Origin: Candidatus Vesicomyosocius sp. SY067_SCS001
GTDB taxonomy: Bacteria > Pseudomonadota > Gammaproteobacteria > PS1 > Pseudothioglobaceae
NCBI RefSeq assembly: GCF_014706615.1
Contig: NZ_CP054877.1
Span: 744,001 to 808,000 of the forward strand
Length of the DNA stretch: 64,000 bases
Direction: 5' to 3'
The notes below the pieces were generated by a model. That model was not told the DNA's origin. It ran no database searches and saw only the letters and a list, made by a program, of their open reading frames with translations. Shown here piece by piece: positions 1 to 64,000 of this stretch; the stretch's first letter is position 1; every line of letters begins with the position of its first letter. Both the position numbers and the translations under genes were made by a program.

Positions 1-1
1 A

Positions 2-655
2 ATGGCATTCGGATGTGAATTACAATTCAATCAAATTACAACCGAAGGAATTAGCAATATAAGTAGCGAAGATATTACTTATGCAACTAAACTAGGTTAT
101 ACCATTAAACATATCGGGATTGCTAAAAAACTAGACGATAAATTACAAATGCATGTGCGACCAACTTTAATACCTACAACACATTTACTATCTAATGTTA
201 ATGGGGTAATGAATGGTATATTAATCAAAGGAAATGCAGTTGGTGAAACACTTTATTACGGTGCTGGTGCTGGTGATGAAGCGACGGCAAGTAGTGTTAT
301 TGCTGATTTAATTGATATTATCAGAAATACTGCAAACCATGATATTTTTGGTTGGAAATCATTAATTAGTATTGCAAATTGCAATACTAATAGTATTGCA
401 AGTATTTTCTACTTACGTTTATTAGTCACTAATAAACTAGGGGTATTAAAAGATATTAAAAAAACTTTAGCTAATTATGATATTAATATAGAGGCTTTTT
501 TTCAAAAGAAGATTAACCAGAAAAATAATTTACATATTGCCCTTATTACTAACCTTACTAATAACAGTAAAATAAACAAGGCAGTAACAGATATTCAAAA
601 ATATGATTACATTTTAGATAAGATTAAAATAATTTTTGTTGAAACACTTAATTAA
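2..655 (+). CDS. hom: Homoserine dehydrogenase, C-terminal half (cut by window start)
   Basis: Reduces aspartate semialdehyde to homoserine with NAD(P)H, the branch point to threonine and methionine. Only the last 217 residues are in the window; the frame is already open at the left edge, so the ATG at position 2 is internal. The visible part holds the end of the catalytic domain, including the stretch YGAGAGDEATASS that follows the substrate-binding region, and from about residue 135 an ACT domain beginning YLRLLVTNKLGVL, which is the usual site of threonine feedback control in the monofunctional enzyme. thrC starts 10 bases downstream, so the two are probably co-transcribed. Identification is firm; the start of the gene is not visible. 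Confidence 0.95.
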   Translation: MAFGCELQFNQITTEGISNISSEDITYATKLGYTIKHIGIAKKLDDKLQMHVRPTLIPTTHLLSNVNGVMNGILIKGNAVGETLYYGAGAGDEATASSVIADLIDIIRNTANHDIFGWKSLISIANCNTNSIASIFYLRLLVTNKLGVLKDIKKTLANYDINIEAFFQKKINQKNNLHIALITNLTNNSKINKAVTDIQKYDYILDKIKIIFVETLN

Positions 656-665
656 GGAATATATA

Positions 666-1730
666 ATGAGATATACAGGTTTAATTGAATACTATAAAGA
701 TAGACTCCCTGTGAATGATAAAACTAAACTTATTAGTTTAGGAGAAGGGAATACACCACTTATTAAGTTGGTAAATTTACCTAAAGAATTAAGTAAAGAT
801 GTTGATATTTATATCAAATATGAAGGTCTGAACCCTACAGGTTCATTTAAAGATCGCGGTATGACTATGGCAGTTACTAAAGCGGTAGAATCTGGCTCTA
901 AAGCAATTATTTGTGCTTCTACAGGCAATACTTCAGCATCCGCAGCAGCTTACGCAGCACGTGCTGGTATTAAGGCGTTTGTACTAATACCTGAAGGTAA
1001 AATTACACTAGGTAAATTAGCTCAAGCAATGATGCACAGTGCTATTATTATTCAAATCAAAGGTAACTTTGATGATGGCATGCGTTTGGTTAAAGAAGTA
1101 TCCAAACATGTCTCTGTATCTATTGTCAATTCAATTAATCCGTTTCGTTTACAAGGTCAAAAAACTGCTGCCTTTGAAATTATAGAAGAACTTGGATTTG
1201 CACCAGATTATCATTGTCTACCTGTTGGAAATGCAGGGAATATTTCATCACATTGCATAGGATATTCAGAATTATATAAAGAAGGAAAGGTAAACAATAT
1301 GCCTAAAATGATAGGCTATCAAGCAGCAGGATCTGCACCTTTTGTTCAAGGAATTATGATAGATAACCCTGAAACTATTGCAACTGCTATTCGTATTGGT
1401 CACCCTCAAAACTGGGATTTAGCACAAAAAGTTAAGAAAGAATCAAAAGGATGGTTTAGTTCATTAACTGATGAAAAAATTCTAAGAACACAAAAATTAC
1501 TGTCTGAAAAAGAGGGTATTTTCTGCGAACCTGCTTCAGCAACTGCACTAGCAGGTGCAATACATGATATTAAAAGCGGAAAAATTGTAAACGGTTCTAA
1601 AATAGTATGTACACTAACAGGTCATGGTTTAAAAGACTCTGATACAGCAATTTCACAATGTAACAATCAAATAATCAATATTAACCCAATAATAAGTGAA
1701 GTCAAAAATGCTATTTTTAACAATATGTAA
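666..1730 (+). CDS. thrC: Threonine synthase
   Basis: PLP enzyme that converts O-phosphohomoserine to threonine. The PLP lysine lies in the N-terminal motif NPTGSFKDRGM, and SLGEGNTPL near the start is typical of the short (about 350 residue) threonine synthases. I chose ATG 666 over an in-frame ATG at 636 because an AAGGAA ribosome site sits just before it and the protein then begins MRYTGLIEYY as in relatives; this gives 354 residues. It follows hom by 10 bases and precedes cysM by 18, so it is probably part of one unit for aspartate-family and cysteine synthesis. Confidence 0.96.
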   Translation: MRYTGLIEYYKDRLPVNDKTKLISLGEGNTPLIKLVNLPKELSKDVDIYIKYEGLNPTGSFKDRGMTMAVTKAVESGSKAIICASTGNTSASAAAYAARAGIKAFVLIPEGKITLGKLAQAMMHSAIIIQIKGNFDDGMRLVKEVSKHVSVSIVNSINPFRLQGQKTAAFEIIEELGFAPDYHCLPVGNAGNISSHCIGYSELYKEGKVNNMPKMIGYQAAGSAPFVQGIMIDNPETIATAIRIGHPQNWDLAQKVKKESKGWFSSLTDEKILRTQKLLSEKEGIFCEPASATALAGAIHDIKSGKIVNGSKIVCTLTGHGLKDSDTAISQCNNQIININPIISEVKNAIFNNM

Positions 1731-1748
1731 CTCCAACTAAAAAAAGTT

Positions 1749-2636
1749 ATGATATTCAAAACTATTGAACAAACCATTGGCAATACACCTTTAGTAAAAC
1801 TACAACGTCTAAACCCTAATTCATCAAACACCATCTTACTTAAACTAGAGGGTAATAACCCTGCAGGATCAGTTAAAGATAGATCTGTACTTAACATGGT
1901 TTCAAATAGTGAAAAACGAGGTGAAATATCTCCTGGCGATACCCTAATTGAAGCCACCAGTGGTAATACTGGTATTGCATTAGCCATGATAGCAGCTATT
2001 AAAAGCTATAAAATGATTTTAATTATGCCTGATTATCTTTCACAAGAAAGACGTGATGCCATGAGTGCTTATGGCGCCAAACTTATCTTAGTTACTAAGG
2101 ATGAAGGCATGGAGGGTGCTAGAGATTTAGCTGATAAAATGGAAAAACAAGGTATAGGTAAACAGCTTAATCAATTTTCTAATCTAGATAACCCCAATGC
2201 TCACTTCAATACAACTGCTGAAGAAATCTGGCAAGATACACAAGGATCAATCACTCATTTTATCTCCGCTATGGGGACTACTGGCACTATTATGGGTGTA
2301 TCAGATAGGTTAAAAGAAAAAAACCCAACAATTCAAATTATTGGCGTTCAACCTGAAGATGGTGCACAAATTGCTGGAATTCGCCGTTGGCCAAAAACAT
2401 ACTTACCAAAAATCTTTAATCTCTCTAAAATAGATACTATTATGAATATTTCACAAATATCAGCAGAGCAAACCACACGAAACCTAGCAACAATAGAAGG
2501 TATTTTTGCTGGTGTATCCTCTGGAGGTTCTATATTTTCAGCCATTGAATTATCTAAAAACGTTAATAACGCCACTATTGTTACTATTGCTTGTGACCGA
2601 GGAGACCGCTACCTTTCAACTGGTATATTTAGTTGA
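1749..2636 (+). CDS. cysM: Cysteine synthase B (O-acetylserine sulfhydrylase)
   Basis: Makes cysteine from O-acetylserine and sulfide or thiosulfate, PLP dependent. It starts MIFKTIEQTIGNTPLVKL, with the PLP lysine in NNPAGSVKDRSV and the substrate loop EATSGNTGIALA, all standard for the family. The length of 295 residues and the sequence around GIRRWP fit the CysM type, which can use thiosulfate, rather than CysK. That would suit a thiosulfate-oxidising cell, but the substrate is inferred. Its stop codon overlaps the TTG start of the next gene by four bases, indicating translational coupling. Confidence 0.93.
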   Translation: MIFKTIEQTIGNTPLVKLQRLNPNSSNTILLKLEGNNPAGSVKDRSVLNMVSNSEKRGEISPGDTLIEATSGNTGIALAMIAAIKSYKMILIMPDYLSQERRDAMSAYGAKLILVTKDEGMEGARDLADKMEKQGIGKQLNQFSNLDNPNAHFNTTAEEIWQDTQGSITHFISAMGTTGTIMGVSDRLKEKNPTIQIIGVQPEDGAQIAGIRRWPKTYLPKIFNLSKIDTIMNISQISAEQTTRNLATIEGIFAGVSSGGSIFSAIELSKNVNNATIVTIACDRGDRYLSTGIFS

Positions 2637-3916
2637 TAAGATACCTCTCTCACCAACTCCCTAATAAACTAAAAATTTATATATTCTTAGCACTAAGTAG
2701 TATTATTACTGTTATTGTTATTAATTTCTTCCTCACTTATAGTGAACATGCCCAAAATATATTTAAGCATTTAATTTCTTCAAAGCCTTATTTAAGTTTT
2801 GTTATCACACCTGTTGTTTTTGTCTTAGTTGTATATATTACTAAGTACTTTTGCCATTATGTTCAAGGTAGTGGGATCCCCCAACTAATTATTGCCAATG
2901 ATTCTCGCAATAAATCTATACGTAAAAAGCTATTATCATTTAGAGTGGCAACTGGAAAAATTATACTTATTTTTGCAGGCATGCTTGGTGGTGCGCCTAT
3001 TGGCATCGAAGGACCTAGTATTCATATTGGAGGTTCAATATTTTTTGGATTTAATAAGTTTATCAAATTTAAACGTAAACTTCTCATTCATTCACTGATT
3101 GCGATTGGTGGTAGCGCTGGGCTTATCGTCGCCTTTAATGCGCCAATTGCAGGTTTTATGTTTAGTTTTGAAGAAATAGGCCGTAAACTAAAAAAACAAG
3201 CACTTATTTTAATCGCTATCGTTAGTGTGGTAGTTTACTTATTAGCAATTATATATCGTGGTAATAATATCTATTTGAGCGATATGTCAGCTAATTCTAT
3301 TGATTTAATACTAATTTGGCAATTACTACCATTAGTGATATTATCCGGTATTTTAGGTGGTTTATTCTCAAAAATAACTCTTTACTTGATTAAAATATTT
3401 ACAGCTTACACCAAAATCAAAGTTATTATAATTGCATTAATATTAGGCTTAATTATTGCACTATTTAATTATTTATCCAAAGGTCAAATTGCTGGTTCTG
3501 GTCGTGAAGAAGTATTGTTAATATTAACTGGCTATAAATTTGGTAATGATTTTATTGTGATGAAATATTTATCAACCCTAAGTTCTTTAGCCTCCACAAT
3601 TCCTGGCGGTTTGTTTATGCCTAGTATTTCTATAGGGGCTGGTATTGGTAGTGAAATAAGCAATTATTATTCACAAATCAATCCACAAATTATTATCATT
3701 ATGTCCATGATTGCTTATTTAACCGCTGTAATTAGGACACCACTTACTTGTACATTCGTCATTTTAGAAATGACGAATACACTTAATTTACTTATTCCAG
3801 CATTGATTGTCGCCTTTATCGCTAATTGGATATCTAAACAAATATCCACACCTCCAATCTACGAAGCATTGGCTAATAGTTACTTAAAGTTAACGCAAAA
3901 AACTAAAATGGTTTAA
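2633..3916 (+). CDS. clcA: ClC-family chloride channel or Cl-/H+ antiporter
   Basis: Inner-membrane protein of the ClC family, 427 residues with about ten or more hydrophobic segments. The three chloride-filter motifs are visible in order: GSGIP, GIEGPS with the gating glutamate (usual form GREGP), and GGLFMPSISIGAGIG. A tyrosine in PIYEAL near the C-terminus fits the central chloride-site tyrosine. There is no C-terminal CBS pair. The start is a TTG that overlaps the cysM stop (TTGA). The 3' end overlaps the convergent hemJ gene by 14 bases, leaving no room for a separate terminator. Whether it is a channel or an exchanger cannot be told from sequence alone. Confidence 0.88.
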   Translation: MIRYLSHQLPNKLKIYIFLALSSIITVIVINFFLTYSEHAQNIFKHLISSKPYLSFVITPVVFVLVVYITKYFCHYVQGSGIPQLIIANDSRNKSIRKKLLSFRVATGKIILIFAGMLGGAPIGIEGPSIHIGGSIFFGFNKFIKFKRKLLIHSLIAIGGSAGLIVAFNAPIAGFMFSFEEIGRKLKKQALILIAIVSVVVYLLAIIYRGNNIYLSDMSANSIDLILIWQLLPLVILSGILGGLFSKITLYLIKIFTAYTKIKVIIIALILGLIIALFNYLSKGQIAGSGREEVLLILTGYKFGNDFIVMKYLSTLSSLASTIPGGLFMPSISIGAGIGSEISNYYSQINPQIIIIMSMIAYLTAVIRTPLTCTFVILEMTNTLNLLIPALIVAFIANWISKQISTPPIYEALANSYLKLTQKTKMV

Positions 3917-4325
3917 CCACAACAAGTACAACAACACCAACTAATATTAATACAGGAAACTCGTTAAACCAACGATAAAAAATATGAGATCTGGTATTTT
4001 TATCAGCCTTAAAAACATCCACTAAATAGCCACAAAAAAAATGATATACTATCAACAACATTACTAATAATAACTTAACATATAACCAAAATTGAATTGA
4101 ATAATATGCCCAACCATCAATGCTTAGATATAATCCTAATACAGTAGCTAGGATAAAACTTGGCATCATAATACCTGTATAAAGCTTATATTCCATCACT
4201 TTAAAACGATCAATACTAAGCTTGTCTTGACTCATTGAGTGGTAAACAAAAAGACGTGGTAAATAAAATAGTGATGCAAACCAAGTAATCACACTAATAA
4301 TATGAAAAGCTTTTATCCACAACAT
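3903..4325 (-). CDS. hemJ: Protoporphyrinogen IX oxidase, HemJ type
   Basis: Membrane enzyme that oxidises protoporphyrinogen IX to protoporphyrin IX in haem synthesis. The sequence begins MLWIKAFHIISVITWFASLFYLPRLF..., the family signature, with the conserved histidine at residue 8 and about four membrane helices; 140 residues is normal. I chose ATG 4325 because a GGAGG sequence lies six bases upstream; an earlier TTG at 4331 is too close to it. hemC, another haem gene, lies 2 kb away. The 3' end overlaps the ClC gene on the other strand by 14 bases. Confidence 0.9.
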   Translation of the reverse strand: MLWIKAFHIISVITWFASLFYLPRLFVYHSMSQDKLSIDRFKVMEYKLYTGIMMPSFILATVLGLYLSIDGWAYYSIQFWLYVKLLLVMLLIVYHFFCGYLVDVFKADKNTRSHIFYRWFNEFPVLILVGVVVLVVVKPF

Positions 4326-4940
4326 ACACAACCTCCGACCCCCTTTTCCCCCTATTAAAGCTTTTTAGGATTAATATACATCATTCAAGCATCAATTATA
4401 GTCATATAAATTTGCTTCGATATGTAATCGAAGAAAATAGTGAAATTCCATATAACTACATATTCTATGTTGATAAATAAATTGTATATCGTTTCTAGGT
4501 GTTAATAATAACACTATTAACACTCCTAGATGAGAATGTGATTACTCCCCTAAATAAACTTAATGCATTATAATAATGACATTGAATGTATTAATATTAG
4601 TTTATTTATTAGAAATAATAATTGCTACCATCGCCATAGTTAAAAGTTATTTTAAAAATCTAAAACCAAAAACTAATATTAATTAAGCATGATATAAGTT
4701 ATACTTTAGTTATAATAAATCCAAGAATACATATACCAAATATATATTAGAAGTAAATTCTCTATACTCACCATACGATAAATTCATTGATAATAAGATT
4801 ATATAACGAATAAAATAGTATTCAACATTTTTTTCATCATAATGAGTTGAATTTCTTATTATACATTGTTAAATATACAAAAATTTCACTTTGATAAAAA
4901 TAAAGGATAGTAAAATCAATTTTTTTATACTTGAATTATT
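4326..4940. other. Non-coding gap hemJ-ftsY
   Basis: About 600 bases, very AT-rich, between divergent genes, so the promoters of hemJ and ftsY must lie here. It contains an imperfect hairpin at 4494-4530 and one short open frame of 36 codons at 4576-4686 (+) that reads as one hydrophobic helix with a basic tail, without a clear ribosome site. Nothing else recognisable. Confidence 0.6.
4494..4530. repeat. Imperfect inverted repeat (hairpin)
   Basis: TCTAGG plus TGTTAATA pairs with TATTAACA plus CCTAGA; two unpaired bases (CT, 4523-4524) bulge out and the loop is seven bases. No T-run follows on either strand, so it is not a clear terminator. Function unknown. Confidence 0.6.
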
Positions 4941-5900
4941 ATGTTTAATTTTTTAAAAAAAAATCAGTCAAAATCAGAAAATTTAGACACAAACAAACAA
5001 ACTTCATTAAAACAACGCCTAGATAAATCTAGACAAAAATTAGGATCTAGCTTATCTTCTTTATTATTGGGTAAAAAAGAAATTAATGAGAATTTATTAG
5101 AAGAACTAGAAACACTATTAATCACTGCTGATGTCGGTATTAATACCACAGATAAAATACTAAAATCTACACGTAAAAACGCTTCTAGAAAAACCTTAAA
5201 AAATGCTGAAAACTTGTACCAATTCTTAAAAGATGAATTGGCTAAATTGTTCATTGAAAACAACCAACTTAATATTAGTATTAATGAGACTTTTGTTATT
5301 CTAGTCGTAGGTGTTAATGGCGCTGGTAAAACTACCTTGATTGGTAAATTAGCAAAGTCTTTTCAAAATCAAGGCAAATCGGTTATGCTAGCAGCAGGTG
5401 ATACTTTCCGCGCTGCAGCCATTGAACAACTCAAAATATGGGGACAACGCAATAACATCCCTGTTGTAGCAAAAACTTTAGGTGCTGATACTGCTTCTGT
5501 CATTTTTGATGCCTACCAATCAGCGCAAGCCAAGAATATTGACATTCTACTTGCTGATACTGCTGGGCGATTACATACACAAAACAATCTTATGAAAGAA
5601 TTAACCAAAATTAAACGCGTTATTACCAAACAAAATATAAATGCGCCACATGAGACTATGCTAGTTATTGACGGAGGATCAGGACAAAATGTCATCAATC
5701 AAGCCAAAGAGTTTAATAAGGCAGTTAAACTAAGTGGTATTAGTATCACTAAACTGGATGGTACTGCTAAAGGCGGGGGTTTATTTTCGATTGCTGACGA
5801 ACTTAATTTACCTATTCGCTATATTGGCATAGGTGAAGGGATTGATGATCTTAAAATCTTTCAACCTAAAGAATTCATAAACGCTTTGTTTGATCAATAA
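4941..5900 (+). CDS. ftsY: Signal recognition particle receptor FtsY
   Basis: SRP-receptor GTPase that docks ribosomes making membrane proteins at the inner membrane. Order: short N-terminal segment starting MFNFLKKNQS, helical N domain (about residues 20-90), then the G domain with GVNGAGKTT (124-132), DTFRAAA (144-150), DTAGR (206-210) and TKLDGTAKGG (260-269). At 319 residues it lacks the long acidic A domain found in E. coli FtsY (497 residues), leaving only a short amphipathic membrane-targeting start. The usual DATTGQ-type motif reads DGGSGQ here. It stands alone; ftsE/ftsX are not adjacent. Confidence 0.96.
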   Translation: MFNFLKKNQSKSENLDTNKQTSLKQRLDKSRQKLGSSLSSLLLGKKEINENLLEELETLLITADVGINTTDKILKSTRKNASRKTLKNAENLYQFLKDELAKLFIENNQLNISINETFVILVVGVNGAGKTTLIGKLAKSFQNQGKSVMLAAGDTFRAAAIEQLKIWGQRNNIPVVAKTLGADTASVIFDAYQSAQAKNIDILLADTAGRLHTQNNLMKELTKIKRVITKQNINAPHETMLVIDGGSGQNVINQAKEFNKAVKLSGISITKLDGTAKGGGLFSIADELNLPIRYIGIGEGIDDLKIFQPKEFINALFDQ

Positions 5901-5988
5901 TACAATTATTATAAGTTTAAGCTATTATATTAAACAATTCTTTATTTATTAATTATTAATCTACAAGATTAACGTGCTATTAGAACAA

Positions 5989-6027
5989 CATTTTCATAAC
6001 TTTTTCAACAAAATAGTTATGAAAATG
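5989..6027. terminator. Perfect 13-bp inverted repeat between convergent ftsY and hemC
   Basis: Arms CATTTTCATAACT (5989-6001 region) and AGTTATGAAAATG (6015-6027) with a 13-base loop. It lies between two genes that converge, so a two-way terminator is the simplest reading. T-runs after the stem are weak, hence moderate confidence. Confidence 0.45.
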
Positions 6028-6132
6028 AAAATCTTAATTAATCTTTGTTTTTAAATAAATAGAATTTTAGATAAACATTATCTAATCTGATAATTTAAAC
6101 AACACCTTTAAATCAAATTGTATATTCACATT

Positions 6133-7047
6133 TTAATCTTTTAGAATATCCTTTGCGCCTAATAATATGAGTTTATTTGCCAACTCAATACCCAAAATTT
6201 CTGCTTGAGAAACATGACCAGAAATTTTCTCTTTTAATATCACACCAGTATCAACATTACCTACTAAACCTGTTAACGTTATTTGCTTATTATTAATTGT
6301 CGCAAAGCCTGCAACTGGTACCGAACAACCACCTTCAAGTCGTGTATTCATCGCTCGTTCTGCAATTATTCTATAAGAAGTCTCAATATCAATCAAAGGT
6401 TTAATTAAGTCTAATATTTCCGTATCATTTTCACGAATCTCAATGCCAATTGCACCTTGACCAACCGCTGGAAGGTTTTGATTCTCTGGAATTTGTTGCT
6501 TAATTCTATTTCCAAAACCTAAACGAATAAGCCCTGCGCAAGCAAGAATAATGGCATCAAACTCTCCATCATCTAATTTTTTTAACCGAGTATTAACATT
6601 GCCACGTAAATCTATAATTTGCAAATCAGGTCGGATAACTTTAAGTTGTACAATACGACGCATTGAACACGTACCAACTTTAGCATTTTTTGGCAAATCA
6701 TCAATACTATAAAAATGATTAGAAACAAAAGCATCAAATGGGTTTTCACATTTTAAAATTGCTCCTAATTCAAACTCTTGTGGTATTTCATAAGGAACAT
6801 CCTTCATAGAGTGTACAGCAATATCACTCACGCCTTTCATAATACTAACTTCTAATTCCTTAATAAATAAGCCCTTACCACCAATCTTTGACAAAGATGA
6901 ATTCAAAATTTGGTCACCTTTAGTAGTCATTTTTACTAAAACAACCGTTAGATTAGGGTAAATTTTTTCTAATCTAGATTTAACATGTTGTGCTTGCCAT
7001 AATGCCAATGGAGATTGTCGAGTTGCAATTTTCAGGATTTTATTCAT
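6133..7047 (-). CDS. hemC: Hydroxymethylbilane synthase (porphobilinogen deaminase)
   Basis: Joins four porphobilinogens to hydroxymethylbilane in haem synthesis; cytoplasmic. The cofactor-attachment cysteine is C241 in LEGGCSVPVAG, and the catalytic aspartate is D83 in HSMKDVP. It begins MNKILKIATRQSPLALWQA as in the family and has the normal length of 304 residues. The usual partner hemD (uroporphyrinogen III synthase) does not follow; the gene stands alone, ending against the inverted repeat downstream of ftsY. Confidence 0.97.
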   Translation of the reverse strand: MNKILKIATRQSPLALWQAQHVKSRLEKIYPNLTVVLVKMTTKGDQILNSSLSKIGGKGLFIKELEVSIMKGVSDIAVHSMKDVPYEIPQEFELGAILKCENPFDAFVSNHFYSIDDLPKNAKVGTCSMRRIVQLKVIRPDLQIIDLRGNVNTRLKKLDDGEFDAIILACAGLIRLGFGNRIKQQIPENQNLPAVGQGAIGIEIRENDTEILDLIKPLIDIETSYRIIAERAMNTRLEGGCSVPVAGFATINNKQITLTGLVGNVDTGVILKEKISGHVSQAEILGIELANKLILLGAKDILKD

Positions 7048-7502
7048 GGTTTAAAAGAGTTTATATTAAAATAACTATATGTTTTGATCTTATCTAATTT
7101 TTCTGTGTCGCGAGATTTAACAAAAAATCTCTTAAAAGATACTCAGTTAGTACGCAAAGATAAAACTACCACTTTAATAAAGATTTCCATTCCTATATAA
7201 TCATTATTATCCAGGAATAGAACAAAAAGTCATTACACTTATAAATAAATTAGGTAAATATAAAAATAAGACTATTATTTTCCATGTTAATACTAGTACA
7301 CTAAAAAACATAAAGGATTCTAACAATAAAAACTCTAATCCAAATAGAGTTAATTTTGATACTGTAGTATTCTTTGTAAACAAATTTAGTACAAACTTAT
7401 ACAAAATAGTTAAGCGTGTTCAGAATGGATTATTATTAGACCGAACTTAACAAAGTAATTAACAAATCAATCATTAAACTTAATCAGTAAAAGGAAAAAA
7501 TA
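7048..7502. other. Non-coding gap hemC-argH with an open remnant frame
   Basis: 455 bases between divergent genes. On the plus strand, 7181-7450 is open for 89 codons and ends TAA, but has no ATG, GTG or TTG start; I do not recognise the translation (it includes GIEQKVITLINKLG and ends GLLLDRT). It may be the tail of a lost gene or chance. Confidence 0.5.
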
Positions 7503-8945
7503 ATGACAAATAAACCACAGCAAAAACAACACATAGTAGTACCTAGGAAAAAGTCTAGACAGGTAACACAAACTAATCAATCTTGGGGTGGACGTTTTAG
7601 AGAACCAACAGATGAGTTTGTTAAAATTTTTAGTGCATCAATATTTTTTGATAAAATTTTAGCACCTTACGATATTCAAGGTTCAATTGCTCACGCCACC
7701 ATGTTGCAGGAAGTCGGGGTGCTCACTAAATATGAAAAAGATCAAATCACTAAAGGGCTTGATAAGATTTTAAATAAAATTAAATCTGGTGAATTTAAAT
7801 GGTCAATAACACTTGAAGATGTACATATGAATATTGAGGCACATTTAATTAAGATGATTGGAAATGCAGGAAAAAAACTACACACAGGACGTTCTCGTAA
7901 TGACCAAATAGCAACTGATATCCGTCTTTATTTACGTGATCAAGTTGATAATATTATTAGAAAAATTAAACGCTTACAGCTAGTATTAACTAATTTAGCT
8001 GAAAGAGAGATGAACACAATCATGCCTGGCTTTACCCATCTTCAAGCCGCACAACCCATCAGTTTTGGTCACCATATGATGGCTTATTTTGAAATGTTAG
8101 CACGGGATGTAGAACGCTTATTTGATTGTCGTAAGCGTATCAACTCAATGCCGTTAGGTTCAGCTGCATTAGCAGGTACCACTTATCCCATTAAACGCAC
8201 ACGTACAGCTGAATTATTGGGATTTGAACGTATTTGTCTTAATTCACTTGATGGCGTAAGTGATCGAGATTTTGCCATTGAATTTTTATCCATAGCAAGC
8301 ATAATCATGATGCATCTTTCACGTTTTTCAGAAGAATTAATTTTATGGTCAAGTACACAATTTAACTTTATCGAATTACATGATAATTTTTGTACAGGTT
8401 CATCCATCATGCCACAAAAGAAAAACCCAGATGTTCCTGAACTGGTTCGAGGAAAAACAGGCCGTGTGTATGGTAATTTAACTTCACTCCTTACTATTAT
8501 GAAATCCCAACCACTAGCTTACAACAAAGACAATCAAGAAGACAAAGAGCCATTATTTGATACGGTTGACACTTTAAAAGCATGTTTACGTGTCTTTGCA
8601 GACATGATACCAACCATTCAAATAAAATGTGACAATATGTATAACTCAACTAAACAAGGTTATACCACAGCTACTGATTTAGCTGATTATTTGGTCAACA
8701 AAGGCTTACCTTTTAGAGACGCGCACGCAGTAGTTGGAAAATCAGTTTCTTACGGCATTAAACACAAAAAAGATTTAAGCGAACTTAGTTTGAAAGAACT
8801 ACAAATCTTTGATAGTCGTATTGAAAATGATGTATTTAAAGTACTCTCACTAAAAGGTTCATTAAATGCACGCAATCATTTAGGGGCAACCAGCCCCAAG
8901 CAAGTAAAACAAACTATTAAAATAGCAAGAGAAAGTCTAAAGTAA
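7503..8945 (+). CDS. argH: Argininosuccinate lyase
   Basis: Last step of arginine synthesis: splits argininosuccinate to arginine and fumarate. The family signature [12 protein letters not shown] is at residues 299-310, and [13 protein letters not shown] is also present. The first conserved motif, WGGRF, lies at residue 28 instead of about residue 4, so there is a 24-residue basic, glutamine-rich extension. The start is supported by AAGGAA just upstream, and no better start lies between it and WGGRF. The gene overlaps fmt by one base (TAATG). Confidence 0.96.
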
Positions 8946-9913
8946 TGTACTCCAAAAGCACTTCTTTTAAGGCTCGTATAGCCTTTGCAGGCACGACTAA
9001 GTTTTCAGTAGCTATCTTAGAAACACTAATTAATGCTAGGTATAATATTGTTGGAGTATATTGCCAACCAGACCGCCCTAAAGGTCGTGGAAGAATCTTA
9101 ACAGCCTGCCCTGTTAAAGAAAAAGCATTAGAATATAACTTAAAAATTTTTCAGCCTCAAAACTTACAAAACACCAAAACACAACAGATTTTAGCTAAGC
9201 TTAATGCGGATGTGATGATAGTAGTATCTTACGGACAGATATTGCCTGAGAGAATTCTCAACATGCTCAAATATGGCTGTCTTAACATCCATAGCTCATT
9301 ATTACCACGTTGGCGTGGTGCAGCACCTATTCAGCGTGCAATTTTAGCAGGTGATAAAACAACAGGTATCAGCATTATACAAATGAATAAAAATTTAGAT
9401 ACAGGAGATATATTACTTGAAAAAATTTGTCCAATCACGCTTAACGATACAGCACAATCATTACATAACAAACTAGTCAAACTTAGCTCTAATGCTATTG
9501 TTGAAGTCCTAGATAATCTTGATAATTTATCGCCAACAGAACAAAGCAAAAACAACATCACTTACGCTAAAAAACTCAAAAAAAACGAAGCTTGGATTGA
9601 CTGGACTCAAAGTGCCATACAAATCCACCAGAAAATTAGAGCATTTAATCCCTATCCTATTACCCAAACCAATGCATCAAGTAATAGATTTGATACTAAA
9701 ATTCTACGTATTTTTTCTGCTTCTATAGTAATGACTAACGATAATTACAGTCCAGGGAATATTATTAAACATAACAAAGAGATATGTATCGTTGCCACTG
9801 GAGATGGCGCACTAAGTCTAGAAACTTTACAACTTTCAGGCAAGAAAGCACTCAATATTAAAGATTTTAGCAATGCCTATACACTTACTAAGCTATTTAT
9901 TGGATTAATCTAA
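8945..9913 (+). CDS. fmt: Methionyl-tRNA formyltransferase
   Basis: Formylates initiator Met-tRNA using 10-formyl-tetrahydrofolate. The catalytic region reads NIHSSLLPRWRGAAPIQRAI, with the conserved Asn-His pair, followed by the TGISIIQMNKNLDTGDIL segment; the C-terminal OB-like domain covers about residues 210-320. At 322 residues it is full length. It starts on the A of the argH stop codon. The usual neighbours def and rsmB are not present, so the operon differs from that of free-living gammaproteobacteria. Confidence 0.96.
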   Translation: MYSKSTSFKARIAFAGTTKFSVAILETLINARYNIVGVYCQPDRPKGRGRILTACPVKEKALEYNLKIFQPQNLQNTKTQQILAKLNADVMIVVSYGQILPERILNMLKYGCLNIHSSLLPRWRGAAPIQRAILAGDKTTGISIIQMNKNLDTGDILLEKICPITLNDTAQSLHNKLVKLSSNAIVEVLDNLDNLSPTEQSKNNITYAKKLKKNEAWIDWTQSAIQIHQKIRAFNPYPITQTNASSNRFDTKILRIFSASIVMTNDNYSPGNIIKHNKEICIVATGDGALSLETLQLSGKKALNIKDFSNAYTLTKLFIGLI

Positions 9914-10280
9914 TAAATAGCTTTTTAGCTTTAATTCTTGGATTGGTAATAACACTTACTAGCATTGAAAAAAATAATAAAATTTATTTATTACTTACAA
10001 ATAAGATCACTTCAAAATATTTTATAATATACTGTCTTTAATTTGTTTTAGTATATCTAAAATTAATACCTTTGTTTTACCTTGAGTATCAAATATTTTA
10101 TATTTAATATTCAAAACTTATTAACTTACTAATATTGTAATCACTATTCAAATCTGCGTCGAATCAGAAAATGATGATGCTACTAACAAAAGCAAATATT
10201 AATACAATGAATTTAACATAATACTTGAAATTTATCAATCATCCCATAGATAATTTATTATATATTATAAAGAAAATTCT
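9914..10280. other. Non-coding gap fmt-clpB
   Basis: 367 AT-rich bases. Just after fmt a short hydrophobic open frame (about 9916-10040, no start codon) can be read; I do not recognise it. The clpB promoter should be here but no convincing heat-shock promoter was seen. Confidence 0.4.
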
Positions 10281-12833
10281 ATGAATTTTGATAAACTAAC
10301 TGCACAATTCCAACAAGACTTAGGTACTGCACAATCCATTGCTATTACAAAAAATCACAGCGCCTTAGAAGCGGTACATATTCTAAGTAGCATGTTACAA
10401 AATACTAATAGCGATGCTAGTAATTTATTATCAAACATTGATATCCATCAACTTAAACAAGAAACAGATAAAGAAATTAACACACTAGCTACGATCAGTA
10501 ATCCAACTGGTAATGTTAATATTTCTCAGAACTTATTACGACTATTAAATCAGATGGAAAAATTAGCTTTCAATAAAGAAGATTCCTATACATCAACTGA
10601 GATATTTTTATTAGTCATCATAAAAGGCAATGATATAACTACAAAACTTCTAAAAGCACATGGTGTAAATGAGATTAGTTTAAATCAAGCAATTGACAAC
10701 CTTAGAGGAGGTAAAAACGTGAATAATCAAAACGCAGAAAATAACCGGAACACGCTAAATAAATACACTCAAGATTTAACTCAATTAGCTATTGATGGTA
10801 AGCTTGACCCTGTGATTGGTCGTGATAGTGAAATTCGTCGTGCCATTCAAGTATTACAACGACGAACTAAAAATAATCCAGTTTTAATTGGCGAACCTGG
10901 TGTGGGTAAAACTGCTATTGTTGAAGGTTTAGCACAACGTATTATTAACCATGAAGTATCAGAAGGTATCAAAGGCAAGCGTGTTTTATCGCTAGACATG
11001 ACAGCACTGATAGCAGGTGCTAAATATAGAGGTGAATTTGAAGAGCGACTAAAAATCGTACTTAAAGAATTAGAAGACAAACAAGGTCAAATCATTTTAT
11101 TTATTGATGAATTACACACCATGGTTGGTATTGGCAAATCCGATGGATCTATGGATGCTGGGAATATATTAAAACCTGCTTTAGCTCGTGGTGATCTACA
11201 CTGTATAGGTGCTACTACACTAGATGAATATCGACAATATATTGAAAAAGATTCTGCTTTAGAACGTCGTTTCCAAAAAATATTAGTAGACGAACCAACT
11301 GAACAAGACACTATTGCTATTTTGCGCGGGCTTAAGGAAAAATACGAAGTTCATCATGGTGTAGAAATCACAGATCCTGCTATTATTGTTGCTGTAACTT
11401 ATTCAACCAGATATATTACTGACAGACAATTACCAGATAAAGCCATTGATTTAATTGATGAAGCAGCCTCACAAATCCGCATGGAAATTGATTCAAAACC
11501 AGAATCAATGGATAAACTTGACCGTAAATTAGTGCAACTTAAAATTGAACGCATGGCACTCAAAAAAGAAAAAGACAAAGCTTCTAAAACACGATTAGAA
11601 GAATTAGTGAAATTAATTAAATCACTAGAAAAAGAGTACGCTAATTTAGAAAAAATTTGGAAAAAAGAAAAGCTAGTAGTCCAAAGTGCACACCATCTTA
11701 AAGAAGAACTAGAACAAGCAAAATCCGATTTAGAAAATGCACATCGTAACAATAATTTAGCCAAAATGAGTGAACTTCAATACGGAATTATTCCTGAATT
11801 AGAACAGAAAATTAACATGGCTGAAAATACTGAAACAGAAAAAATGACATTACTTAGAAATAAAGTCACTGAAGATGAAATTGCCCATATTGTTGCCCGT
11901 TGGACAGGTATTCCTGTGGATAAAATGATGACAGGTGAAAAAGATAAGTTACTACAGATGGAAACTATTATTCACAAACGCCTAGTTGGTCAAGATAAAG
12001 CTGTTAAAGTTATTTCAAATGCTGTACGTCGTGCGCGAAGTGGCCTATCTGACCCTAACCGTCCTGATGGTTCGTTTCTATTTATGGGTCCTACTGGTGT
12101 GGGAAAAACTGAACTTACCAAAGCCTTAGCAGACTTCTTATTTGATACCGAGAAAGCTATTGTACGCATTGATATGAGCGAATTTATGGAAAAACACTCA
12201 GTTGCACGTTTGATTGGCGCACCTCCAGGCTATGTTGGTTATGAACAAGGTGGTGTATTAACTGAGGCTGTGCGTCGCAAGCCTTATTCAATTATTTTAC
12301 TTGATGAAATCGAAAAAGCCCATTCAGATTTATTTAATATTTTACTACAAGTACTAGATGATGGTCGACTAACGGATAGTCAAGGTCGAACAGTTGATTT
12401 TAAAAATACTATTATAATAATGACTTCAAACCTAGGTTCTCACTTAATTCAACAAAACCTAGGAAAAGATATATCCGTTGAACTTACTAAAATTGTTAGT
12501 GAGCACTTCAGACCTGAGTTTATCAATCGCATTGATGAAATCATAACCTTTAAACCACTAGAAAAATCTCAAATCAAAGGTATTGCACTCAGACAAATTG
12601 AGATCTTATCATCACGTTTATCCAAACTTAATCTTAGAATAACATTAAGCGATATAGCCATAAGTTTGATTGTTAACAAAGGCTATAACCCTGTGTTTGG
12701 CGCCAGACCCCTTAAACGTACCATACAACAATTATTAGAAAACCCTTTGTCAAAAAAAATCCTTGCTGGAGAATTTTTATCAGACTCAACCATTCATGGA
12801 GATGTTAAAGATGGAAAAATCGTTTTCTATTAA
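10281..12833 (+). CDS. clpB: ATP-dependent disaggregase ClpB
   Basis: Hexameric chaperone that pulls proteins out of aggregates together with DnaK. Order: N-terminal Clp domain (1-145), first AAA+ module with Walker A GEPGVGKT (204-211), a coiled-coil middle domain (about 405-525) rich in Lys/Glu, second AAA+ module with Walker A GPTGVGKT (603-610) and the arginine-rich sensor region [10 protein letters not shown] near the end. The middle domain marks it as ClpB rather than ClpA or ClpC. 850 residues is normal. Confidence 0.97.
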
Positions 12834-13137
12834 TCTATTTTTATATAATCAAACCCTGCTGCTACTAAATCGATTTTGTATTACAATACAACAGGAACTA
12901 CTAATTCTCTCAAAAATGTAATATTTTTATAAAAATAGTATTTTATAGCAGATAAAAACAACCATTTTCCCATATTTTAAACCAACAATACTCTAGAACT
13001 AAATTATCACAAAAAATACTTTCTAAAAACAGATTTGTCTATGTATTGTATATCCTTAATAAGGATATACAATACATAGACAAATAAAAACCTTATTGCT
13101 AGAAAATTGATATTTAATTAAGTATATAATAAATATT
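12834..13137. other. Non-coding gap clpB-rnfE
   Basis: 304 bases. The only clear structure is the 53-base palindrome at 13033-13085. No gene remnant was recognised. Confidence 0.6.
13033..13085. repeat. Perfect 26-bp inverted repeat with a one-base centre
   Basis: Bases 13033-13058 are the exact reverse complement of 13060-13085, with A13059 at the centre. It starts ATTTGTCTATG and the middle reads TATCCTTAATAAGGATA. It lies 52 bases before rnfE and 199 bases after clpB. There is no clean T-run directly after either arm, so a normal intrinsic terminator is doubtful; a regulator-binding site or a cruciform is possible. Confidence 0.9.
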
Positions 13138-13779
13138 ATGGATAACTATAATAAAATTATAAAAAATGGGTTGTGGGATAACAATCAAGCCTTAGTTGCT
13201 ATTTTAGGTCTATGTCCCTTATTAGCAGTTACCAATAATATTGTTAATGCAATCGGACTTGGTCTGGCAACTACATTTGTTTTAGTAATGTCTAATGTAA
13301 CTGTTTCTATTTTTCGTAATCATATTTCAAAAGAAGTTCGTATTCCTATTTTTATCCTATTAATTGCTTCATTTGTAACAATTGTTGAATTAATGATGAA
13401 GTCATATTTTTATGATTTGTATTTGATATTAGGTATTTTTGTACCTCTAATTGTAACTAACTGCGCTATTTTAGGGCGTGCTGAGGCATTTGCCAGCAAG
13501 AACACTTGGGATAAGTCTATACTAGATGGATTAATGATGGGTATTGGTTTCTCTGTTGTACTTATTATATTAGGTGCAATGCGTGAATTAATTGGTAATG
13601 GTACTTTATTTGATCAATCTGTATTAATACTAGGTGATTTTGGTAATACACTTAGTATTACTGTGTTTAAAAATTATCAAGGCACTTTATTAGCTATTCT
13701 ACCACCAGGAGCATTTATTGGTTTAGGACTTATTGTAGCAATGAAAAATAAATACGACTTGGAAAGAAAAAAATTATAA
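13138..13779 (+). CDS. rnfE: Electron transport complex subunit RnfE (RsxE)
   Basis: Integral membrane subunit of the Rnf complex, which couples ferredoxin-NAD electron transfer to ion movement or, as Rsx, keeps SoxR reduced. The 213-residue protein has about six hydrophobic helices and family motifs [40 protein letters not shown] and [15 protein letters not shown], which match RnfE more closely than NqrD. No other rnf gene is adjacent, and nth, a common neighbour, is absent, so it is an orphan here. A very large palindrome sits just upstream. Confidence 0.92.
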
Positions 13780-13849
13780 ACCAATTAATAATACTTTTAC
13801 TAAAATAAAGATAATAAGAAACTATAGTTCTTACCCCTAAGCTAATCAC

Positions 13850-13876
13850 GGAAGAATTCTAATAAATTATTCTTCC
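13850..13876 (+). terminator. Weak hairpin after rnfE
   Basis: GGAAGAAT (13850-13857) pairs with ATTCTTCC (13869-13876), loop of 11 bases, 70 bases after rnfE. No strong T-run, so its role as a terminator is a guess. Confidence 0.3.
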
Positions 13877-14045
13877 TAAGAAACCTCGTGCTATAGTAAC
13901 AAATAGTAAATTTAACATAATTTACTACATTAAACAAAATTTAGTAAGCAAATAAGTTATACTTACCTCTATCAGAGCATTCTTTATGCATGTTTTAAGG
14001 ATAAAGCAAAAGCATTAGAATTTGACAATCATGAATTTATAAATC

Positions 14046-14834
14046 TTGGATACTATTCAAAATTATTTAAGCAGTGACATAATTGATATAACACTACTAC
14101 TATCTCTGGCTCTTAATAAAAACCATGCTCAACTTATTTCTCATAATAATTATCAACTAAGTAGTAACGAAAACAATCAACTTAATCAATTCATCAAACA
14201 CAGACAGTCCGGTGTTCCATTTGCTTATTTAAGCGGAACAAAAGGATTCTATCATCTTGATTTTAAAGTTACTCCTGATACACTCATCCCTAGACCTGAA
14301 ACTGAACTATTAATTGATATTGCTTTAGGCTTGTTCAATCACAATCAAACTTGTGAAGTACTTGATTTAGGTACTGGTAGTGGAGTTATTGCCATAACAA
14401 TAAGTAATAAAAATCCAAACTGGAATTTAACTGCAACTGATTTTTCAATCAATGCACTTGCAGTTGCTAAACAAAACACAAAAACAAATATTAATTTTCA
14501 ACTAGGTAGTTGGTTTGAAGCTACTCCTAATCAAACATTCGATTTAATTATCTCCAACCCACCTTATATCAAACAAAATGATATTCATCTTAATGAATTA
14601 AGATTTGAGCCCCAAAGTGCGCTTATTTCTGGCAAAGATGGTTTAGATGATATTAAAACTATAATTAATAACACACCACAATTTCTCAATGAAAAAGGCT
14701 ATCTATTATTAGAACATGGTTTCAATCAACAACATAAAATCATACAATTATTAAAAGATAATTTCTTCAAAATTCAAAAATTTAAAGACTATAACCAAAA
14801 AAATCGTGCAATTTTAGCACAAATTAAACATTAA
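14046..14834 (+). CDS. prmC: Release factor glutamine methyltransferase
   Basis: Methylates the GGQ glutamine of release factors RF1 and RF2 using S-adenosylmethionine. The catalytic NPPYI motif is at residue 171, the SAM site is VLDLGTGSGVIAI, and TLIPRPETELL marks the PrmC family. The start is a TTG, because a stop codon lies six bases upstream in frame and no ATG is available; there is no clear ribosome site. The N-terminus is about ten residues shorter than E. coli PrmC, so slight erosion is possible. prfA, the usual upstream partner, is missing. Confidence 0.9.
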   Translation: MDTIQNYLSSDIIDITLLLSLALNKNHAQLISHNNYQLSSNENNQLNQFIKHRQSGVPFAYLSGTKGFYHLDFKVTPDTLIPRPETELLIDIALGLFNHNQTCEVLDLGTGSGVIAITISNKNPNWNLTATDFSINALAVAKQNTKTNINFQLGSWFEATPNQTFDLIISNPPYIKQNDIHLNELRFEPQSALISGKDGLDDIKTIINNTPQFLNEKGYLLLEHGFNQQHKIIQLLKDNFFKIQKFKDYNQKNRAILAQIKH

Positions 14835-15780
14835 CAATTATAAAAAACTATCTTAGTATCAAAAATCAGCATTTAACAAACTTATAACTACTAATTTAAT
14901 AATAGAACTGTACGTGCTTGAATAATAATCTCACATATACTGTATTAACTACATCAAGTAAGTAAAAAATTAACCATTTAACTACATTGTTAATATTTGC
15001 CTTTATATAATTAATTAATAGACATTCAATAATTTACTATATTCATATTCATCTCAGAAATTAGCATTTTAATTATTCATTATAGTACTAATTATATCTT
15101 TTTAACCAACCAAAATGGCAACTATGATGGATTTCTATATCAATTAATTTAGAAATTGGATATCGTTCTATAAAAACTAAACTTGATACATATCTCATTA
15201 GAAACTATAGAAGAGGTATTTAATAATATACCAGATGTTTTTACCCTTATTTTACCTATCGATTCATTACTTATATCTTCTATTATAAGCGTTATTAATT
15301 AAGGTTTAGTAGCAATAATATCTCAAACAATACTATCATTTGCGTCTCAAGCATAAATAAGGTAAAATAATTATAATAATATTATTAGTATAATATGCTT
15401 ACATATAGCAACTTATTTAAAGTGATAATTATGTATACTAATAATTAATCAACTTAATCAATAAACCATCCTGTCTTTAAAGAATTACAACCAAACAAAT
15501 TATAGTTTTGATAAATCTTATTGTACTATCAATAATTTAGGTGGGATTGATAACTCTTCTAGCTTTTAAATCTCAATAATTCTAACCTTATTTCTATCCA
15601 AAACTTAATTAAAATTACTTACTATAGATTAAATCTATTTAAAAAAAAATTCCAATTAAAAAAAATACTCTCCTTAACTAAAATTAGATATGATAGAATA
15701 ATAAGGATATTCAGGTACATATAATTTATGAAACTAATTATTAGTTAATATGTTAAATAACATTAATTGAATAATTCTTT
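14835..15780. other. Long non-coding gap prmC-rnpB
   Basis: About 950 bases with no intact gene. On the plus strand one frame from 15174 to 15356 is open except for a single TAA at 15300 and reads like protein (for example ETIEEVFNNIPDVF), which suggests a decayed gene, but I cannot name it. The rest is AT-rich sequence with stops in all frames. Confidence 0.5.
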
Positions 15781-15807
15781 TAAAAGTTCTTATTTTACAA
15801 TAAGAAC
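15781..15807 (-). terminator. Intrinsic terminator of rnpB
   Basis: GTTCTTATT and AATAAGAAC form a perfect nine-base stem with a four-base loop (15786-15807), followed on the minus strand by TTTTA. It lies 14 bases beyond the RNA 3' end. Confidence 0.8.
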
Positions 15808-15821
15808 AAAATAAAACAAAA

Positions 15822-16159
15822 GAAGTCGGTCTATAAGCCGGGTTCTGTAATAAATGGTCATTCATCTACGTGTTTTGTTACCAAAACGCTTTAGCGCTCT
15901 ACCCACAAACTGCGCGAGCAACGTTATCGTTAGTCTATTTGAGCTTACTCCAAGTGGGGTTTTCCTTGCCACGATTGTCGCCAATCCCGCGGTGCGCTCT
16001 TACCACACCTTCTCACCCTTACCTATTAAAAATAGGCGGTCTAAATCTCTGCATCACTTTCCGTTATGTCGCCATACCTAGCCGTTAACTAACACTTTGC
16101 TCTATGGAGCCCGGACTTTCCTCTGAAGAGCAATCTCCAGCGACCATCCGACCAACTTC
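15822..16159 (-). ncRNA. rnpB: RNase P RNA, bacterial type A
   Basis: Catalytic RNA that trims the 5' leader from tRNA precursors. Read on the minus strand it contains the universal core GAGGAAAGTCCGGGCTCCAT near the 5' end and ACAGAACCCGGCTTA near the 3' end. The first ten bases (GAAGTTGGTC) pair perfectly with the last ten (GACCGACTTC), forming helix P1 and fixing the ends; length about 338. A consensus -10 box sits six bases before the 5' end and an intrinsic terminator follows. Short open frames over this region are accidental. Confidence 0.97.
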
Positions 16160-16165
16160 GAGATA

Positions 16166-16171
16166 ATTATA
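16166..16171 (-). promoter_or_regulatory. -10 box of rnpB
   Basis: Perfect TATAAT on the minus strand, six bases before the RNase P RNA 5' end. The -35 match 17 bases further up (GCTTTA) is weak. Confidence 0.7.
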
Positions 16172-16244
16172 CTCTAAGTCTACATCTCTAAAGCTATTAA
16201 ATTTACTCAAAAAAATAATTTCACTGAAATATTTACCAATTTGC

Positions 16245-17735
16245 TTAATGAATCATCTGAATATCTTTAAATATACTATGAATATTATTACCTTGAGTAT
16301 CGACTGCAACTGTAACTGGCATATCTTTAACTTCAAATTCATAAATTGCTTCCATACCCATTTCTTTAAACGCAATTTTTTTAGCTTTTTTAATAGACTT
16401 AGAAATCAAATAAGCTGCACCGCCCACTGCAATAAGGTATGTAACCTTATATTTCTTAATAATTTGTATACTATCCTCACCACGTTCTGCCTTACCAATC
16501 ATACCCAAGATATTAGTATTATCCAATATCATATCGGTAAATTTATCCATACGCGTAGCAGTAGTAGGACCTGATGGACCAATTACTTCATCACCAACAG
16601 CATCTACTGGGCCAACATAATAAATAAATTTATTATCAAAATTTACACCATCTGGAAGGCCTTCTCCATTATCAATCATTTCTTTAAGGTACCTATGAGC
16701 TACATCTCTCCCAGTAATGATTAAACCTGATAATAATAATGTATCTCCAATATGCCATAGAGCCATCTTTTCACGAGTTAGATTACTTAGATCAATTTTT
16801 TTATATTGAGTATAGTCCATCTCTAATTGAGGATAACTATCCATATCTACCTGAGGAAGTTGCGCCACCCCTGAACCATCAAGTGAGAAATGTAAATGAC
16901 GTGTTGCCGCACAATTAGGAATTATTGCCACCGCTTGAGAAGAAGCATGAGTTGGGTAGTCTTTAATTTTAACATCTAACACTGTTGTTAAACCACCTAA
17001 ACCTTGTGCACCAATGCCTAAATGGTTAATCTTATCGAATAATTCAAGACGTAATTTTTCAAGATTACTTGGATTAGATTTCTGAGCAATGTCTTTGATA
17101 TCAATCGGTTCCATCAAACTCTGTTTCGCCATTAACATTGCTTTTTCAGCTGTACCACCAACACCAATACCAATAATACCTGGCGGGCACCAACCAGCGC
17201 CCATAGTTGGTATAGCTTTTAAAACCCAATCAACAAGATCAATATCTGGTTCAAGCATGCTAAACTTCGCCTTATTTTCAGAACCACCACCTTTAGCCGC
17301 AACAATAAAATTAAGTTGTTCGCCTTTAACAACTTTCATGTGAATAACTGCTGGCGTATTATCTTTAGTGTTAACTCTAGTAAATAATGGATCTTTTACA
17401 ATAGAAGCTCTAAGGGGATTATTTACATAAGTAAATGCCTGTCTAACTCCTTCATTAATCATATCTTCTAATGATAAATTAGCTATCCAAGTAACTTCCA
17501 TACCCACCTCAACAAACACATTGACAATGCCAGTATCTTGACATATTGGACGCTTACCAAAGACTGCCATTTTTGAGTTAATAAGAATTTGTGTAATAGC
17601 ATTTTTTGCGGCTTTGTTAGTTTCTTTTTCATAAGCATTTGTCATCGCTTGAATAAAATCAGGACTATGATAATAAGAGATATATTGCAAAGCATTAAAA
17701 ATGCTTTCTATAACATGTTTTTGTTGAATTTTCAT
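16245..17735 (-). CDS. fumA: Fumarate hydratase class I (iron-sulfur)
   Basis: Interconverts fumarate and malate in the TCA cycle using a labile [4Fe-4S] cluster. The three cluster cysteines are C65 (ICQDTG), C183 (GWCPPG) and C275 (PNCAATRH). The N-terminal alpha domain and the C-terminal beta domain (from about residue 330, with YVGPVDAVGDEVIGPSGPTTATR) are fused in one 496-residue chain, as in E. coli FumA/FumB. The symbol is by family; A and B types cannot be separated here. It is the only TCA gene in the window besides malic enzyme. rnpB lies downstream on the same strand. Confidence 0.95.
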   Translation of the reverse strand: MKIQQKHVIESIFNALQYISYYHSPDFIQAMTNAYEKETNKAAKNAITQILINSKMAVFGKRPICQDTGIVNVFVEVGMEVTWIANLSLEDMINEGVRQAFTYVNNPLRASIVKDPLFTRVNTKDNTPAVIHMKVVKGEQLNFIVAAKGGGSENKAKFSMLEPDIDLVDWVLKAIPTMGAGWCPPGIIGIGVGGTAEKAMLMAKQSLMEPIDIKDIAQKSNPSNLEKLRLELFDKINHLGIGAQGLGGLTTVLDVKIKDYPTHASSQAVAIIPNCAATRHLHFSLDGSGVAQLPQVDMDSYPQLEMDYTQYKKIDLSNLTREKMALWHIGDTLLLSGLIITGRDVAHRYLKEMIDNGEGLPDGVNFDNKFIYYVGPVDAVGDEVIGPSGPTTATRMDKFTDMILDNTNILGMIGKAERGEDSIQIIKKYKVTYLIAVGGAAYLISKSIKKAKKIAFKEMGMEAIYEFEVKDMPVTVAVDTQGNNIHSIFKDIQMIH

Positions 17736-17814
17736 ATTTATAAGGTATTAATTATTACTGATTATTTATAGTATTATATCTCTTTATTTTACAAATATTT
17801 AATTGGAAATTTTT

Positions 17815-18894
17815 ATGTTTAATTTTTTAAAAGGGCAAAGTCTTGATTTTTTAAAAGGGCAAAGTCTTGATTTTTTAAAAGGACAAAGTCTTTCTATAGA
17901 CTTAGGTACAGCTAATACATTAATTTGTATGGATGGTGCTGTAGTACTAAATGAACCATCAGTAGTTGCTATTCATAATGACAGAAGATCACTAGAATCA
18001 ACTGTTATTGCTGTAGGTCAAGATGCTAAAAATATGCTAGGCAGAACACCCGGTTCTATTGAAGCTATCAGACCTATGAAAGATGGCGTCATTGCTGATT
18101 TTAAAATTACTGAAAAAATGTTGCAGCATTTTATTCGTAAGGTTTTACGCTCTGGCTTTTTTTCACCAAGCCCTAAAGTACTTATTTGTGTACCTTGCGG
18201 TGCAACTCAAGTTGAGCGTCGCGCTATTAAAGAAAGTGCTGTTGGTGCAGGTGCGCGTGATGTTTATTTAATTGAAGAACCAATGGCAGCAGCGCTTGGT
18301 GCAGGTATGGCAATTGAAGAAGCTTCAGGAGCTATGGTTATTGATATTGGCGGAGGCACAACTGAGATTGCAATTATGTCACTTAATGGTATTGTATATT
18401 CTGATTCATTACGTATAGGTGGCGATGTATTTGATGATACAATTGTCAAATTTATACGTCGTGAACACGGCATTATTATCGGATACTCAACTGCTGAAAA
18501 GATTAAAGAAGAGGTGGGATCAGCGTTCAAATCAAGCGCTGTTAAAGAAATGCAATTTAGAGGACGTGATGTTGCTAAAGGAATTCCAGTGAGCTTCAAT
18601 ATAACTAATACTGAAATTTTACAAACATTAAAAGAACCACTTAAGATAATTATCAGTTCTATTAAAACTGCATTAGAAAAAACCCCTCCAGAGTTAAGTT
18701 CTGACATTGCCGAAAATGGCTTAGTCCTCACAGGTGGGGGCGCACTCTTAGATGGTATTAATAAGCTTATTAGTCAAGAAACTAATCTGCCAGTACGTAT
18801 TGCTGACGATCCGCTTACTTGTGTTGCTCGCGGTGGTGGAGTTGCACTTAATATGATCTCTAAACATAATATAGGGTTTTTAGCTGCTGAATAG
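17815..18894 (+). CDS. mreB: Cell-shape actin homologue MreB, with an N-terminal repeat expansion
   Basis: Bacterial actin that guides side-wall synthesis from the inner membrane. Actin-fold motifs: SIDLGTANT (phosphate 1), [10 protein letters not shown] (phosphate 2) and LTGGGALL (adenosine). In relatives a membrane-binding amphipathic helix of about ten residues precedes IDLGTANT. Here that segment reads [10 protein letters not shown] and its last eight residues recur as DFLKGQSL twice more before the actin fold begins, from a 24-base tandem repeat. I chose ATG 17815 (359 residues) because GGAA lies just upstream; an in-frame TTG at 17803 has no ribosome site. First gene of mreBCD-mrdA. Confidence 0.96.
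17821..17892 (+). repeat. 24-base tandem repeat, three copies, inside mreB
   Basis: Copies at 17821-17844, 17845-17868 and 17869-17892. Copies 1 and 2 differ at one base (first base A or G) and copy 3 differs from copy 2 by one base (GGG to GGA). Each encodes xFLKGQSL and keeps the mreB frame. The near-identity points to a recent duplication. Confidence 0.97.
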
Positions 18895-18930
18895 TTAAAT
18901 ATTGATTAATTATTTATAGGGCTTTCCAAT

Positions 18931-19725
18931 ATGAAGTTTCTTGAACTTTTTATCCCTGTCATTATCTCTATAATACTTATACTATCTGATTATAAATTTT
19001 CTTATCTTAACCATCTAAGACAATCAATTGAAACCTTAATATCACCCATCTATATGGTAGTGAACTTACCTTCACAGATATATACCTGGATTGATAATCA
19101 AGGTACTAGCAAAGATCAATTAACCATAAATAATAATAATTTACATCGTGAACTATTAAAACTTAAAGCTAGATTACAAACCTACAATGCCTTAGTACTT
19201 GAAAATAAAAAACTCCAAGCACTATTAGATTCAAGTTATACCGTAAAACAACAAAAATTTACTTTAGCCCGAATAAGTGAACTTAGCCAATCTAGACTTA
19301 AAAAACAAATTATTATTAACAAAGGTAGTAGTAGTGGCATTAAAATTGGACAAATAGCTTTAAGTTCTAAAGGTATTATTGGGCAAATATCGAGAACAAC
19401 ACCACTATATTCAACTATATTAATGGCTAATGATCCAACACAACACGTTCCTGTTAAAAATGGACGTAGTGGTGTTCGGGGTATTAGCAAAGGTATAGCT
19501 GAGAATAATCATCTATTAAATGTTGAATTTATAGAGCCTAATTTAGACGTTAAAGTAGGTGATGTATTTTTAAGTAGTTCTATCGGATCAAAATTTCCAG
19601 ATGGATACCCAGTAGGAACAGTAATTAGCGTAGAAAAAAACCAAAACGAACCATTCTTACATATCCAATTAAAATCTGCTCAAATACCAGAACAATTAGA
19701 ATTTGTCATTATTGTAACAGACTAA
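18931..19725 (+). CDS. mreC: Rod-shape protein MreC
   Basis: Periplasmic scaffold of the elongasome that links MreB to PBP2. It has one N-terminal membrane helix (about residues 5-22), then a coiled-coil (about 65-100, rich in Leu/Lys/Asn) and a beta-rich domain carrying the family motifs VNKGSSSGIKIGQ-like and GVRGI. At 264 residues it is slightly short but complete. It begins 36 bases after mreB and ends two bases before mreD, so the cluster is one transcription unit. Confidence 0.94.
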   Translation: MKFLELFIPVIISIILILSDYKFSYLNHLRQSIETLISPIYMVVNLPSQIYTWIDNQGTSKDQLTINNNNLHRELLKLKARLQTYNALVLENKKLQALLDSSYTVKQQKFTLARISELSQSRLKKQIIINKGSSSGIKIGQIALSSKGIIGQISRTTPLYSTILMANDPTQHVPVKNGRSGVRGISKGIAENNHLLNVEFIEPNLDVKVGDVFLSSSIGSKFPDGYPVGTVISVEKNQNEPFLHIQLKSAQIPEQLEFVIIVTD

Positions 19726-19727
19726 CC

Positions 19728-20198
19728 ATGAATTCACAACGTCGTCCCTATATATTTCTAATAAAGATTACTTTTTTTGCATTAATTTTAAGTGTAATAC
19801 CTCTAAACAATCTGTTATTAGGCGCATCTGCATTTTGGTTATTACTTCTTTATATTTACTGGATAGTATATTTTTCAACCAAAGTAAAATTTTTTATTGC
19901 GCTTATTCTTGGCATACTTGTTGATATTCTACATGGTGATATTTTGGGACAAAATGCCTTAGCGCTTATTTTTAGTAGTCTATTTATTAGCAATATAAAG
20001 CAATCATTTTTTTTATCTAACCTAAGTACTCAACAAGTTTATGTATTTATATCTAGCAGTATTTATTTGGCATTTTTCTTACTAATCTTTGTATTAACAC
20101 AAGGTTTTATCATTAACTATTACTTATTTTTAGCGCCATTTACTAGTGCATTCATTTGGCCAATAGTTCAGTTCTTACTATCAAAATGCAAAGCATAA
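19728..20198 (+). CDS. mreD: Rod-shape protein MreD
   Basis: Small inner-membrane component of the elongasome, 156 residues with five or six hydrophobic segments. The family segment LILGILVDILHGDILGQNAL is visible at about residues 60-80. It starts two bases after the mreC stop, and its last 13 bases overlap the start of mrdA. Identity rests on this motif and on the gene order, which is diagnostic. Confidence 0.9.
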   Translation: MNSQRRPYIFLIKITFFALILSVIPLNNLLLGASAFWLLLLYIYWIVYFSTKVKFFIALILGILVDILHGDILGQNALALIFSSLFISNIKQSFFLSNLSTQQVYVFISSSIYLAFFLLIFVLTQGFIINYYLFLAPFTSAFIWPIVQFLLSKCKA

Positions 20199-22036
20199 AT
20201 AATCCTCAATTTGAAAATAAAATACTCTTTTATAGACTTAGACTAGCACTTATTTTTATTTTTTTACTCACTGCTTTATTAATAATTAGAATTTACAATT
20301 TACAAATAGTAAACTATCAATATTACTTAAAAAAAGCTTTAAACAATCAAATACATACTCTACCAATAACACCTAGTAGAGGAAAAATATTTGATCGTAA
20401 TGGTAATGTTTTAGCTACTAACAAACTAGCATTTAAACTGACCTTAACACAAGAAAAAACTAAAAACATTACAAAAACACTACAACAGCTAAAACAGTAT
20501 GGATTTATCAATAATAAGGATATTAAAATATTTAATCAAAAAATAAAACATTATCAAAAATTTCATAGTATTCCAATTAAATATAACCTTAATGAGATCC
20601 AAGTTGCAAAATTCTTAATTAGCAATATTTTTATTGGTGTAGATATAGAACCTTATTTCCATCGAATCTATCCCAACCAAAATTCTAGCGTTCATGTTAT
20701 TGGTTATGTTTCTAGAATGTCTAAAAAAGATAAACTTATTTATGATAAGAAAAACTATTTAGGCACTTTATTTGTAGGTAAAACTGGCATTGAAAAACAA
20801 TACGAAACACTATTACATGGTACTAACGGCTTACAACAAATCGAACGAAATGTAAATGGTAGGGTTATTCACATCAAAATCATTAAGCCTGCTATTACTG
20901 GTAAGAATTTATATCTAAGCATAGACTTAGACATGCAAAAAAAAGCAGAAGCACTCCTTAAAGGAAAACGAGGCTCAATTGTGGTTATAGATGTCAAAAA
21001 TGGCGAAATATTAACACTCGTTAGTACACCTATTTATAATCCAAACTGGTTTGTAAATGGTATATCACACACCAACTACAACCAATTACAAACATCAAAA
21101 AATATCCCTCAACTTAACCGTGCAATTCAAGGGTTATACCCTCCAGGATCTACAATTAAACCTATGGTGGCTTTAGCAGGCTTAGAAGAGGGAGTTATTA
21201 CTAATATAAGTAGCACTTTTTGCCCAGGATATTACAAATTACCAAATGTTAAACGCAAATTTAACGATTGGAAAAAAACAGGACATGGACATGTCAATGT
21301 CAAAGAATCAATAACACAATCATGCGATGTATTTTTTTATGACTTAGCAAATAAACTAGGTATTGACAAATTACATAATAATTTAGACTTATTTAATTTT
21401 GGCCGAAAGACAAATATTGATATTCCTGGAGAAAATTCCGGAATACTACCATCTAAAACTTGGAAGAAAATTAATAAACATAAACCTTGGTATCGTGGAG
21501 AGACCTTGATTACAGGTATTGGTCAAGGATTTATAGCTGTTACTCCTTTACAGCTTGCAGTTGCCACTACAGCAATTGCCAACAAAGGTATTCTATTTAA
21601 ACCAACCTTGCTTAAAAATACGCAAACATCTGATGATATCATCATCGAATCTAAAAAAGATAGTCATATACAAATTCCAATTAAAAATATTCAAAATTGG
21701 GAAGATGTAATTGACGGAATGAAACAAGCTATTTATGCACCTAAAGGTACTGCTAGAAAGCTCAATAAAGGTTTAACCTATACATTAGCTGGAAAAACTG
21801 GAACCGCACAAGTATTTAGTCTTGACAATACTATAGAACAGTATATTGAAGAAAAACTTGATGAAAGATTAAGAGATCATGCACTATTTACTGGCTTTGC
21901 CCCCATTGAAAATCCAGAAATAGCTATCGCTATTATTGTTGAAAATGCAGGTAATGGTAGCTCAAAAGCAGCACCAATTGCACGTCAAGTACTTGATGTA
22001 TATTTTGATAAACAATTAAACAATACTTTGCCTTAA
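20186..22036 (+). CDS. mrdA: Penicillin-binding protein 2 (elongation transpeptidase)
   Basis: Peptidoglycan transpeptidase for side-wall growth. It has an N-terminal membrane helix (about residues 17-40), a dimerisation domain with PSRGKIFDRNG, and a transpeptidase domain with the active serine S322 in PPGSTIKP, the SxD motif in SCD, and KTGTAQ at 537-542. ATG 20186 (616 residues) fits better than an earlier in-frame TTG at 20156 because it removes most of the overlap with mreD. The usual partner rodA (mrdB), the glycosyltransferase, does not follow. Confidence 0.95.
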   Translation: MQSINNPQFENKILFYRLRLALIFIFLLTALLIIRIYNLQIVNYQYYLKKALNNQIHTLPITPSRGKIFDRNGNVLATNKLAFKLTLTQEKTKNITKTLQQLKQYGFINNKDIKIFNQKIKHYQKFHSIPIKYNLNEIQVAKFLISNIFIGVDIEPYFHRIYPNQNSSVHVIGYVSRMSKKDKLIYDKKNYLGTLFVGKTGIEKQYETLLHGTNGLQQIERNVNGRVIHIKIIKPAITGKNLYLSIDLDMQKKAEALLKGKRGSIVVIDVKNGEILTLVSTPIYNPNWFVNGISHTNYNQLQTSKNIPQLNRAIQGLYPPGSTIKPMVALAGLEEGVITNISSTFCPGYYKLPNVKRKFNDWKKTGHGHVNVKESITQSCDVFFYDLANKLGIDKLHNNLDLFNFGRKTNIDIPGENSGILPSKTWKKINKHKPWYRGETLITGIGQGFIAVTPLQLAVATTAIANKGILFKPTLLKNTQTSDDIIIESKKDSHIQIPIKNIQNWEDVIDGMKQAIYAPKGTARKLNKGLTYTLAGKTGTAQVFSLDNTIEQYIEEKLDERLRDHALFTGFAPIENPEIAIAIIVENAGNGSSKAAPIARQVLDVYFDKQLNNTLP

Positions 22037-22347
22037 TAAATTTCAGTCAATTGGGACTATTAAAATCGGTAAACACGCTTTAAATTAATATAATCATGGA
22101 TGGTTAATTAATTATACAAAATAATTATTTTAGCCTTAGATCAGTCCCATTATAAGATTACTATAAAAATTTAATATTGCTTACTCTATCTCTAAACTAT
22201 GTATTTTAACTAAATCTAGCCATCAATACTTAACAAGTATTTATATTTTCTTTCTCTAATAAAACTCCAAACCTACTGAAAACTCTTATTTGATGAACAT
22301 CAAAGTATAGCCTTCAAAATGATCACTAAAAAATAATAAATTATTAC
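22037..22347. other. Non-coding gap mrdA-tgt
   Basis: 311 bases between convergent genes. rodA would be expected after mrdA in most gammaproteobacteria, but no frame here reads like RodA. No strong terminator hairpin was seen. Confidence 0.5.
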
Positions 22348-25243
<2,896 letters not shown>

Positions 25244-25696
25244 AATATATAAGATTATTATTGGGTAGAGGTACGTCTTTTTTACAAGTAATTTTTATCA
25301 TTTTATTGGTTTTAAACTAACCTTGATTATGTAATAATTCCTGTTAACAAGATATATAACTAACTAAATAGGTATCATCACAAACCAATACTCTATTCAA
25401 TAACATATAATATTAGTGGTTTTTACCTGATAAACAAGGGTTTGCAAATTTCAATTACTCTAACCCTTTAGGTGACATTAATATAAATTAAAATTTATAT
25501 TTCCTATAAAAGTTGCTTTAATATCACTTTTAGTCTAATAATAGCCTCAAAATATAACTAAACCTTTATAAAATTATTTATCAATCTGATACGGACTACT
25601 TATAGGGCTTATTTTTTCTGTTCATTCATGTTATTTTTCCTAGGTAGAATACTATTAATTGTTTATGCAAAATATTTTCACAATTATATCTGAAAT
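25244..25696. other. Non-coding gap ABC exporter-ribD
   Basis: 453 bases between divergent genes, with a ten-base AT-only inverted repeat at 25480-25501. I looked for an FMN riboswitch before ribD and saw none of its conserved blocks. Confidence 0.5.
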
Positions 25697-26746
25697 ATGA
25701 TAACAACTTTTTCGAAAAATGAAACCCAAAATATGACAATTGCACTCAAACTTGCCTTACAAGGAAGATACGGTGTAAAGTCTAATCCTATGGTAGGTTG
25801 TGTAATTGTTAAACATTCCAAGATTATTGCCAAAGGATATCACAAAAGTTTTGGCCAAGAGCACGGAGAAATTAATGCCTTAAAACAAATTAACTATAAA
25901 GCTCTGGGTGCTACACTCTACGTCACTCTAGAACCTTGTTCACATCAAGGGAAAACACCGTCTTGTGCACAAGCCATTATTAACTCAGGTGTTAAAAAAG
26001 TTATTATCGCTATGCTTGATCCTAATCCTCTAGTCAATGGTAAAGGGGTTGTTATACTTGAATATGCAGGTGTTGAGGTTAAAATTGGTCTTTTAAAAAA
26101 TGATGCATTAATTCTTAATCAAGGATTTATTAAGCGTATACAAACTAATAAGCCTTTTGTACGTTGTAAAGTAGCTATGAGTATTGATGGGAAAACCTCA
26201 ATGAGTTCAGGTGAAAGTAAATGGATTACCTCAAAAATTGCAAGATTAGACGTACAAAAACTACGTGCCAATCACCAAGCAATTATAACTGGATCAGGTA
26301 CAATTATTAAGGACAATCCTTTAATGACAGTACGTCTTGATGATGTTAATTCAAAACCACTACGTATTGTAATTGATAGTAAGAATCAAATAACAGATAC
26401 CTCGCTTAATATATTTAACACTGATGCACCAACACTAATCCTAAACCCGGATAACACCAAGGTACTTGCCTCTGGCAAACTAGATCTTAATAATGTATTA
26501 ATCCAACTAGGCAATCAAGGTATTAATAATGTTTTACTTGAAGCAGGTCCTAAACTGATTGGAGCTATGATTAAAATGAAATTAATTGATGAGTTTATTA
26601 TTTATATGGCTCCTATATTAATGGGCAGTGATGCTAATTCAATACTTAATCTAGTTATTAAAGATATGACTTATAAAATCAAACTAGATATTATTGATGT
26701 TAAGATGATAGGTAACAATATTAAAATAACTGCTACTTTAAAATGA
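25697..26746 (+). CDS. ribD: Riboflavin biosynthesis deaminase-reductase
   Basis: Two steps of riboflavin synthesis: deaminase then NADPH reductase. The deaminase domain (1-145) has zinc motifs HGEINA and PCSHQGKTPSC; the reductase domain (about 150-349) begins PFVRCKVAMSIDGKTS and contains NNVLLEAGP. 349 residues is normal. The stop overlaps coaBC by four bases (ATGA), so the two flavin/CoA genes are coupled. The ribosome site is weak. Confidence 0.95.
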   Translation: MITTFSKNETQNMTIALKLALQGRYGVKSNPMVGCVIVKHSKIIAKGYHKSFGQEHGEINALKQINYKALGATLYVTLEPCSHQGKTPSCAQAIINSGVKKVIIAMLDPNPLVNGKGVVILEYAGVEVKIGLLKNDALILNQGFIKRIQTNKPFVRCKVAMSIDGKTSMSSGESKWITSKIARLDVQKLRANHQAIITGSGTIIKDNPLMTVRLDDVNSKPLRIVIDSKNQITDTSLNIFNTDAPTLILNPDNTKVLASGKLDLNNVLIQLGNQGINNVLLEAGPKLIGAMIKMKLIDEFIIYMAPILMGSDANSILNLVIKDMTYKIKLDIIDVKMIGNNIKITATLK

Positions 26747-27936
26747 ATAACTTAACTAATAAGCACATAATCATTGGTGTTAGTGGCTCTATTTCAGCTT
26801 ATAAAGCACCTGATATTGTGCGTCGGTTACAAGATTTTAATGCTAAGGTAAAAGTAATTCTTACCAAAGGAGGCGCCAAATTTATTACTAAATGGTCATT
26901 ACAATCAATCTCACAAAATAAAGTCTATCATAATTTATGGGATGAAGATGCTGAATTTGGCATGATACATATTGAACTTGCTAGATGGGCAGATGCTATT
27001 TTAATAGCTCCTGCTAGCGCCAATACTATTACCAATATCGCTATAGGTAAAGCTAATGATTTATTAAGTAGTGTTGTCTTAGCAAGTGACGCATTATTGC
27101 TCATCGCACCTGCTATGAACCTAAAAATGTATCAATCTAACGTTCTTCAAAACAACTTATCAATACTTACTAATCGGCATGCAATCATTATTAAACCAGG
27201 ATCTGGTGAGCAAGTTTGTGGCGATATTGGTATGGGAAAACTCGCAGAGCCATCAAACATCGCAAAACAAGTGGTTCAGCAGTTCATTAGCACAAAACTA
27301 ACTGGTAAAAAAGTACTAATTACTTTAGGTTCTACTATTGAAGCAATTGACCCAATTAGATTTATTTCTAATCACAGTAGTGGAAAAATGGGTATGGAAT
27401 TAGTCAATACTTGTATCGAATCAGGAGCATCAGTAACCTGTATTTATGGCAATATCACCACCACTCTAAATGCAAAATCTAACAACATATCAATTGTTAA
27501 CGCACAACAGATGTATGATAAAGTCATGGATAATATTACTAATCAAGATATTTTTATTGCTTGTGCAGCTGTAAGTGATTTTTCTGCTAAAAATACAAAA
27601 AATCAAAAAATCAAAAACAATAGAAGAAATCTAACACTTGAACTTATTCCAAATAAAGACATATTAGCAGATGTCTGCAAATTAAAAGAAAAACCTATTT
27701 GTATAGGGTTTGCTGCAGAAACACAAAATATGCTAAAAAATGCTAAAAATAAGCTTAAAAATAAAGGTTGTGATGTCATTATTCTAAATGATGTTTCAAA
27801 TGCTAATTTTGGCTTCAATACGGATGAAAACGAAGTAACTTTTTTAAGTAAAAATTTAAACAAAAAAATTGCTAAAAGTAGCAAAAAAAAAGTAGCAAAA
27901 AAAATACTTGAAATATTTATTAAAGAATACTTTTAA
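26743..27936 (+). CDS. coaBC: Bifunctional phosphopantothenoylcysteine synthetase/decarboxylase
   Basis: Two steps of coenzyme A synthesis. The N-terminal flavin decarboxylase (CoaC, 1-185) shows GVSGSISAYKAPDIVR, the catalytic-histidine segment MIHIELARWAD and PAMNLKMY. The C-terminal CTP-dependent synthetase (CoaB, from about 190) shows SNHSSGKMG, ACAAVSDF and the lysine-rich substrate loop. 397 residues is normal. The start overlaps ribD by four bases. dut, a frequent downstream partner, is not present. Confidence 0.95.
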   Translation: MNNLTNKHIIIGVSGSISAYKAPDIVRRLQDFNAKVKVILTKGGAKFITKWSLQSISQNKVYHNLWDEDAEFGMIHIELARWADAILIAPASANTITNIAIGKANDLLSSVVLASDALLLIAPAMNLKMYQSNVLQNNLSILTNRHAIIIKPGSGEQVCGDIGMGKLAEPSNIAKQVVQQFISTKLTGKKVLITLGSTIEAIDPIRFISNHSSGKMGMELVNTCIESGASVTCIYGNITTTLNAKSNNISIVNAQQMYDKVMDNITNQDIFIACAAVSDFSAKNTKNQKIKNNRRNLTLELIPNKDILADVCKLKEKPICIGFAAETQNMLKNAKNKLKNKGCDVIILNDVSNANFGFNTDENEVTFLSKNLNKKIAKSSKKKVAKKILEIFIKEYF

Positions 27937-28733
27937 ATATTAAAATAACACTGTTAAATCAACACCCAATAGACTTACTCACAATACTGTGGATAAACGT
28001 GTTAATATCTCATTAAAAAGTACTTAAAACACTTATATATTACATCTTTTTGTGGTTTTAAATAAAAATTAATCAGTTATATTTTTTAATTAAAAATCAA
28101 TAACTTATATAAACTTATATAAGATCACTACCTGAAAAAATATCTATTAAATTATTTAAAAACACTTTAGAGGAAAACTTAACAAGTTTAACGTGTTAAA
28201 TTAAGACTTTATTGATATATTTAACGACAATAAATTAATAATACCTCTGATTATTATGTTAGTTTATCATTTAACAAAACCTTAACAATTAAACTCTGTA
28301 TTGCGTGCAATCTTTGCTATTTTCATCATTTTTAAATAATGTAAAATACAAGATTATAAGATTTAATTAAACCTTATCTATTTTTTAAATAAGTCACAAA
28401 TTTGTAATATAATATCTAATAAGTATAATTAGGATTTCTTTAAATCCATCAATAGCATCTTAGTATTATTTTTAACCTGTACATATATAAACTTATATTT
28501 GATTCTATATTTTTATGTTACGATTACTAGTCAACATACAAAATATAAATATGTTCTAGATTATTCGGTTAATCTAACATTCAAGTACTGATTAACCCTA
28601 ACATAATACCTTATCTTTAATAACCAGATATTTATAATCCATTCTTGAATATCAACTTAATCAATACACTTGTAAAGTATTATTTTAATTTTTAAAAGTG
28701 ATTTAATTTATAGGGAGCCATATACTCTACTTG
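27937..28733. other. Long non-coding gap coaBC-dnaE
   Basis: About 800 bases between convergent genes. It contains one exact DnaA box (TGTGGATAA, 27988-27996) but no cluster of boxes. I found no readable gene remnant; all frames are full of stops. Confidence 0.5.
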
Positions 28734-31700
28734 CTAATGATAATAAACTTTGCTTACCTGATCTTGAGCTAAGACATTAACAGCATCAATTAACTGCTGA
28801 TTAGGTGCCACTAAATAAACTTTGTTTAACAACATACTACCTATTAAATTATCAACAATATAAGTTATTTTAACTGGGCAATTGCCCTTATATTCAATCA
28901 GAATCTTAATAAGTTTATCAAAAATTGATTGGTGTTTAGTGTTTAATAATACTTCAAAACCCTTGGCATAACTTATTTTTACTTGCTCAATATTTTCAAT
29001 TTTATTAACCACTAGTTGCCATTGATTTCTAAAATCTTTATTAATATTACCAGAAATAACCACCACTTCATCAATCATAAGTTGATTACTCACTAAAGTT
29101 AGAGTTTTCGTAAATACCACAGCATTTAATGACGTAGAGTCATCTTCAATTGTAATTATAGCAATTTGCTCTCCATTCTTAATAGAGCGATAACGTAGAT
29201 CTGAAATTAACGCTAATACACGTACATCTCTATTATTTCTAAAGACAATCTTAGAAGGTAATACTACATTAATGTTCTTTAAATCGGTCACTGTATACTC
29301 ATTAGTAGGGTGATTATAAAAATAATAGCCCAGCACGCTTTTTTCTAATTGTAATCTTTTTTTAAACGAAAAACTTGGTGCTAAAAGATAACGTGTTTCA
29401 TATTCACTATGTGGAAATAATCCATTCTGACCAGAAAAATAGTCACTTTGTTTTTGTTCCGCTTGTCTAATAGCTATAGGATAAGTTTTAATTAGACTCT
29501 CCCTATTCACGCCTAATATATCAAAAGCACCACTATAAATTAATGCTTCAATAGCACGTTTATTCAAATAACACTTTTCAATTCTAGAACAAAATTCGAA
29601 TAAATCCTTGTAGGTACCATTAGCACTACGTTCAAATACAACCGCATCAACCAAGGCTACACCAACACCTTTAATTGCACCAAGACCATACAAGACTGTC
29701 TTTTCATCAAGAATGCTAAATTCGTAATTAGACTCACACACATTTGGACCATTAACAATCAACCCTATTTGACGGGTCTCGCTTATAGTAAATGAAACCC
29801 TATCCGTATCATCCATCATGCCAGATAAAACTGCAGCCATAAAAGGAGCTGGATAATGAGACTTAAGCCAAGCAGTATGATAAGAAACATATGCATATGC
29901 CACCGAATGAGACTTGTTAAAACCATAGCCTGAAAACTTATCAATCAAATCAAAAATTTCATTGGCTTTTTTTTCATTAATACCCTTTTCAGCAGCACCT
30001 TTAACAAAAACACTACGTTGACGATTCATTTCGCTAGCTTTTTTCTTACCCATCGCGCGCCTAAGCAAATCTGCACCACCTAAAGAATATCCTGCCATCA
30101 CTTGTGCAGATTTCATTACTTGTTCTTGATATAAAAATACACCATTAGTTGGTTTAAGAATTTGTTCTAGCATAGGGTGGGGATACTTAATCTGTGCACC
30201 ATGTTTTACATTAATATAATCATCTACCATACCTGCATCTAATGGACCTGGACGATATAATGCCAGCATTGCAACAATATCTTCAAAATTATCTACTTGA
30301 AGTTTCTTTAAATAACTACGCATCCCTTTAGACTCTAATTGAAAAACACCAGTTGTATCACAACTTTGAAGTAGTTTATAAACTTTTTTATCATCTAATG
30401 GTAAAGTATCTAAGTTAATCGGTTCATCTGATAAACCATTAATACTAATTAGTTTAATGGCCTTGTGAATAACTGTTAAATTAGATAATCCTAAAAAATC
30501 AAACTTAACCAAACCAACTGCCTCAACATCATCCTTATCGAATTGAGAAACTACTCTATCATTCTCACCATAGCCTTTATATACTGGACAAAAATCACTA
30601 ATTTTACTAGGTGCAATCACTACTCCACCTGCGTGAGTACCAACGTTTCTTACTAAACCCTCTAATTGCTTAGAAAGATTAATTAATGCTGTTACACTTT
30701 CTTCTGAATCATAACGAGCTCGCAATTCTTTAGAACCCCCTTTCTTAGGCTCACTCAAAGCTTTTTCAAGTGTCACCCTTAAATCGTTAGGAATTAACTT
30801 TGATATTTTGTCACTAAACCCATAAGGATGTCCCAAAACACGCCCTACATCACGCACTACACCTTTAGCCGCCATCGTACCATAGGTAATAATTTGTGAA
30901 ACCTTCTCATGACCATACTTTTTAGCTACATAACTAATCACTTCATCCCGACGATCAGTACAAAAATCAATGTCAAGATCTGGCATTGAAACTCGCTCTG
31001 GATTTAGAAAACGTTCAAATAATAATTCATGCTTAATTGGGTCAACATTAGTAATACCTAGAACATAAGCCACTAAAGAACCAGCACCTGAACCACGACC
31101 TGGACCTACTGGTATATCATTTTCTTTTGACCATCTAATAAAGTCTGCTACAATCAAAAAATAACCTGAAAATCCCATTTGAATAATAATATCAAGTTCA
31201 AATTTTAAACGTTGTTGATAAATATTAACATCTACCTTTAAGTTTTTCAGACGTTGAACCAAACCACTCTCTGACTCTTCACTAAAAAATTGTTCTATAG
31301 TTAAGTGTTCTGGAATAGGAAAATCTGGCAAATGATTCCTTTTAAATAACTCAAAATGTACATTACAACGTTTAGCTAGCTCTAATGTATTTTCTAAAAT
31401 TTCTGGTAAATCAGAAAATAACTTATGCATTTGTTCAGGTGATTTTAAAAATTGCTGATTAGAAAAATGTCGCTTACGCTGCGTGTCATCTAAGAGGCTA
31501 CCCTGAGAAATACAAATCCTAGCCTCATGTGCATCAAAATCACTTTCATTTAAAAATTGTACATCATTAGTTGCCACAACAGCAATATCAAGTTCAAGTG
31601 CCAATTTAATACAAAGATGTAAATGCTTTTCATCAAACTCCCTTGAAGTTCTTTGAACACCTAAATAATAACGATCAACAAAAATAGCATGCCAAAACTC

Positions 31701-32159
31701 AGATTTATGCTTAGCTTCAACTATTTTATTTGATATTAAATATTTAGCTACATCACTATAAATAGGAGTTGCAATCATGATCAAGCCTTGATTATAGTCA
31801 ATTAACTCTTGCTGTGTTATGCTGACACGCTCACATGAACGTCCTTGAGTATAAGACAAAGAAATCAATTCAGAAAGATTAAGATAGCCTTGATGATCTT
31901 GACATAATAATAAACCTGAAGAAAACTCACCTTCCTTGTCTTTAATATTAATTCTAGCACCAAATATTGGCTTTATCTTAGCAGCAATAGCGTTTTGATA
32001 AAATTTAACTGCTGCAAAAAGATTAGATTCATCCGTTAATGCAATTGAATCCATGCCAATTTCTTGTACTTTTTCAATAAATTTTGAAATACGTACTACA
32101 GAGTTTTCAACTGAAAACTCACTTTGACAATGTAGATGTACAAAACCAGGATTAACCAT
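28734..32159 (-). CDS. dnaE: DNA polymerase III alpha subunit
   Basis: Replicative polymerase. Order: PHP domain (1-275, starting FVHLHCQSEFS), palm with the catalytic aspartates D396 and D398 in PDLDIDF, fingers, helix-hairpin-helix region, OB fold near the C-terminus (about 985-1065). The sequence NVGTHAGGVVIAP and YRPGPLDAGM are typical of DnaE1. 1141 residues is close to E. coli (1160). It is monocistronic with long gaps on both sides. Confidence 0.97.
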   Translation of the reverse strand: MVNPGFVHLHCQSEFSVENSVVRISKFIEKVQEIGMDSIALTDESNLFAAVKFYQNAIAAKIKPIFGARINIKDKEGEFSSGLLLCQDHQGYLNLSELISLSYTQGRSCERVSITQQELIDYNQGLIMIATPIYSDVAKYLISNKIVEAKHKSEFWHAIFVDRYYLGVQRTSREFDEKHLHLCIKLALELDIAVVATNDVQFLNESDFDAHEARICISQGSLLDDTQRKRHFSNQQFLKSPEQMHKLFSDLPEILENTLELAKRCNVHFELFKRNHLPDFPIPEHLTIEQFFSEESESGLVQRLKNLKVDVNIYQQRLKFELDIIIQMGFSGYFLIVADFIRWSKENDIPVGPGRGSGAGSLVAYVLGITNVDPIKHELLFERFLNPERVSMPDLDIDFCTDRRDEVISYVAKKYGHEKVSQIITYGTMAAKGVVRDVGRVLGHPYGFSDKISKLIPNDLRVTLEKALSEPKKGGSKELRARYDSEESVTALINLSKQLEGLVRNVGTHAGGVVIAPSKISDFCPVYKGYGENDRVVSQFDKDDVEAVGLVKFDFLGLSNLTVIHKAIKLISINGLSDEPINLDTLPLDDKKVYKLLQSCDTTGVFQLESKGMRSYLKKLQVDNFEDIVAMLALYRPGPLDAGMVDDYINVKHGAQIKYPHPMLEQILKPTNGVFLYQEQVMKSAQVMAGYSLGGADLLRRAMGKKKASEMNRQRSVFVKGAAEKGINEKKANEIFDLIDKFSGYGFNKSHSVAYAYVSYHTAWLKSHYPAPFMAAVLSGMMDDTDRVSFTISETRQIGLIVNGPNVCESNYEFSILDEKTVLYGLGAIKGVGVALVDAVVFERSANGTYKDLFEFCSRIEKCYLNKRAIEALIYSGAFDILGVNRESLIKTYPIAIRQAEQKQSDYFSGQNGLFPHSEYETRYLLAPSFSFKKRLQLEKSVLGYYFYNHPTNEYTVTDLKNINVVLPSKIVFRNNRDVRVLALISDLRYRSIKNGEQIAIITIEDDSTSLNAVVFTKTLTLVSNQLMIDEVVVISGNINKDFRNQWQLVVNKIENIEQVKISYAKGFEVLLNTKHQSIFDKLIKILIEYKGNCPVKITYIVDNLIGSMLLNKVYLVAPNQQLIDAVNVLAQDQVSKVYYH

Positions 32160-32382
32160 TAAAAATAATTAAAATAAATTTGATGAATACTTACCTATTT
32201 TACAAGTCTAAACAAACTAATCTTAAATACTTAATTTTATTTTAAATAGCGCTAATTTTCAAAAAAATATATAAAAAAATTTCAAATATAAAACAACAGA
32301 ATATTAGAAAACTTAATATATCTTTTTATAATAAACAATAGAAAATAGAAGCATTATATATATATAAACCCACTAAATTTTC

Positions 32383-32706
32383 TTAGAACCTAGGACCTGC
32401 TGTTTTTGCTAAAATAGTTTGTAATGTTGCATTAACTGTTTGCTTATAAGCTTTATTTGCCAAGATAAGTGCCGCAACATTTTTACCTGATTTATACAAT
32501 TTTCTGGCTTCTTTAATCATTTTTCCAGTATCACGCCATGCCATACTTTCAGCAAGATTATCTTTATAGCCAGTTTCAGCTGCCGCAATAACAGACTTAA
32601 ATGAATTAGAGTCATTGTTCCAATTATGCAAACTACCCATGTAGCCAGCCAGAGCTGTTAAAGTAAATAATAATAAAGCTATTAATAATACTCTTTTTAT
32701 TAGCAT
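32383..32706 (-). CDS. soxK: SoxXA-binding protein SoxK (SAXB-like)
   Basis: Small periplasmic protein of the kind that binds the SoxXA cytochrome and aids its activity (known from Thiomicrospira as SAXB). The 107 residues begin with a signal helix (about 1-20, ending TALAG) and then a conserved helical region MAWRDTGKMIKEARKLYKSG...ALANKAYKQTVNATLQ-like. The start ATG 32706 is preceded by AGGAGAGAG and lies seven bases after soxA, giving operon context; a longer start inside soxA is unlikely. Family assignment is from the pattern and the position after soxA. Confidence 0.75.
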   Translation of the reverse strand: MLIKRVLLIALLLFTLTALAGYMGSLHNWNNDSNSFKSVIAAAETGYKDNLAESMAWRDTGKMIKEARKLYKSGKNVAALILANKAYKQTVNATLQTILAKTAGPRF

Positions 32707-32713
32707 CTCTCTC

Positions 32714-33538
32714 CTATTTTCTATATCTATCGACAGTAATTTTAAGACCATTACTCATTGCCTGGTGGAAAAATTCCATATTACGAAGGGCTTCTGTTTG
32801 AGGTTTTAATGGATTAGCGCGCATATTCTTTAAACAACTAGAGTAGCGACGATGCAATGTACCCATACCACTCCATTTTACGCGATACATAGGTATGTGA
32901 GTAGTATGCCCTAATACAGGAGATAGAATATCAGCACGAGCTTTTCTACCTGCGTTATAAACATGACAATCTGCACAAGACATATTAAACTGACCACGCT
33001 TGGCATAAAAGAAAATCTTACCTTTCTCATAAGCCGCTTTAGCACCAAAAGACTCAACTTTTACATTAATCTTTTGTCCAGCTGCTTGGTCTGAAATCCA
33101 AGCGCTAATACGAGCAATTTTACCTTTATTGTAATTTAATTTATTACCAGTTTGGTTTTGATAACAATTTTTAATTGCAGTTTCAAGTGTGACTACTTGC
33201 TGAGTCGATTCATTAAAGTATGGATGTTTAATACGAGCTACTACTGGGTCTTTCAGTGAAAGACATTTGTTAAGACCAAACTTCAAATACTCCTTGCCAC
33301 CATCCTCCACTGCCTCCTCATAAGGAGGAATACCATCTAAAATTTCTTCAAATTGTTCCCTTGAATCTTGATCAATCATATATACACCATCGGTATAGTC
33401 TGCAAATTCAACACTCGGAAAAATTGTTTTAAAATGATTAATAAGGGCCTTTTGGTCAAATTTAACATCAGCTAATACCACACTAACTAAAAAACCTAAA
33501 CAAACCATTATGGTTATTATTTTTTTCATTAATTTCAC
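32714..33538 (-). CDS. soxA: Sulfur-oxidation cytochrome SoxA, single-haem type
   Basis: Haem subunit of SoxXA, which attaches thiosulfate to the SoxY cysteine in the periplasm. It has an N-terminal signal (about 1-23, ending VVLA). One haem motif, CADCH at 188-192, is present; the usual N-terminal haem motif is missing and two cysteines (C92, C125) remain, as in the single-haem SoxA with a disulfide. C235 in YSSCLKNMR fits the active-site cysteine that carries a persulfide and ligates the haem. 274 residues. ATG 33538 or 33529 could be the start; both keep the signal. Confidence 0.95.
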   Translation of the reverse strand: MKLMKKIITIMVCLGFLVSVVLADVKFDQKALINHFKTIFPSVEFADYTDGVYMIDQDSREQFEEILDGIPPYEEAVEDGGKEYLKFGLNKCLSLKDPVVARIKHPYFNESTQQVVTLETAIKNCYQNQTGNKLNYNKGKIARISAWISDQAAGQKINVKVESFGAKAAYEKGKIFFYAKRGQFNMSCADCHVYNAGRKARADILSPVLGHTTHIPMYRVKWSGMGTLHRRYSSCLKNMRANPLKPQTEALRNMEFFHQAMSNGLKITVDRYRK

Positions 33539-33556
33539 ATCAGTAATTATAAACAG

Positions 33557-33859
33557 TTATTTAGACTTTGCAGTCGCAGAACCTATTTCATCTTTATTGT
33601 CTTTGTACTTAAGTTCAATTATATCGCCTTTCTTACCAGTTACCTTAAACTTAAAATATGGATTTTTAGAAATCGAGCTACCAATATCAGCATCTACAAC
33701 TTTGTTACCATTATGTAATATAACTATATTTTCAATATAATTCGCTGGGACTATTTTACCTTTTTTCTTACGTAAACCTGTTTCCATAGGGTGTTTAATT
33801 AAACATTTAATACTAATTACACCTTTTCTTGCCTTGGGTTTTAATTTAATACTTGCCAT
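33557..33859 (-). CDS. soxZ: Sulfur carrier partner SoxZ
   Basis: Partner of SoxY; together they carry the sulfur substrate through the periplasmic Sox cycle. 100 residues, all beta-type sequence, starting MASIKLKPKARKGVISIKCLIKHPMETG, a typical SoxZ start. It has no signal peptide, as expected because it is exported with SoxY. It lies between soxY and soxA in the normal order soxXYZA. Confidence 0.95.
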   Translation of the reverse strand: MASIKLKPKARKGVISIKCLIKHPMETGLRKKKGKIVPANYIENIVILHNGNKVVDADIGSSISKNPYFKFKVTGKKGDIIELKYKDNKDEIGSATAKSK

Positions 33860-33892
33860 TTATATATACTCCATTTTAATATAATTAGTTAA

Positions 33893-34336
33893 TTAACCAC
33901 CACAACCACCAATTGTTACCTTAACTTCTTGAGTTCTAGAAGTTGTTATTCCACCCGCTGTCACTAACGCTATAACTGAAGAAGTTCTACCCATCTTAAC
34001 ACGGGTAGAAACATAACCATGAGCACCAGATAAATTAAATGAAGCCGCCAAGGGTGTAGAATTATTTTTAATATAAAAAGAAATATCTGTTACATCTTTA
34101 ATTTTAGATGCGTCCACTGTCATAGGAACTACCTCACCATTTTCAGCAATCTTAGGTGCTTTAAATTTAAATAAGCCTTTTTTAGAACTTACAACCGAAG
34201 TACTTGCTATGTCTGATTTATCCTTAAAACTTGCAGAATTAGCAAAAACCATGCTTGGTGTTAATAAACCTGCACTTACTGCTGTAGCAACTGCAGGACC
34301 TGCTATTGCACTTTTTAAAAATAATCTTCTTTTCAT
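33893..34336 (-). CDS. soxY: Sulfur carrier protein SoxY
   Basis: Carries thiosulfate-derived sulfur on its C-terminal cysteine. The last residues are GGCGG with C145, the known carrier motif. The N-terminus MKRRLFLKSAIAGPAVA has the twin-arginine export signal. I chose ATG 34336 (147 residues) because it gives this signal directly; an earlier ATG at 34381 lies inside soxX. It follows soxX closely on the same strand. The body carries the Ig-like fold segments seen in SoxY. Confidence 0.95.
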   Translation of the reverse strand: MKRRLFLKSAIAGPAVATAVSAGLLTPSMVFANSASFKDKSDIASTSVVSSKKGLFKFKAPKIAENGEVVPMTVDASKIKDVTDISFYIKNNSTPLAASFNLSGAHGYVSTRVKMGRTSSVIALVTAGGITTSRTQEVKVTIGGCGG

Positions 34337-34346
34337 ATTGTTTTCC

Positions 34347-34694
34347 TTATTTTGAATAAATAAAATCTGTAATTTGATCAATTTGATTTTCAGTTAACAC
34401 TTGATGCTTACCAAATGGAGGCATAATTGAATATGGATTTTTAATTGTTGCATCCCAAATTTGTTTTCTTAAATCAGCCTTATTTGGAAATCTTTCCTTC
34501 ATTGCAAATAATGGTGGTCCAATTGTTCCTGGCAAACTACCACCTGGAATCATATGACATGCTAAACAATTTCCCAACTTACGACCAAAAGTTACTTCTT
34601 CGCTAGTCATCTCTTTAGCACCTGTTTGTGCTGATATCATAAATAATGTTATCAATATCAAAACTGTCGAGATAGAAGAAATAGTTTCCTTCAT
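34347..34694 (-). CDS. soxX: Sulfur-oxidation cytochrome SoxX
   Basis: Single-haem c-type cytochrome that pairs with SoxA. Signal peptide about 1-26 (ending QTGA), haem motif CLACH at 43-47 and the distal methionine M91 in SIMPPFG. The 115 residues match the short SoxX type. AGGAG precedes the ATG. It is the first gene of the soxXYZA-K operon; a plausible promoter lies about 55 bases upstream. soxB and soxCD are not in the window. Confidence 0.94.
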   Translation of the reverse strand: MKETISSISTVLILITLFMISAQTGAKEMTSEEVTFGRKLGNCLACHMIPGGSLPGTIGPPLFAMKERFPNKADLRKQIWDATIKNPYSIMPPFGKHQVLTENQIDQITDFIYSK

Positions 34695-34748
34695 GTTGTT
34701 CTCCTATTTATATAAATCAACAAGATAATTAAACCTTGATAAAAATGA

Positions 34749-34777
34749 ATGATATAGCACTTAAAAATACTTTGCAA
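34749..34777 (-). promoter_or_regulatory. Possible sigma-70 promoter of the sox operon
   Basis: On the minus strand TTGCAA (34772-34777), 17 bases, then TATCAT (34749-34754), about 55 bases before soxX. A reasonable match, not tested. Confidence 0.4.
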
Positions 34778-34816
34778 CTCTTTTATTAAAACGTTATATT
34801 ATAATATTCTTTTTTA

Positions 34817-34843
34817 AAAAAAATTTAGCACAATGTTAGTGCT
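34817..34843 (-). terminator. Likely terminator after trpE
   Basis: AGCAC (34827-34831) and GTGCT (34839-34843) pair with a seven-base loop; on the minus strand AAATTTTTTTT follows. It lies about 70 bases beyond the trpE stop. The stem is short, so strength is uncertain. Confidence 0.5.
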
Positions 34844-34915
34844 TTATAACTTTATTCAAGAATAATTTTTCGTATCAAATATAACTAATAATATTTTTAG
34901 TTATATTTTATCCAC

Positions 34916-36370
34916 TTAAACTTGCTGTGCAGCTTTGATCAATGCTTGAGCTTTATGCATAGTCTCATCCCATTCTGATTGCGCTGTAGAATCATAAACA
35001 ATACCTGCTCCAGCTTGAATATAAAGTATTTGCTCCTTAATCACGGCAGTACGAATAGCAATTGCCATATCCATACATCCATGCCAAGACAAATAGCCAA
35101 TTGCACCTGAATAAATATTTCGTTTTAATGGTTCAACCTCATTGATAATTTCCATTGCTCGAACTTTAGGAGCGCCACTGAGTGTACCTGCTGGAAAAGT
35201 TGCTTTTAAAACGTCAATCACACTCACGTCATCTTTAAGCTCACATTCAACATTTGATACAATATGCATTACATGCGAATAGCGCTCAACAAACATTCTA
35301 TCGGTCAACTTAACTGTACCAGTTTTTGCAATACGACCTAAATCATTACGACCTAAATCAATCAACATTAAATGTTCTGCGATTTCTTTTTCATCATTCA
35401 ATAAGTCTTGTTCTAACTCTAAATCTTGAGCATGATCTTTACCTCGTGAACGAGTACCAGCCATAGGTCTAACAGTTGCACGTCTATTGTTATCTACACG
35501 AGTGAGAATCTCTGGTGAAGAGCCAATAATCATAATATCATCTAAATTAAGATAATACATATAAGGTGACGGGTTAAGACGTCTAAGTTGTCTATACAAC
35601 TCAATTGGTGACGCTTTGAATGTTGCACTAAGTCTTTGTGAAGGAACTACCTGCATAACATCACCAGATTTAATATATTGTTGAATAGTATCAACAGCAA
35701 TTTTATAGTTTTTCTCACCAAAACTAGACGTAAAATTTACATCACTAAAATGATGAGATTGATAATCTTTTTTAATTAAAGGTTGGTTAATCTGACGCTT
35801 GATTTTACTAAGTCTTAATTGTGCATCTTCAAAAGCTTGTTTAACTGGATTAATGTGTGTTATTAAAAAAGCTTTATTAGCTAAATTATCAAATACCACT
35901 AAATCATTAGATACCATAAGCATAATATCTGCAATATTAAACTCATCTTTTTGCTTAGAAAATTTTAATTTTGGTTCAATATAATGAATAATCTCATAAC
36001 CAAAATAGCCAACTAAACCACCATTAAACTCTGGCAAGTTATTAATCTTTGGTACACTGTATTTCTGTTGATATTTTTCAATCCATAATAGTGGATCTGC
36101 CACTATAAGTGATTCAAGCAACTGTGCATCTTGTTCAATACGTACCTCATTGCCAAATACTTTAATGACAGTTTGTGCACTCAAGCCAATGATTGAATAA
36201 CGACCCCATTTCTCTCCACCTTGCACGGATTCAAAAAGATAAGAATAAGGTGTATCTGCCAGTTTTAAATACAAACCTAATGCGGTATCAGTATCTAAAA
36301 TCACTTCCTTAAAAACAGGAATATGATTATAACCTTGTTTAACAAATTGATTAAAACTAGATTGATTCAT
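34916..36370 (-). CDS. trpE: Anthranilate synthase component I
   Basis: Makes anthranilate from chorismate, the first step of tryptophan synthesis, with a separate TrpG glutaminase (not in the window). Chorismate-binding motifs are DVMQVVPSQR, PEILTRVDNNRRATVRPMAGTRSRG and LSGAPKVRAMEII; ESVQGGEKWGRYS near the N-terminus fits the tryptophan feedback site. ATG 36370 (484 residues) gives the standard start; an earlier in-frame start at 36400 lies within the rpoC terminator. trpC is 22 kb away, so the trp genes are scattered. Confidence 0.95.
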   Translation of the reverse strand: MNQSSFNQFVKQGYNHIPVFKEVILDTDTALGLYLKLADTPYSYLFESVQGGEKWGRYSIIGLSAQTVIKVFGNEVRIEQDAQLLESLIVADPLLWIEKYQQKYSVPKINNLPEFNGGLVGYFGYEIIHYIEPKLKFSKQKDEFNIADIMLMVSNDLVVFDNLANKAFLITHINPVKQAFEDAQLRLSKIKRQINQPLIKKDYQSHHFSDVNFTSSFGEKNYKIAVDTIQQYIKSGDVMQVVPSQRLSATFKASPIELYRQLRRLNPSPYMYYLNLDDIMIIGSSPEILTRVDNNRRATVRPMAGTRSRGKDHAQDLELEQDLLNDEKEIAEHLMLIDLGRNDLGRIAKTGTVKLTDRMFVERYSHVMHIVSNVECELKDDVSVIDVLKATFPAGTLSGAPKVRAMEIINEVEPLKRNIYSGAIGYLSWHGCMDMAIAIRTAVIKEQILYIQAGAGIVYDSTAQSEWDETMHKAQALIKAAQQV

Positions 36371-36386
36371 ATAATAAAATTTATTG

Positions 36387-36422
36387 TAATAAAAAACCAC
36401 ATCAATTTTAATTAATGCGGTT
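36387..36422 (-). terminator. Intrinsic terminator of the rpoBC operon
   Basis: A 12-base stem (two G-U pairs): AACCGCATTAAT pairs with ATTGATGTGGTT across a four-base loop (36395-36422), followed on the minus strand by a run of T. It lies 35 bases beyond the rpoC stop, so trpE needs its own promoter. Confidence 0.85.
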
Positions 36423-36457
36423 TTCCTTTTCTAAACAAAAGTTAAATATCACTCCTC

Positions 36458-39400
36458 TTACGTTTGTTCCTCTGCTTCCTTTAATTGATCAGATAATGCT
36501 TGTTGTGCATCAACTGTTTGCGTAGTAATACTTTCAACATATTGAGCACGACGCACTTGATGATGTTTAAAGCCTGTACCTGCTGGAATCAATCGACCCA
36601 CAATCACATTCTCTTTCAAACCTTGGAGTGTATCTACACGTCCTGTTGTTGAAGCTTCTGTCAGAACACGAGTTGTTTCTTGAAACGAAGCAGCAGAAAT
36701 AAACGATTCAGTTGCTAAAGATGCTTTAGTAATACCCATTAGCAGCCTTTGATAATTAATCAAATCCTTTCCCTGTGCTTCTAGTTGATAGTTCATTTCG
36801 ATCACTCTTCCATATTCAGCAGTTTCACCATTAACAAATGACGAATCTCCTGCATCAAGAATTTCAACTTTACGTAACATTTGTTTAACAATCACCTCAA
36901 TATGCTTATCAGAAATATTAACACCTTGTAACCGATATACATTTTGTACTTCTCTAACAACATAATTAGCCAATGCTTCAACGCCTAATAGGCGTAAAAT
37001 ATCATGCGGATTAGATGGCCCGTCTGAAATTACATCACCTTTTTCAATCGTCTCACCATCAAATACATTAATTTGACTCCATTTATGGATCATCATTTCA
37101 GTAGCTTTACCTTCTGAACTAGTAATAATTAAACGATCTTTAGATTTAGTAGAGTTGCCAAAACTAATAACACCAGTTGCCTCTGCAAGAATGGAATGAT
37201 CTTTAGCCTTACGTGCTTCGAATAAATCAGCAACACGTGGCAAACCACCTGTAATATCACTTGTTTTAGACAAATCTTTAGGGATTTTAGCTAATACTCC
37301 ACCTGCTTTAATCACTTGATTATCATCTAGATTAATCTTAACAGTCGATGGTAGATAATGTGTTGACAATACAACTTCAGAATCATTTTCCTCAACCATT
37401 TTAATTAACGGCTTTAACCCCTTTGCTGCTGTTGATCTTTCAGCTTCATCAATCATCTCAAAGAACGTTAAACCTGTCAATGGATCAGTATTTTTATTAA
37501 CTGTCATTCCCTCAACAAAATCTACAAAAATAACGCGACCTGCTTGCTCAGAAATAATAGGATGTGTATGAGGGTCCCAATCAGAAATCTTATCTTTTGC
37601 TGTAACTGCACCGCCTTCTTGTACATGTACAATTGCACCATAAGGGATTTTATAACGTTCAACCTCTTGACCTTTGTTATTACGAATCGTTACTTCAGAA
37701 GAACGAGAAATGACCACTAAATCATTATTTTCATTAGTAATTGATTTTAAATTTTCAAAATGTGCAATACCATCAGTATTAACATTAATACTACTGACTG
37801 CAGTAGAAGCAGATGCAGCACCGCCAATATGGAAAGTGCGCATAGTTAACTGTGTACCTGGTTCACCAATGGATTGTGCTGCAATAACACCAATTGCCTC
37901 ACCTACACCAATTTTATGACCACGTGCCATATCATTGCCATAGCATGATGAGCACACACCATAACGTGTATCGCAAGTAATAGAAGAACGTACTTTAATC
38001 GATTCAATGCCTAATTCATTAATCTTATCTGAATCATCCAAAGATACTAAATGACCTTTTTCTAAAAACACCTCTACTGAATCAGGCATTAACACATCTT
38101 CAGCTGTTACTCGACCCAAGGTTGCTGTACCTAAGGTTTGTACAATATTACCACCATCAATTACTGCCTTCATAATCAAACCATTATCAGTACCACAATC
38201 GTTTTCAGTAATAACCAAATCTTGTCCAACATCTACCAAACGTCTAGTCAAATAACCAGAATTTGCTGTTTTCAGGGCTGTATCAGCTAATCCTTTACGT
38301 GCACCGTGCGTAGAAATAAAGTATTGCATATTGTTTAGGCCTTCACGAAAATTAGATGTAATTGGTGTTTCAATAATTGACCCATCTGGCTTTGCCATTA
38401 ATCCACGCATACCTGATAATTGACGCATTTGTGCAGGAGAACCTCTAGCACCTGAATCAGCCATCATGTAAACCGAATTAAACGAGGCAAGCTTCTGAAT
38501 CTTGCCATCAACATCAGTAAAATTTTCAAAACCAATTTCATCCATCATGGCTTTTGCCACTTTTTCAGAAGTACGTGACCAAATATCAATCACCTTATTA
38601 TAACGTTCACCATCAGTCACAACACCTTTGGAAAATTGCTCTTGAATATCTTTAACTTGGATTTCTGCTTGTTCGATCATTTCAGCTTTAGAATCTGGAA
38701 TAATCATATCATTTGAACAAAATGAAATACCTGATTTGGTTGAATATTGAAAGCCCATATACATCATTTGGTCAGCAAACATAACTGTTTGCTTTAGTTC
38801 TTGAGTACGATAACAAACATGAATTAGATTAGAAACTACTTTCTTACTAATAGCTTCATTGATTAAATTAAACGACAAACCATTTGGCAAAATTCTTGAA
38901 AAAATAGCACGACCTACTGTAGTATCAACAATACGTTTAGAACTTGGTTCAAACTTACCATTAACTTTCTGATAATCTTGAATACGTAGTTTCACCTTTG
39001 CATGCAAGGTAACACTATCAGACTCATAAGCATTAAGCGCTTCAGTTGCATTTACAAAAATTAGGCCCTCACCTTTTTGATTAATCATCTCACGAGTCAT
39101 ATAATAAAGACCTAAGATAACATCTTGCGATGGAACAATAATAGGTTCACCACTAGCAAGATGTAATACATTGTTAGAAGCCAACATTAATGTTCTTGCT
39201 TCTAATTGTGCCTCTTCAGATAAAGGTACATGTACTGCCATTTGATCACCATCAAAATCAGCATTAAACGCACCACACACAAGTGGATGTAACTGAATAG
39301 CTTTGCCTTCAATCAGTAATGGCTCAAATGCTTGAATGCCCAAACGGTGTAATGTTGGGGCACGATTTAGTAAAACTGGATGTTGATGCACGACTCTCTC

Positions 39401-40639
39401 TAAAATATCCCACACTTCTGGTGATTCGCTTTCAACCATTTTCTTTGCAGCTTTAATAGTTGAGGCTAAACCTTTAGTTTGTAGCCTATTATAAATAAAT
39501 GGCTTAAATAATTCTAATGCCATTTTCTTAGGTAGACCACACTGATGTAACTTAAGGTAAGGCCCACAAACAATCACTGAACGGCCTGAATAATCAACCC
39601 GTTTACCTAATAAATTTTGACGGAAACGTCCTTGCTTACCCTTAATCATATCTGATATAGACTTCAAAGGACGACGATTATTACCCATCACAGCACGACC
39701 ACGACGACCATTATCAATTAATGAGTCTACCGCCTCTTGTAACATACGCTTTTCATTACGAACAATAATTTCAGGAGCATCTAGCTCTAATAAACGTGCT
39801 AAGCGATTATTACGGTTAATCACACGACGATATAAGTCATTAAGGTCTGAAGTTGCAAAACGACCACCATCTAATGGCACTAAGGGACGTAAATCAGATG
39901 GAAGAATTGGTAATACTTTCAATACCATCCATTCAGGTTTATTGCCAGATTGGATTAATGAATTAACCAATTTAAGACGTTTATTATACTTTTTAAGTTT
40001 AGTTTGACTTTTTGTATTTAAACTATCTTCACGTAAATTAGCCGCCTCAACCTCAAGTTTCATATCAGACAAAACATCTTGAATAGCTTCCGCACCCATT
40101 TTCGCTTCAAACTCATCATCACCATATTCATCTAATGCGTCAAAATACATTTCTTCAGTTAATAGCTGCTTATGAACAAGTGGTGTTGAGCCCGGATCAG
40201 TCACCAAGAATGCTTCAAAATAAAGTACACGTTCAATATCCTTAAGTGTCATATCCATCAATAACCCCAAACGTGAAGGCAAAGATTTTAAATACCAAAT
40301 ATGCGCGACTGGTGCTGCTAATTCGATATGACCCATTCGTTCACGACGAACCTTAGAATAAGTTACTTCAACCCCACATTTTTCACACACAACATTGCGA
40401 AATTTCATACGCTTGTACTTACCACACAAACATTCAAAATCTTTCATTGGTCCAAATACCTTAGCACAAAATAAACCTTCTCTTTCAGGCTTAAATGTAC
40501 GATAATTAATAGTTTCAGGCTTTTTAACCTCACCATATGACCATGAACGAATCTTCTCAGGAGAAGCTAGTCCAACTCTAATTGCATCAAAATCTTGCTC
40601 TTTTTGCTCTAACTTATGAATTTTTAATAAATCTCTCAT
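36458..40639 (-). CDS. rpoC: RNA polymerase beta-prime subunit
   Basis: Largest RNA polymerase subunit. The catalytic magnesium motif NADFDGD is at residues 459-465, the N-terminal zinc site reads [22 protein letters not shown], and the second zinc site includes [13 protein letters not shown]. 1393 residues is close to E. coli (1407). It lies 13 bases after rpoB in the normal order and is followed by a strong terminator. Nothing unusual. Confidence 0.99.
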
Positions 40640-40652
40640 TGAATCCTCCTAA

Positions 40653-43600
40653 TTAGTGTTGTTCTAACTCAACATCAATACCTAACGAACGAATCTCTTT
40701 CACCAAAACATTAAACGATTCTGGCATGACTGATTCTGTTAAATTCTTACCATCAACAATACTCTTGTACATTTTTGCTCGTCCTGCAACATCATCAGAT
40801 TTAACTGTTAGCATCTCGCGCAATGTGTGTGCCGCACCATAAGCTTCTAATGCCCACACTTCCATTTCGCCAAACCTTTGTCCACCAAACTGGGCTTTAC
40901 CACTAAGCGGTTGTTGTGTTACTAATGAGTAAGGACCAGTAGAACGTGCATGCATCTTATCATCAACTAAATGGTTTAGTTTTAACATATGCATATAACC
41001 GACTGTTATATGACGATCAAATGGTTCACCTGTACGACCATCATATAATTGTTCTTGACCAGACTCTGGCAAATCGGCCAATCTAAGCAATGATTTAATA
41101 TCTTTCTCTCTAATACCGTCAAACACTGGTGTTGCCATTGGCACACCTTCACGAAGATTATTAGCTAATTCAATAATTTCTTCATTACTAAATAATGTTA
41201 AATCTTCTTTCTTACCATGAAGGTTGTAAACCTTGTCTAAAAATACTCTAATCTGTTGAACCATATCAGAACGTTTTTCATCTAATATAGCAGCAATTTT
41301 ATGGCCTAAACCTTTAGCAGCATAACCTAAATGAACCTCTAGTACTTGACCTACATTCATGCGTGATGGCACTCCTAACGGATTAAGTACGATATCTATA
41401 GTAGAGCCATCTGCAAGATAGGGCATGTCTTCAACTGGAGATACACGTGAAATTACACCTTTATTTCCATGGCGTCCAGCCATCTTATCGCCTACCTGCA
41501 GTGTTTTACGGGTTGCTACGTAAACCTTAACCATCTTCATAACACCTGGTGGTAATTCTGCACCTTCGTTAATTTTAGCTTTTTCTTTTTTAAAGAATTT
41601 CTCAAACTCAACTTTCTTAGCTTTGGCTTGTTTAACCAGTACTGCTACTTCTTTATTCACAGTTGCGTTTTCAACTTTAAACTTGGCAATGTCTTTATTA
41701 TCAAATTTTTTCATCAATTTTGTACTTAATCTCTCACCTATTCTAATATCACCGATAGATTTACTTAGTACATTACCTAAAAGTTTCAAACGAATGCGAC
41801 GAAAAATATCACCATCAATAATACTAAATTCATCATCAATATCTTTTTTAATTCTCTCTAAACGTTCTGCATCAATACTTAACGCTCTAATATCTTTTTC
41901 TACACGGTCACGTGTAAACACCTGTACATCAATAACAACACCTGATTTAGAAGCACCAATACGTAATGATGAATCTTTAACATTATTAGCCTTTTCACCA
42001 AAGATAGCTCTGAGTAATTTCTCCTCAGGAGAAAGTACTGTTTCAGTCTTAGGAGTTACTTTACCTACCAAAATATCACCACCTTTAACACGAGCTCCTA
42101 CATAAACAACACCTACTTCATCTAACTTAGACAATGCTGACTCACTTACATTTGGAATATCTGAAGTAATTTCCTCAGGACCTAACTTAGTATCACGAGA
42201 ATAAGCTGTTAATTCTTCAATGTGAATTGTTGTATAACGGTCTTCTTGAACAACCTTTTCTGAAATTAAAATTGAATCTTCAAAGTTATAGCCGTTCCAA
42301 GGCATAAAAGCAATCTTCATATTCTGACCTAATGCTAACTCACCCATATCAGTCGATGGACCATCTGCCAAGATATCTCCAACAGTAATCTTGTCACCTG
42401 TTCTGACTAATGGCTTTTGATTAATACAGGTATTTTGATTGGAACGTGAATACTTAGTCAAGTTGTAAATATCAACCCCCAGTTCATTCGCTTTAGTCTT
42501 CTTAGAATCTACACGAATAACGATGCGTGATGCATCTACTGCTTCAACTACACCACTATGTTTAGCAGTGACACAAACACGAGAATCCTTCGCTACAACA
42601 CGTTCAATACCTGTACCAACTAATGGTTTTTCAGCTTTTAACACAGGAACAGCTTGTCGTTGCATGTTTGAACCCATCAACGCACGATTAGCATCATCAT
42701 GCTCCAAAAAAGGAATAAGTGATGCTGCCACTGATGAAATTTGCTTAGAATCAATATCAATTAGTGTTACTTTTGATGAATCTACTAAAACAAATTCATT
42801 CTTATGACGACAAGAAATAAGATCATCCATTAATTTACCTCTATCATCCACTAATGCATTTGCTTGTGCAATTGTATGTGTGATTTCATCAATAGCTGAA
42901 ACATAAATTACTTCTTTACTCACCTTACCATTTTTAACTATTTGATAAGGTGTTTCTAAAAAACCATAACTGTTTGTCTTAGCATAAACAGCTAATGTAT
43001 TAATCAAACCAATATTAGGGCCTTCTGGTGTTTCAATTGGACACAAACGACCATAGTGCGAAGGATGAACATCACGTACTTCAAAACCAGCACGTTCACG
43101 AGTTAACCCTCCAGGACCCAAAGCAGAAATACGACGCTTATGAGTAACTCCAGATAAAGGATTCACTTGATCCATAAATTGAGATAATTGAGAGGATCCA
43201 AAAAATTCCCTAACTGCTGCAGATACAGGCTTCGAATTGATCAAATCTTGTGGAGTTAATTCATCTGTTTCAGCTAAATTCAAACCTTCTCTTACCGCTT
43301 TTTCAACCCTAACAAGACCAATCCTAAATTGATTTTCAATCATTTCACCAATTGCTCTCACACGCCTATTGGCTAATGTATCAATATCATCAACAGAATC
43401 ATTACCATCTTTAATATTAATTAGTAATTTAATTACTCTAATAATATCGTCATTAGTTAATACATGTTCACCTGTTTCACGTGAGATACCTAGACGGCGA
43501 TTAAGCTTCATACGACCTACTTTTGATAGATCATAGCGATCGTTTTTGAAAAATAAATTATTAAATAATAAATTAACTGCATCTTCAGTAGCAGGTTCGC

Positions 43601-44735
43601 CAGGACGCATCACATGATAGATAGACATACGGGCTTCAATCTCAGTTTGAGTTTCATCTAAACGTAATGTATCTGAAATATAAGCACCTGTTTCAGATGA
43701 ATTAATGTAAAGAATTTCTATTTTCTTAACTTTATTAGTATTTAATAACTCCAATACTTCTTCAGAAATAACAATATTAGCTGATATTAAAATTTCACCT
43801 GTGTCTTTATCAATAATATCAGCACAGATCACCTTATCAAGTAAATACTCTAACGGAGCATTGATTGATTTAATACCTGCTTTCCCCAATAATTTAACAT
43901 GCTTAGCAGTAATTCTACGACCTTTCTCAACCACTATATCTTGATTAACAACAATATCAAATTCTGCAATCGTACGTTGTAAATGAGTCGGTAACATACT
44001 TAAATCACATGATTTAGCTTTTAATTTAACGGAAGTCTTTTCAAAAAAGGTCTCAAGTATATCCTCACTACTTAAACCCATAGCACGTAACAAAGTAGTA
44101 ACTGGTAATTTTCTACGTCTGTCAATTCGAACATACAAATGCTCATGATGGTCATATTCAAAATCCAACCATGAACCACGGTAAGGGATAATGCGTGAAG
44201 AAAATAAAATTTTACCTGAAGAATGTGTTTTACCTTTATCATGTTCAAAAATAACACCAGGAGATCTGTGTAATTGAGACACAACAACACGTTCAGTGCC
44301 ATTAATAACAAAAGTACCTGTTTCAGTCATTAGCGGTAATTGCCCTAAATAAACATCTTCTTCAATAATTTGCTTAACTTTACGCTTTTTCTTCAAAGTT
44401 GAACCATTTTTATCAAATAAAACCAAATTTAATTTAACACGCAATGTAGATGCAAATGTTACACCGCGTAACTTACATTCTTCAACATTAAATTTAGGTT
44501 CTTTTAATTGATAATCAACATACTCAATTTGAGCATAGCCATTAACCGCAGTAATCGGAAATACTGATTGAAGAACGCTATGCAAACCAATATCTTGCTT
44601 GGTTTTATTATCCGCTTGGATAAAACTGTTAAATGAATCAATTTGGATTGCTAATAAATCTGGTTCAGTCAATATTGATTCTCTAGAACCAAAGTTATTT
44701 CTAATTCGCTTTTTTTCGGTAAATGAATAAGCCAT
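40653..44735 (-). CDS. rpoB: RNA polymerase beta subunit
   Basis: Second-largest RNA polymerase subunit, 1360 residues. The rifampicin region reads [31 protein letters not shown], i.e. the wild-type sensitive form at the usual key positions. Typical C-terminal motifs [22 protein letters not shown] are present. It is separated from rplL by a 169-base spacer holding an attenuator hairpin. Confidence 0.99.
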
Positions 44736-44841
44736 GAATACCTCGTATTGAGTTGATCGTGTTATAAAAAATTTTCTTAATCAACAAACTTCAATCAATA
44801 TTCTTAAAAAATATCTCATCTAGTTTGTACTTTAATTTAGT

Positions 44842-44890
44842 CTATAAAATTAGACACTAAAATCCCCTTATCGAGGATTTTGGTATCTAA
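44842..44890 (-). terminator. Attenuator hairpin between rplL and rpoB
   Basis: On the minus strand TTAGATAC then AAAATCC pair with GGATTTT then GTGTCTAA, followed by ATTTTATAG. This is the known place for a partial terminator that lets ribosomal-protein genes outrun rpoBC in bacteria. Confidence 0.75.
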
Positions 44891-44904
44891 TTATATTTAA
44901 CCAA

Positions 44905-45279
44905 TTATTTTAATTCTACGCTAGCACCAACTTCTTTAAGTTGCCTTTCTATATCTTCAGCTTCTGTCTTAGATGCACCCTCTTTAATTACTACCGGTGC
45001 AGATTCAACCATATCTTTAGATTCCTTAAGACCTAGTCCAGTAATACTACGCACTGCCTTGATAACAGCAACTTTTTTCTCTCCAAATGAGATTAACATA
45101 ACATCAAACTCATCTTTTTCAAGCACTGTATTATCCACATCTGCTACTACCGCAACTGGTGTTACTGCCGTTGCAGATACACCAAATTTTTCTTCCATTG
45201 CTGACACTAATTCAACAACATCCATTACCGACATATCGGCAATTACATTTAAAATATCTTCATTGGTTAATTTAGCCAT
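44905..45279 (-). CDS. rplL: Ribosomal protein L7/L12
   Basis: Flexible stalk protein of the large subunit that recruits translation factors; present in several copies per ribosome, bound to L10. N-terminal dimer domain (about 1-35), hinge rich in Ala/Val, and C-terminal factor-binding domain starting [33 protein letters not shown]-like. 124 residues. AAGGAG precedes the start, and rplJ ends 22 bases upstream. Confidence 0.98.
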
Positions 45280-45301
45280 AATATTTACTCCTTTTATTTA
45301 T

Positions 45302-45826
45302 TTATGATTTCTTTTGGTCACAAACTGCTTTCACTACTCGAGTTACTTTCGTTGGAACCTCAATTAATGTTCTAGCTAGTTTCTCAACTGGTGCTAACAT
45401 TAATGCCATTATGATGCTAATTGCTTGATCTCTGGTTGGTAAGTCTGCAATACGTTTAAGCTGATTTGACTCTACAAATTCGCCTGAAACACCCAAACCC
45501 TTAACGACTAAATCCTTATTTTCTTTAATAAAGTCTTTAAATACTCGTGCTACTGCACCTAGATCTTGCTGTGAAAAACCTAAAATAACTGGTCCACTAA
45601 GAATAGGCAATACACATTCGCATTTTGTACTTACCAATGCTCTTTTTGCTAATGAATTTTTTACAACACGTAAAACCACATCAGCATCAATCGCACTTGA
45701 GCGCAAATTAGTCATTTGCTCAACTGTCAATCCACAATACTCAGCAACACCGACAGAAACTGACACTCTTGCTAGCAAATTTACTTGTGCAACAACTGCC
45801 TTTTTTGCCATCAAATTTAGAGCCAT
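45302..45826 (-). CDS. rplJ: Ribosomal protein L10
   Basis: Base of the L7/L12 stalk and translational repressor of its own mRNA. 174 residues; the N-terminal globular domain binds 23S rRNA and the C-terminal helix binds L7/L12. It starts [18 protein letters not shown] after AGGAGAGG. An L10 leader structure lies in the 196 bases upstream, consistent with self-regulation. Confidence 0.97.
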
Positions 45827-45894
45827 TTACCTCTCCTGAACAATTTAAAAAGAAAGTCATCTCTTGATAACTTTCGCCACAGAGTATTTACATA

Positions 45895-45976
45895 CCCTCT
45901 ACATAGGCAGATTGAAGACATCAATCAATTAAACAAACATACCAGAAGACATGTTTATACCTATGGTCTCTGAGGG
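45895..45976 (-). promoter_or_regulatory. Ribosomal L10 leader
   Basis: On the minus strand CCCTCAGAGACCATAGG pairs with CCTATGTAGAGGG, and an AAACAT/ATGTTT hairpin lies in between. This matches the known L10 leader, the mRNA structure bound by L10-L7/L12 to repress rplJL translation. Confidence 0.85.
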
Positions 45977-46022
45977 TTATGCAAGATAAATCTTACTACC
46001 CAAAGAATTATTTTAATAAAAC

Positions 46023-46718
46023 TTAAATATCAACACTTGCCAAATCAACACTAAACCCAGGCCCCATAGTAGAAGAAATACTTAATTTTTTAAAATAAAC
46101 ACCCTTAGCTGAACTAGGTTTTGATTTTTTAAGCGTTCCTATCAAAACGTTAATGTTTTGCGCTAGTGCGTTTACATTAAATGATACTTTACCAACACAA
46201 CCATGGATAATACCAGCCTTATCAGCACGATAACGCAATTGACCTGACTTGGCATTATGAACAGCCAAGGACACATCTGATGTTACTGTTCCTACCTTAG
46301 GATTAGGCATTAAACCACGAGGACCTAACACTTGACCTAGACGACCTACAACTCCCATAGCATCTGGAGAAGCAATTACCACATCATAACTTAGATCTCC
46401 GCCTTGCATAGACTTCATTAAACCTTCCATACCAACAACATCTGCACCAGCATTTTGTGCTTTAATCACATTATCACCTTGAGTAAACACAGCAACACGA
46501 ACTGTTTTTCCTGTACCATTTGGCAATACTACTGAACCACGAATATTTTGGTCATATTTCTTGACATCAATGCCTAAATTGATACTCACATCAATAGACT
46601 CGTCAAATTTTGCTATTGCACATATTTTTAATAAATCTAAAGCATCATTAATTGAATAATACTTGTTATACTCAACTTTATTTAAAATATATTTTTGATT
46701 TTTTGTTAATTTAGCCAT
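46023..46718 (-). CDS. rplA: Ribosomal protein L1
   Basis: Large-subunit protein of the mobile L1 stalk, which also represses its own operon. 231 residues from ATG 46718 (MAKLTKNQK), four bases after rplK; a longer frame upstream would run into rplK. Conserved motifs [15 protein letters not shown] and [16 protein letters not shown] are present. Confidence 0.98.
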
Positions 46719-46722
46719 CAAA

Positions 46723-47151
46723 TCAACCCTCCACCATAATACCCATTGATCTAGCCGTACCAGCAATAATATTAACTGCTGAATCCATGTCGTTTGTATT
46801 TAAATCTTTCATTTTCATACTAGCTACTTCTTCCAACTGAGCACGAGTAATGCTGCCCACTTTATCCAAATGAGGTAAACCACTACCTTTTTTAATATCG
46901 GTTATTTTTAAAATTAACAAAGCTGCTGGTGGTGTTTTAGTAACAAAAGAAAAGCTACGATCACTATAGACAGTAATTACTACTGGCACTTTCATACCTT
47001 TGTTAGTCTCCTGAGTCTTAGAATTAAATGCTTTACAAAATTCCATAATATTAACGCCATGTTGACCAAGTGCAGGACCAACCGGTGGTGATGGATTTGC
47101 TTCTTGTGCAGCTACTTGAAGCTTAATATAGGATTCAATTTTTTTGGCCAT
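46723..47151 (-). CDS. rplK: Ribosomal protein L11
   Basis: Binds the GTPase centre of 23S rRNA and is needed for stringent-response sensing by RelA. 142 residues; the N-terminal domain has the conserved [24 protein letters not shown] and the C-terminal domain binds rRNA. Normal position between nusG and rplA. Confidence 0.98.
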
Positions 47152-47241
47152 TTTTCTTCCTTGAGGAATTTACCTCGTTCTGGGTACAAACGCCAATTAA
47201 GCTCCCCTTATTAAATCACAACTTTAAAAGTTATTTATCGT

Positions 47242-47775
47242 TTAAGTCTTCTCTACTTGAGAGAATTCTAACTCTACCGAAGTAGAACGTCCAAAAATTA
47301 ATACTTCTACTTTCAATAAATTCTTTTCATAATCAACCGCCTCAACTAAACCATTAAATTCATTAAAAGGCCCATCAACAACTAAAATTTCTTCACCTGG
47401 CTGATAAGCCACTTTAGGTTTAGGCTTATCAGCACCTTCTTGTACGCGCATAAGAATTTTATCAACTTCACGCTGTGTGATGGGAGAAGGTTTACCTGAT
47501 GAACCACCAATAAAGCCAATAACATTATTGGTATTTTTAACCAACAACCAACTAGGTTCAGTAAGCTCCATATTGACCAGCATATAACCTGGAAAAAATT
47601 TACGTTCTGCCATTTTTTTCTGTCCATCTTTTAGTTCAACAACTTGTTCGGTTGGTACCAACACTTCACCCACTAAATCTTCAAGACCTTCTCTAATAAT
47701 AGACTCTTCAATTGCAATCTTAACCTTCGATTCAAAACCACTTCTTGCATGAAACACATACCATCTTTTAGACAT
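47242..47775 (-). CDS. nusG: Transcription factor NusG
   Basis: Couples RNA polymerase to ribosomes and Rho. 177 residues: N-terminal NGN domain starting KRWYVFHARSGFE and a C-terminal KOW domain with EEILVVDGPFNEFNGLVEAVD. It starts ten bases after secE, as in the standard secE-nusG operon. Confidence 0.98.
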   Translation of the reverse strand: MSKRWYVFHARSGFESKVKIAIEESIIREGLEDLVGEVLVPTEQVVELKDGQKKMAERKFFPGYMLVNMELTEPSWLLVKNTNNVIGFIGGSSGKPSPITQREVDKILMRVQEGADKPKPKVAYQPGEEILVVDGPFNEFNGLVEAVDYEKNLLKVEVLIFGRSTSVELEFSQVEKT

Positions 47776-47785
47776 TTTAGTCCTC

Positions 47786-48157
47786 TCAATTTGTTAACAA
47801 ATAAACCATCCATGAGAATAGCGCATCAATTATCCACAAAAAAATAGCCACAATCACAACAGCAACCATAATCATACCTGTGGTTTTAATAGTTTCATCG
47901 CGTGTAGGCCATACAACTTTACGTAATTCAATTTTTGTCTCAATCAAAAACGAGCTAAAGCGAACGCCTTGAGGTGACTTAAAAAATACAAACCCGGCTA
48001 ACAAAAAACCGGGTAACAAAAATAATACTTTGTACAATGTTGTACTTAATTCTAATGGATTTAAATAAAAAAAAACAAAAGATACAACCACGATAAAAAT
48101 AGATACAATCATTCCTAGCAATGATTGTTTTGCTTTAGGTTCTATTACTTTAGTCAC
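47786..48157 (-). CDS. secE: Protein translocase subunit SecE
   Basis: Essential clamp of the SecYEG channel. Three membrane helices, with the conserved amphipathic segment and third helix ETKIELRKVVWPTRDETIKTTGMIMVAVVIVAIFLW. I chose a GTG start at 48157 (123 residues), because AAAGG lies eight bases upstream and any longer reading would run through the tRNA-Trp gene just upstream. Only 16 bases separate it from the tRNA CCA end, so tRNA processing would leave a very short leader. Confidence 0.93.
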   Translation of the reverse strand: MTKVIEPKAKQSLLGMIVSIFIVVVSFVFFYLNPLELSTTLYKVLFLLPGFLLAGFVFFKSPQGVRFSSFLIETKIELRKVVWPTRDETIKTTGMIMVAVVIVAIFLWIIDALFSWMVYLLTN

Positions 48158-48173
48158 ATTACATCCTTTAACA

Positions 48174-48249
48174 TGGCAGGCAAGGAGGGACTCGAACCCC
48201 CAACCAATAGTTTTGGAGACCATTACTCTACCAATTGAGCCACTTGCCT
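48174..48249 (-). tRNA. tRNA-Trp (CCA anticodon)
   Basis: 76 bases with AGGCAAG/CTTGCCT acceptor stem, anticodon loop CTCCAAA and an encoded CCA end. It lies between tuf and secE, the common position of this gene in gammaproteobacteria. Confidence 0.97.
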
Positions 48250-48329
48250 ATAAATCTCAAAAACTTGAACTATTGTCCAAACCACCTTCTTCATTTCTTT
48301 TTTAAATTAATTTAAGTTTTAACTTTTGA

Positions 48330-49520
48330 TCAATCTGTCACTTTAGAAACTACACCTGCACCTACCGTACGACCACCTTCTCTAATAGCAAATCTTAAAC
48401 CATCTTCCATAGCTATTGGTGATAATAGCTCTACTTTCATTTTCACATTATCACCTGGCATAACCATCTCTATGCCATTAGGTAACTGACAAGCACCTGT
48501 AACATCTGTAGTTCTAAAATAAAACTGTGGACGATAATTGTTAAAAAATGGTGTATGACGACCACCTTCATCTTTGCTTAAAATATAAATTTCTGCTTCA
48601 AACTTTGAATGTGGTTTGATTGACCCTGGCTTAGATAATACTTGACCACGTTCAACTTCTTCACGTTTTGTACCACGAAGCAAGACACCAACGTTATCAC
48701 CAGCCTCACCTGAAGCAAGTAATTTTCTAAACATTTCAACACCAGTACAAGTAGTGGTTTTAGTATCTTTAATACCAACAATTTCTAGCTCATCGCCAAT
48801 ATTAACAATACCTGCCTCAATACGACCTGTTACCACAGTACCACGACCTGAAATTGAAAATACATCCTCAATTGGCATAATGAAGGATTTATCCGTATCA
48901 CGCTTAGGAGTTGGGATATAAGAGTCTAATGCGTCAACTAGCTTTAAGATAGAAGGAACACCAATGTCGGAAGTATCACCTTCTAAGGCTTTAAGTGCTG
49001 AGCCAAAAATAACTGGCGTGTCATCACCTGGAAAATCATATTCATCTAATAGCTCACGAATTTCCATTTCAACTAATTCAACCAATTCCTCATCGTCAAC
49101 CATATCAGCTTTATTCATATAAACAACTATATAAGGCACACCTACTTGTTTAGATAACAAAATATGCTCACGGGTTTGAGCCATTGGACCATCTGTAGCA
49201 GCAATTACAATAATAGCTCCATCCATTTGGGCAGCGCCTGTAATCATGTTTTTAATGTAATCAGCATGTCCTGGACAGTCAACATGTGCGTAGTGACGCA
49301 TCTCACTTTCATACTCTACGTGAGCTGTTGAAATGGTAATACCGCGTTCTCTTTCTTCAGGAGCATTATCAATATCTGTATAATCTTTGAATTCTCCACC
49401 ACGAACTTCTGCCATTACTTTAGTAATGGCAGAAGTAAGTGTAGTTTTACCATGATCAACATGACCGATTGTGCCAACATTAACGTGTGGTTTGGTTCGT
49501 TCAAATTGTTCTTTTGACAT
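48330..49520 (-). CDS. tuf: Elongation factor Tu
   Basis: GTPase that delivers aminoacyl-tRNA to the ribosome. G motifs GHVDHGKT (19-26), DCPGH and NKADMVDD; three domains in 396 residues, near the usual 394. It sits after the tRNA-Tyr-Gly-Thr cluster and before tRNA-Trp-secE, the tufB position. Whether a second tuf copy exists elsewhere cannot be seen here. Confidence 0.99.
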
Positions 49521-49553
49521 TTTATTCCCCTACATGTAACAAATTAAATTTTT

Positions 49554-49629
49554 TGGAGCTCACCAGTGGATTTGAACCACCGACCTCTTCCTTACCAAGA
49601 AAGTGCTCTACCGACTGAGCTAGGTGAGC
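49554..49629 (-). tRNA. tRNA-Thr (GGT anticodon)
   Basis: 76 bases, GCTCACC/GGTGAGC acceptor, anticodon loop TTGGTAA, CCA encoded. Part of the tRNA-Tyr-Gly-Thr-tuf transcript. Confidence 0.97.
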
Positions 49630-49646
49630 ACAATCACTCTATTTAG

Positions 49647-49717
49647 AGCGGGTAACGAGAATCGAACTCGTCTCATTGGCTTGGAAGGCCAAGGTAATAC
49701 CAATATACAATACCCGC
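49647..49717 (-). tRNA. tRNA-Gly (TCC anticodon), 3' end reads CTA not CCA
   Basis: 71-base body with GCGGGTA/TACCCGC acceptor and anticodon loop CTTCCAA, discriminator T. The next three bases on the minus strand are CTA where CCA is expected, so the mature end must be added or repaired by the CCA-adding enzyme. Confidence 0.95.
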
Positions 49718-49736
49718 AAAACCTACTATGCCTTTA

Positions 49737-49821
49737 TGGTGGAGGGGGAAGGATTTGAACCTTCGAAGGCAGAGCCGACAGATTTACAGTCTATTCCCTT
49801 TAGCCACTCGGGAACCCCTCC
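49737..49821 (-). tRNA. tRNA-Tyr (GTA anticodon)
   Basis: 85 bases, class II with a long variable arm, GGAGGGG/CCCCTCC acceptor, anticodon loop CTGTAAA, CCA encoded. First gene of the tRNA-tuf cluster. Confidence 0.97.
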
Positions 49822-49915
49822 AAAAAATAATCAGGAATTATCCCATAACTATCTTTATAGTGCAAGCGTTAATTTAAGGTTTTATTGTTTTTTTAAAAGT
49901 CTGTCTTTTGCTAAA

Positions 49916-51136
49916 TTACAAGCGTGAAACACCACTTGAAACAGCAACATCAAATACTGCTTTAGGTACTACCTCAATCAATCTTGGATCAAAAGGCTTA
50001 GGAATAATATAATCCTTACCAAATGTCATGTACTTTGTACTATAAGCCTTTAAAACACTATTTGGTACTTCTAATTTTGCTAAATCTTTAAGTGCATAAA
50101 CTGCTGCTATTTTCATCTTTAAATTAATTTCACTAGCTTTTGCATCTAACGCACCTCTAAAAATAAAAGGAAAACCTAATACATTATTAACTTGATTGGG
50201 ATAATCACTTCGACCTGTTGCCATGATTAAATCGTCACGCACCGAATTAGCATCTTTAGGCGAAATTTCAGGATCTGGATTCGACAAGGCAAACACAATA
50301 GGCCTATCTGCCATTGACTTAATCATCTGTTTTGATACTAAGTTAGCAACAGCAACACCAATAAATACATCCGCACCGTGCATAACATCTGTTAAGGTTT
50401 TTTTATCTGTTTTCGTACCATATTGAGCTTTAAATTGACTAACATTTTCCATATCTTTAGAAATAACACCTCTACTATCAACTAATAAAATATTGTCCTT
50501 TGACAAGCCCAATTCACATAATAAGTCCAAAGTAGCAATTCCTGCTGAACCAGCACCTAAACAAACTAATTGAATTGTTTCAATATCTTTATCTTGAATT
50601 TCAAGTGAATTTAACAATCCTGCTGCAATAATAATAGCCGTTCCATGCTGATCATCATGAAAAACAGGAATATCCAACATTTTAATTAAACGCTTTTCAA
50701 TCTCAAAACAGCGAGGCGCTGAAATATCTTCAAGATTAATACCGCCAAATGTTGGAGCAATATTCTTAACTGTTTGTACAAAATCATCTACATCTTGAGT
50801 ATCAATCTCAATATCAAATACATCAATATCTGCAAAATGTTTAAACAATACTGCTTTACCTTCCATAACAGGTTTAGATGCCAATGGACCAACATTTCCA
50901 AGTCCCAAAACTGCTGAACCATCAGAAATAACAGCAACCAAATTACGTTTAATGGTAAAGTCATAAACCTTATTTGCATCTTGTGCAATTTCACGAACAG
51001 GAATAGCAACACCAGGTGTATATGCTAAGCTCAGATCTTCGCATGTTACTAATGATTTATGTGATGAAACAATGATCTTTCCTGGACGATTACCTTTATG
51101 ATATTCTAGCGCCAATTGATAAAATTTTGAACTCAT
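49916..51136 (-). CDS. maeB: NADP-type malic enzyme (malate dehydrogenase, decarboxylating)
   Basis: Converts malate to pyruvate and CO2. Motifs: [25 protein letters not shown], the metal/substrate region [15 protein letters not shown] and [13 protein letters not shown], and the nucleotide fold [17 protein letters not shown]. At 406 residues it has only the malic-enzyme part and lacks the C-terminal phosphotransacetylase-like domain of E. coli MaeB. Its partner fumarase is 32 kb away. NADP preference is inferred from the family. A long non-coding gap follows upstream. Confidence 0.92.
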
Positions 51137-52031
51137 TATATAGTTTTTAGATTAAATTAATATTTTCATTATCCAAGATATCTTGTTTACCATTGCAATA
51201 TATTATATATATATTAATATATTAGGAAATATACACATAATAATACCTATTATTTAAATAACTACTAAATCCTTTATACTGAATTATCCGAAATAAGTTT
51301 TTACTCTTTTCTAAATTCAATTAGACCTGAGAATAATAATGATAAACAAATTATCCTTGTTATAAAATAGTAGTATTTACTTACATTTTTACAAACTAAC
51401 ACAAACTCCATAACTAATCTCGTCAAAAGCTTATTTTTTAACTAAACTATTATTTACTTCTAATATATGGTCTAGTCTGTATATATTCTGTATATATAAT
51501 ATAACTACATTACTAGATAATCCATATTAAATAAGATTAATCTATCGTCAAATATTTAATCACTGAAAAATCATTAGAGCACTACGATTCACTTTAAATA
51601 TTATTAACCTCTATCAAGATATCCGTTAATAACTAATAAACAACCACAATGATATCTTTATTTTGTATAGCTAACTGGCTATAACATCTCTAAAAATAAA
51701 ATATCAAAAATAACATTATGAATTTTATAATTTGCTTCATCTTCTAAGATGAAATATTTTATAAATTACCAAAATTAACATACCATTATAACTATAAGTT
51801 ATATAGTTGTTTTTAGCAACAAGCTTAAAACAAATACTAAGATGTCTAGCTCAAAATTCATTACTCATTGTGAGTACAGTATTTTAATAAATACAAAGAA
51901 CTAAATTTTATCTGATTAATGGTATATTTTGCTTGTCACAAATAAGACTTGTAACCACTTTCAGACTATTTATTAATGAATAAAAAATATATTAGAATCA
52001 AAAAGAGAAAATTTTTTTCTAAAAAGGTAAG
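51137..52031. other. Long non-coding gap maeB-hinT
   Basis: About 900 AT-rich bases. A perfect eight-base hairpin (TTCATCTT/AAGATGAA, 51736-51753) is the only clear structure. No frame gives readable protein, so it is probably the remains of lost genes. Confidence 0.5.
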
Positions 52032-52370
52032 CTATCCTGGTGGCCAAGTCAGTACCCGTCCGCCAAAACAATGAAGGTGAATATGATAAACTGTTTGTCC
52101 GCCTTGTTTATTACAATTCATCACCACACGATAACCCTTATCAGCAAAGCCAAGCTCTTTAGTAATATTACTTGCTATTAATATTAATTTTCCTAATAAC
52201 TTTTCATCATTAGTATTATTTAAAGTTTTAATATGTGTTTTTGGAATTACTAAAAAATGGTATGGTGCTCGTGGTTTGATATCATAAAATGCAAGAACAT
52301 ATTCATCTTCATAGATTTTATTAACTGAAATATCTCCATTAATTATTGTACAAAATAAACAATCAGTCAT
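52032..52370 (-). CDS. hinT: HIT-family purine phosphoramidase HinT
   Basis: Histidine-triad nucleotide hydrolase that acts on AMP-lysine and similar phosphoramidates. The triad is HIHLH with H96, H98 and H100 in GGQTVYHIHLHCFGG; it starts MTDCLFCTIINGDI as in relatives. 112 residues is normal. It is monocistronic, with long non-coding sequence on both sides. Confidence 0.95.
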   Translation of the reverse strand: MTDCLFCTIINGDISVNKIYEDEYVLAFYDIKPRAPYHFLVIPKTHIKTLNNTNDEKLLGKLILIASNITKELGFADKGYRVVMNCNKQGGQTVYHIHLHCFGGRVLTWPPG

Positions 52371-52864
52371 AGCCCCAAGATAAAGATTAAAATAAGTAAA
52401 TTTAAACGTAATAGTGGTAAGTTTATTTCAATCAGCAATAATTAACCTTACTGATTTAACTATACCTGACATACCTACCTAAAAACGCTTTAATATTATG
52501 AATATAACAATAATCTATAATGGAAAATCTTTACAAGTGCACTATTAATATGGTAAAAAATACGTTGATAATAATTGTTTATTCCATTATCAATGGCTGA
52601 AATTATGCTCCAAATAAAAATAAACTCGATATAATTTGTTTAGATCATTATCCATTGTCAATCTGAACCAATAGAGTTAATCAAACTCTATTGGTTCAAT
52701 ACCCCCAAAAACAAGCGTCTAATATTAAAATTTAATTGAAGTATTCTTATATATAACTATTAAATTAAAGAGCACACTCCTTAAGTGTATTAACTCTAAC
52801 ACATTCAGATCCATCATCTTTATAAAGCAACAATACCTAATAATTTTACAAAGTTTTCAACAGT
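52371..52864. other. Non-coding gap hinT-flavoprotein gene
   Basis: 494 bases holding a perfect 15-base inverted repeat at 52664-52698. No gene remnant was recognised. Confidence 0.6.
52664..52698. repeat. Perfect 15-bp inverted repeat, five-base loop
   Basis: TGAACCAATAGAGTT (52664-52678) pairs with AACTCTATTGGTTCA (52684-52698). The stem is strong, but no T-run follows on either side; it lies about 170 bases beyond the end of the flavoprotein gene. Confidence 0.85.
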
Positions 52865-53992
52865 TTACCGATATTGACGTAAATACCGCCAACTAAAAAT
52901 CTGTTTAGCATAATGCATCAAACGACAACTTGGTAACATTAAACCACCTTTGAGTGTTCGGGATATATATATACCTTTATTATTTGAATCAATAATGCAC
53001 ATCAACTCAACCTTAAAGGTATGACTAGTAGGCTTATCATTCAAAACATCCAATACATTTTTAGCAGCAGCTATGGCTTGTAAATCTGCCATATGTGCCT
53101 GCTTGGGCATCCAATCTGGTCCTGGAAAAGAACCTGAATCTCCTACAACAAATATATTTTCAGCGCCTTTAACTTGACAGAACTTATCCGCTTTAAGTAA
53201 ACCACCTTTACTACGTTCAAGTTCAGTATTGTCAAACCAATGATTACCAGTCATCCCTGGCATAAATAAAATCAAATCTGCAATAAACTCACCACCCTCA
53301 GTAATGACTTTATTAATCTCAAAAGACTTTATTTTATGACCAAGATGAGTGTTAATATTGCGCTTTCTCATCTCACTTAGTAAGTTTATCACTGCTTTTT
53401 CGCCCAAACGAACGCCTGGTTTCTTTGTAGGACTAAAAAAAATTAAATTAAATTTATCACGTCGACCCTCTTGTCGTAATTGTGTATCCAAACCAAATAA
53501 AAATTCAAACATCGGACCGCCACGTGTCGCGCTTAATTCATTAGGATTAGTAGCAAAACCAATAGCAATATTACCACTATCCATAACTTGAATTCTATCA
53601 CGTATCTGTTCGACAGCGCTCAATCCATCACATGGCGTAATAGCATGCTCAATACCAGGCAACTTCTTAATAAACCGCCCGCCTGACGCGATAATAAGTG
53701 CATCATTTTCATACTCACCTATTGAAGTAATTACAGTTCTAGCACGGTTTTCCAAACCTATAACTTTACCAGAAATATGACAAATATTCATACGTTTAAA
53801 AAAACGATTAAGAGGGATAACAATATCTTTGTTATTGGCTATACCTGACGGTATCCAAATCAAACTTGGCATATAAACAAACTCTGCCTTGGGCGATATT
53901 AAGGTAATCTGTATGTGTTTATCGTTTTTTCTAAGAGTTCTGACAGCTGTTAATCCTGCAAATCCTGACCCAATAATAGTGATTTTATTCAT
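52865..53992 (-). CDS. SQR-like FAD-dependent oxidoreductase
   Basis: Flavoprotein of the sulfide:quinone reductase / flavocytochrome-c-sulfide-dehydrogenase superfamily. It starts with the FAD dinucleotide motif IIGSGFAGLTA and has the second FAD motif NIFVVGDSGSFPGPDWMPKQAHMA. There is no signal peptide. C121 and C356 match two of the three cysteines of true SQR, but the region of the middle catalytic cysteine reads SATRGGPMFEFLFG and lacks it. So quinone reduction of sulfide is uncertain; a related sulfur or NADH reductase is possible. It is coupled to a 77-residue gene by an eight-base overlap. Confidence 0.8.
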   Translation of the reverse strand: MNKITIIGSGFAGLTAVRTLRKNDKHIQITLISPKAEFVYMPSLIWIPSGIANNKDIVIPLNRFFKRMNICHISGKVIGLENRARTVITSIGEYENDALIIASGGRFIKKLPGIEHAITPCDGLSAVEQIRDRIQVMDSGNIAIGFATNPNELSATRGGPMFEFLFGLDTQLRQEGRRDKFNLIFFSPTKKPGVRLGEKAVINLLSEMRKRNINTHLGHKIKSFEINKVITEGGEFIADLILFMPGMTGNHWFDNTELERSKGGLLKADKFCQVKGAENIFVVGDSGSFPGPDWMPKQAHMADLQAIAAAKNVLDVLNDKPTSHTFKVELMCIIDSNNKGIYISRTLKGGLMLPSCRLMHYAKQIFSWRYLRQYR

Positions 53993-54218
53993 TGTTACTT
54001 TCTTCTAATAATTTTTCCAATTCAATTTGTAATTCATCGTATAAATTTTGTAACTCATATAATATGGTTTCACTAACTGTATCATCAATTGAGACAATTT
54101 CACCTTGTACAGAGCCAAACATACTATCTTGTTTATATTCAAATTCTATACCCGCCTTTCTTAAATGGTTTTTAAATTTATTTAATAACTTAGTATCAAA
54201 AAATATATAATCTAGCAT
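53985..54218 (-). CDS. Small conserved acidic protein, function unknown
   Basis: 77 residues, starting MLDYIFFDTKLLNKFKNHLRKAGIEFEYKQD, with an acidic helical C-terminus rich in Glu/Leu. It resembles small proteins of unknown role I recall beside SQR-like flavoproteins in other proteobacteria. Its end overlaps the flavoprotein start by eight bases, so the pair is translationally coupled and probably works together. There is no signal peptide or membrane segment. The divergent RutE-like gene starts 33 bases away. Confidence 0.65.
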   Translation of the reverse strand: MLDYIFFDTKLLNKFKNHLRKAGIEFEYKQDSMFGSVQGEIVSIDDTVSETILYELQNLYDELQIELEKLLEESNNE

Positions 54219-54251
54219 ATTTATTATTTATTAACAGTTAAAGGTATTTTA

Positions 54252-54833
54252 ATGCTTAACAAAGATACACTGGACACTTTATTTCGTCATGCAAGAAGCC
54301 ATAATGGCTGGTTGAAACAAGATGTGTCTAAAACACAATGTCATCAAATTTATGAGTTGATGAAATTTGCTCCTACTGCAACCAACAACTGCCCTGTACG
54401 CATTACTTTTATTAAATCACATATTGCTAAACAACGTTTAAAACCGCATCTTAACGAAGGAAACATTGATAAAAGCATGAACGCACCAGCTATTGCTATT
54501 ATTAGCTATGACACAGAATTTTACAAAAAATTACCATTTTTATTTCCTCATACTAATGCCAAAAATTGGTATGAGGGCAAACCTGAAAAAATAAAATTAG
54601 CAGGAAATCTAAACGCTACTTTGCAAGGTGCTTATTTCATCATGGCTAGCCGTTCTATTGGGCTAGATTGTGGTCCAATAGGGGGATTCAATAAGGAAAC
54701 CCTAAACGATGATTTTTTTAAAGATGGTAAAACAAAATCTATTTTCTTATGTGGAATTGGCCATGGTGATCATAATAAAATTTTCCCGAGATTGCCGCGT
54801 TTAAGTTTTAATGAAGCATGCAAAATTATTTAA
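54252..54833 (+). CDS. rutE: RutE-like nitroreductase family protein (malonic semialdehyde reductase type)
   Basis: FMN-dependent reductase, 193 residues. The sequence follows E. coli RutE along its length: HARSHNGW, MKFAPTATNNCPVRI, APAIAIISYDTEFYKKLPFLFPH and RLPRLSFNEAC. RutE reduces malonic semialdehyde in pyrimidine breakdown. No other rut gene is present, so the substrate here may differ (for example quinone or nitro compounds). It stands alone and is divergent from the flavoprotein pair, 33 bases away. Confidence 0.8.
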   Translation: MLNKDTLDTLFRHARSHNGWLKQDVSKTQCHQIYELMKFAPTATNNCPVRITFIKSHIAKQRLKPHLNEGNIDKSMNAPAIAIISYDTEFYKKLPFLFPHTNAKNWYEGKPEKIKLAGNLNATLQGAYFIMASRSIGLDCGPIGGFNKETLNDDFFKDGKTKSIFLCGIGHGDHNKIFPRLPRLSFNEACKII

Positions 54834-54852
54834 ACATCTTTACTTTTATTTA

Positions 54853-55228
54853 TTATGTTATACCTTCTATGTCTATAATCAATAGGAGCATATCGTCTAA
54901 TGTTAATTCAAACTCACACACATTACTATCATAAACAAATAATACAAATAGGATATCTAGTAAACTAAAGTAGTTTACTAGATAATTATACATTTTTAAA
55001 ATAAAATACAAAATTATACCTTCAGATGATCTATATGGGCCTAATACTTTTGCAGCATACAGATTCTTACTAGAGTCCGATTTTTCCATAGCTACATTTA
55101 AGCCTTCAACTACTTCCACATTATTGGCTGGTACACGTTCACGCTTAATTATTGGAACTCTAATCACAGCAAATACTTCCCTAACAACGTTAATACTTGA
55201 ATGTTGGGTCTATTGAATAACCCTTCAT
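54853..55228 (-). pseudogene. Probable frameshifted small gene after the persulfide dioxygenase
   Basis: An ATG at 55228, 18 bases past the persulfide dioxygenase and preceded by GAGAG, opens a 12-codon frame (MKGYSIDPTFKY, stop). In the next frame sequence continues as coherent protein (INVVREVFAVIRVPIIKRE, then a serine/lysine-rich part and AAKVLGPYRSSEG). A single frameshift near 55195 would join them. After SSEG the frame runs through an inverted repeat into AT-rich, low-quality sequence and ends at 54853. An alternative is a real gene starting at GTG 55167. I do not recognise the product. Confidence 0.4.
54954..54984. repeat. Perfect 13-bp inverted repeat, five-base loop
   Basis: TATCTAGTAAACT pairs with AGTTTACTAGATA around AAAGT. 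It lies between the convergent ends of the RutE-like gene and the broken gene, so it may be a terminator, but the T-run is missing. Confidence 0.8.
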
Positions 55229-55246
55229 GATATTTTTTTCTCTCAA

Positions 55247-55945
55247 TTATAATTTTTTGGCACCACAATCTTGATTAGCAGGTACTGCAACATGGATTTT
55301 CTTAGGTAAGTCTAATTCAATTTTATTTACTCTAGAAATAAATATTTGTTTATCTACATTTAAACCAATCATTTCGTTGAATTGTTTTTCTTCCCAGATT
55401 GAACTCATCGTTCTTCCTTCGTAATCATGAGCAGGATAAACTAAAGTTTCATCAGGTAAGGTAAATATTTTTTGAATAGAGTCATATAATTTTTCCGCTG
55501 AACCACCTTGAAAATCACACCTGCCACAACTTCTAATCAATAATGTATCGCCTGTAAAAACCTGATTACCTACCACATAAGACATACAGCCATTTGTATG
55601 CCCTGGAGTTGTCATAGCACTCAAAGTATAAACACCAAATGATAAAGTATCTCCATCATTAAGCAAAATATCCGCACAAATAATTTCATTAGCTGAACCT
55701 AGTACGATTTTAGCCTGAGTGAAGTGACGCTTTAGAGGATAAGAACTAGTAATATGATCAGCATGCACGTGCGTTTCAATAATATATTTAAGATTCAAGC
55801 CCAACTCTTTAATAAAGGTAACATCTCTTTGCATTGTTTTATCCACTGCATCAATGATAATAGCATCAAAAGTTTGCATATCGGCCAAAAGGTATGTATA
55901 AGTTGAACTAGTTTTTTCAAATAAAGGACGTAATAATAAACTCAT
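55247..55945 (-). CDS. ETHE1-type persulfide dioxygenase (metallo-beta-lactamase fold)
   Basis: Oxidises glutathione persulfide to sulfite and glutathione using one iron and O2. The metal site is THVHADH (H59, H61, D63, H64), H116 in PGHTNGC, D133 in FTGDTLLI and H173 in PAHDYEGR. The segment RSCGRCDFQGGSAEKLYDSIQ separates this ETHE1 group from glyoxalase II. 232 residues is normal. The place close to the SQR-like gene fits sulfide or persulfide handling. ATG 55945 gives the family start. Confidence 0.9.
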   Translation of the reverse strand: MSLLLRPLFEKTSSTYTYLLADMQTFDAIIIDAVDKTMQRDVTFIKELGLNLKYIIETHVHADHITSSYPLKRHFTQAKIVLGSANEIICADILLNDGDTLSFGVYTLSAMTTPGHTNGCMSYVVGNQVFTGDTLLIRSCGRCDFQGGSAEKLYDSIQKIFTLPDETLVYPAHDYEGRTMSSIWEEKQFNEMIGLNVDKQIFISRVNKIELDLPKKIHVAVPANQDCGAKKL

Positions 55946-56266
55946 GGTAATACCTTTTTAAATTGTTTAACAATAACGCTAGTAAGCACTAGACTTAATA
56001 TAAGTTCTAAAAATAAGACTATACTAATACTAGTAAGTCTGTAAAGCACTTACACCTTTACCCTACTAACAAAGAAGACCTACCCTAGCAAAATTAAACA
56101 TCCTTGATCACTTAATATGTGTTGAAAGTAGCAACATTATTTTTTCTAACGAATCCTTAATATTTTGTGGAATAATAGCATATATATAACTTTTTTCAAA
56201 CTTTTTCCATATAATTATATTGATTAATAGCACTTTAAATCCAAAAATACAGTCATATATATTTGT
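55946..56266. other. Non-coding gap persulfide dioxygenase-dapB
   Basis: 321 bases with several short repeats of the type CTAGTAAG and GTAAGCACT around 55978-56055, which form no clean structure. No gene seen. Confidence 0.4.
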
Positions 56267-57010
56267 TTAAGACATCTCTAATACATCTTTCATTGAATAA
56301 ATGCAACCTCTATCAGATGGTACTTTACCCAACCACTCTGCTGCACGAATTGCACCAAGTGCAAATGTCATTCTTGATGAAGCTTTGTGGGTAATTTCCA
56401 CACGTTCACCTTGCATAAAAAAACTCACCGTATGCTCACCTACCACATCACCACCACGAATTGTAGAAAACCCAATTATATTCCTATCTCTTATCTGTTC
56501 AATACCTCTTCGTCCATAAACAGCACACGTTTTTAAATCTCTACCCAATGTATCAGCAATCACTTCACCCATCTTTAATGCAGTACCACTAGGTGCGTCC
56601 GCCTTAAAACGATGATGCATTTCAACAATTTCAATATCGCTATCTTTCCCTATTACTTTTGCCGCTATTTCCAATAATTTTAAAGATAAATTAACACCTA
56701 CACTCATATTAGATGCAAATACAATGGGTATATTTTTTGTAAGACTAACTAATTGATTGAGTTCATCATCATTAAAGCCTGTCGTACCAATAACCATTTT
56801 CTTACCAGCCTTAGCACAAATTGATAGGTAGTTAAGTGTAGCTGCTGGACAAGTAAAATCAATTAAAACATCAAATTTATCTAAATAATTAGATAAATTA
56901 TTATCTTGATCAATCTTAATAACTAATTTAATACTATTTGATTGTTCGATTGCTTTAATAATTGCCTGACCCATTCTACCGTTACTACCTGATACTGCTA
57001 TTTTTAGCAT
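56267..57010 (-). CDS. dapB: 4-hydroxy-tetrahydrodipicolinate reductase
   Basis: Lysine and peptidoglycan (diaminopimelate) synthesis; reduces the dihydrodipicolinate precursor with NAD(P)H. Rossmann start [24 protein letters not shown], and the catalytic helix [20 protein letters not shown] with the His pair and Lys. 247 residues, slightly short (E. coli 273) but complete. Monocistronic; dapA is not adjacent. Confidence 0.96.
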
Positions 57011-57130
57011 TTGTTATTCCTTTAAATTAATTCACAATAATATAATAAGAATTATATCTACTCATAAGTTAATATTAGAAATATTAGTATACTTCATATT
57101 CAATTAATACCACACCTAAAGAATTAAACT

Positions 57131-57964
57131 CTACAAACTGTCTTCCAAAAAACCATTTTTCTTAGTAACAACATCTAGTTCCTGTAAGGTTTTAAGTAAT
57201 TCATCCATTTTATCAATCGGCAACATATTTGGACCATCACTTAACGCTTCATCAGGGTTAGGATGGGTCTCTATGAAAAATCCTGATATACCTACTCCTA
57301 TAGCCGCCCTAGCAACCACAGGCACCATTTCCCTCTGCCCTCCTGAGGTTAATCCATTACCACCAGGCTGTTGCACTGAATGAGTTGCATCAAATACTAT
57401 CGGGCAACCTGTTGAACGCATGGTAGATAAACCACGCATATCAGAAATCAAAGTATTATAGCCAAATGAAGTACCACGTTCACAAATAGTAATTAATCTA
57501 TTACCTGTTTCATAGGCCTTATTCACAACATTTCCTATATCCCATGGCGCTTGAAATTGGCCTTTTTTGATATTCACAGGAATACCTTGTTTACACACAT
57601 CTTGAATAAAATTAGTTTGACGCACTAAAAAAGCAGGAGTTTGCATCATATCTACCACAAATGCTACCTCACTTAGAGGCGTGTCCTCATGCACATCAGT
57701 TAATACTGGTACACCGACTTCATCCTTAACCTTTTGCAAAATACGCAAACCTTCCTTCAAACCCAGACCTCTAAAGCTATTAGTACTGGTTCGATTAGCC
57801 TTATCATATGAAGACTTATAAATAAAATTAATACCTAAATTCTCAGTAACTCTTTTTAAATAAGTGGCAGTTTCCAAAGCTAATGCTTCAGATTCAATAA
57901 CACAAGGACCTGCAATTAAGAAAAATGGGTGATTAATACCGACTTCAAAATCTAACAATTTCAT
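57131..57964 (-). CDS. kdsA: 3-deoxy-D-manno-octulosonate-8-phosphate synthase
   Basis: Condenses arabinose-5-phosphate with PEP to make KDO-8-phosphate, needed for the lipopolysaccharide core. 277 residues; the motifs [34 protein letters not shown] and [15 protein letters not shown] are all typical. The N-in-KANR and no cysteine at the metal site in LIAGPCV indicate nothing unusual. Its presence shows that the cell keeps LPS core synthesis. Confidence 0.97.
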
Positions 57965-58166
57965 GACTTATAGTTTATACAAAAATCAACGTTTATTATA
58001 TAGTTAGAGTGATGTATTAGACATTATTTGATAAAAATAGTGAAAACTAAATTTTTCACTCATAACACGTATTATTACATATATTATTAGAAAATAATTT
58101 AATTTAATAAATTTTTATCTAAACCATACCTCAATATAATTGTTTCATCGTTTAAAATAGTAATTT

Positions 58167-58973
58167 ATGATTAGTACACCTGATATTTTAAAGAAAATTA
58201 TTGCACGTAAAAAAGTTGAAATTGCAGAATGTAAAAACAATATTCCAGAAAGCCAAATACTTGATGTTGCGTATAAAAAACATAATACAAATAACTTTTA
58301 CCAAGCATTGAAAGATAAAGTAGATGCAAAGCAAAATGCTATTATTGCAGAAATCAAAAAAGCATCTCCTTCTAAAGGTCTGTTACGTGAAAATTTCAAC
58401 CCTGTTGAAATAGCCGAAAGCTACGAAAAATCAGGTGCAACTTGTTTATCAGTTGTAACCAATAAAGACTTCTTCCAAGGGAAGAATCAATATTTAATTG
58501 ATATATGCGAAGCAATATCAATACCAATCTTACACAAAGAATTTATTATAGACCCTTATCAGATTTACGAGTCTAGAGCCTTAGGTGCAGATTGTATTTT
58601 ACTAATTGCCGCTTGCCTAAGTGATAAACAAATAGAAGACTTTACAATGCAAGCCATTGACATTAATATGGATGTTTTAATTGAGATACACAATGTAAAA
58701 GAATTAGAACGTACATTGCAATTACGCCTGCCAATGATTGGTATTAATAATAGAAACTTACACACCTTTGATGTTTCTTTAGAAACGACTATTGAACTAA
58801 TGAAAGAAATCAAAGAAGATACTTTGATTATTACTGAAAGCGGTATCCTGACTTCAAATGATGTTACTTTTATGAATGGGCATAATATTTACAGCTTTTT
58901 GGTTGGTGAAGCATTTATGCGTCAAGATAATCCAGGAGAAGCACTACAAAAAATTTTTGGAAAAAATAAATGA
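58167..58973 (+). CDS. trpC: Indole-3-glycerol phosphate synthase
   Basis: Fourth enzyme step of tryptophan synthesis: closes CdRP to indole-3-glycerol phosphate. TIM barrel of 268 residues with the catalytic region AEIKKASPSKG, HKEFIIDPYQIYESRALGADCILLI and IGINNRNL. It is the single-function form, not fused to trpF. It overlaps the OsmC-like gene by four bases, an unusual partner. trpD and trpG, common neighbours, are missing. Confidence 0.96.
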   Translation: MISTPDILKKIIARKKVEIAECKNNIPESQILDVAYKKHNTNNFYQALKDKVDAKQNAIIAEIKKASPSKGLLRENFNPVEIAESYEKSGATCLSVVTNKDFFQGKNQYLIDICEAISIPILHKEFIIDPYQIYESRALGADCILLIAACLSDKQIEDFTMQAIDINMDVLIEIHNVKELERTLQLRLPMIGINNRNLHTFDVSLETTIELMKEIKEDTLIITESGILTSNDVTFMNGHNIYSFLVGEAFMRQDNPGEALQKIFGKNK

Positions 58974-59383
58974 ATACAACAGTTAAATGGATTAATGATA
59001 TGATGATAGTTGGCGAATCAGATAGTGGTCACGCCATAGTAATGGATGGCCCCCAAAATTTAGGTGGAAAGAATCTAGGTATCCGCCCGATGGAAATGTT
59101 ACTCCTTGGCATGGGTGGCTGTACAACTATCGATGTGATATCAACACTGAAAAAAATGTGTCAAGAAGTACATACTTTTCATGCTGAAATCACATCAGAA
59201 CGTGCTAAAGAACATCCAAAAATATTCACTAAAATTCACATCCACTTTGCCGTTAAAGGAGTTAATTTAAACGATAAAAAGGTTAGTAAAGCAGTCAATT
59301 TATCTATTAATAAATATTGTTCTGCTTTAATTATACTTGGAAAATCTGCCACTATAACACATGATTTTAAAATTCATAAATAA
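58970..59383 (+). CDS. OsmC/YhfA-like thiol protein
   Basis: OsmC-family protein, 137 residues, with the two expected cysteines: C51 in LGMGGCTTIDV and C112 in NKYCSAL. In characterised members such a pair reduces organic hydroperoxides; YhfA-like proteins are less well understood. It begins with a four-base overlap (ATGA) on the trpC stop. Function in this cell is inferred to be thiol or peroxide protection. Confidence 0.85.
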   Translation: MNTTVKWINDMMIVGESDSGHAIVMDGPQNLGGKNLGIRPMEMLLLGMGGCTTIDVISTLKKMCQEVHTFHAEITSERAKEHPKIFTKIHIHFAVKGVNLNDKKVSKAVNLSINKYCSALIILGKSATITHDFKIHK

Positions 59384-59555
59384 TCTATACAATCAGTTTA
59401 TATACTTTTTACAAAGTACTAATAGTGAGTAGTATTTTTCTAGTATTTAAGAAAATAACAGAGAAGTGACTGAAGGAAGTTCAATTTAAAATTAACATAG
59501 AAGTTAAATATAAATATAGTTTCTAATCCTATTTCAAATTATTATTTCTTAAGCG

Positions 59556-59561
59556 TATAAT
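59556..59561 (+). promoter_or_regulatory. -10 box of tRNA-Ser
   Basis: TATAAT ten bases before the tRNA 5' end. The -35 region is weak. Confidence 0.5.
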
Positions 59562-59571
59562 TTATCTCTTC

Positions 59572-59661
59572 GGAGAGTTGGCCGAGTTGGCTGAAGGCGC
59601 ACCCCTGCTAAGGGTGTATAAGGTTTATCCCCTATCGAGGGTTCGAACCCCTCACTCTCCG
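59572..59661 (+). tRNA. tRNA-Ser (GCT anticodon), 3' end reads CTA not CCA
   Basis: 90-base class II tRNA with a long variable arm, GGAGAGT/ACTCTCC acceptor and anticodon loop CTGCTAA, discriminator G. The three bases after it are CTA, so CCA is not encoded intact, as in tRNA-Gly of this window. Confidence 0.95.
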
Positions 59662-59791
59662 CTATACTACTTCGTCTTTTTTTTGAAACCTATCTTACAA
59701 ACGTAAAAATACTTAATAGTACGATTTAAAAATACAAAATTAAATTAAATTAAATCTTTAAACTTTTTTCACAGTAAAATACTTAATTACC

Positions 59792-60571
59792 ATGATTGAC
59801 ACACCCTTAGTAATTGCCAAAAAAACTTACAACTCTCGCTTGTTAGTTGGATCAGGAAAATATAAAGACCTTAATGAAACCAAACTGGCAACGGATATGG
59901 CAGAAGCTAATATCATCACTGTTGCTATTCGCCGTACTAATATTGGACAAAATGTCAATGAACCTAATCTATTAGATATTATCTCACCAAACAAATACAC
60001 TATTCTACCAAATACTGCAGGTTGTTATAATGCTAAAGATGCTATTCGAACTTGCCAATTAGCACGTGAACTGTTAGGTGGACATAATTTAATTAAATTA
60101 GAAATATTAGGAGATAAAAAAACACTTTATCCTAATATTGTTGAAACCCTATCTGCCGCAAAAACACTAGTTGATAATGAATTTGATGTTATGGTTTATA
60201 CCAATGATGATCCAGTCGTTGCTAAAGAATTAGAAAACATTGGTTGCGTTGCAATAATGCCACTTGCCTCATTTATCGGCTCAGGTCAAGGTATTACCAA
60301 CCCAACACAAATAAAACTCATCAAAGAACACGCTACTGTACCAGTATTGATTGATGCTGGTATTGGTTGTGCAAGTGATGCCACCAAGGCAATGGAACTT
60401 GGCTGTGATGGTGTGCTAATGAACTCAGCCATTGCAAATGCAAAAAACCCAATTTTAATGGCAAGCGCTATGAAAAACGCCATTATCGCAGGACGAGAAT
60501 CCTTTCTTTCTGGTAGAATGATGAAGAAATCCTACGCTTCTGCTTCATCACCAAAAGTGGATTTAATTTAG
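59792..60571 (+). CDS. thiG: Thiazole synthase
   Basis: Builds the thiazole ring of thiamine from deoxyxylulose phosphate, a glycine imine and sulfur carried by ThiS. TIM barrel of 259 residues; the Schiff-base lysine is K102 in LIKLEILGD, and [22 protein letters not shown] is the phosphate-binding part. thiS is not beside it, unlike in most genomes, so it must be elsewhere. Confidence 0.96.
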
Positions 60572-61062
60572 CATTAAAACCTAAACAATACGCCTATAGT
60601 TCAACTGAAATAGTTTATTATATATATTCATCATCAGAATAATATCTATCATTTTAATTATTCTAAACTACTACTAAAAATTAGTGTCATTCTATCAATC
60701 AATATCAACTACTCTGTTGTCTTCTTTTAAATACTATAAAAACACTACTCACTATTTTAAAACTCTTTAATGTTAAATAATTTATAATAACAGAATCTAG
60801 ATTATCATATATAAATCACGTCATAACAAACATTATTATTACCGTAAAGATAATTAAAGTTAAAAACTATACATCTTCAAATAATTTTTTATTGTGCCTA
60901 CGTTTAATATATTTATATAGTCCGCATCTAATTGCTTCAACCGCTCTAGATATTTGTTTTCAGAAGTACAAGAACTAAATATTCTTATGACTTGTCTAAA
61001 TAATAGTAAGAGTTTGATTATATTGTATCATCAATACTACCTATAAACTATAAAATAAATTC
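60572..61062. other. Non-coding gap thiG-bioF
   Basis: 491 AT-rich bases; I see no gene remnant, RNA gene or strong hairpin. Confidence 0.5.
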
Positions 61063-62163
61063 ATGGACTTCTCACAAGATCTATCAAATCTTAAGCAAAA
61101 TTATCTTTATCGTACAAGAAAAATATCTAAAAATACTCAAATTAATATTAATGGAAAATCATTGATAAATTTTTGCTCAAATGACTATCTATCGCTTGCT
61201 AGCCATCCACAAGTTAAAGAGGCATTTAAACAAGGAATTGATAAATTTGGTGTTGGCGCTAGCGCATCACACTTGATTAGCGGCCATACAGCGGCACATC
61301 AAGCGTTAGAAGAAGCATTAGCTAATTATACAGGACAAGAAAAAGCCTTGTTATTCTCAACTGGTTATATGGCGAATATTGGAGTATTTTCTGCACTTAA
61401 GGATAAACTTGATTGGGTATTGCAAGATAAATTTAACCATGCTTCACTCATTGATGCAAATCATTTAATCGGTTTACCACTTCAACGATATTTACATAAT
61501 AATCTTAAATCATTAAAGAAAAAAATAAATAAGCAAACTGGACAAGGATTAATTGTAACTGATAATGTATTTAGTATGGACGGTGATCAGGCTAACATTA
61601 AAGGTATTGAAAAAATTGTAGAAAAAACTGATACATTCTTGATGCAAGATGATGCACATGGATTTGGTGTATTTAAGCCAATTATTCCAAAAAATTCAAT
61701 TTACATGGCAACACTAGGTAAAGCTGTAGGTACTATGGGGGCTTTTGTAGCTGGCAATGAGGATTTAATTGATTTTTTAATCCAAAAATCACGCCCTTAT
61801 ATTTATACAACAGCAATTGTACCTGCTTTATGTAGTGCCACACTAAAAAGCTTAGAACTAATTAAAGAAGGTGAACAAAATACTAAATTATTAGCTAATA
61901 TTCATTATTTCCAAAATCTTTCTAAAGCACTAAACCTACCCATTAAAGCATCTAATAGTGCTATACAGCCACTAATTTTAGGTAATAATAAAAAATCAAT
62001 TAACATCTCAAAAAAGTTATTCAGTACAGGCTTTCATATCAGTGCCATTCGCCCACCAACTGTACCAAAAAACACAACTCGTTTAAGAATAACACTAAAT
62101 GCCGACCATACACAAAACCAAATTAAAGAACTTCTTATCCAACTTAAATATGTTATACAGTAA
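61063..62163 (+). CDS. bioF: 8-amino-7-oxononanoate synthase
   Basis: PLP enzyme of biotin synthesis: joins pimeloyl-ACP/CoA and alanine. The PLP lysine is K220 in MATLGKAVGT; other motifs are NFCSNDYLSLASHP, FGVGASASHLISG and DDAHGFG. 366 residues, slightly short at the C-terminus (E. coli 384). Its end overlaps bioH by 14 bases, so the pair forms a biotin operon. Confidence 0.96.
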   Translation: MDFSQDLSNLKQNYLYRTRKISKNTQININGKSLINFCSNDYLSLASHPQVKEAFKQGIDKFGVGASASHLISGHTAAHQALEEALANYTGQEKALLFSTGYMANIGVFSALKDKLDWVLQDKFNHASLIDANHLIGLPLQRYLHNNLKSLKKKINKQTGQGLIVTDNVFSMDGDQANIKGIEKIVEKTDTFLMQDDAHGFGVFKPIIPKNSIYMATLGKAVGTMGAFVAGNEDLIDFLIQKSRPYIYTTAIVPALCSATLKSLELIKEGEQNTKLLANIHYFQNLSKALNLPIKASNSAIQPLILGNNKKSINISKKLFSTGFHISAIRPPTVPKNTTRLRITLNADHTQNQIKELLIQLKYVIQ

Positions 62164-62887
62164 CACAGAAGGTTTTGGGGTTGATTTAGTATTACTTCAT
62201 GGTTGGGGATTTAATTCAGAAATATTTAATAGTTTATTTTATAATTATAAAAATCAATACCGCATCACACTTATTGATTTACCTGGACATGGTAAAAGTA
62301 CTAATATTTATGGTGGACTTAATGAATGGAGTGATGAAATTATCAAAATTTTACCAAGAAATCCTATTCTATTAGGATGGTCTTTAGGTGGATTACTTGC
62401 CATTAATATTGCTAGTAAAATAACTGTATCAAGCCTTATTCTTATTGCATCAACGCCAAATTTTATCCAAACAAATAATTGGGAATTTGGCATAGATAAG
62501 AATAATTTTAAGCAATTTTCAAATGCTCTACAACTAAATTTATCTAAAGGTTTAAAACGCTTTATTAGTTTGCAAACCAAAAATAAATCAAAACTTAAAG
62601 CATTAAATAAAGTTATTGAACAATACTCAACAACAACACAAGCACTTAATCAGGGATTGGAAATATTACTTAACACAAACCTAAATAATAAATTTAAAAA
62701 ACTATCTATACCAATAGAAGTAGTACTGGGAAAATATGATACCTTGGTGCCAATTAAAATTAGCCATTGGTACAATCAAAATCACATAAAAACTTGTATC
62801 TTAAACACTGGACATTTGCCTTTTCTACATCATGATTTTGTCCTACCATCAACACTTAAAGTTAAGTATAATTCAAGTAATACTTAA
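62150..62887 (+). CDS. bioH: Pimeloyl-ACP methyl ester esterase BioH
   Basis: Removes the methyl ester that allows pimelate synthesis on ACP. Alpha/beta hydrolase of 245 residues with catalytic S78 (GWSLGG), D197 (GKYDTLVP) and H222 (TGHLPF). I start it at ATG 62150, 14 bases inside bioF; a longer frame from 62099 would be wholly inside bioF and adds no family sequence. Position after bioF strongly supports the name. Confidence 0.9.
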
Positions 62888-62901
62888 CTTTGGAGAAATT
62901 G

Positions 62902-63390
62902 ATGAGTGTACTAGTGGGTGTTATTATGGGATCAAAATCAGATTGGATAACCATGAAAAACACAGTAACCATACTCAAAGAACTTAATATTCCATACGAG
63001 GTTAAAGTGATTTCTGCACATCGAACACCGGATTTAATGTTCGACTATGCATCAAACGCACTTGAACGTGGGCTTAAAGTGATTATTGCAGGTGCAGGTG
63101 GTGCTGCGCATTTACCAGGCATGGTAGCTAGCAAAACTATTGTTCCAGTATTAGGTGTACCTATTCAATCATGTGCACTTAATGGTCAAGATTCTTTATT
63201 ATCTATTTCTCAAATGCCTGCTGGTATCCCTGTTGGTACATTAGCTATTGGTAAAAATGGTGCTAAAAATGCAGGTATTTTAGCTGCACAAATTATTGGC
63301 AATGAAAACCAAGCTATTAGAAGTATAGTAACTAATTTTAGAGCTAAACAAACTCAGGATATTTTAGACAATCCTAATCCACAAGAATAA
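62902..63390 (+). CDS. purE: N5-carboxyaminoimidazole ribonucleotide mutase
   Basis: Moves the carboxyl group in purine synthesis. 162 residues with the signature GSKSDW near the start, SAHRTPD and the glycine-rich [17 protein letters not shown] 62902 follows a GGAG ribosome site; an upstream TTG at 62890 has none. purK starts three bases after it, so purE-purK form one unit. Confidence 0.97.
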
Positions 63391-63393
63391 CAG

Positions 63394-64000
63394 ATGAAAG
63401 TTGGTATATTAGGCGCAGGCCAATTGGGTAGAATGCTAGCTATTTCTGGCTATCCATTAAATCACCAATTTGGTTTTTCCGGTAAAACTCATGATGAACC
63501 ATCCTCTTTATTAGGGCATATGTTTGCACACGAAGATAATATAAATAATATTAACTCTTTAATAGAGTTTTCTGATGTTATTACTTATGAAAGTGAAAAT
63601 ACTAAAGTTGAAATTGTTAAAAAAATTAATAAAAAAGTCCCTGTTCACCCTAATGAAAAATCCTTATTTATTACACAACATCGTGGTCGAGAAAAAGCTT
63701 TATTCGATCAGCTAAATATTCCTTGTGCACCCTATCAAATAGTAAATTCTGAATCAGATTTAAAAGCAGCGGTTAAAACTATTGGTTTACCAGCAATTTT
63801 AAAAACTGTAACCGATGGTTATGATGGTAAGGGTCAATTCCTCCTCCATAAAGCTAAACAAATTACTAAAGCCTGGGAAAGCATGAATGATGTAGAATCA
63901 ATTCTAGAAGGGGTTATTAATTTTAAACGTGAGCTTTCTTTAATTGCTGTACGTGGCATTGATAATAGCCATAAATACTACCCAATGGTTGAAAATAAAC
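63394..64000 (+). CDS. purK: N5-carboxyaminoimidazole ribonucleotide synthase, N-terminal part (cut by window end)
   Basis: ATP-grasp enzyme that carboxylates aminoimidazole ribonucleotide. From ATG 63394 the frame reads MKVGILGAGQLGRMLAISGYP, the family start, then the ATP-grasp domain with DGYDGKGQF. About 202 of the usual 360 residues are visible before the window ends. It begins three bases after the purE stop. Confidence 0.95.
   Translation, partial: MKVGILGAGQLGRMLAISGYPLNHQFGFSGKTHDEPSSLLGHMFAHEDNINNINSLIEFSDVITYESENTKVEIVKKINKKVPVHPNEKSLFITQHRGREKALFDQLNIPCAPYQIVNSESDLKAAVKTIGLPAILKTVTDGYDGKGQFLLHKAKQITKAWESMNDVESILEGVINFKRELSLIAVRGIDNSHKYYPMVENK

Follow-up and report, generated by a model that had tools for sequence, protein, structure and literature searches.

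A Perfect Palindrome between clpB and rnfE

Why does a palindrome of 53 bp, free of mismatches, stand between clpB and rnfE in the genome of a vesicomyid-clam symbiont: is it a site maintained by selection, or the trace of a mutational event in DNA that no longer serves any purpose? The locus lies in the window, by which we mean the whole stretch of 64,000 bases that was analysed; the genome, hereafter G000, comprises 1,032,764 bases in one contig, and its close relatives are likewise symbionts of vesicomyid clams. A sequence-only reading had described a "near-perfect" palindrome of 53 bases. The repeat is real, with two arms of 26 nt that are 100% complementary around one central base, but the qualifier can be dropped, for the palindrome is perfect apart from its centre at 13059. 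The elements of the locus, in window coordinates, are the following:

10281–12833, + strand: clpB, the upstream neighbour, an open reading frame with ClpB_D2-small and AAA domains that ends 199 nt before the palindrome
12956–13062, + strand: remnant of a decayed XRE/HTH_3 regulator gene holding the left arm, recognized by its similarity to the copy in relative G009
13033–13058, + strand: left arm, inherited sequence homologous to the middle part of an XRE-family helix-turn-helix gene
13059, no strand: central base, left unpaired when the arms pair
13060–13085, + strand: right arm, complementary to the left arm at all 26 positions and probably a templated copy of it
13125–13130, + strand: TATAAT, probable −10 element of rnfE, assigned by conservation and located downstream of the palindrome
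13138–13779, + strand: gene for an rnfE-like Rnf-Nqr membrane subunit (PF02508, E 3.7e-65), the downstream neighbour, which we take to be rnfE and not rnfA

Folded as RNA, positions 13025–13095 reach −34.2 kcal/mol, whereas 200 shuffles average −5.74 (SD 2.1; z −13.55). The palindrome had been said to go far beyond the other hairpins of the window, and it does: it is the longest perfect inverted repeat there, the next having arms of 15 nt. If bases were independent, about 1.5e-7 repeats with arms of at least 26 nt and loops of 0–20 would be expected per 1.03 Mb. In the 464,000 bases of G000 that were sampled (the window together with 20 further 20-kb stretches), we counted 59 perfect inverted repeats whose arms measure 12 nt or more and whose loops do not exceed 20, among them 17 with arms of at least 16 nt and 7 with at least 20 nt, the maximum being 32; comparable arms outside the window measure 32, 25, 21, 21, 20, and 20 nt. 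In three order-3 Markov sequences, each as long as this sample, the longest arms were 13, 12, and 12 nt. Thus, the palindrome is not a product of chance, yet it is one of several in this genome.

The arm sequence occurs at one site in the whole of G000. The sequence-only reading had proposed a search of the genome and its relatives, and had tied the case for a selected function to conservation in the closest of them. When a 22-base core was searched with up to 3 mismatches in 40 genomes, that is, our own and 39 relatives, it was matched in two, G000 itself and G005, the latter with 3 mismatches, unpaired and elsewhere in the genome; a palindrome of the same sequence was found in 0 of the 39 relatives, which goes against a selected function. 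At the aligned locus, G008 is the sole close relative to have kept the spacer, and only a short hairpin is present there. G005 and G001 retain clpB, rnfE, and the TATAAT but have lost the spacer, and are therefore uninformative on the age of the palindrome.

One Inherited Arm and One Probable Copy

The origin of the arms can be approached through the more distant spacers, since those of G009, G011, and G003 contain a helix-turn-helix gene or the remains of one. The G011 copy, the only one shown to be open, is a 68-amino-acid stretch with an HTH_3 match (2.7e-13) and a start codon that is not established. In G000, positions 12956–13062, which span the left arm, match the G009 copy by BLAST at 74% over 109 nt (E 6e-17, with 12 short sequences searched), and carry stops in all three + frames. 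In the spacers of G009 and G011 (L041 and L044) a second XRE-like stretch follows the first, at 68% (G009) and 64% (G011) DNA identity to the first copy of G009; judged from sequence, these stretches suggest two regulator genes, or what is left of them, arranged in tandem.

Compared without gaps, the left arm is identical to its counterpart at 20 of 26 positions in G009, 18 in G003, 16 in G011, and 19 in G008 (21 with gaps), against a maximum of 17 in 5,000 shuffles, all drawn from the G009 segment. The right arm, set against the 26 nt that follow in each relative, scores 9/26 in G009, 12/26 in G003, 8/26 in G011, and 8/26 in G008, approximately the level of the shuffles (mean 9.0, maximum 16 for G009). 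By these ungapped identities one arm is inherited and the other is a reverse-complement copy that is not, as a template switch would leave them. Gapped identities of the right arm are higher, at 15, 18, 12, and 18 of 26 (G009, G003, G011, and G008), so that in such AT-rich DNA its first bases are possibly inherited in part; the right arm may be a templated copy whose first ~10 nt belong to an older seed.

A candidate for such a seed is seen in G008, where the sequence at the same centre, TATATTCCTTATTAAGAATATA, forms a perfect 7-bp hairpin with an 8-nt loop, or by eye a hairpin of about 10 bp with one bulged base; the automatic alignment cut clipped this site in G008 and counted a hairpin of 3 bp. 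A template switch at a quasipalindrome would be expected to leave such a footprint: an inherited arm, then its exact reverse complement, and in a relative a short imperfect inverted repeat that shares the centre. On the 3′ side of the right arm, AAATAAAAA is similar to the end of the XRE gene as found in G011 and G003, which in AT-rich DNA is weak evidence for the point where synthesis rejoined the template. The missing 3′ part of the gene would follow from a return to the template further on, or from a separate deletion.

We therefore favor, with a probability of roughly 85%, a reading of the palindrome as the scar of a template switch (quasipalindrome correction) in dead DNA, carrying no selected function whatever its age. 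A decaying XRE-type gene between clpB and rnfE would have contained a short imperfect inverted repeat, such as that of G008, at which the polymerase stalled during replication; the nascent strand would have folded back, or moved to the sister strand, and copied the left arm as its reverse complement over about 16–26 nt before synthesis rejoined the normal template further along. The remainder of the dead gene would have been lost at the switch or in a separate deletion, and the outcome would be a perfect palindrome of 53 bp. Its persistence can be understood from the functionless state of the region and from the evident tolerance of such repeats in this genome. From the comparison of genomes we infer the steps at the fork, the relative timing of switch and deletion, the age of the event, and the absence of selection. 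The process has long been known, and the palindrome is a new instance of it. It had been argued that palindromes of this size tend to be lost unless they are selected or very recent: with none found in 39 relatives and a right arm that is not inherited, the recent or mutational branch is the better one.

How recent the event was is a separate matter. The left arm stands 6 edits from G008, whereas the two arms of G000 differ by 0, which requires either a young event or arms that have been homogenized. The latter is the substance of an alternative that partly overlaps with the favored explanation: the palindrome would predate the split of G000 and G008, would have been kept perfect by repeated switching, and would later have been cut down in G008, whose short hairpin may be a shortened palindrome instead of a seed. 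About 11 nt of G008 do resemble the inner part of the right arm, at the same centre, and 27 of 67 shared palindromes elsewhere (cases that are not independent) keep their pairing with both arms changed. On the other hand, the sequence of G008 beyond the centre can plausibly be derived from the XRE gene (by eye, TTAAGAATATA against CTAGAATGCA of G003), so that no earlier palindrome is needed. We regard this greater age as rather unlikely, while keeping it in view.

Less Likely Readings: Regulator, Terminator, or Mobile Element

The position of the palindrome invites other explanations, foremost that selection maintains it as an operator or regulatory hairpin of rnfE, or as a 3′ structure of clpB. 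The distance of 52 bases from the palindrome to the rnfE ATG at 13138, as given in the sequence-only reading, is correct, and both this proximity and the high stability of the stem (the −34.2 kcal/mol above) would suit a regulator. The probable −10 element, however, does not coincide with it. By eye, AAGTATATAAT precedes rnfE in 9 of the 9 relatives inspected (of 11 retrieved), including two that have no spacer, and the palindrome, which had been thought possibly to lie across the promoter, is instead upstream of the TATAAT at 13125–13130. The assignment of this element is based on conservation, since a promoter scan called no site on the + strand; if the transcript of rnfE begins there, the palindrome is outside it. 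Moreover, G005 and G001 keep clpB and rnfE without any spacer, and the hairpin reaches the gathering score of no Rfam family. With no counterpart in the 39 relatives either, nothing here has the profile of a conserved cis-regulatory or RNA element, and we give this explanation very little credence. Rfam did return 17 weak matches (E up to 1), below gathering scores and all to microRNA families, of a kind that any long AT-rich hairpin may give. The end of the TATAAT is 7 bases from the rnfE ATG, and the spacing is similarly short in the relatives inspected, which suggests a leaderless message or a true start further downstream. As for the description of rnfE as an orphan, it is apt inasmuch as G000 has a second PF02508 gene at 154034–154591, and the two Rnf-Nqr genes occupy separate places in 12 of 12 genus genomes, our own included; this separation is therefore an old state.

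An intrinsic terminator, serving clpB on the + strand or a transcript of the − strand, is very improbable. A terminator scan made 2 overlapping calls with the tail AATCTGTTTT, against a shuffled mean of 0.1, but both are on the − strand, and no − strand open reading frame of at least 60 amino acids lies between 13086 and 16244. On the + strand, that of the upstream gene, the stem is followed by AAAAACC and not by a T-run, in keeping with the doubt about simple termination already voiced on that ground; relatives that retain clpB and rnfE also do without the structure. We attach almost no weight to a mobile element of palindromic type, such as a REP or a MITE, or to an assembly artefact, even though a perfect palindrome standing in isolation might evoke either. 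A dispersed repeat would have several copies, whereas this sequence stands alone in the genome, where a search allowing 3 mismatches in 22 bases yielded no second site. The left arm, besides, is inherited sequence, and similar palindromes recur in the separate genomes of the relatives.

Other Palindromes in Vesicomyosocius Genomes

The template-switch reading gains from what is seen at other sites. From sampled parts of G000, G008, G005, and G001 we assembled a comparison set of 121 palindromes with arms of at least 13 nt. Aligned pieces were cut automatically, so that some sites, the present one included, are clipped. For 97 of the 121, a comparison was possible with two or all three of the other genomes, and the 24 with fewer than two relatives aligned were set aside; the palindrome upstream of rnfE is among these 24, because only G008 aligns there. 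The 97 comprise 67 shared, 28 lineage-specific, and 2 intermediate cases, where lineage-specific means that the best hairpin of the relatives is at least 5 nt shorter, a class that includes extensions such as the repeat with 32-nt arms. This repeat, a perfect one at L093:17858–17922 in G000 (near 667,900), exceeds the palindrome upstream of rnfE, and its hairpin has 22-, 21-, and 7-nt versions in G008, G005, and G001, respectively.

To satisfy our rule for one-arm rewrites, a palindrome, set against at least one relative, had to have one arm with no more than 1 change and a second arm with 3 or more. The rule, which has no chance control, is satisfied by 10 of the 28 lineage-specific palindromes and failed by 18, and for 3 of the 10 it holds against two or more relatives (L138:13644 of G005, L120:927, and L131:6049). 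These one-arm rewrites support template switching, short of proof, given that the choice of perfect palindromes itself favors complementary changes. The cleanest of them, at L138:13644–13683 in G005, is a perfect 19-bp stem inside an open frame (a label that denotes at least 100 codons from stop to stop, not gene annotation): its left arm carries 6, 7, and 6 changes versus G000, G008, and G001, and its right arm 0. From the aligned letters, it reads as the clear mark of a template switch in DNA that is likely coding. Because one ancestral palindrome enters the count again for each genome that has it, the 67 shared cases are not independent; the 27 of them in which both arms have changed and still pair fit either selection or repeated switching.

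The load of long repeats varies among the genomes. Against the 17 repeats with arms of at least 16 nt in 464 kb of G000, there are 18 in G005, 9 in G001, 6 in G008, and 5 in G003 (400 kb each), and 1 each in G004 and G012 (200 kb sampled in each). The GC content rises from 31% to 37% along roughly the same line, and for this reason we do not claim the loss of recA as the cause of the palindrome load.

Known Systems and Repair-Gene Background

In quasipalindrome mutagenesis, as outlined in the pertinent sections of PMC7202029, the polymerase templates on the nascent strand and an inverted repeat becomes perfect or more perfect. The palindrome described here resembles the Escherichia coli mutations treated in those sections (the thyA hotspot and lacZ reporters) in that the nascent strand would serve as template to perfect an imperfect repeat; it differs from them in being deduced from genome comparison and not from a reversion assay, and in the length of the new arm, 16–26 nt, with the rest of a dead gene lost. 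Template switches can also create perfect stems in one event, according to the corresponding parts of PMC8794818, where, as here, a reverse-complement copy yields a perfect stem and the footprints are recognized from related sequences. The hairpins dealt with there belong to RNA genes, whereas ours sits in a pseudogene spacer of a bacterial symbiont and gives no sign of a functional RNA. A further likeness is found with the palindromes in mitochondrial coding sequences of Nematomorpha, where, according to the relevant portion of PMC6649704, perfect inverted repeats are numerous and have been both gained and lost; they are located in genes of the mitochondrion and extend to 284 bp, in contrast to longest sampled arms of 32 nt here, and template switching is named by the authors as one possible mechanism. 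The highest frequency of inverted repeats is attributed to Buchnera aphidicola in the part of PMC10434271 concerned. A literature search for palindrome and vesicomyosocius together gave no match.

By the reading adopted here, this striking palindrome is a likely footprint of mutation rather than a regulator, and the contrast of an inherited arm with a copied one offers a comparative route to template-switch events in symbiont genomes. If the genome-wide palindrome load turns out to be higher than in free-living relatives matched for base composition, these symbionts would provide a natural test of how the loss of recombination genes bears on switch mutation.

Loss of recA in symbionts of vesicomyid clams has been reported (PMC3202245, whose main text contains neither "palindrom" nor "inverted"), and our own search agrees: recA has no match in G000, G001, G005, and G008, and is present as a broken stretch in G003, while 7 of the 12 genus genomes have a recA match that passes the cut-off. 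SbcD is over the cut-off in 0 of the 12, with weak matches in G000, G001, G005, and G008. Both results are in keeping with a template-switch origin, although base composition is confounded with gene loss. We tentatively suggest, as a possibility on the doubtful side of even, that the symbionts of vesicomyid clams are in a palindrome-making regime, in which, with recA lost and no SbcD over the cut-off, switching would repeatedly make and repair long perfect inverted repeats and rewrite parts of genes and dead spacers alike, a notable driver of change during genome reduction.

ExoI and RecJ domains are found in all 12 genus genomes, and ExoVII in 11 of 12, being in pieces in G009. Loss of ExoI, RecJ, or ExoVII was considered as a cause and rejected, as the genes are present in G000. 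G008 has no match to xseA (the ExoVII large subunit), which G000, G001, and G005 possess. Of the four Vesicomyosocius samples, that of this genome, without an ExoVII match, is the poorest in palindromes whose arms reach 16 nt, the opposite of a simple expectation.
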